Positions 1 to 35,855 of a stretch of DNA of 35,855 nt are shown piece by piece. Under the pieces are notes generated by a model. The model was given only the letters and a program-made list of their open reading frames with translations. It was not told where the DNA came from and did not search any database. Each line of letters starts with the position of its first letter. The stretch's first letter is position 1. The position numbers were made by a program, and so were the translations under genes. This DNA comes from an uncultured Akkermansia sp. (GTDB taxonomy: Bacteria; Verrucomicrobiota; Verrucomicrobiia; Verrucomicrobiales; Akkermansiaceae). Location: the NCBI GenBank assembly GCA_947624205.1, contig CANQJI010000020.1, positions 1 to 35,855 on the forward strand, given 5' to 3'.

Positions 1-77
1 CAAAGGTTAGGAAACCGCCGTATGCCATAAAAGGCACGTACGGTGGTGTGAGAGGGGGCGAAAGCCCCCTACTCGAT
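1..77 (+). mobile_element. 3' end of a group II intron (domains V and VI, bacterial class C-like); the rest, including any RT ORF, lies upstream of the window
   Basis: accgccgta...tacggtggt stem, 2-nt CG bulge, tgcc/ggca upper stem (domain V, CGC triad); then gag-agggggc-gaaa-gccccct-A-ctc-gat with bulged A at ~71 (domain VI); predicted 3' splice end ~77. Confidence 0.8.
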
Positions 78-95
78 CCTCTCAAGGGCTTTTCC

Positions 96-1097
96 TTAGC
101 ATACCAGCATTGAGTCCCCGCGGCGGTACACTCGTTCCATGGCGATGTAGCGCGTGCGCAGGAGCTCCGCCGAGCGATGCCCCATTTCCAGCTGAAGCTC
201 GGCGTAGTTGCGGAAGGTGGCCAGGTGATGCGTGGCAAAGGTGTGCCGCAGAACATCCGGCTGCCAGTCGGTGAAGCCGGCTTCCCGGTGCAGGCGTGCC
301 CAGAGACGCCGCCAGTTCGGCGGACAGATGCGTTCGTCCTCGGTGCGCCGGATGCGCTGCAGGATGCGTGCCAGGGGCGGGAAGATGGTGACGTGCCTCG
401 CGCCGCCGGTCTTGCTGTGGTGCGGGGCGATGCAGATGACGCCGGCGTCGAGTCGTACATCGCTCCAGCTCAGGCGTTCCACCTCATTCGGGCGCACGCC
501 GGCGTAGAGCATAATAGCTGTGACGGCGAGGCAGGCGCCGCCCTCGAACGTCTCGGCGGTGTGCACCAGTCGCCCGATTTCCTCTTTGTTCAGGATACTG
601 ATGCGCTTTTCTTCAATGCGTTCCGGCTCCACCTTCCGCACCGGGTTCTCTGCGCACCAGCCCCGCTTACACGCCGTGGAGAAGACTCCGCTGAGGATGA
701 GTCTTGCCTTGTTCCGCTGCCGCGGTGTGTCAAATGCTTCTCGGATGTAGTCGCGGCATTCCTCGGCGGAGATGCTGCGCATGCGGCGATTTGCCAGTTT
801 ATTGCAGCGCTTCATGAACCGCTTCGTGATACCACGGAAGTCGCTCAACGTCCGTTTCCGTCGGTCTTTTCTCGCTTCCAGCGCTGCTTCCACGGCCCGG
901 GCAAAGGTGACCGTCTTTTCGCGCCGTCGCAGTTCCTTCTCCCCTGCCGCGATGCACGCCATAGCGCGCTTCACGCGTCCCCTTCCTGCTTCCAGCGCGG
1001 CTTTCGCCACCAACGCCGCTTCCAGTACATCCACACCCGTCTGCCGCAGCACCTCTACCGCTGCCAGCTCCTTCGTTCTATCTGATTTTGTCTTCAT
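96..1097 (-). CDS. tyrosine-type recombinase/integrase
   Basis: AGVRPNEVERLSW, SKTGGARHV, LRHTFATHH, MGHRSAELLRTRYIAM: catalytic R/K/R/H/Y motifs; N-terminal SAM-like core-binding region. Confidence 0.9.
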   Translation of the reverse strand: MKTKSDRTKELAAVEVLRQTGVDVLEAALVAKAALEAGRGRVKRAMACIAAGEKELRRREKTVTFARAVEAALEARKDRRKRTLSDFRGITKRFMKRCNKLANRRMRSISAEECRDYIREAFDTPRQRNKARLILSGVFSTACKRGWCAENPVRKVEPERIEEKRISILNKEEIGRLVHTAETFEGGACLAVTAIMLYAGVRPNEVERLSWSDVRLDAGVICIAPHHSKTGGARHVTIFPPLARILQRIRRTEDERICPPNWRRLWARLHREAGFTDWQPDVLRHTFATHHLATFRNYAELQLEMGHRSAELLRTRYIAMERVYRRGDSMLVC

Positions 1098-1104
1098 AGT
1101 GATA

Positions 1105-1288
1105 CGAATTCAGAATCCGTGTGCAAGAAAAATATGATACCCTAACTAAATTTACCAGCTCTACATTTAGAGAGCTTCTTGCGCAAGGAAAAGGTAGGCC
1201 GCAAAAGCAAATAAAATGCCTCATTTGTAGAAACAAACTAACTCATCATCAACGAAAGGAATCAAAGATGGTACGGATTCTGAATTCG
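1105..1288. repeat. 16-bp perfect inverted repeat (1105-1120 cgaattcagaatccgt / 1273-1288 acggattctgaattcg) flanking a 152-bp spacer; candidate invertible element
   Basis: Arms read directly as exact reverse complements; arm 1 is 7 bp upstream of the recombinase start codon. Confidence 0.75.
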
Positions 1289-1341
1289 GTAGACTGCGAG
1301 CTGAGCTTACAATTTAGCGAGTGGATAAGAGAAGACGAGTC

Positions 1342-2613
1342 ATGAAAACGAAACGTTGGATTGCGGGATTTATCGTGTTGGCCTGCTTGGCACCATCGTA
1401 TGGAATCATGGTTGAAGTGGAAGGGCGAGCTCCGGCGGATGAACCTATGGCGCGTTCGCAGGCTCTGGCAGATGCTCTGCGTGAGGCGGTGCGAACGGGC
1501 GCAGGCGTTGATTTGGTGAGTGAGTCGCAGACGAAAAATTTTACGATGGAGTTTGACCGCATGTTCTCGCGCGCCCGTGGGTATGTGAAGAGATATGAAG
1601 TTGTGTCCACCGGTACTTCGGGAGACGGTTTTTACGTGGTCAAGGTGAAGGCAGATGTGGGCGAGGGTATGCCGGACACGAATGATAAGCTCACCTTGCA
1701 GATGATGGCGCGTGAGCATCAGGCGCCGCGTGTCGCCATCAGCATTGATGAACAGATTGAGGAGGTAAAGAATGGTACATTGGCCTCTGATTGGTTGCGT
1801 AACCAAGCAACCGAATGCGGGTTGCGTGTGGTAGAACTTGAGAGAACTCAGGGCGAAGGCGGCATGATGGCAAAACGAGCACGGGCTCTCGGTCGTGGGC
1901 AAGAAGCTGCTCTTCGCGGGCAGGGCACGGTTTCCGGCTGCGACTACATCATTGAGGGCGCCGTTGTAGGCAGCAGCACAGGCGAGCAATCTTTCTACGG
2001 CAGCAAGCCCGGTAAAAAGTTTTCCCTCGGTCTTAACCTGAAGGTAGTGGATGCAGCTACGGGGGTGGTTATCTTGACGGAAAATGCGCCCTCGCGAGAT
2101 ATTCTCATCCGTCGGGTCACGTCCGATACGGCAGCTGCTCGAGAAGCTGTACGCCAGCTTATGGAGGGGAGCCCTCGCGTGGCAGATTCGGATGCCGGCA
2201 TGAAACTCATCCGCCGCATTTTTGCCCACTGGGCGGCGGAGATGGATCTTGGCGCAGTCTGCAAACTGGAGTTCACTGGGATGGATCTTGCCACAGCTCA
2301 GAAACTCAAGGAGAGGCTATCCTCCGTGCAGAATGTGGGTTCCGTCTGGATTCGCAGTGTGGATCCTGCGGGGGTCACCGTGGTGGACTGCGAGGCGCGT
2401 CTGCAACCGCTGGAACTGGCAGCCATCATTGAATCATCCCTGCCGGGCTTCAAGCTCGACCGCTCGGAGAACCGTTACCTCTCTTTCCGTCCTTCGGACA
2501 AAACAGCAGCAAAGGAAGACGCCTCCTCTCCCGCGCTCCTCTACGGCGGCATTGGCGGCGGTGTCGTGTTGGCGCTTGCTGCTGCACTCTTTTTCCTGAA
2601 ATCCAAACACTGA
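1342..2613 (+). CDS. secreted protein, FlgT/LPP20-like N-terminal region, CsgG-like middle, C-terminal TM helix
   Basis: Signal peptide MKTKRWIAGFIVLACLAPSYG; VEGRAPADEPMARSQALADALREAVRTGAGVDL; C-term LLYGGIGGGVVLALAAALFFLKSKH. Confidence 0.6.
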   Translation: MKTKRWIAGFIVLACLAPSYGIMVEVEGRAPADEPMARSQALADALREAVRTGAGVDLVSESQTKNFTMEFDRMFSRARGYVKRYEVVSTGTSGDGFYVVKVKADVGEGMPDTNDKLTLQMMAREHQAPRVAISIDEQIEEVKNGTLASDWLRNQATECGLRVVELERTQGEGGMMAKRARALGRGQEAALRGQGTVSGCDYIIEGAVVGSSTGEQSFYGSKPGKKFSLGLNLKVVDAATGVVILTENAPSRDILIRRVTSDTAAAREAVRQLMEGSPRVADSDAGMKLIRRIFAHWAAEMDLGAVCKLEFTGMDLATAQKLKERLSSVQNVGSVWIRSVDPAGVTVVDCEARLQPLELAAIIESSLPGFKLDRSENRYLSFRPSDKTAAKEDASSPALLYGGIGGGVVLALAAALFFLKSKH

Positions 2614-2625
2614 ACAAGCACCTAT

Positions 2626-3354
2626 ATGAAACATTTATACGTCACTCCAATCATTGCAGCAACTGCCTTTCTCGTCACCTCGTGTGGTACCCAGATTCAA
2701 ATGACTGAGGCAATGCCGGCGAAGCTCAACATGGCACGTGGATCCAGAGTGGCTATTGCCTACAAAGGATACCTTCCGGATAAGGTGGGCGATCAACTTT
2801 TGGCTTTGATGACGAAAGATGGCTACTATACCTTTGTCCCATGGAATGCCGATTACACGATTTCTATTCAAGACCACTATGGATCAATGTCCACACCCAG
2901 CCCATGCCGAGTGGATTTCTATGTACTGCAGGGAGACCGGGGGAACGTTCTGTATAGCGGTACGACATCCGATGGAGTGGTGGGAACATTTGGGAGTTTG
3001 GCAAAAGACATTTATGAGACATTTGCGCCTCATGAGAAAGAGTACAGTGTGAGGGTCAGTGTGGATAGCAAAAATCAACTCCTCAAACAAGCCGTTGAGC
3101 AGGCTCGTAAGAAAAACTATACGCTGGCGCGAGCCTTGGCGCTTGCTTCTTTGCAGCAGTTTCCCAAGGCCCCGGAGACGTATTTCCTATTGGCTATGAC
3201 AGAGCGTGCTGATTCCAATTTTGCGAAGTCCAATGCTTACCTCAAGAAGGCACTGGAGTTAAAACCGGGAAAGGGCAAGTACAAAGCCGCTCTTCATAAG
3301 AACGAGGTCATTCAGACAAACGAAGCCAATGTTATTAAACAGCTTTCCAACTAA
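2626..3354 (+). CDS. lipoprotein with C-terminal TPR-like region (paralogue of the next gene)
   Basis: Lipobox LVTSC; CGTQIQMTEAMPAKLN; TPR-like C-term KAPETYFLLAMTERADSNFAKSNAYLKKALELKP. Confidence 0.65.
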   Translation: MKHLYVTPIIAATAFLVTSCGTQIQMTEAMPAKLNMARGSRVAIAYKGYLPDKVGDQLLALMTKDGYYTFVPWNADYTISIQDHYGSMSTPSPCRVDFYVLQGDRGNVLYSGTTSDGVVGTFGSLAKDIYETFAPHEKEYSVRVSVDSKNQLLKQAVEQARKKNYTLARALALASLQQFPKAPETYFLLAMTERADSNFAKSNAYLKKALELKPGKGKYKAALHKNEVIQTNEANVIKQLSN

Positions 3355-3363
3355 ACACCATTT

Positions 3364-4137
3364 ATGAAGAAATTATCTCTAAAAACAATTGGGACGTGTG
3401 TACTTTCTCTTTCTCTGCTTTGTCTCATGGCGTCGTGCGGAACGCAAATTCAGATGACGGAGGCCATTCCAGCAAAGGTCAACTTCGGAAGAGATACTAC
3501 CATGTACATCGGAAGCATCAACAGCTTAGATTCCAGAATTGCCGGGGAGATAGGAAGAAAATTGACTGAAGATGGATACTATAAACTTCCTATGCAAAGA
3601 ATTTCCGACAGAGAGGCATATATGACAATCTCTGGTACAAAGCTCGTACCTAAAGAATCAAATTATTTCCAGTTGAAAACACACGTAAGCATATATGCCG
3701 GCGGTCAAAACCTATATCAACGCAGTTTTTTACGCGGCAAATTACTTAAAAATGAGAAACTAGATTTTGACATCGATGAAATATCAACGGATGTGGTGCA
3801 CGATATCAGTCCCCACGAGAAAGATCTGTACGTCCGCGTTCGTGGCTCAAAGGAGAATCCCAGTGTAGAATTGGGGGCAAAGGCCTGCAAGGCGGGCAAT
3901 TGGGCACAAGGAGAAGCGTACGCAAAGCAAGCTCTCCAGCAGAAACCCGATGATCCTGAAGCCTTGTTCCTCATGGGGGTCATCGAGCGTAAAAAAATGA
4001 ATTATGCTCAGTCCACCGCCTATTTTACGAGAGCCCTTGCTGTAAAACCATCGGGGAAATACCGTAAAGCCATTTCGAAAAACAAAGTCATGGAGCAAAA
4101 TGACAAGTACACGATGCAGCAACTCGCTGGTGAATAA
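3364..4137 (+). CDS. lipoprotein with C-terminal TPR-like region (paralogue of the previous gene)
   Basis: Lipobox LMASC; CGTQIQMTEAIPAKVN; PDDPEALFLMGVIERKKMNYAQSTAYFTRALAVKP. Confidence 0.65.
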   Translation: MKKLSLKTIGTCVLSLSLLCLMASCGTQIQMTEAIPAKVNFGRDTTMYIGSINSLDSRIAGEIGRKLTEDGYYKLPMQRISDREAYMTISGTKLVPKESNYFQLKTHVSIYAGGQNLYQRSFLRGKLLKNEKLDFDIDEISTDVVHDISPHEKDLYVRVRGSKENPSVELGAKACKAGNWAQGEAYAKQALQQKPDDPEALFLMGVIERKKMNYAQSTAYFTRALAVKPSGKYRKAISKNKVMEQNDKYTMQQLAGE

Positions 4138-4160
4138 TCTTTCCAACTAACCTGACAACT

Positions 4161-5075
4161 ATGAAAATTACACCCATATTCTATGCACTGGCCGGGCTAT
4201 CGCTGCTCGGAACGACCACGGCAACGGCAGCTCCGAAGCCGGTGATTAAGGCGGCAGCTGAGAACAAACTGCCGGAGATTTGGCAAAAAGTGCCGGCGGC
4301 GCAGAGACTCTCTCTCGTGCGCGCAGCGGAGATGGATGCCCTGCGCATCCTGGCGGAGCGCATTGCCGGGCTTTCGCTCGATGGGGAAAGCACTGTGCAG
4401 GATCTCGCTGCCACGAGTGATACGGTACGCGGTGAACTGGCAGCTGTGCTGAGCGGCGTGAAAACCACAGAAGGACCGACCTACCACGAGGACGGTCGCG
4501 TGGAAGTGGTGCGCGCCGTGAAGATTAACCAGCTCGTCCGCACAATCACCGAGAAAAAAGGCGGTGATACGAAAGTGACCCTCGATAATCAGCAAGATAC
4601 GCTGGATGCGCTGGGTAATGCCGCCATCCCCGGTTCCCTTGGACAAAAGCGCATTCTCGCCAAGCGTGCGGCGGAGATGGATGTGTATCGTCGTCTCGCA
4701 GAACGCGTAGCGGGTGTTCAGATTGTCGGCGAGACCACGTTGAAAGATTTTGTGGCGAGCGATGACAAGCTGCGCGCCTCTTTCAGCCACACGATCAAGT
4801 CGGCGGAGATTACTTCCATCGCTTTTAATGATGACGGCACAGCTTCCGTGCAGGCCACTCTGAAAATCGGCCCGTTGGTGCGTACGATAGTGAAGCAGAA
4901 GTCGGCGCAGGGGAATGTGCTGAAGGTGGAAGAAAAAACGGAACAGATGAAGATCATCGAGACCGGTAATGGCGCCCCCACAGAAGAGGGTGCCGATGGC
5001 TCGTCCACTCCTTCTTCCAAGGAAGTGGATACGGTGATTTCCTCAGTTCTGACCGTGTCCCCTGCCGTGGAGTAA
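4161..5075 (+). CDS. secreted protein with two tandem LPP20-like domains
   Basis: Signal peptide; two internal repeats RAAEMDALRILAERIAGL...VRTI and RAAEMDVYRRLAERVAGV...VRTI. Confidence 0.6.
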   Translation: MKITPIFYALAGLSLLGTTTATAAPKPVIKAAAENKLPEIWQKVPAAQRLSLVRAAEMDALRILAERIAGLSLDGESTVQDLAATSDTVRGELAAVLSGVKTTEGPTYHEDGRVEVVRAVKINQLVRTITEKKGGDTKVTLDNQQDTLDALGNAAIPGSLGQKRILAKRAAEMDVYRRLAERVAGVQIVGETTLKDFVASDDKLRASFSHTIKSAEITSIAFNDDGTASVQATLKIGPLVRTIVKQKSAQGNVLKVEEKTEQMKIIETGNGAPTEEGADGSSTPSSKEVDTVISSVLTVSPAVE

Positions 5076-5081
5076 AACGAG

Positions 5082-5396
5082 ATGATAAATACGATGAGAA
5101 CTTCTTATCTCTTTTTCTGCGGAATAGTCCTTGCGACGCTTGCCGCTTGCAGCAGTGACAAGGCTGAGGCTTCCAAGGCTCCGACAACCGCTCCCGCCGT
5201 CGCTCCTCCTGCAGCTTCTGCTGTGAAATCTGCCGCGAAAGCCCCTGTTCAAGCTGTCGTCAAGAAACAAACCACGACGGCAAGGTCTACCGCAAAAAAG
5301 GCCGTGAAAAAAGTGACCCCGAAGCCTGCCACTCCCGTCAAGGAAACGATTCGTCAGACGGAGGAGGTCATTGGCACGCAAACGATTGTCAGTTGA
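5082..5396 (+). CDS. small Ala/Lys-rich lipoprotein
   Basis: Lipobox-like TLAACSS after signal peptide; low-complexity A/K/P/T tail. Confidence 0.5.
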   Translation: MINTMRTSYLFFCGIVLATLAACSSDKAEASKAPTTAPAVAPPAASAVKSAAKAPVQAVVKKQTTTARSTAKKAVKKVTPKPATPVKETIRQTEEVIGTQTIVS

Positions 5397-5406
5397 TTGA
5401 ACCCCT

Positions 5407-6489
5407 ATGAAACTCTCTCTCCTTTTCCCGCTCTTCCTCGCCTGTGCCTCTGTGGTGCAGGCGGGGGAAGATCCTTTCGCTAAATTGGCGTCCTCCCTCG
5501 TGGAACAGCTGCCGCAGAAGGATAAGCCCATCAACCTCGGCGTAGGCAACTTTGTGTACGGCGATACGCAGATGATGTCACCGCTTTCCACCACCATCCG
5601 CGAGGAGTTGGAAATCGCTCTGCCCAAGTCGCACAAGGTGCAGATTATCACCCGCTCCGGATTGGATGAGCTGGAGACGGAGGGAGAGTTCCAGGCAACG
5701 GATCTCGTGGAACCCGGCACGGCGGTGTCCAAGGTGGCCGTGCAGGGAGTGGAAGGCATCGTTCGCGGTCGCTTCACCTCGGATGGTTCTACGGTGACTC
5801 TTTACACGGAGATCGCCTGGCTGGAGAGCGGACGCATTACCAAGGACAAGGTGACGTGGCGTATCAATGAGGTAGCCGCTCGCGTTTGGCCGAACAAGTC
5901 TGCTTCTGAAGCTGCCGAGCGTGTGATGCCGCAGAACTTTGAGCAGTCCAAACAGGGAATTGCCGAGGTGGAAGCCGGCGCCGAGGAGGTGACGAACAAT
6001 GCCAAACTCCTGAATGTGAAGCAGGAGATTCCTCTGCAGCTGCGCACGGTGGATGGTGAGCGCGTATACCAAGAGGGGGACACCGTTGCGTTCCGTGTGA
6101 AGGCAGGGGAGACTTGCCACATCGTGGTGATTTGCCACCAGAGCGATGGCACCTCCGTTGTACTCTTCCCCAATCAATTCCACAAGGACACGTTGATTGA
6201 GGGCGACAAGTGGGTGGACATCCCCGGTACGCTCAAGTCCGGTTTCGAAATCGAAATCGGTGAACCTTTCGGTTCGGATGTCGTTCAAGTCATTGCCTGC
6301 ACCAATGAGAACGCCCTCCACAAAGAAATCAAAGACCTCGCCGCTGCCACCACGAAGGATGACCCCTATCCCGTGATGACGCGCGGCATGAGCATCAAAA
6401 AAGCCAAAGCCGCTTCCAAAGCCGATCTTTCCAACCAAACTAAATGGGGAGAGAAACACATCATCGTGAGTACCTTCCCCAAGGAATAA
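5407..6489 (+). CDS. secreted FlgO/CsgG-like N-terminus + DUF4384-like domain
   Basis: Signal peptide; INLGVGNFVYGDTQMMSPLSTTIREELEIAL; RVYQEGDTVAFRVKAGETCHIVVICHQSDGTSVVLFPNQFHKDTLIEG (DUF4384-like). Confidence 0.7.
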   Translation: MKLSLLFPLFLACASVVQAGEDPFAKLASSLVEQLPQKDKPINLGVGNFVYGDTQMMSPLSTTIREELEIALPKSHKVQIITRSGLDELETEGEFQATDLVEPGTAVSKVAVQGVEGIVRGRFTSDGSTVTLYTEIAWLESGRITKDKVTWRINEVAARVWPNKSASEAAERVMPQNFEQSKQGIAEVEAGAEEVTNNAKLLNVKQEIPLQLRTVDGERVYQEGDTVAFRVKAGETCHIVVICHQSDGTSVVLFPNQFHKDTLIEGDKWVDIPGTLKSGFEIEIGEPFGSDVVQVIACTNENALHKEIKDLAAATTKDDPYPVMTRGMSIKKAKAASKADLSNQTKWGEKHIIVSTFPKE

Positions 6490-6561
6490 AGACTTCGCGT
6501 GTGCCAGTCGTACACACGAATACAAACAAAAAAAACATATATGTATATGCAAAACCCAATA
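6431..6561 (+). repeat. direct repeat copy 1 (end of the DUF4384 gene + leader + start of a small ORF)
   Basis: catcatcgtgagtaccttccccaa(g/a)gaataaagacttcgcgtg..., nearly identical to 7986-8122. Confidence 0.85.
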
Positions 6562-6708
6562 AAAGAAGACTCTGTCTTACTAGTGTATCAGGAAACAGAC
6601 ATTATAAACAAATCACTAAATAAGAATGATCGAGTAAGGTTACCGATTACCGATAGTAGCTCCGCTTGCAAGCTCAATAAGAAGCGCTTGATGTCAATTG
6701 TTGACTAG
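6541..6708 (+). pseudogene. small ORF (MYMQNPI...), related at its 5' end to the 8103 ORF; possibly degenerate
   Basis: MYMQNPIKEDSVLL... vs MYTQNPIEIKCPVV...; shared leader. Confidence 0.35.
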
Positions 6709-6841
6709 GGTGTAGAGGGTGTTATTATCACATCTAATGCCTTAAATGCAAATAATGAATTAAGTAAAAAGGTGTAATGACTACTTCAAAAATCAACATT
6801 GTGGTAAGATAGAGCTAGAATTAACATTTTTATTAAAACTT

Positions 6842-7861
6842 ATGAATAAGAACTCTCTTTATGAATTAATATTAAAAGAGCGTGAGGCAATGCAGGGTTT
6901 AGCCATAAATGGAATACTGGTTTGTTTTTCCCTAAAAGAAGTTCAAGCGCTTGATGATTATGATGACCCATTTGTAAAACAGAAAATAAAGCAAATTCGA
7001 GAATATATAGAAAAGGCGTCACGGCAAAATTCATTCGAAAATTGGAAAACGGCCTATTCTTCCTACAGCGAAATATGCACCTATTTAAGTTTCAAAGAGA
7101 AAGGAATAAACATTGAAAGAGTCTCGGAAAACAAAAAAGAAAAAACACCTGATTTCCAAGTAAAGATACGAGATGAGGAAAAATCAACTGAGCAAGAAGG
7201 ATGCATCAATATCGAGGTCAAGAAACTTGATTGGGCTCAAGGAGGAATAAATCTAAAATCTTTGCAGGATAAATCCTATGAGATTTATAAACGTGCGGAT
7301 GAAGAGAGAGCAAAACTTCGGCATTCGTACATCTGTACTGAAATTGAAGTAATTCCTCTTGAAAATAAGGAGAAGAGTCCTAAGGCGACCGAAGAAATTG
7401 ATGTTATTATCAAGAAAATAAGCCAAAATGAGAAATCTGAACAACTTCAATGGGGAAATCCTCAAGATGCAATTCTCGTAGTCGATATCTCTTTGCTATA
7501 TGATTATATGGATATGCGGGAATGTTTGCCTGCTTTCACGTGGAGAGAATCAAAGGTGAGCGGCAGATTGTGGGCGATCGCTTTTGGCAAAGAAGGCGAT
7601 GACCTTTTTGATCATCCCGAGTTTGAGGGTGCAGAGAATATTGTTAAAAAACAAGAATTTGATGGGATTCTGCAGCAATTCGATTATGTAGGAGGGTTGG
7701 TTTTCCGGGTTCAAGGGCATGATGAAAGAGCAAAATTTTATGGCTTTTACAGGGATGAGAAAGAAAATCCTTCCACCGCCAACATACTACGACAACTGTG
7801 CGATTATGTAAATGACAGACACAATTTTTTGGGACGTAAGTTATACAAAAGAGAAAATTAG
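6842..7861 (+). CDS. hypothetical protein with PD-(D/E)XK-nuclease-like motif
   Basis: TPDFQVKIRDEEKSTEQEGCINIEVKKL resembles PD-x(n)-(D/E)xK; AT-rich versus neighbours. Confidence 0.45.
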   Translation: MNKNSLYELILKEREAMQGLAINGILVCFSLKEVQALDDYDDPFVKQKIKQIREYIEKASRQNSFENWKTAYSSYSEICTYLSFKEKGINIERVSENKKEKTPDFQVKIRDEEKSTEQEGCINIEVKKLDWAQGGINLKSLQDKSYEIYKRADEERAKLRHSYICTEIEVIPLENKEKSPKATEEIDVIIKKISQNEKSEQLQWGNPQDAILVVDISLLYDYMDMRECLPAFTWRESKVSGRLWAIAFGKEGDDLFDHPEFEGAENIVKKQEFDGILQQFDYVGGLVFRVQGHDERAKFYGFYRDEKENPSTANILRQLCDYVNDRHNFLGRKLYKREN

Positions 7862-7985
7862 CTATTACTTTGGGAGAAAATAGAAATATTTAAGAGATGT
7901 TGGATCATGCTTTTGTTAAGAAACATATTAAACTTCATGGAGTTTCGATATGATGGCGATATCCTTCTAAAATCCGAGTTCACCC

Positions 7986-8122
7986 TCTTAACTAACGAAA
8001 CAGGAAAAGGGAAATACATCATCGTGAGTACCTTCCCCAAAGAATAAAGACTTCGCGTGCGCCAGTCACACACGAATACAAACAAAACAAAAAAACACAT
8101 ATATGTATACGCAAAACCCAAT
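7986..8122 (+). repeat. direct repeat copy 2
   Basis: See 6431-6561; includes in-frame relic KYIIVSTFPKE* ending 8047. Confidence 0.85.
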
Positions 8123-8408
8123 AGAAATTAAGTGTCCCGTTGTTACAAATAGCGGAATCATCAAGGATACGGACGTTGTTAACATTCCTTCGGACACAGA
8201 ATACGAAGAAAAACCATTGAATGATGAACTCGTTCTGGTAAATTTCATTTTATCAGAATCGATTACCATTTCAATTGTATTCAATCAAACGATGCTTAAG
8301 CAGTTGAAAGCCCTGCCCACTAGCATAGATGGACCAATCGTTGTTTCAGCAACGCTGACCCATGAGCAAGAGAAAAAGGCAGTCTCTCTTCTCAGAGATC
8401 TTAAATAA
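8103..8408 (+). CDS. hypothetical small protein
   Basis: 101-aa ORF with start shared with the duplicated leader; strong hairpin downstream. Confidence 0.45.
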   Translation: MYTQNPIEIKCPVVTNSGIIKDTDVVNIPSDTEYEEKPLNDELVLVNFILSESITISIVFNQTMLKQLKALPTSIDGPIVVSATLTHEQEKKAVSLLRDLK

Positions 8409-8418
8409 GAAATGTTGG

Positions 8419-8457
8419 GCGGTGCTGGGGTCGAGTTTAATTACTCCCCAGCGCCGC
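8419..8457 (+). terminator. 12-bp GC-rich hairpin, possible transcription terminator (no clear T-tract)
   Basis: gcggtgctgggg ... ccccagcgccgc just 3' of the 8103 ORF. Confidence 0.45.
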
Positions 8458-8723
8458 TATGTTGTAAGTTGTATCTATAATGCCTTAATTTAAGAAGTGT
8501 AAACTAATTTTTTTCTAAATCTTCGTGGATTTATATGAGACCCCTAATTGTACATTCTTTCACCCTTATACGGCATTTTTCGCCCATGTTCATGTTCTGC
8601 GTACGAATGGTCGATTTAATACAAGAAGCTCACAGTCGGTACGGCAGATAGCCGTCCAAACAACAGTTTACAAGATACTTCGTTCAGCAAATAAATAAAT
8701 CTGAAACTTTACCACATACAACC

Positions 8724-9371
8724 ATGAAAATAAACTACACGATTAAAATCGGAAGTGTTGCCTTGGCAACGCTATTAACAGGGATCATGAGCTCCTGTGC
8801 TTCGCACAAAACAAGTGCTGTTACGCCTATTAACTTGCCCAAAATTCAGCACACGTTAGCCGCACCGAAGTCTCTCGAAGGGGCATGGATCAGGTTGAGA
8901 GCGCATTTTTCGGAAGGAGGAACAATAACAAACTGGTGGTATATAAAGAATGGGAAAGCATACCAATACGTGGACTCACCTACCTCTGCCGGGAGAGAAA
9001 TGGTAAATGGTCACCCTGTTTCTCCAACAAGTTTTGATGGTCCCGAAGAGTATCAAGATAACCTCGGACGTTGGCACGGTTTTGCCTCCTATACGTACGT
9101 CCCTTCTGGGGCAACGGCAAAATTGTGTATCAAAAACTTTGGACGTCCTGAAACAATTTTATGCCGTTCTGTATCAATAGAACTAACAAGAATAGGAACA
9201 TATTCTTATCCCACTGTAGATTCAGTTTCTAAAGAGCCTGCAGTAATCACGTTTAAGTCTGAAAATCAGGGCGTATACGAAGGATCACTGGAGGGATGTC
9301 TTTCTCCATCTGATGGTGTGTCTGCGGAGTCTGTACAGTATGCCGACTCTATCACCATATTCACGAAATAA
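8724..9371 (+). CDS. lipoprotein of unknown function
   Basis: Signal peptide with lipobox-like IMSSCAS; no recognised domain. Confidence 0.5.
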   Translation: MKINYTIKIGSVALATLLTGIMSSCASHKTSAVTPINLPKIQHTLAAPKSLEGAWIRLRAHFSEGGTITNWWYIKNGKAYQYVDSPTSAGREMVNGHPVSPTSFDGPEEYQDNLGRWHGFASYTYVPSGATAKLCIKNFGRPETILCRSVSIELTRIGTYSYPTVDSVSKEPAVITFKSENQGVYEGSLEGCLSPSDGVSAESVQYADSITIFTK

Positions 9372-9400
9372 GCAGTATCGAGTGAGGTAAGAAAGCAGAT

Positions 9401-12400
9401 ATGAAAATTACATTTCTTTTAACATGTGTAGTTTGCATGGGCTTGTGCATCTTTGATGCAGAGGCTCAAATTTCGCGTTTGGACAACCGATTTAAAATAA
9501 AACGCTCACAACCGGTGAGGCGGGTGGCGCCCCAAACGACGACAGCAGCCAGAAGAACGGCGCCGAGCAGTCGGTTTAATGAAAGACGACAGGACAGTAG
9601 CCAGACAGAATCAGGCTACATCACGTTTGAGGGACTTTATAACGACGAAATTATCCAACTGCCGAGATGGTTTTGGGAGGAGGTGAAGGATATCAATGAG
9701 CAGTTGAGGGAAAAACTTTCGCCAAGTGATTATCTTGAGATACTCAAAGAGGAGCGCGCTTTTTATGGCAAGTACGCTCGGAAAGATGCCTTCATGCGGG
9801 AGTTGAGAAGTTCATCTGGCTCCAATATGAAGGACATCCCTACTCTTCGGAAAAAACTTTACAAGATATACGAAAATCCACGAGACGCAAAAATATTTGA
9901 TAGCCCTCACTTTGTGGAACTACCCAAGAAGGGCATCCTTTTTAATGAACATGTAAGTTACACAAATGATTATGTGAGATTTGCGGATGAAAATTATATT
10001 TTGACCACGGGCCCTGGAGCCCATTATGGCGCGATACTCAGTTTTTGGAATTCCAGGACAGGTAGAATTGTGGATAAGTTTTCTTTTCCCAGAGTAATTT
10101 GTGATGTCTTAGGAACCATCGCGAAAGGACGTCCAATATATTCAGTGGCTGAAGCACCGGTCGAGTGTCCCGGTGAACACTGGTGTGGATCATATGTCGT
10201 AACATACGCTATTGATCTTGCCTCGAGAAAATTCCAATCCTATGGATATACGTACGAAGAAAGAGATAAAAAAATTATAGCGCAGCCAAGAGGTGTTTTC
10301 CAGGAGTTGGGGGTACATTTTCTTCCCCCCATTTTCCACTATGGGTATGAGACTTATGAGGAACGGCCTCCTTATCCGTGGTATCTCACCCGCAATGAAT
10401 GCCTGCAAGATTTAACGTTGACGCACCGCGGAAAAGGGCGTGAGCAATACCCGGCAAAGAAAGACACAACGACGTATGCGGACGATGATGTATTCTCTAC
10501 ATATGACGAGGGGGGGAATGGATATGAACTGGAATGGGGAACACTCGCGTATAGGAATTGGAATGAAGAGAAAAGCCAAGCTGTAACTCACACCAGAGAA
10601 AAAACAGCCCAGGCAATAATTGAAAAAGTAGAAAGTAAAAGGGATTGCGATAATTGGGTTGTAAGCAATCCCCAAGGCGATTATACTCTTTTTGCTGGTG
10701 GGGAATTCGGTCCGGGAACGAGTTTAATGCTCACGATGTATGGGATAAGCTCCCCAGAGGGATTATATTTGTTTCCACCACTTCAAACTAAATCCGGCCT
10801 GAGAGAGCAGTTGACGCCGAGTGGGAAATTGATGAGTTATAGAGATTGTCTTGAAGAGAATAAAAGTCGCAGGTTGGATTTACCAGGAGGTATTCGCGAA
10901 GAATTATTACTTGAATCTAATGAGATGGCTCTCCCGGTTATGAAGGTATACCCGGGCAGCATGGGGGACAACATAATCTTTTCCATTGGGATGGAAGGTT
11001 GTACGGATTGGAATGCCACATTGAATCTCATAACTCTGAACAAATTGAACCATGAGTACGAAATCATCAACAAATTACCCTACCGTAAATCCTATCTTTT
11101 GTCACCCCTATGGATGCCCGAACATCGTTGGTTTCTCAAGCCGGAGACTGATTTCTCTTACAGTATCGTTCATGTCGATGATTTCGGCGGCACGAGGAAG
11201 ATTGCCGATTTTTATGTGGATAATGCGCAAGGGTACGCCATTGTCCTGCCAAATGGGCGCTACGTCGGCTCTCCGGGGTGTGAGAAGTTCTTGCAGTACG
11301 GCGATGGTGAGCGCGTCGTAGGGATGCTGGCGTTGGCTCCATGGCGGAATCGACCGGCAGAGGTTCTGGAAGCGCTGGGTGGGAATGCAGATGATATAGC
11401 CGCACTGAGGGAGACGACGAAGCGCTGGCTTCGCAAACAGGGCTTCGACCCGGACAATATGCCACAAGAACCTGCTCTCAAGGATTTTCCGGCAGTGGAT
11501 GTGCACATGCCGAATCTCTTCAGCACGACGGATACGGCATGTTTTACGGTAACTGCCAAAGCTACGGCAAATGACATTGCCAAGGTGATTGTGCGTGTGG
11601 ATGGCGTAGAAGTGCCTCAAGGTTGGAGCAGAGGGTTAGCCATTGCCGCTGGCGAGCAGAAAGAACTACCGGTGGAAGTACCGCTCGCGAGTGGGCAGAA
11701 TTGGATTGAAGTCACGCCGGTGGACAGCAACGGCATATCCGGCGACACCTCTCGGTTCCGCACGATTTACAAGGGGAACTACCCCTCCGATTTATTTATT
11801 GTCACTCTCGGCGTTTCGGATTATGACGATCCCGACTTGAAATTGCAATACGCCGCCAAGGATGCAAGGGATATTGCGGCTGCCTTTGAGAAATATGGAA
11901 CGGGACGCAAACATCTTCTCGTCCTCACTGACAAAGAAGTCAAGGACAAGAGCGTGCTTGAGAAGGTAAAGATATTCCTATCGGCAGCATCGTTGGAAGA
12001 TCGGATTGTATTTTACGTGGCAGGACACGGTATGCTGGATGATCAACTGAACTACTACTACGCTCCGGCAGGCTTCAACATTGATCGGGTAGGTGAAACG
12101 GGGATACCCATGGATGATTTGCTCGCGTGCATCCAAAGTAGCAAGGCGCGCAAGAGACTGCTTCTGCTTGATACCTGCCACTCCGGAGTGCTTGGGGAAG
12201 AAGGGGAAGAAAAACTGGCGATGAGTGGTGTGCAGCTGCCGCACGGCGTGCGGGCGATTCAGCATCGCGGCATGAAAGTGAGAAAGGCCACCGGCGCTCT
12301 CAACACGAGACAGAAGAAACGCTACATCGAGGACCTGTTCTCACGCGGCGACACTCAACGCGGCATCAACATCATAGCCGGCTCTGCGGGGGCAGAGTAC

Positions 12401-13861
12401 GCCTTGGAATCCGGTGCATGGAAGAATGGGGTGTTTACGGCATCCGTCATCCAGGCGCTGAGCGGGGCAGGAACGACCAAGGATGCGAATAGCGATGGGT
12501 ACTTCTCGGTAGCAGAAGTGCTGAAGAGCGTGATTCAATCCGTCAATAAACAAACGGGGGGACAGCAGAAGCCCAGTGTTGTGGCAGCGGAGGCTCCGGA
12601 AAGTATGGTTTTAGTAGAAGGTGTTGGTTTTGTATCTATCAAAGACAGAATAGAGAAATCCGATTGGAAAGGAGTGGAGGAGTTGATCGGTCGCGGAATG
12701 AGAGCGTATGACGATGCAGAGGCATCTGATATTGTGAAACTGGCGATCGAACATAAAGCGCCTGTTGAGATGCTTAGGAAATTGATTACTCATGGTTGGT
12801 CGGAAAAGGTTTCTTACCTTTGGTCTTTTAGAGATGCCTTGGAGAGCGATGCCTACAGGGAGCAAAAGGAAACAGTGGCTCAAATATTTTTGGAAAAGGG
12901 TGTCAAACTGAAGGGATTCACGGAAGACGCACTAAACGGAAGTCCGGAGTTGGTGGAGATGCTGCTGTCCCATGGAACGGATGTAAATGAACAACTTGTG
13001 TTCGCTCCCAAAGAACTGGATAGTCTCATCAAGCCTGTTCGCATTAGTCGTGTTATGAAGGGTAGCCCCCTCTGGAGCACTTTGAGTCGTTTTCCCAGTA
13101 GTGTCTCACCACTTTATTTGACGACTTTTCAATATTGTAAAGCCATTAATAATTCTCAAAGAAGTCGGGAATTGGAGAAAATACGCATCCTTTTGGAAAA
13201 TGGGGCTGATCCCAATATTTACGATGGTTATTGCCCCAATTCTTCATTCATTTCAGGAGCCAAGACAACACCGCTCTATTTTCTGTGCCGTTTAGCAGAT
13301 ATTTCTTTCAGCGATGCTCTGCCTGTCATTAAATTGCTGATACAGCACGGGGCGGATATCCACTTTGCAGACAAAAACGGAAGACAACCGATGGATTCAT
13401 GGGATCCCAATTACAAAGTGCTGGAGAAGCTTGCTGCGGCAGCGAAAGCCGGGGAGTCATTGGATGGCATGGACTTGACTGTCACTAACACAAATAGTTC
13501 TTCATATTCCCCTGCGGGGCAGACCCACACGGACCTTCAACCAATGATTGACCGGATGCGCGCGTTGCGTTGTCGCGAGGCTACGTCGGCGCTTTATCAA
13601 AGGCGTCTGCTGACTCTGCTGCCGATGATTCGGGATGGAGCAGATGTGGATATTACCCTGCCGGAAACAAAGGGGAACACGGCTCTGCATTATTCCTGCG
13701 CCATTGGCAGCTGGAGCATCACGCAGTGGCTCGTGGAGCATGGGGCGAATGTGAATGCTGTGACGGATAAGGGAGCGACGCCGCTGGATTGCGTGGGTGA
13801 TGACAATGCCCAGCGCATCCGAGCCTTGCTGATTTCACGTGGAGCGAGAAGAAACAAATGA
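9401..13861 (+). CDS. secreted multidomain caspase-like protease (peptidase C14): WD40-like propeller, Ig-like linker, caspase, EF-hand loop, ankyrin repeats
   Basis: Signal peptide MKITFLLTCVVCMGLCIFDAEA; ILSFWNSRTGRIVDKF; LFIVTLGVSDYDDPDLKLQYAAKDARDIAAAF; catalytic YVAGHG (His876) and LLDTCHSG (Cys926); DANSDGYFSVAE; ankyrins such as GNTALHYSCAIGSWSITQWLVEHGANVNAVTDKGATPLD. Confidence 0.9.
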   Translation: MKITFLLTCVVCMGLCIFDAEAQISRLDNRFKIKRSQPVRRVAPQTTTAARRTAPSSRFNERRQDSSQTESGYITFEGLYNDEIIQLPRWFWEEVKDINEQLREKLSPSDYLEILKEERAFYGKYARKDAFMRELRSSSGSNMKDIPTLRKKLYKIYENPRDAKIFDSPHFVELPKKGILFNEHVSYTNDYVRFADENYILTTGPGAHYGAILSFWNSRTGRIVDKFSFPRVICDVLGTIAKGRPIYSVAEAPVECPGEHWCGSYVVTYAIDLASRKFQSYGYTYEERDKKIIAQPRGVFQELGVHFLPPIFHYGYETYEERPPYPWYLTRNECLQDLTLTHRGKGREQYPAKKDTTTYADDDVFSTYDEGGNGYELEWGTLAYRNWNEEKSQAVTHTREKTAQAIIEKVESKRDCDNWVVSNPQGDYTLFAGGEFGPGTSLMLTMYGISSPEGLYLFPPLQTKSGLREQLTPSGKLMSYRDCLEENKSRRLDLPGGIREELLLESNEMALPVMKVYPGSMGDNIIFSIGMEGCTDWNATLNLITLNKLNHEYEIINKLPYRKSYLLSPLWMPEHRWFLKPETDFSYSIVHVDDFGGTRKIADFYVDNAQGYAIVLPNGRYVGSPGCEKFLQYGDGERVVGMLALAPWRNRPAEVLEALGGNADDIAALRETTKRWLRKQGFDPDNMPQEPALKDFPAVDVHMPNLFSTTDTACFTVTAKATANDIAKVIVRVDGVEVPQGWSRGLAIAAGEQKELPVEVPLASGQNWIEVTPVDSNGISGDTSRFRTIYKGNYPSDLFIVTLGVSDYDDPDLKLQYAAKDARDIAAAFEKYGTGRKHLLVLTDKEVKDKSVLEKVKIFLSAASLEDRIVFYVAGHGMLDDQLNYYYAPAGFNIDRVGETGIPMDDLLACIQSSKARKRLLLLDTCHSGVLGEEGEEKLAMSGVQLPHGVRAIQHRGMKVRKATGALNTRQKKRYIEDLFSRGDTQRGINIIAGSAGAEYALESGAWKNGVFTASVIQALSGAGTTKDANSDGYFSVAEVLKSVIQSVNKQTGGQQKPSVVAAEAPESMVLVEGVGFVSIKDRIEKSDWKGVEELIGRGMRAYDDAEASDIVKLAIEHKAPVEMLRKLITHGWSEKVSYLWSFRDALESDAYREQKETVAQIFLEKGVKLKGFTEDALNGSPELVEMLLSHGTDVNEQLVFAPKELDSLIKPVRISRVMKGSPLWSTLSRFPSSVSPLYLTTFQYCKAINNSQRSRELEKIRILLENGADPNIYDGYCPNSSFISGAKTTPLYFLCRLADISFSDALPVIKLLIQHGADIHFADKNGRQPMDSWDPNYKVLEKLAAAAKAGESLDGMDLTVTNTNSSSYSPAGQTHTDLQPMIDRMRALRCREATSALYQRRLLTLLPMIRDGADVDITLPETKGNTALHYSCAIGSWSITQWLVEHGANVNAVTDKGATPLDCVGDDNAQRIRALLISRGARRNK

Positions 13862-14634
13862 TTAGATTCTTTACAGCATTTTGTATAGTTTGTTCTGTGC
13901 TCGCGTTTATGCCCGCTTGCGCTGGCGAACTGGTAGTGCTGGATATCGGGCATTCGACGGCAGATGCGGGGGCGGTGTCGCCGGATGGACGGGTGAGTGA
14001 ATGCCTGTTCTGGTATCGGTACGTGGGTGAGATCAAGCGCGAGATTGAAGCTGCGGGACATCGCTGCGTGGTGTGCAATCGCGGCTACGCCCCGAAGAAG
14101 GAGCCGCTGGCTACGCTCGCGAAGGAAGCGGGAGTGGTGCAGTTGAACAAGCCGGATAAGGGAGGCGTGCGGTATCCCTCCAAGCATTTTCCTGACCGCA
14201 TCGGCGCGGGCATGGTGAGCGCGGACTATGGCATTGAGAGGAAGCCCGCGTGCATGATCTTCCTGCACCTCAACAGCGTGGGGAACGGGTGGCAGAAAGG
14301 ACATATCCCCGGGCTGGTCATTTACAACCGTCGCCATGGTCAGGCGTTGGGAGAATGCCTGCGCCATGCCTTTGAGACGGAACTGTACGACACTCGAACG
14401 GGAGGAATGCCGCAGGGAGGCAAAGGTTGCCGCGCCATCACGAGATTCAGGAAAGAAGAAACCGCCGCGGGGTGGCTGAATGCGTTGGATGACGCCGGTA
14501 TTCCCGCCGCTGTGACCGAGGCCATCTACGTGAGCGATCGGGCACATGTGGACTATATCTCTACTCCTGTCGGAGCCCGCCGCGCCGCGCATGCCGTTGC
14601 CCGAGGCATTCTCACATGGCTTTCCACGCGCTGA
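13858..14634 (+). CDS. exported N-acetylmuramoyl-L-alanine amidase (Amidase_3-like)
   Basis: Signal peptide; VVLDIGHSTADAGAVSPDGRVSE, IFLHLNSV, VTEAIYVSD (Zn-ligand/catalytic motifs); ATGA overlap with the caspase stop. Confidence 0.85.
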   Translation: MIRFFTAFCIVCSVLAFMPACAGELVVLDIGHSTADAGAVSPDGRVSECLFWYRYVGEIKREIEAAGHRCVVCNRGYAPKKEPLATLAKEAGVVQLNKPDKGGVRYPSKHFPDRIGAGMVSADYGIERKPACMIFLHLNSVGNGWQKGHIPGLVIYNRRHGQALGECLRHAFETELYDTRTGGMPQGGKGCRAITRFRKEETAAGWLNALDDAGIPAAVTEAIYVSDRAHVDYISTPVGARRAAHAVARGILTWLSTR

Positions 14635-14686
14635 TTTTCTGCCGTGAAATCTAACTTTTCGCTTTACTCTCTCCCAGCTGCGGTGT

Positions 14687-16027
14687 ATGATACCGAGCGC
14701 TATGAGTGCAGAAAAACTGGAAGAAGAAAAGAAGGAGGAAGGCGAAGCAAAGATTGAACGTCTGCTCCTTGTTGGGAATAGTCCGAATTTGGTGGACGGG
14801 CAAAACCGTAGTTGTGAATGGGGAAGACTTTTAGAGGATCTTGAAAAAAAGATAAAACCATACGTGAAGGAAATTGAGAAAGGAGGGAATTTTCCTAGGA
14901 GGATGGAAATAATAAGACAATATGCTAAGAAACCAGGATTTGAAGAAGTTAATCAAGCTCTTAATACTTGGTATAAAAGAATTTCGGATATGTTGCCTTC
15001 TTCTGTACACAGGATGTTGGGAGCCATGTCAAGATATTTCCAATATTGCTTAACAACTAATTATGATTATACGATAGAAAAAGTATTCAAAATACAGAAG
15101 AAAAGGAGCAAAGGAGGAAAGAAAGCAAATGTAGCAATAAATCCCCCTGGTAAAAATGGGAGTCCGAGTGTAACTCATATTCACGGTGTCGCGAACGACC
15201 CCGAAAGTATCATTATGAGTATGGAGGAATATGAAGAAGGTTTAAAACTTTTAAAAAATGTAAATGAATCATGGGTGGACTGTTTTAAAAATTGCGAAAT
15301 ACATATATGCGGAATCAGTCTGGGAGAAGAAGAAAAGTTATTGTGGTATGCCTTAAATGAAAGAAAAAAATTCCTTGAAAAACAAAAGTATTTAGCCCAC
15401 AAACGCCCGCATGGATATGCATATCTTTTCGAAAATAAGAGAAAAGAGGGAGAGGGGGACAAAATCAAGCAATTGAAAACTCTCCTGCGTAAGGTAGCTA
15501 TCATCCCGATTATAATTCCTGTAGAGAATGATGATTATTTTACGGCATGGAAAACACTCATCGGAGAAATGATTTTAAATATCGTAGGGGCAAATTCTCA
15601 AAATGACCACGAAAACCTTCCCGAAGAAATCTTGCGCAAATTAGAGCTAGGAGGTGGCAGGATTGCGTCTAGAAATACCAATATGTCTACTGCTTTTGCT
15701 ACAAGTTATAAAGATCCTGAATTATGTCAGTTAACATTAAGTAAAAGGAAGAGGCAGGTTATTGAGAAATCAGGGAATTGGCTGATTTATTGTAGAGTAT
15801 TTGAGGAGCGATATTATTATTGTATTGATTGGAAAAGAATATGCAAAAGTTATAAAAACGAGGAACGATGGAACTTTTTTATTAACTATAATACGGGTAT
15901 TTTGTATAAATTATCAAGGGATGGAATCAGCCTTCGAAAGTATAGACAAACACAGCAATGTAAATGCTTTCATGAGTTCATTACAATGTTTTATCAATCT
16001 CCGGAAAAAGCCAAAGCTGAAACCTAG
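14687..16027 (+). CDS. SIR2-like domain protein (possible NAD-consuming effector); start could be 14702
   Basis: RLLLVGNSPNLVD, LTTNYDYTIEKVF, VTHIHGVANDPESIIMSMEEYEEGL, HICGISLGEEEKLLWYAL. Confidence 0.65.
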   Translation: MIPSAMSAEKLEEEKKEEGEAKIERLLLVGNSPNLVDGQNRSCEWGRLLEDLEKKIKPYVKEIEKGGNFPRRMEIIRQYAKKPGFEEVNQALNTWYKRISDMLPSSVHRMLGAMSRYFQYCLTTNYDYTIEKVFKIQKKRSKGGKKANVAINPPGKNGSPSVTHIHGVANDPESIIMSMEEYEEGLKLLKNVNESWVDCFKNCEIHICGISLGEEEKLLWYALNERKKFLEKQKYLAHKRPHGYAYLFENKRKEGEGDKIKQLKTLLRKVAIIPIIIPVENDDYFTAWKTLIGEMILNIVGANSQNDHENLPEEILRKLELGGGRIASRNTNMSTAFATSYKDPELCQLTLSKRKRQVIEKSGNWLIYCRVFEERYYYCIDWKRICKSYKNEERWNFFINYNTGILYKLSRDGISLRKYRQTQQCKCFHEFITMFYQSPEKAKAET

Positions 16028-16047
16028 CTTAATAACAGGCGTTTAGA

Positions 16048-16923
16048 ATGCAATTGATACGATTTTTAAAAACATTCCAACAAATAATCAATAGAGATAT
16101 GAAGATTAAAACCATATTATGCTCAATATTGTTAATTGTGGTACTCTTACTGATATTGGCAATAGTATTTAACTGGTGGAAGATTTGGGAGCAAATACTA
16201 TCGTTGTCTTCTCCTCTCACTGCTCCTCAATATACTGCGATGAATATTTTCTTTACAGCCATGGCTTTTTTCGCTGTTTTGTGTACATTCCTGTCCCAAT
16301 GTCGGCAAACCTCTATAGTGAAGAGGCAAGTGCAAAAAAGTGATGTTCAAAATTTCAAAAATCAAATATACGACATGATTACAAGGATGGTCCAACAACG
16401 GAACTCCCTACAACAACAACAATGTCAGGTAACTAGTTCAAATTATAGTGGTCCTATAATTCCTCTTCCTCCTTTATCAGGGGAAGCGGTGAGTTTGTCA
16501 TTACTGGGACAATTGTCATCATCTCTCCAATCATATGCAGAACTATTAAGAAAAGAAAATATTGAGAAGGCGGAAGAATCGGCTCGTGCCTCGTATTTTC
16601 ATGTCATGGAATCTTATGTCTCTATATCAGCAATGTTTTTCTTTACCGCAAAGACAATTATTGACTCGTCTCTGTTAAATGGGAGTGAAAAAACAGAAAT
16701 CATCAGGTATTCTTTCTATTGTTTATCAAAGCCGGACAATCAACTTTTGCGAATTATGCTGTCTCATAGCGATTATAAGAGTACGTTTGCAAAATTAGAT
16801 TACACAAGAAAGACTTTTGGACATGAACAAGTTGTGCAAATTCTCTCCTCATTGATCGAGAGATTTGAGGATGCAGAACAAATAGCTGAATCTTATTTTA
16901 AAAATATAGTTTTGAAAGAGTGA
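16048..16923 (+). CDS. membrane protein with two N-terminal TM helices and cytoplasmic helical domain; possibly putAbiC-like
   Basis: TM1 ILCSILLIVVLLLILAIVFNWW, TM2 MNIFFTAMAFFAVLCTFLS; following VQKSDVQNFKNQIYDMITRMVQQRN. Confidence 0.45.
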   Translation: MQLIRFLKTFQQIINRDMKIKTILCSILLIVVLLLILAIVFNWWKIWEQILSLSSPLTAPQYTAMNIFFTAMAFFAVLCTFLSQCRQTSIVKRQVQKSDVQNFKNQIYDMITRMVQQRNSLQQQQCQVTSSNYSGPIIPLPPLSGEAVSLSLLGQLSSSLQSYAELLRKENIEKAEESARASYFHVMESYVSISAMFFFTAKTIIDSSLLNGSEKTEIIRYSFYCLSKPDNQLLRIMLSHSDYKSTFAKLDYTRKTFGHEQVVQILSSLIERFEDAEQIAESYFKNIVLKE

Positions 16924-16960
16924 CACCATGGGAGGTGAAAAGTTAATGGACGGATAGTTA

Positions 16961-17179
16961 ATGGGGGAAAAAGAAGAATCGGGTGTATGGAAGAATGGCG
17001 TATTCTCGTCCACGATCATCCAAGCCTTGCAGGATCCGAATGCGGATGCCAACAAGGACGGCAAACTCAACGTCGAGGAGTTGCAACATTACGTGACGAG
17101 CAAGGTTGCGGAACAGACCAATGGAGAACAGAAACCAAGCTCCGTAGCTTCAGAGAATGGGTATGGATTTATTCTTTGA
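16961..17179 (+). pseudogene. remnant of a second caspase gene (post-caspase tail with EF-hand loop)
   Basis: GVWKNGVFSSTIIQALQDPNADANKDGKLNVEELQHYV...EQTNGEQKPSSVA vs GAWKNGVFTASVIQALSGAGTTKDANSDGYFSVAEVL...KQTGGQQKPSVVA. Confidence 0.7.
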
Positions 17180-17250
17180 GGGAAAAACATTGAACGTGCT
17201 TCTATTACAAAATCTGATACTAATTACTAAACTCGTACATAAATACGAAA

Positions 17251-17505
17251 ATGACTAAGAAAGATAATAATTTAAAACAAGCACCATGTAGCAATTGCAG
17301 CAAAGCAATATGTGAAAAGGAGAACCAACCTGCTCAGAAGAGTATCGAACGTTTGCTCCTTGTGGGGAATAGTCCGAATCTGGTGGAGCGACAGAATGGT
17401 AGAGTAGCATGGGATAGGCTGATGCATACTCTGGAGGAAAGCTGTCTCGATTATGTCCCCATGGATAATGTTGCAAAAAGTTTTCCACTAAATTTATATT
17501 TATGA
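17251..17505 (+). pseudogene. truncated SIR2-like N-terminus (paralogue of 14687-16027)
   Basis: SIERLLLVGNSPNLVERQNGRVAWDRLMHTLEE vs KIERLLLVGNSPNLVDGQNRSCEWGRLLEDLEK. Confidence 0.7.
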
Positions 17506-18491
17506 CGAAACCAAACAAAAAACAAGTTGGCGCAGAGGGAAAGCTCTGCAATCTGGAGGAAATTAGTATCCTCAATGGGGAAACTCTTCGGAGATACTGG
17601 GGAGATGAGGTGCGTGCACTGAAGGATAAAATCAAGGCGTTTGAATACCTGATACCGAAGTCAAAGTCATCGAAGGATGGTCAGAAAAAAAAGAAGAGCG
17701 GATCGGATCACAATCTGAAAGACGGGGAGTATGTAGAATCGTTGCTGCGGGAGACACTCCAAAAATATCTTCCGAAACGGCTGGAGGCGCTTTCCGGCTT
17801 TATTGTAAGACCGGCAGTTAAGACAGGAAAGGCAGGTCGTGCTCGTAAAGGAAAAGAGGATGAGCATTCCACGCAACTTGATATCATCGTTTACGACAGT
17901 TTGAACTTTCCGATTCTTCACCAAGCGGAAGGTACTTCCATTGTTGTTCCCGAGGGTGTGGTCGGTATCATTTCAGTAAAAAAGAGTCTGGAATATGGCT
18001 ATATTCAAGACGAAATTGAGAAGTTAAGGACTGCTGCAACATTGTGCCGAAGCTCACAGGGAAAAGTACGGGGACCTTTTCTCGCTTTAATAGGTACGCT
18101 GCCTTCCAAAAGTTGGCCCTGCTCGTTGGAATCACGTCGAAAGGCGATACAATCAGCATATCAAAAAAAAGAAGTCAAGAAAGATCTCTATTTTGATGAT
18201 GTGGTGGGATATGTAGGTGTTCTGGATAAGTGGGGAATATTTAAGACAAGACCTGAAGGAACAAATCCCCATGAAGCAAAATACATAGCCTTAGAATTCG
18301 AAGCAGATGAGGCTCACCTCGGACTGCAATTTTTACTTAGTGGTATCTTCAGTGTCCTCTATGATGAGTCCAGAAACACGATCAATAGACCGGGGTTCAC
18401 TGCATTTTCTTCCAAAGTCTCATTGGATAATTTCAAAATCGAAGTTAAAGGGATCAGGCAGAAACGGCATCAGACATCCACGGAAAAATAG
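17502..18491 (+). CDS. DUF6602-like protein (putative nuclease-related)
   Basis: LRETLQKYLPKRLEALSGFIV...STQLDIIVYDSLNFPILHQ...IVVPEGVVGIISVKKSL; ATGA overlap with the upstream fragment. Confidence 0.6.
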   Translation: MTKPNKKQVGAEGKLCNLEEISILNGETLRRYWGDEVRALKDKIKAFEYLIPKSKSSKDGQKKKKSGSDHNLKDGEYVESLLRETLQKYLPKRLEALSGFIVRPAVKTGKAGRARKGKEDEHSTQLDIIVYDSLNFPILHQAEGTSIVVPEGVVGIISVKKSLEYGYIQDEIEKLRTAATLCRSSQGKVRGPFLALIGTLPSKSWPCSLESRRKAIQSAYQKKEVKKDLYFDDVVGYVGVLDKWGIFKTRPEGTNPHEAKYIALEFEADEAHLGLQFLLSGIFSVLYDESRNTINRPGFTAFSSKVSLDNFKIEVKGIRQKRHQTSTEK

Positions 18492-18925
18492 TTTCATATG
18501 GAAACATACAAGCCTCATTCAAATACAAATCACACAATAAAAACATGTTTATTATTCGCGTTACTGTGCGTTCTTCCGTTGCATGCTGCGTTGCTGGGGG
18601 ATGCGATTGATGCCTCGAAAGGAGCCGCAGTGCAGGAGCAAACGCTGGGGACAACGGGAGGTAAGCCACGTGCAGTGCACGGTGCTGGAAGCGTCCCTTT
18701 GTTTCGTATTTAGTCTTGCTGGATGCCATGGGGATGTTAACCTCAATTTCGATCGAGCAACTGTAGTGGAGAATGAATTTATGAGGAAGGGTATCGCAGA
18801 CAACTCATTAGATGCTGAGCATTAACTGAAAAATCGATGAGCCAAACCAACGAAATCTTTATCTCCCGGTGAGGTGCCGGGGGATAATTCAAACACAAAA
18901 TAAAACCCAATAAAATACATACACC

Positions 18926-19345
18926 ATGAAAAATACAATCCTGATTTCAGCTCTCTCGGCAACACTGGCGCTGAGCAGCTGCACTTTCGTCTCGCAAATA
19001 GCGAATCCACTGCCTCCTAAGGGCTATATCGCCACGACAGGCGAACTCAGCGTTGATCGCAATGACTGCCGCGTCATTTGCGCGCAGGCGATGGGCGAAT
19101 CCAAAGGATTCAGTCTGTTTGGCGTGATACCGATCAAGCAACCCTCTGAGACCGTGGCGGTGAAGAATATGTATGATGCTGCGCAGAGACGCGGCGCTAA
19201 AATCGAAGGAGAAAGCGCCTATTTCGCTAACCGTGCCGTTGAACGCAGCGCCAACTACTACGTGCTTTGGAGCCGTCCGACCATCAAGGCAAGCGGCGAT
19301 TTGGTGCAGTACCTCCCGGGGGCAAAACCCAAGCAAGGCAACTAA
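18926..19345 (+). CDS. small lipoprotein, possibly DUF6567-like
   Basis: Lipobox ALSSC; GESKGFSLFGVIPIKQPSETVAVKNMYDAA. Confidence 0.5.
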   Translation: MKNTILISALSATLALSSCTFVSQIANPLPPKGYIATTGELSVDRNDCRVICAQAMGESKGFSLFGVIPIKQPSETVAVKNMYDAAQRRGAKIEGESAYFANRAVERSANYYVLWSRPTIKASGDLVQYLPGAKPKQGN

Positions 19346-19366
19346 AGCGGAAACTTATAACCAGCG

Positions 19367-19398
19367 AGGCGGCGGGGATGGGGGATCATCTCCGCCGC
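19367..19398 (+). terminator. possible terminator hairpin
   Basis: gcggcgg ... ccgccgc followed by T-rich tract, downstream of the lipoprotein. Confidence 0.35.
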
Positions 19399-19515
19399 TT
19401 CTTGGTCTCTCTGTCTCATTATTTCATCCTTCCTCTTGCACATCGGGCGTGAAGGTTTCTTATATCGTCGGGGACGCTGCAGAATCCCGGTACATCTCAG
19501 GGCCTTGGTAACCCG

Positions 19516-19713
19516 GGGCAAACGCATTAGGAAATGCGTTTGCCCTTGTACGATTTTCGATGTGCGATTTGAGAAATTCCCGCGCTTGCGCGCGAATTTG
19601 GCGAACGAGAGGGGGCTTGAGTCCATCGCCTGATTTATGAGGCGCATAAACGATCATATCAGTTCATAAGATCATTTTCTCTGTTGATTTCCTTCTCTCA
19701 AATGCGGTTGCCC
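19516..19713 (+). repeat. palindrome-bounded intergenic repeat, copy A (diverged)
   Basis: Starts with gggcaaacgcatt-agga-aatgcgtttgccc (13-bp stem); shares tgtacgattt and cgcataaac...ttttctctgttgat...ttctctcaaatg with copy C. Confidence 0.65.
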
Positions 19714-19964
19714 TGTGGGTTGTCTTAGGGCAAACGCATTTGACGAGAAGTTAACCAACAAGGGGATGCCCTTATTGACTGAAATTACCGCCTATACGCA
19801 TCAAAAATCATGACAACAAGAGGTCATCATGATGATACCTCTAAAGGGATCTCAGTATACATTAATGATCCGAAAAAATCTGCGCAACGCGCACATTATT
19901 AATAAATCGTACATCCAACATCGTACGTCGTACATAGGCAACCGCATTTTCTAATGCGGTTGCC
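19714..19964 (-). repeat. palindrome-bounded intergenic repeat, copy B (inverted relative to copy C)
   Basis: Reverse complement tgtacgatttattaataatgtgcgcgttgcgcagattttttcggatcattaatgtatactgaga closely matches copy C; bounded by ggcaaccgcatt-ttct-aatgcggttgcc. Confidence 0.8.
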
Positions 19965-20012
19965 CTGTGGGTTGTCTCCGCAATCTTGACGAGGAGGGTT
20001 GGTTAGTTTAGC

Positions 20013-21521
20013 ATGGAAGACGTGAGTTGTCGTCAGCAAAGTTCGCAGAGTATCTATGCGGCGATTGATTTAAAGTCTTTCTACGCCTCGGTGGAGTGTG
20101 TGGAACGGGGGCTTGATGCGTTGACAACTCATTTGGTAGTGGCGGATTTGTCGCGCACTGAAAAAACGATTTGCCTGGCGGTTTCGCCGGCTCTGAAGAA
20201 CTATGGCATTCCCGGGAGAGCGCGACTTTTTGAAGTCGTACAGAGGGTGAAGGAGGTGAATCGCGAGCGGGAGGCTCGCATTCGCGGATCTTTCAAGGGC
20301 AAGAGCACGGACGCTGTCGAGTTGAGACGATATCCGGATTATGCGCTCGACTACATTGTGGCTCCGCCTCGGATGCGCCTCTACATCGATTACAGCGCGC
20401 GGGTGCAGGCGGTGTATCTTGATTTTATCGCCCCGGAGGATATTCATGTCTATTCCGTGGATGAAGTTTTTATGGATCTCACCCAGTACCTTCGACTGTA
20501 CAAGACCAGTGCGAGGGAGCTGGTCTCTCGTATGGTGCAGCAGGTAAAGATTCGCACGGGAATCACTGCCACGGCAGGCATTGGTACAAATCTTTTCCTG
20601 GCGAAGGTGGCAATGGATATCGAGGCAAAGCATGAAGAACCGGATGCTGCCGGGGTACGCGTCGCCCAGCTGGATGAAATGGGATTCCGGCGTCGTCTTT
20701 GGTGTCATACGCCGATTACTGATTTTTGGCGTGTCGGCAGGGGTACGGCGCAGAAACTGCGAGCGCACGGCATGGAGACAATGGGGGATGTGGCTCGGCG
20801 ATCTGTTCGTGATGCGGAGAGTCTTTACCGTCTTTTCGGGGTGAATGCCGAACTGCTTATTGACCACGCCTGGGGGGTGGAACCTTGCTCCATTGCGGAT
20901 ATTCGCGCGTATCGTCCTGACACTCACAGTCTGAGCAACGGGCAAGTGCTAAGCACCCCCTACGCGGTAGATAAAGCGCGACTCGTGGTGCGAGAGATGG
21001 CGGATTCCCTGGCATTGGAACTTGTGGAGAAAGAGCTCGTCACTCCGCGTATTTCCCTCTCTGTGGGCTACGATGTGGAAAACGTGAAAACAAGGGGAGC
21101 TTCCTCCTCTTATCGGGGGCCCATCCACGTGGATCGATACGGACGCGCCGTGCCGAAAGCGGCGCATGGTACGCAGAGGCTCGCTCGTTCCACAAATTCT
21201 GCAGCCATTCTTCGCAAAACCTTCTGCGGGATTTTTGACCAGATTGTCAACCCGTCCCTGACCGTGCGTCGTCTCACCGTCGTGGCGGAGGAAGTGTACG
21301 GGAAGAATGAGAAGGAACTGTTTCAACTTGAGCTCTTTGATACATCTGAGGGGGCTATGCAGGCATCCGATGACGACCTCGCACGGGAAGAGAAATTGCA
21401 ACATACTGTGCTGGAGATCAAAAAGCGCTTTGGCAAGAATGCTATTCTGCGCGGATTCAACATGGAAGAGGGAGCGACAGCACGCTCCCGCAACAATCAG
21501 ATTGGGGGGCACAAGGCATGA
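20013..21521 (+). CDS. Y-family DNA polymerase (DinB/UmuC-like)
   Basis: YAAIDLKSFYASVECVERGLD; VYSVDEVFMDLT; TATAGIGTNLFLAKVAMD. Confidence 0.9.
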   Translation: MEDVSCRQQSSQSIYAAIDLKSFYASVECVERGLDALTTHLVVADLSRTEKTICLAVSPALKNYGIPGRARLFEVVQRVKEVNREREARIRGSFKGKSTDAVELRRYPDYALDYIVAPPRMRLYIDYSARVQAVYLDFIAPEDIHVYSVDEVFMDLTQYLRLYKTSARELVSRMVQQVKIRTGITATAGIGTNLFLAKVAMDIEAKHEEPDAAGVRVAQLDEMGFRRRLWCHTPITDFWRVGRGTAQKLRAHGMETMGDVARRSVRDAESLYRLFGVNAELLIDHAWGVEPCSIADIRAYRPDTHSLSNGQVLSTPYAVDKARLVVREMADSLALELVEKELVTPRISLSVGYDVENVKTRGASSSYRGPIHVDRYGRAVPKAAHGTQRLARSTNSAAILRKTFCGIFDQIVNPSLTVRRLTVVAEEVYGKNEKELFQLELFDTSEGAMQASDDDLAREEKLQHTVLEIKKRFGKNAILRGFNMEEGATARSRNNQIGGHKA

Positions 21522-21730
21522 ACGACGGGGATGCAGAAAAAGTGTATGCGGATATTATCAATCTGCCGCCGTATCGTTCCGACAGACATGCGCCGATGCC
21601 CCTGCGTGAACGAGCTGCGCAATTTTCTTCGTTTGCTGCCTTGCATGGGCACAATCAGGCCATCGACGAAGCCACGCAGGAGTCTATTCGTCTCTCCGAT
21701 GCTCGAGATGCCGTGGTTGATGAATCCTGA
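21518..21730 (+). CDS. YolD-like small protein
   Basis: YADIINLPPYRSDRHAPMPLRERAAQFSSFAALHGHNQAI; ATGA overlap with polymerase stop. Confidence 0.65.
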   Translation: MNDGDAEKVYADIINLPPYRSDRHAPMPLRERAAQFSSFAALHGHNQAIDEATQESIRLSDARDAVVDES

Positions 21731-21801
21731 TGTGTGGAACTCGCCGGGTGTGTATGCCTGCAAAGCGCGAGGGGTGATGCTCGTGCCGGTGTGGCGTATG
21801 T

Positions 21802-23655
21802 TCAGAGATCATCCCAGGGCGTGGAGCGGCAGGAACCGTACAGGGGATGAGCATAAAACCGGTGAGAAAGAAGCCACGGGGAGATGCAACCGGTGAGGAA
21901 GCGCCTCCGTTGTCCATCGCGTTCAAACGCCGGTAACTCTGCAGCCGGCGGCGGGAGAGGAGCGTCTTCCGGGAAGGGCGGGAGCTTTGGCGCAGCGTCA
22001 CGGCAGGAAGAGCAGATACCGCATGCATGTGGGAGAGGCGTGCCGGTGAGGTAGGATTCCAGCGAGCTATTCAGGCAGGAAGGGGAGCATAGCATCTCCT
22101 CCAGCATTTCCAGACGGCGGAGATCCTGCTGCGTGCGCTGCACGTAGAACTCTTGAAGCTCTTCTGCCGCGTCGCGGGCGCAGAGGGGGGTATCTCCCGG
22201 GCAGATAACCAGGGCTCGTCTCTGGAGCTGAAGCTCCCATTCTCCGGAGGCAGAGCATTCCTCCAGCTGTTCCAGAGCTTCTGCGCAGGAGCACGCCCAC
22301 GCCGCGGCCGCCTCTTCCACTTCTCCCTTGCGATGCTCATGCAGCCATTGCAGACGCTCTTTTTCCTCCGGTTCTCGCCCGGACAGGATTGAGGCCAATG
22401 GAAAGAGAGGACGCAGTTTGTAAAATTTAAAGCACTCCGAAAGGACTCGAGTCGCTCTTTTTTCGACAAGAAAATCCAGGATACGCCGCGGCACATCTTC
22501 CGCAATGTCGCATTGTGAGCTCAATTCCCGTAACGAAACAATTTTCTCTGACGCCGGCAGCAGACAGCGCACACATCGCAGCACTCCTTCAGCATCCGGC
22601 TCGGACGCCCGAATACGATTACGCGCTTCCACGCGATCGCTCCCGACGAGCAGCACAAGAGATTCCGCCGGCAGACCATCCCGACCTGCGCGACCGGATT
22701 CCTGCAGATACGCTTCCGGGGAGGAGGGCATATTTACATGCACCACAGAGCGTACATCCGCCTTGTCTACTCCCATGCCGAAAGCGATTGTCGCCACCAG
22801 AATTTCCGTTTGGTTTCGCAGAAAATTCTGCTGGATGAGTTCACGATTTGCCGGTGGCATTCCGGCGTGGTAGCACTCCGCTCGCAAGCCCGCCTGCGTG
22901 AGCTGTTCCGTCAGCTGCTCCGCGCCCTTCCGGGTGCGGGTATATACGATGGCCGGGCGGTGTTTCGGTGCACTCAGGTACATCCCCGCGCTTGCAGCAG
23001 CATCCTGCGACACTCTTACGAGGCGGTGAATATTGCTACGGTACGGAGAAACGGAAACCACATAATCCTCTGCGATGTTGAAAACCCTGCAAAGATCCTG
23101 CTGTACGCGCGGGGTGGCCGTGGCAGTGAATGCCATAGTGCAGAAGAAATCCTTCTTTGCTGCCCAGGAAGGGAGACGGAGGTAGTCCGGGCGAAAGCTG
23201 TGGCCCCACTGGGAGAGGCAATGCGCTTCATCCACGATAAAACAGGAGAGGGGAACTTCTGCGAGTGCTTGACCTAACGCCTGATTTTCTAAGGATTCAG
23301 GAGCAACGTAGAGCAGTCGCACCTCGCCGGCTTCTAGTTCCTTCAGCGTCCGCATGCGTTCTGCTTCGTCGAGGGTTGAGTCAAAACGACGAGCAGGTAT
23401 TCCCACTTCCAACAGAGTATCCACTTGCTCGCGCATGAGCGCCAGAAGGGGAGATACTACCAAACTTGTCCCCCCAATCAAATAAGCAGCTGCTTGATAA
23501 CACAAACTCTTTCCATATCCCGTCGGAAGCAAAGCTAGCGTACTCCTGCCGGCCAGAGCATGCGCGATGACCTTCGCCTGTCCGGGGCGCAGTTTCTTCT
23601 TCCTAAACAGACGAAGTATGAGCGCCTCTTTCTTCTGATCCCACTCCTGCTTCAT
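21802..23655 (-). CDS. recQ: RecQ-family ATP-dependent DNA helicase
   Basis: ALLPTGYGKSLCYQ, FIVDEAHCLSQWGHSFRPDYLRL, MAFTATATPRVQQDL, ESGRAGRDGLPAESLVL. Confidence 0.92.
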   Translation of the reverse strand: MKQEWDQKKEALILRLFRKKKLRPGQAKVIAHALAGRSTLALLPTGYGKSLCYQAAAYLIGGTSLVVSPLLALMREQVDTLLEVGIPARRFDSTLDEAERMRTLKELEAGEVRLLYVAPESLENQALGQALAEVPLSCFIVDEAHCLSQWGHSFRPDYLRLPSWAAKKDFFCTMAFTATATPRVQQDLCRVFNIAEDYVVSVSPYRSNIHRLVRVSQDAAASAGMYLSAPKHRPAIVYTRTRKGAEQLTEQLTQAGLRAECYHAGMPPANRELIQQNFLRNQTEILVATIAFGMGVDKADVRSVVHVNMPSSPEAYLQESGRAGRDGLPAESLVLLVGSDRVEARNRIRASEPDAEGVLRCVRCLLPASEKIVSLRELSSQCDIAEDVPRRILDFLVEKRATRVLSECFKFYKLRPLFPLASILSGREPEEKERLQWLHEHRKGEVEEAAAAWACSCAEALEQLEECSASGEWELQLQRRALVICPGDTPLCARDAAEELQEFYVQRTQQDLRRLEMLEEMLCSPSCLNSSLESYLTGTPLPHACGICSSCRDAAPKLPPFPEDAPLPPPAAELPAFERDGQRRRFLTGCISPWLLSHRFYAHPLYGSCRSTPWDDL

Positions 23656-23713
23656 GGTTGTTTTTCTCCCTCATTTGAAAGGCACACCTCTCGAACCTTT
23701 TCGGAAACAGTAG

Positions 23714-23744
23714 CAAAAAAAGACAGTCGGATGACCGACTGTCT
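23714..23744 (-). terminator. rho-independent terminator downstream of tRNA-Glu
   Basis: agacagtcgg-atga-ccgactgtct 10-bp stem; on the minus strand followed by a T7 tract. Confidence 0.85.
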
Positions 23745-23753
23745 TTTCATTTC

Positions 23754-23825
23754 CATCCCCACGCGGATTCGAACCGCGGTTCTATGACTGAGAATCATAT
23801 GTCCTAACCCCTAGACGATGGGGAC
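23754..23825 (-). tRNA. tRNA-Glu (anticodon CTC)
   Basis: Minus strand gtccccatcgtctaggggttaggacatatgattctcagtcatagaaccgcggttcgaatccgcgtggggatg: acceptor stem, anticodon arm tatga-ttctcag-tcata, T arm cgcgg-ttcgaat-ccgcg. Confidence 0.95.
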
Positions 23826-23960
23826 AAATATTCTTTTGCCCTGAGGCGAGAAAAGTATATCAGGTGCTTTCGGTATGTCAAGCCCTTTTTTCTCTTTATC
23901 CTCGAAAAATCCACTCAGAGTCCTCACTGTGACAGAACTGAGTTTCCTCCCGAAACACTC

Positions 23961-25244
23961 TCATTGAGGAGAGGACAGAGAAATGTGCCCCCAGGAGTTG
24001 TTGGCAGAGCCCTTTTGATTGAATTGGATGAAGAGATGAGGAGAGGATGGAACAGTGCTTACTTCGAGCTTGTATTCAGTGTTCTCGCTTTTGTTGGGAC
24101 CCACAAAACCTTCGTGACGATCTTCTGCAATGAGTTTCTTGCCATCGTAGAGAGAGATAGCAGCAACGTTGCAGTTGTGGTTTCCACGATCCCGCACAAG
24201 GGTGAAAGTGTAAGTGCCCGGTTTGGTAAATGGGGGAATATCATCCACTTCAACAGGTTTCTTTTCCGCGATGATTCCCGGGGTCCAGCCTTCTGCGAGA
24301 GTAAGCCCGGTACCCCACTCACGGATAACTGTTCCGGCACTTTTCCCCAAGTCGCTGTCAGGATCGAGCTTCTGCATCTGGCGAGCCAGCTTACGAATGC
24401 GTGCTGCTGACGTAGGCACATGGCGTCGCAGGATGCCGATCGAGATGGCGTAAAGAGCCTGTCGCTGCTCGTTTGTATAAACGGTGTCTTTCAGATATTT
24501 TTCCGCAGTTTTGAGCGCGGTTTCCCAACCGTGCGGCTTGCTGGTGTCTTTCTGAGACTCAATGGCGAAAATCTCCATAGAGAGATCGAAGGGAGGAACG
24601 AGCTTGCGGGCATAGCCGGTTTCCCCCCTGGGGTCAAGTTTATTGATTTGCTGGATGAGTTTACGAGGTGCATCCGGCGGGTTGATTCCCGGGATGAGAG
24701 CGGCTTCTCCGAGAAGTTTGGCTTTCTCGATTCCATTGGCAGATTGAGCCTTGGTCAGCAGTTCCTCCTGGTTGCGCATGGATTGCAATGCCTTGCTAAT
24801 TTCCGCCGCCACCTTCTCCGGGTCTGCCTTCATCATGTATGGCCCCGTGATGGTGGCGTAGTGTCTGCCACTCTTGGTGAGCATAAGAAGGGCAGGGTAG
24901 TTATTGGCATCGGGAACCCGGAGTTTACCATACCGCACTGCGTCTGCCTTTTTTCGTTCTTCCGTGAGTTCATCAGGAATTGGAACGCGCATGAAGACTG
25001 CATTCCCCGCAGCTTGTTGTACCACAGGACTAGCCATCAGGACATCGCACACCTCCTTGCTGTACGTATCCCAGTCTTCTGCGTAAGCAAAGAGTATGTA
25101 GCCGTCGTCTTGCAATATCGCCTGAGCAGCTTCGTAGGTTTCCGCAATCTGGGGGGCGGCAGTTAGCTCCGGAGCGCCTACAACAAGTGCAATGAGTCCT
25201 GGAAGAATCACGTTTTTCATAAGTGTCGGGAAAGAATAGGTCAT
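23961..25244 (-). CDS. secreted protein with thioredoxin-like N-terminal region
   Basis: Signal peptide; QAILQDDGYILFAYAEDWDTYSKEVCDVLMASPVVQQ...YPALLMLTKSGRHY. Confidence 0.5.
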   Translation of the reverse strand: MTYSFPTLMKNVILPGLIALVVGAPELTAAPQIAETYEAAQAILQDDGYILFAYAEDWDTYSKEVCDVLMASPVVQQAAGNAVFMRVPIPDELTEERKKADAVRYGKLRVPDANNYPALLMLTKSGRHYATITGPYMMKADPEKVAAEISKALQSMRNQEELLTKAQSANGIEKAKLLGEAALIPGINPPDAPRKLIQQINKLDPRGETGYARKLVPPFDLSMEIFAIESQKDTSKPHGWETALKTAEKYLKDTVYTNEQRQALYAISIGILRRHVPTSAARIRKLARQMQKLDPDSDLGKSAGTVIREWGTGLTLAEGWTPGIIAEKKPVEVDDIPPFTKPGTYTFTLVRDRGNHNCNVAAISLYDGKKLIAEDRHEGFVGPNKSENTEYKLEVSTVPSSPHLFIQFNQKGSANNSWGHISLSSPQ

Positions 25245-25250
25245 GAGTTA

Positions 25251-27824
25251 TTAAGCTGCAGGATTGCCGTACACGTAAATACCCAGCAAATGGAAGAATT
25301 CCGGTCCCCCTTTTCGTAGTATACGCACATATTTGGCAAGAGGATGAGCTGTGCCGAGATCCACGCGAATCAGCTTTTCCTTGCATGTTCCGAGTTCTGC
25401 TACATTGTGCCAATCGTTATCACGACCGGTTTCGGAAACCTGCACGACCATATTGTTGAGGCGGTGCAGATTGCCATCGGTGGTACGAAGGACGACGCCG
25501 GTGAGATTGGCTTGCTTGGGGAGGGTGATGCGTACCCATGCATCCTTGTCTTTGCCGGTATGGAAGGAACCGCCGACACCCGGCTCAAGCAGACCCCAGT
25601 GCGCGCAAGGATGATCGTACCCTGACGTGGAACTTGCCAGGATCATGCCACCGCGGGAAACGAGCTTTCCAGGGAAGGGGGTAGGCTTCGGAAGCGGACG
25701 TGCCGGATGAGTGTACGAAGAGGGGAGCGATGAAGCGAGGGCGTTGAAGCTCTTTAAATCGCCGGATTTCTCCGCTGCCAGGATGACGGAGTTGAGCATT
25801 TTCTCCCGATCCTCATCAGAGGTCTGGGCTCCGCCTGTGGCCCCTTGAATCATAGCATTCAAGAAGCTTCTCTGCAGGTTTGGGGTCATTTTTTCGTAGA
25901 TCGTGTTGGCCCACGAAAGGAGGGCTGTTGTGTAAGCAGTCTTGCCGCTCACAGTACTCAGCACACTGCGCATAAAATCTGCATTTGCCGGATCCTTTGC
26001 CATATCGATGCCCAGGAGTTTGGCTTGTGCGCCGATCAGATCCTCCACATTCCAGCGTCCGTTGAATGATTTGTCCCATTCGGCATCCGGTCCCATCAGG
26101 TTCACATGCTTCCAAAAATCAAGCAACACTTTTTTGAGTGCTTCTTTATCCGTATGCTGTGCCTTTTGCAGTGCAGGGAAAACGGAAGATTGCAGCAAGG
26201 CAGCAGCCATTTCCGGGTAGGCACCCACGAGAAGATTATTTGCCATGTCGCACAATTCAACGAGTTTTTGCGAGGTGCCGATGGGGTTTGAAGCCAGGAA
26301 GTTGGCATAATCTCGCCAGGCGTAGTAGTTGATCGGCTGGGTTTGTATGGCCGCCTGATAGAGTTTATCTGCCTGTTCGGGGGCACTCTTCTCCATGGTA
26401 GAAGCAAGGTTGCGTATGGATTGGGAGGCGCGTGTCTTGTCCATCTCTGCATCGGAGAAAAGTTTATCTGCCATATGCAGAGCACTGTATTTATTGTTGC
26501 CCTGGAAAACCTGCCAGTGCAGACCGCGTTGCCAGCTCAGCGAGTAACTCGGTACCCACTTGGCACCCACGCGCACGACGTACGAGCAATGCGCCGGTTC
26601 TCCCGCCGTTGTAGCAGGCACACCGTTAGCTGCCGCAGTGGTTGCACCGTAGTGGGAGAGACCGCCGCAAACGCCGCCCACATTACGTGTGAGAGAGTTA
26701 AACTGTACTCCGAGTGTATCCTGGAACGGAGCGAAGTAAGCAGCGCTGTTATGGATGACATCGCCATATATGTTATTCAGACGGTAGGGAGCCTGCCAAC
26801 AGGCGCCGGTGAGGCGGTATGACGGCAGGTGCGCATTCTCCTGGCTGAATGTGAGACTCCGCACATTTCCTGCGCTGTCATTACCCGTGGTAACGCCTTC
26901 CACAAGGCCCCTGCCTTTCAGACCGCAGACCATGCGCTTCTGCCAGAAGGGGAGCTTTTCGAAGCTCTTATTCATTTTGCCGGAGCGCCAGGCATTTACA
27001 TGGAAGATGGCCCGATCCACGGCATCTTGCTTTGACCAGCCGGAACGCGCAAACTCCAAAGCTGTAGCTGTGGCGATATCACGCTCTACCCTGCTGCCGA
27101 AGAGATCGACCTTGCCGCTCTTGTCGATGAGAGCGAGAGTCGAGAGAACTTGACCGGTCGGTGCCGTTTCGCCGCTGTTGGCGATCTGGTCAGACCATTC
27201 CAAATCAGAGGTGACGGCGTTGATGATTTTTGCCCCTTCAGGATCTTTGGCTAGTTCTTCGACTGTGGCTGGCAGCGAGAATTCTTTCTGAATGGCAGCA
27301 ATACGCTCAGAACGCTTTTGATTGGCGACCTTTGCTCGTTCAGAGAGCGGGGCGCCGGCTTTTTCGCTTGACTCAATTTCCTTCTGAATCTTATCGAGCG
27401 CTTCCTGCCGAGTGTTGTGGAGATTTTTCTCAGATTCTTTCGTTATCTCTTGTGCGTGAAGAATCGATAAATCATTTACAGTTAGTTGATTTTCAGGTTT
27501 CTTGAGAAAGTTTTGAACTTCTGCCGGATCTGCGTTCTTCACTTGACGATCAATAATAGCCTGAAGCTTTTGTTGAGCCAATTGGGGTTGCTTCCAATCC
27601 GAGGCGGGTAGTATTTGCTTCCTGAATCCGGGAATGGCCTGAGCTTTCTTCGAAGAGCTCCCGCTTTTTTTGGAGAACCCAGGCAAATACTTCTGCAGTA
27701 ATTCCGGCTTCTCGCTGTACATGTATCCGGCGGCTACACCAAATAGCAACACACCGACAAAGAATTTATTTCCTGCACTCATAGGTTGGATAGGAATTAG
27801 CGGATCTGACTCAGTAGGCGTCAA
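25251..27824 (-). CDS. membrane-anchored protein with transglutaminase/papain-like region and C-terminal F5/8-type C (discoidin)-like domain
   Basis: N-terminal TM KFFVGVLLFGVAAGYMY; GGVCGGLSHYGATTAAANGVPATTAGEPAHCSYVV; C-terminal WVRITLPKQANLTGVVLRTTDGNLHRLNNMVVQVSETG...YVRILRKGG. Confidence 0.6.
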   Translation of the reverse strand: MTPTESDPLIPIQPMSAGNKFFVGVLLFGVAAGYMYSEKPELLQKYLPGFSKKSGSSSKKAQAIPGFRKQILPASDWKQPQLAQQKLQAIIDRQVKNADPAEVQNFLKKPENQLTVNDLSILHAQEITKESEKNLHNTRQEALDKIQKEIESSEKAGAPLSERAKVANQKRSERIAAIQKEFSLPATVEELAKDPEGAKIINAVTSDLEWSDQIANSGETAPTGQVLSTLALIDKSGKVDLFGSRVERDIATATALEFARSGWSKQDAVDRAIFHVNAWRSGKMNKSFEKLPFWQKRMVCGLKGRGLVEGVTTGNDSAGNVRSLTFSQENAHLPSYRLTGACWQAPYRLNNIYGDVIHNSAAYFAPFQDTLGVQFNSLTRNVGGVCGGLSHYGATTAAANGVPATTAGEPAHCSYVVRVGAKWVPSYSLSWQRGLHWQVFQGNNKYSALHMADKLFSDAEMDKTRASQSIRNLASTMEKSAPEQADKLYQAAIQTQPINYYAWRDYANFLASNPIGTSQKLVELCDMANNLLVGAYPEMAAALLQSSVFPALQKAQHTDKEALKKVLLDFWKHVNLMGPDAEWDKSFNGRWNVEDLIGAQAKLLGIDMAKDPANADFMRSVLSTVSGKTAYTTALLSWANTIYEKMTPNLQRSFLNAMIQGATGGAQTSDEDREKMLNSVILAAEKSGDLKSFNALASSLPSSYTHPARPLPKPTPFPGKLVSRGGMILASSTSGYDHPCAHWGLLEPGVGGSFHTGKDKDAWVRITLPKQANLTGVVLRTTDGNLHRLNNMVVQVSETGRDNDWHNVAELGTCKEKLIRVDLGTAHPLAKYVRILRKGGPEFFHLLGIYVYGNPAA

Positions 27825-27880
27825 CTGTCATTCTATCTTTGTCTCCTATGCTTGTAAAGCAAAAATGGGGAGCAGACAGA

Positions 27881-28122
27881 GCAAACACATTAGGAAATGC
27901 GTTTGCTTATGTACGATTTACGAGGTGCGATGTACGATTTATTAATAGTGTGCGCGTTGCGCAAATTTTTTCGGATCATTAATGTATACTGAGACCCCTT
28001 TAGAGTCATCATCATGGCGACCGCTTGTTGTCATGATTTTTGATGCGTATAAACAATGATACCAATCAACATGAGCATTTTCTCTGCTGATCAATTTCTC
28101 TCAAATGTCAAATGCGTTTGAC
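27881..28122 (+). repeat. palindrome-bounded intergenic repeat, copy C
   Basis: gcaaacacattaggaaatgcgtttgc ... gtcaaatgcgtttgac; internal ~120 bp matches reverse complement of copy B. Confidence 0.8.
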
Positions 28123-28323
28123 CCGGAGGAGCGGATACGTATTGAAAAGATGTTTGTTATTTGCGATTTTTTTATTCACAAACGATGATGTCAATAAGTT
28201 AGGAGCAGACTGCTCCGTATTGCCATGTTTAATCTGACGTAAAAAGAGGCTGCATTTTTCTTGGAGAGTGCTATACTTATGCGTGGAGAGAGAGGAACTG
28301 CTTTCCTCCTCCTCTATACGTGT

Positions 28324-28821
28324 ATGAATGACTTCGTTTCTCCATCTCCGACGTACAGGATTCTCTTCGTCTGCCTGGGCAATATCTGTCGGAGTCCTGC
28401 GGCGGAGGTTATATGCCGCGCTGCGTTGCGAGAGTCGGGCGTTCAGGCGGTTGTGGATTCTTGCGGCACGGCCAGCTATCATGTGGGGAGTCGTCCGGAT
28501 TCTCGCATGATTGCCGCGCTGAAACGGGCGGGCTATATGTACGACGGGCACCGCGCACGCATATTGCGGCGAGAGGACGGAAATCTTTTTGATCTCATAA
28601 TTCCACAGGACGGGGAGAATGAGCGAGACGTACACCGGATCATTCCCCCCACATCTGCCGCGAGAGTAGTGCCGATGAGTCATTGGTTTCCCATCGGGTG
28701 TAGGCATCGCGAAGTTCCTGATCCCTACTACGGAGGCGACAAGGATTTCGATGAGGTAGTTGCTTTGCTGGCAGGGAGTATGCCTGCTCTCATCCAGGAG
28801 CTCCAGCTGCCTCGTAGCTGA
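28324..28821 (+). CDS. low-molecular-weight protein tyrosine phosphatase
   Basis: ILFVCLGNICRSPAAE (CX5R loop); VPDPYYGGDKDFDEVV. Confidence 0.92.
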   Translation: MNDFVSPSPTYRILFVCLGNICRSPAAEVICRAALRESGVQAVVDSCGTASYHVGSRPDSRMIAALKRAGYMYDGHRARILRREDGNLFDLIIPQDGENERDVHRIIPPTSAARVVPMSHWFPIGCRHREVPDPYYGGDKDFDEVVALLAGSMPALIQELQLPRS

Positions 28822-30441
28822 TTATTCTCCCTGGTCGCTGCGCCTCATGGATGGCGGAGTGTCCAGATCATCCCCACGGTAGTGGCGAGCAGAGCTTGTT
28901 CTGCGGCGGTGGGTCGTGGTGTATGGACTGCCATACAGCGGCGCTTCCGAAGGAGAGTTGTGCCGGGGTTCCACGGATCCCGTCGGGACATGAGACATGT
29001 TCGTTGCTGGAGCAACGCGGACACGTCGCGGATCTCCGGGGCCTGTTGGTAAATCATCCGGACGCGAGGATTCTCCGAAGAGATCCATTTGGCGTGGGGG
29101 GGATGGTAGGACAGGAGAGCTTTGTGTGTGCTGGTTTAGTGCCTCGTTTTCCGGTTTTGCCGGTTCCTCCTCCTCTTTTTGCTCCCGTGTTTCGTCCTCC
29201 GTCGAGGGCTCATTAGTCAATTCTTCTTCCTCAGCGGAGTTCTCTTGCTCTTCCGTCTCGACTTCCTGTTCTATTCCCTCCTCTTCGTTTTGGCAATCTT
29301 CCTCTGATGGGATCTCTTCTTCAGTCGGTGTTGGTTCCTCCTCCTGTTCCTCCGGCAGAGGTTCTTCTTCTTGGAAGTCTTCTTCTATCGGTCGTACCGT
29401 TGTTTCCGTCTGAGTGAGTGCATTGCGGAATTCTACGGAGTTGATGGATGCGACCAGGGTGATGCGGAGCTCATCTCCCAAGTTCGGCTTCACTGCTGCT
29501 CCAAAGAAAATTTGCACGTCGTCGTCATTCGCCAGTGCTTCGCGTAATGTGTCCATCACTCGTCGTATCTCGGAGATGGAGAGAGAATCTCCTCCCGCGA
29601 TATGGACGATAACCGTGCGTGCGAAGCGCAACGCTCCGTGGTAGGTGACCAGAGGACTCTCCAGCACTGAGCGAGCTGCTTGTTCGGCGCGATTCGGTCC
29701 ATATCCCGATCCGGTGCCGAAGATGCAACGAGAATCATTGTTCTGTAAGGCTGCAGCGAGTTCATCAAGACCGAGATTGATGAGCCCCGGAGAACTAGCC
29801 ATCATCGGAACGGATGCTGTGGCTTTTGCCAGCAGACGATCCACTTCTTCGAAGACTGCTCGTGCTCCACTGTGGTTGCGAAAGAGCTCTTCCATGTAGT
29901 CGTTTTCAAAGCAGAAAACGATGTCTGAGAGACGGGCGATTTCTTCGTGTGCGCGCTCCGCCTGTTCCCGTCGGCGCTTGCCCTCGAAGGTGAAGGGCAA
30001 CATAACGACGCTGACAAGGAATATGCCTGCTTCATGAGCCATGCGTGCCAGTACCGGCGCTGCACCGGAGCCCGTGCCGCCTCCCAAGCCCACCACCATC
30101 ACCAGCAACTTGCAGCTCTCCAGTACCTCTTTCACTCGAGCTTCTGTTTCCACTATCGCGTTGCGCCCTACGTCCGGATCACCGCCGGATCCCAATCCAC
30201 GACTAATTCCTTCCCCCAGTTGGATGAATTGTACGTTTCCGCAGGCATGTCCCACTCGTTCATCCAACGAGAGAGTGTAGAGACTGATGTTTTCTGCGCT
30301 GGAGGCCGCGAAGCAACGCAGGACATTGGCACCGGCGCCGCCGATACCAACGATGGCTATGCCACCGGCTTTCGGAGTTGGAGTGGGGTAAGAGAGCATG
30401 GTGTTGTGAAGGTTGGTAAGGGAAAGATCCGGTGAGTGCAA
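28822..30441 (-). CDS. ftsZ: cell division protein FtsZ (alternative start at 30399)
   Basis: GIAIVGIGGAGANVL; GLGGGTGSGAAPVLARMA; C-terminal LDTPPSMRR. Confidence 0.95.
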   Translation of the reverse strand: MHSPDLSLTNLHNTMLSYPTPTPKAGGIAIVGIGGAGANVLRCFAASSAENISLYTLSLDERVGHACGNVQFIQLGEGISRGLGSGGDPDVGRNAIVETEARVKEVLESCKLLVMVVGLGGGTGSGAAPVLARMAHEAGIFLVSVVMLPFTFEGKRRREQAERAHEEIARLSDIVFCFENDYMEELFRNHSGARAVFEEVDRLLAKATASVPMMASSPGLINLGLDELAAALQNNDSRCIFGTGSGYGPNRAEQAARSVLESPLVTYHGALRFARTVIVHIAGGDSLSISEIRRVMDTLREALANDDDVQIFFGAAVKPNLGDELRITLVASINSVEFRNALTQTETTVRPIEEDFQEEEPLPEEQEEEPTPTEEEIPSEEDCQNEEEGIEQEVETEEQENSAEEEELTNEPSTEDETREQKEEEEPAKPENEALNQHTQSSPVLPSPPRQMDLFGESSRPDDLPTGPGDPRRVRVAPATNMSHVPTGSVEPRHNSPSEAPLYGSPYTTTHRRRTSSARHYRGDDLDTPPSMRRSDQGE

Positions 30442-30447
30442 TCATTG

Positions 30448-31668
30448 CTATTTGCCCAGACCGAAAAGAGAGATTATCCTGGAGAAGATCGAGCCGCTAT
30501 TTCCCCGGCGGTCTTCCTCGTCTTCCAGCTTTTGGGCGTAGCGGATGAGACCGATTGCTGTGCAGAAGCGTGGATTAGCAAGGTAGGAATTGCGCTCGGA
30601 TTCCGAGGGCGGGATAGGCTGGTAAACATCGCAGCCAAAGATACTTCCGGCGAGTCCCTCTAACCCACGCATGATACTTGTGCCACCGGAGAAGTAGACA
30701 CTAATCGCTTTGTTGCGCAGCAGCTCGCCGGGGATTTCGTTTCTCACGACTAGCAGGATGTCCTCCATGCGTTCGCGTATAATTCTGTTGAGCTCGCCGC
30801 GAAGGATTGTCGCATCGTGCAGTCCGGTATCTGTGCGGTATTGTGCGATGGAACGATCATTGAGGTTACCCATCACATTACCCTCCGTGCATTTGAGAAC
30901 TTCTGCTGCCTCTTTGGAGACACGCCCGTTGGTGAGAGTACAGATATCGTTGTTGATGGTGTTGCCTCCGGCGGGCACGCACCCGCTCGCAAGGATATCT
31001 CCTCCCTTGAAACAGATGAAGTCCGCCGTACCCGCACCGATATCAATAAGCAAAGCTCCTGCCTCTTTCTGCTGGCGCGTGAGTGCCACTTGTGCTGCGG
31101 CAAGGGGAGCAAACACCATGTTGTCCACTTCCAGCGGCACTTCGCGCACACATTGCAGGGAATTTTGCAAGCGAGTGCTGGTTCCGTGAATCACGTGGCA
31201 ATTTACGTCCACCGTGCGTCCGGTGAGACCCTCCGGGTAGCGCGTGGGTTCACGTCCATCGATGGAGTATCCGCCCTGCTCACTATGGAAGACGAAGCGA
31301 TCCGGAGCCAGGTCAATGTTGCATGCTTTTTCACATGCGGCGTCCACATGCGATTCATCAATGATGGTTTCGTCATCCGGCAAACGGAAAGAGCCCGTGT
31401 TGGTTTGTCCGTATATGTGCTCCCCGGTTACACTCAGGTAGACGCGCACGATGTCGGCATCCGCGCTTTCCTGAGCCAAATCCAGTGCGTCACGTACGCA
31501 TTGGCGTGCCATGCCAGGGTTCGAGATCTCTCCCTTGCGCACGCCTGCACTGGGTACACAGCCCACGCCAATGATTGTGGCAGATGCATCCGGCCGTACC
31601 TCGCCGACGACTATACATGTCTTTGAAGTGCCGATTTCGAGTCCCGCGTATATCTTTGATTGAGCCAT
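30448..31668 (-). CDS. ftsA: cell division protein FtsA
   Basis: KIYAGLEIGTSKTCIVVGEV; GALLIDIGAGTADFICFKGGD; adjacent to ftsZ. Confidence 0.93.
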   Translation of the reverse strand: MAQSKIYAGLEIGTSKTCIVVGEVRPDASATIIGVGCVPSAGVRKGEISNPGMARQCVRDALDLAQESADADIVRVYLSVTGEHIYGQTNTGSFRLPDDETIIDESHVDAACEKACNIDLAPDRFVFHSEQGGYSIDGREPTRYPEGLTGRTVDVNCHVIHGTSTRLQNSLQCVREVPLEVDNMVFAPLAAAQVALTRQQKEAGALLIDIGAGTADFICFKGGDILASGCVPAGGNTINNDICTLTNGRVSKEAAEVLKCTEGNVMGNLNDRSIAQYRTDTGLHDATILRGELNRIIRERMEDILLVVRNEIPGELLRNKAISVYFSGGTSIMRGLEGLAGSIFGCDVYQPIPPSESERNSYLANPRFCTAIGLIRYAQKLEDEEDRRGNSGSIFSRIISLFGLGK

Positions 31669-31991
31669 TGGAAAAAATAAGGGGGGTGGATTTTGCATAG
31701 GAAATACCCCTGCGCTCATCCTATCATACCTCCCCCCTCTCATGCGAGAAATTTTTTCCCTTGGTACGAAAATCCCGATACGTTAGGCGAGTTTGAAGGA
31801 AAGGGAGAGCGTTTGATCCATCTTTTGCCGTCATTTCCTTTGATTTAGCAAATCTACGCCGGGTAGAGGTAAATATTGGTGTTGACAATTTTTTATAAAT
31901 ATTTACAGCCGGACGCCTGGAGAAATGGTGGCGTAATCACCACGTTGAGATAGAAATAGGTACAGTATCTTTGGTGCTGCTTCCTGTCAGC

Positions 31992-32813
31992 CTAAGATAG
32001 CAGGTTCGTGCTTGTTTCAATTGCAGGTGGTAATTGCGTTTTTGGGGTAGAGAGAATGCAGTCATCTACAGCATCAAGCAAGGCTGTTGCAAAAGAACCC
32101 GGGTGGTGTGTACGCGTTGCTGCGTTGATTCCGGAAAGGGAAAAAATCTGTGAACATGTCACAGCTGCCTGAAGTGCATTTTCAGCAACAGCGCACAGCG
32201 CCGCTGCCAGCGCCCCCATGGCACAGCCAACGCCGGTGACGCGCGTCATCAACTCATGACCGCCGGTGACGGCGTAGGTGAGGATTCCATCTGTGGCATA
32301 GTCGGTGGGACCGGTGACGAGAACGGCAGCGCCGGTAGCTTTCGCCAGCTCTCGCGCCGCAGGGAGAGCCGCCTCGCAACCATCCGTGGACTCCGGACCG
32401 CGCGCAACCGCGGGATGGCCCGACAGGGCGAGGATTTCAGAAGCGTTGCCCCGAATGATGGTCGGGGGGTAGAGAGCAATAAGCTCGTGGCAAAAAGCTG
32501 TGCGCGGCGAGAGGAGACCCACGGCCACCGGATCCAGAACCCAGGGGAGAGAAAGCGAGTGTGCGGTGGATACGGCGGCACGCATGGTGTCCGCCTGTGT
32601 TTGCGAATAGGTGCCAACATTCACTAAAAGAGCATTTGCACAGGTTTGCAGCATTTCCTCTGCCTCCTTGTCATTTTCCAGCATGGCCGGTACGGCGTGC
32701 GCAGCAAGCAGTAAATTGGCCGTGAAGTTGCGCACAACTCCGTTTGTCAGGCAGAGGACAAGCGGTCTCCTGGTTCGCAGTCGGTGGATAAGAGAAGAGC
32801 TTTCGTTTCCCAC
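31992..32813 (-). CDS. thiM: hydroxyethylthiazole kinase ThiM (likely GTG start at 32813; ORF open to 32942)
   Basis: RRPLVLCLTNGVVRNFTANLLLAAHAVPAM; WVLDPVAVG; TGVGCAMGALAAA. Confidence 0.88.
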   Translation of the reverse strand: MGNESSSLIHRLRTRRPLVLCLTNGVVRNFTANLLLAAHAVPAMLENDKEAEEMLQTCANALLVNVGTYSQTQADTMRAAVSTAHSLSLPWVLDPVAVGLLSPRTAFCHELIALYPPTIIRGNASEILALSGHPAVARGPESTDGCEAALPAARELAKATGAAVLVTGPTDYATDGILTYAVTGGHELMTRVTGVGCAMGALAAALCAVAENALQAAVTCSQIFSLSGINAATRTHHPGSFATALLDAVDDCILSTPKTQLPPAIETSTNLLS

Positions 32814-32826
32814 GGTATGGTAGAAA

Positions 32827-33450
32827 TTAGAGGAGTGAACGGGCGGTTTCCTTTGGATTTGACGATGAGCAAATGGCCGATACAACGGCGATGCCGGCGC
32901 AGAGACCGGTGGCGCGAATGGAGCTAGCTCGCGCAGCATCAATTCCCCCGATTGCCACCACCGGTACAGGGGATAGACGGGCGAGTTCTGCCCAGCCTTC
33001 TACGCCCAGATCTTTCGGGGCATTTAGTTTTGAAATAGTGGGGAAAACAGGCCCGCATCCTACGTAATCTACCACGCTCGCATCCACTGCGCGCATTTGC
33101 TCCTCGGTGGACACCGACAGACCCAGGATCTTGTCCGCGCCCAAGAGGCGCCGCGCATCTGTCGGAGGCATATCAGACTGCCCGATGTGCGCGCCTTCAG
33201 CATTGATTTCAAGTGCGAGGTCGATGCGATTGTTGATGATGAGAGGAACTCCTACAGAACGCAGGAAATTGTGCAGGGCAGTGGCTTCTGCCAAAAGGGT
33301 GGCGTAGTGGGGGCAGGTGCTGCGATACTGCACGATGGTAACGCCGCCGGCAACGGCTTGCTGCACAGTTGGCAGCAAGCCGTTGACACATTTGCTCGCT
33401 TCATCCGTCACGAGGTAGAGACGGAGCGGGAGATTTTGCGGACGGTTCAT
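32827..33450 (-). CDS. thiE: thiamine-phosphate synthase ThiE
   Basis: LYLVTDE; GVTIVQYRS; PLIINNRIDLALEINAEGAHIGQSDMP; VVAIGGID. Confidence 0.9.
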   Translation of the reverse strand: MNRPQNLPLRLYLVTDEASKCVNGLLPTVQQAVAGGVTIVQYRSTCPHYATLLAEATALHNFLRSVGVPLIINNRIDLALEINAEGAHIGQSDMPPTDARRLLGADKILGLSVSTEEQMRAVDASVVDYVGCGPVFPTISKLNAPKDLGVEGWAELARLSPVPVVAIGGIDAARASSIRATGLCAGIAVVSAICSSSNPKETARSLL

Positions 33451-34373
33451 ATGAACAGTGGGGTGGAGTAGTAGCGATCAGCAGAGTCCGGCAGAATGAC
33501 CACGATGGTCTTACCGGCAAAGTCGTCTCTCAGCGCTAACTGCGTGGCGGCCCACAGAGCGGCACCGGCAGAAATCCCAACCAGCACGCCGTCCCTGCGT
33601 CCCAGCTCCTTGGCTGTCTCGAAGGGTACATCATTATCCACGGCGACGACCTCGTCGTAAACGCTCGTATCAAGCGTTGCCGGCACAAAACCGGCGCCGA
33701 TGCCCTGGATTTTGTGGCTGCCGGGGATACCTGTTGAGAGAACGGCCGAGGTGGAGGGCTCAACCGCTACCACGTACACACTCGGTTTTTTCTCCTTCAG
33801 GAATTTTCCGACGCCGGAGACCGTGCCGCCTGTGCCGACGCCGGCCACGAGCGCATCCACGCTTCCCTCCGTGTCCTCCCAGATTTCCGGGCCGGTGGTG
33901 GCGTAGTGGGTCGCAGAGTTCACGGGGTTGTCGAACTGCCCGGCGATGATGGAGCCCGGGGTTTGTTCATGCAGCTCCCGGGCTTTGGCGATGGCGCCTT
34001 TCATGCCCTTGCTTCCGTCGGTGAGCACAATCTCTGCGCCGTATGCCTTCAGGATGTTGCGGCGTTCTACGCTCATCGTCTCCGGCATCGTCAGGATGGT
34101 GCGATAGCCCTTGGCGGCGGCGACGGCGGCCAGACCGATGCCCGTGTTGCCGCTGGTGGGTTCGATGATGGTGCCTCCGGGCTGCAAGCGTCCCGTTTTC
34201 TCAGCATCCTCAATGATGGCTTTGGCGATGCGATCTTTCACGCTGCCGGCGGGGTTGAAGTACTCCAACTTCACGAGCAAGCGCGCCCTGAGACCGTGTG
34301 CCTGATTATAGTGCACGGGTTCCAGCAGGGGCGTGTGCCCTACGAGCTCAGTGGCTGATTGGTAGATTTTCAT
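33447..34373 (-). CDS. cysK: cysteine synthase A
   Basis: LVKLEYFNPAGSVKDRIAKAII; EPTSGNTGIGLA; VGTGGTVSGVGKFLKEK. Confidence 0.93.
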   Translation of the reverse strand: MKIYQSATELVGHTPLLEPVHYNQAHGLRARLLVKLEYFNPAGSVKDRIAKAIIEDAEKTGRLQPGGTIIEPTSGNTGIGLAAVAAAKGYRTILTMPETMSVERRNILKAYGAEIVLTDGSKGMKGAIAKARELHEQTPGSIIAGQFDNPVNSATHYATTGPEIWEDTEGSVDALVAGVGTGGTVSGVGKFLKEKKPSVYVVAVEPSTSAVLSTGIPGSHKIQGIGAGFVPATLDTSVYDEVVAVDNDVPFETAKELGRRDGVLVGISAGAALWAATQLALRDDFAGKTIVVILPDSADRYYSTPLFI

Positions 34374-34378
34374 GATCC

Positions 34379-35665
34379 TTATTTGATGGCGTTGAAGGCC
34401 TCCTCCAGGTCCTCGATGAGATCCTGAGCGTTCTCGATGCCGACGGAGAGACGAACAGTGGAGGGGGTGATGCCGCCGGAGAGCAGCTCCTCCTCGCTGA
34501 GCTGAGAATGCGTGGTGGAGGCCGGGTGAATCACCAGACTCTTGGCATCCGCCACGTTGGCCAACAGGGAGAAGAGCGTCAGACTTTCGCAGAACTTCTG
34601 AGCCACTGCCCTGCCCCCCTTGATTTCGAAGGTAAAGATGCTGGCTCCCCCATTCGGATAATATTTCTTGTAGAGCTCGTGGTCGCGGTGATCGAGCAGA
34701 CTCGGATGGTTCACTTTTTCAACCTGCGGGTGCTTGCTCAGGTAGTCAACGACGGCGAGCGCGTTCTGCACGTGCCGCTCGACACGCAGCGAGAGCGTCT
34801 CCAGCCCTTGGAGCAGGAGGAAGGAATTGAACGGGCTGATGGCCGCTCCCTGGTCACGCAGCAGGGTTGTGCGTATCTTCGTGATGTACGCTGCCGCGCC
34901 CACTGCCTCCGTGAACACGAGCCCGTGGTAACTGGGATTCGGCTTGGAGAGACCGGGGAACTTGTCGTTCTGCGTCCAGTCGAATTTTCCGCCGTCGATG
35001 ATGAGACCGCCCATCACCGTCCCGTGACCGCCGATGAATTTCGTCGCGCTGTGGACCACTACATCCGCGCCGTGCTCAATCGGGCGCAGCAGGTAGGGGG
35101 TGCTGAAGGTGGCATCCACAATCAGCGGAATACCGTGTTTGTGCGCTATGGCCGCGATAGACTCGATGTCTGCTACATCGCTGTTCGGATTGCCAAGGCT
35201 TTCCACGTAGAGCAGCTTCGTATTTGGGCGAATCGCTGCTTCGTAATTCTGCGGTACAGAGGCATCCACGAAGGTGGCTTCTATTCCCAGTTCCTTGAAG
35301 AGATTGGCAAACAGATTGTAGGTGCCGCCGTACAGAGTTGTGGAACTCACGATGTGGTCACCCACGCTCGCTATGTTTCGTACGGCGTAATTGATGGCCG
35401 CCGTCCCGGACGCCACAGCCAGCGCGCCAACTCCGCCCTCCAATGCTGCTATGCGCTTTTCCAGTACATCGCTCGTCGGGTTCATCAACCGCGTGTAGAT
35501 GTTGCCGGGACGCGTTAACGCAAAGCGCCCTGCCGCCTCTTCACTGTCCTTGAACACGTACGATGTCGTTGCATAAATGGGCACCGCTCGGGAATCCGTC
35601 GCGGGGTCCGCTTGCTCTTGTCCAGCATGCACCTGTATGGTCTCAAATCGATATTTCTGATTCAT
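34379..35665 (-). CDS. O-acetylhomoserine aminocarboxypropyltransferase/cysteine synthase (Cys/Met PLP-enzyme family)
   Basis: [63 protein letters not shown]. Confidence 0.92.
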
Positions 35666-35695
35666 GGTCTTCTTATGGTTATTGTGAGAAATAAA

Positions 35696-35750
35696 TCCTA
35701 TTAAATTGGTAGGAATAGGGAGAATTTAGCACTTCCCTATGAGAAGTCAA
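35696..35750 (-). promoter_or_regulatory. predicted sigma70-like promoter and adjacent dyad upstream of the metY-cysK-thiE-thiM unit
   Basis: Minus strand ttgact-N16-taaatt (35750-35723), then dyad cctatt...aatagg (35697-35719). Confidence 0.4.
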
Positions 35751-35855
35751 TACAAAAAGTGTAATAGCAGGAAAAAAAGGGGTCTCCGGCAAATTCGCTG
35801 AGACAGACTATGAAGGGATAAGAGAAAAAATCGGCACTTCAGCCTTGCATTCTCT

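Follow-up and report, generated by a model that had tools for sequence, protein, structure and literature searches.

The fimS/FimB-FimE and ipuS switches of E. coli carry a complete promoter within the invertible element. The invertible promoters of Bacteroides capsule loci are served by Mpi, a global recombinase and not one per locus. For the invertons of Akkermansia the inverted-repeat motif CGGATT..AATCCG is reportedly owed to Jiang et al. 2019, the founding paper. According to two further sources, Akkermansia invertons with this motif flip in culture, in mice and in humans and control capsule (cps1 inverton; PMC13343947), and in a defined community 32 of the 39 invertons of inverton group 138, which has a promoter-like motif, came from A. 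muciniphila (PMC11892184). These reports also give read-level proof of inversion in Akkermansia for the kind of site described below (PMC13343947, PMC11892184).

The window analyzed here, a stretch of 35,855 nucleotides, is one entire contig (C20) of a 2.72-Mb genome of an uncultured Akkermansia sp. in 166 contigs. The nearest relatives are also uncultured Akkermansia, mostly from 'Lapin' (rabbit) samples. A sequence-only reading of the window had proposed an invertible promoter, bounded by a perfect 16-bp inverted repeat, between a recombinase gene and a run of genes for exported proteins. The repeat was recovered as described: CGAATTCAGAATCCGT and ACGGATTCTGAATTCG are complementary at 16 of 16 positions and 152 nt separate them (Table 1). 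The distance of 7 nt from arm 1 to the recombinase start also holds, the start codon ending at 1097, and arm 2 precedes the ATG of the next gene by 53 nt where ca. 55 bp had been given. The arm motif differs by one mismatch from the Akkermansia inverton motif. The site pair, CGGATTCTGAATTCG and its inverse, is 169 bp apart, which lies within the 100–300 bp range of Akkermansia-type invertons. A 25-codon ORF (1268–1345) starts in the spacer, crosses arm 2 and overlaps the start codon of the target gene (ATGA); it was set aside since several close copies stop early in frame and since it exists in the OFF orientation only.

Table 1. Positions of the recombinase, the inverton and the putative target genes in the window.
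Feature	Position	Strand	Remarks
Tyrosine recombinase, 333 aa, probable dedicated invertase	96..1097	-	Pfam Phage_integrase 2.4e-16
Arm 1, recombination site	1105..1120	+	ACG-A-ATT-CAG-AAT-C-CGT type, imperfectly palindromic in itself; core covariation with arm 2
Predicted invertible 152-bp segment	1121..1272	.	OFF orientation as assembled; homologous segment opposite in L076 vs L062
-35-like TTGCAC inside segment beside arm 1	1121..1126	-	now faces recombinase
Conserved inner block AACTAACTCATCATCAA near arm 2	1236..1252	+	near-invariant in nine close copies
Arm 2, recombination site, inverted orientation	1273..1288	+	spacing 17 in 56 loci, 16 in 13
-10-like TAGACT just outside arm 2, fixed to target gene	1290..1295	+	gene-side TANNNT
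First putative target gene, exported protein, FlgT_N domain	1342..2613	+	four orthologues behind invertons
Two TPR-type lipoproteins	2626-3354, 3364-4137	+	putative target cluster (2626..6489)
LPP20-like protein	4161-5075	+	putative target cluster
Small lipoprotein	5082-5396	+	putative target cluster
DUF4384 protein	5407-6489	+	putative target cluster

Conservation of the paired arms in related genomes, the lack of which the sequence-only reading had named as a refutation, was examined genus-wide in 141 distinct regions upstream of related recombinases, at an inverted repeat score of at least 10 and a spacing of 60–240 bp. Such a repeat adjoined the recombinase in 119 of these regions as compared to 8 of 141 after mononucleotide shuffling, with no shuffled sequence exceeding a score of 11. 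The repeat is not due to chance, and the stretch 1105–1288 is very probably an Akkermansia-type inverton. Because of the linkage between recombinase and arms across the genus, the window recombinase is predicted to act on the arms next to it. Over the core of the arms (11 positions, −3 to +7 relative to the centre) the two arms of one locus were 97–100% identical, whereas between loci the same positions were 29–78% identical. Strand exchange between two sites requires just such agreement of the cores within a locus.

The half-sites showed a further pattern in 94 loci. The inner half-sites of paired arms were ca. 99% identical and the outer half-sites 53–87%, and a variable inner arm position agreed between loci in 37%. 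This one-sided homogenization of the inner half-sites is not explained by inversion alone. Within the segment, the conserved inner block (1236–1252) is perhaps the site of an accessory protein.

Inversion can be followed by comparing assemblies. One and the same locus is present in two rabbit-gut genomes as L076 and L062, with 66/70 identical positions on the recombinase side and 146/150 on the target side. Their spacers are 97% identical (151/156) only when one of them is inverted. Judged from these genomes, inversion does occur in the inverton family to which the window locus belongs. Two more candidates for opposite states, L145/L137 and L034/L143, were rejected, their alignments being too weak to establish the same locus. 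In the genome of the window itself, a sister inverton is divided between two contigs: C95 breaks off precisely where its arm 1 meets the segment, 23 nt upstream of its recombinase, and C14 has the matching arm 2, ACGAATTTGAAATTCGG followed by TAGAAT, from its first base on. Breaks at the inner edges of the arms are as expected of a population that contains both orientations; alternatively, near-identical paralogues could have confused the assembler. Contigs carrying L059, L061, L078, L085 and L099 end at the same point of the arm or a few bases from it. Contig C37 of genome G000 opens with a CGTATTNNNAATACG-type inverton site (positions 4–18), possibly another break due to mixed orientations. 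From these relatives, the window segment (1121–1272) is predicted to flip in living cells as well.

The sequence-only reading had found no convincing −35 or −10 element in the spacer. A promoter scan agreed, giving a match at chance level only. No promoter was found there because the promoter appears to be split across arm 2. We aligned 94 loci on the arm centre, with eight ON loci normalized to a common orientation. One end of the segment carried a TTG-type −35 element close to the arm in 94/94 loci, the opposite end in 7/94; these two counts are not fully independent since the −35 end of the eight ON loci was chosen by score. The −10 counts are independent: a TANNNT element bordered the gene-side arm on its outer side in 80/94 loci, and the recombinase-side arm in 5/94. 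With the −35 end set to the gene side, a distance of 17 bp separates the hexamers in 56 loci and one of 16 bp in 13 (69 in total). Locus L034 is an example in the ON state, reading TTGACT-N17-TAGAAT, which is also found by an independent promoter scan. In nine close copies of the window module, CAAG (= CTTG) at the −35 end is invariant, as are the T, the A and the final T of TAGACT. The TTGCAC of the window is a weak −35 match, and for some close copies the score in the OFF orientation almost equals that in the ON orientation. In a distant member of the genus, G004, the −10 outside the arms is often unrecognizable and a split is accordingly not claimed for every Akkermansia species. From these alignments we infer that the two hexamers would form a working promoter and that the orientation of the segment would control transcription of the adjacent gene.

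A recombinase promoter built on the same −35 was considered as well. It would read TTGCAC-N16-TATCAC and end 3 nt before the start codon, but the low number of loci with TANNNT on the recombinase side (5/94) shows that this arrangement is not general.

The textbook layout, known from fimS and the B. fragilis capsule promoters, would place a complete promoter inside the segment, its direction setting which side is transcribed, with the −10-like box outside being incidental. The scan did return one promoter-like match at 9 of 12 positions that points to the gene (TTCAGA-18-TATGAT, 1109–1138). However, 0.5 matches of this quality are expected by chance and most close copies read TATGAC at the position of TATGAT. 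A whole promoter would have both elements between the arms, and the conserved −10 lies outside, in 80/94 loci and solely on the gene side, at a fixed spacing to the inside −35. More evidence against this layout comes from invertons of the same genome that lack a neighboring recombinase. These are further site pairs of the type CGTATTNNNAATACG, 155–157 bp apart, with no matching recombinase adjoining in the stretches examined. All six that were examined have TTGAC inside at one end. Five of the six precede genes for exported proteins starting with MKLHLP, and in these five the −10 occurs solely on the side of that gene. We consider a complete promoter within the segment unlikely. As assembled, three of the five MKLHLP invertons are ON and two are OFF, and both states of this kind of switch are therefore found together in a single genome. 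The earlier proposal of an invertible promoter thus stands by the family evidence, except that the promoter is probably not whole within the spacer, the −10 half lying outside arm 2.

We regard it as probable that the locus is a phase-variation switch in which the neighboring recombinase flips the segment, joins the split promoter and turns the cluster of exported proteins ON. The tyrosine recombinase would cut and rejoin the DNA at both arms and so turn over the 152-bp segment. This segment would carry the −35 half (TTGCAC) of a sigma-70-type promoter, while the −10 half (TAGACT) would stay with the target gene. As assembled, the two halves would lie apart and the cluster from 1342 would be OFF. 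After inversion the arrangement would become TTGCAC-N17-TAGACT, with arm 2, the recombination site, serving as promoter spacer, and the cluster would be ON.

The window locus is OFF as assembled. When orientation was scored by the promoter across arm 2 in 108 loci, 88 were OFF, 9 were ON (the call for one of these, L154, being doubtful) and 11 were undecided ('amb'). The first target gene has four orthologues in other genomes, 91–96% identical and all behind an inverton, and those that were scored are OFF. A uniform OFF state would also result if the locus were a relic, its arms kept by descent and its recombinase inactive here, leaving it locked OFF. An OFF bias is, however, usual among the examined loci (88/108). 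The recombinase is intact and its active-site residues are conserved: R202, K229, R284, H307 and Y317, which make up the catalytic R..K..(H/x)xxR..H..Y pattern, are invariant in 11 aligned homologues. The arm cores covary and the arms in the window are perfect. We therefore find a relic quite improbable here. The first His of the HxxR motif is replaced by Asp281 in all 11 aligned homologues, an unusual variant of the active site.

The genome encodes six such recombinases including that of the window, with copies that are 94–98% identical, on contigs C20, C14, C95, C118, C53 and C4. For five of the six an inverted-repeat pair adjoins the recombinase within one contig, and for the sixth the contig ends at its arm. 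Where the upstream part is assembled the order is always recombinase start, arm 1, ca. 150 bp, arm 2 and then an unrelated gene. In nine close copies the conserved module spans from the recombinase to the TAGACT just past arm 2 and the sequence beyond diverges. On the other side, the copies differ in the sequence that immediately follows the recombinase and have no common end. The occurrence of six near-identical copies at unrelated places in one genome could be taken to indicate a transposable element with inverted-repeat ends, consisting of the recombinase and the arms, with promoter effects being secondary. Against this, both arms are on the same side of the recombinase, which is therefore not bracketed, and the recombinase copies share no downstream end. 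A transposable element of this kind is very unlikely.

The same pattern of a conserved recombinase and site followed by unrelated genes, with conservation ending just past arm 2, resembles an integron-like attI platform where the recombinase captures genes at arm 2. Gene capture would explain why different genes are found behind each recombinase copy. An IntI with attC sites, which defines an integron, was not recovered: the integron integrase model gave 27.8 bits against a cut-off of 265, and the first 6 kb of the window showed no array of similar sites between the genes downstream. Moreover, the sites come as inverted pairs and homologous loci differ by inversion of the segment, not by cassette content. 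Such a platform is extremely unlikely. Returning to the promoter switch, its recombinase, arms and split promoter may tentatively be viewed as a portable cassette that was copied before unrelated genes within the genome, a history we consider possible rather than probable. The cassette would need only to bring, or to meet, a −10 element at its outer edge, and the variable arm centre, the same within a locus but often different from locus to locus, could serve as an address by which recombination between copies is avoided.

Some observations concern the surroundings of these modules. Close downstream of the window recombinase, where the contig ends, positions 13–77 match the 3' end of a group II intron (domain V region), and a similar intron-like end is present in L019 at the same position beside a homologous recombinase. 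The same module also occurs at L084 and L102 on contigs labeled Lachnospiraceae and Bacilli, with an orthologous target gene in L084; these contigs are most likely misbinned Akkermansia.

In the window, the gene arrangement suggests a cluster transcript spanning 1342–6489. Among the first genes behind 63 related switches, polymorphic-membrane-protein or autotransporter-type products were found (Chlam_PMP 12, PATR 4), together with outer-membrane beta-barrels (4), FlgT_N proteins of the kind encoded in the window (5), SIR2-like proteins (3) and HsdM methylases (2). Ankyrin proteins, acyltransferases and glycosyltransferases also occur. SIR2-like proteins as direct targets of three related invertons would make defense-type genes phase-variable. 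The window itself encodes a SIR2-like protein (Pfam SIR2_2) at 14687–16027. It further encodes a caspase-ankyrin protein of 1486 aa (9401–13861) and a 72-aa fragment (16961–17179) that by eye looks like the end of the caspase region of that protein, and which is perhaps a duplicated remnant of it.

If the split promoter is real, the ON or OFF state of Akkermansia invertons would be readable from sequence by the position of TTG relative to TANNNT, and assemblies and metagenomes would become expression-state data. It would also explain why promoter scans in the spacers of Akkermansia invertons find little. A switch whose recombination site doubles as promoter spacer would be compact in design, and a segment with only half a promoter could not start transcription from the wrong place.

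Compared to known systems, the locus resembles the integron integrase and attI in having a tyrosine recombinase that reads away from its site with variable genes after it, but it has an inverted site pair, is without a cassette array and scores far below the cut-off of the integrase model. With fimS and ipuS it shares a tyrosine recombinase, short inverted repeats and promoter switching of surface genes, whereas the segment in the window holds only a −35. It is like the Bacteroides capsule system (Mpi family; PMC11892184) in that a genome contains many invertible promoters, that the invertases are dedicated or global and that surface genes are involved. In Bacteroidota the promoter motif lies within the inverton and the arm motif differs from that of the window. 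The published Akkermansia invertons are closest: they agree with the locus in genus, in the arm motif apart from one mismatch, in the size of the segment, in having exported or surface-related genes behind it and in ON/OFF logic. In contrast to these, the window has a probably dedicated recombinase that starts 7 bp from arm 1, there are six near-identical copies of the module, and the promoter is probably split across an arm. A promoter divided by an arm was not found described in PMC13343947 and PMC11892184 as far as these were searched. Invertons in Akkermansia are already known, and by comparison with these two papers the apparent split promoter with its dedicated recombinase module looks like the new part.
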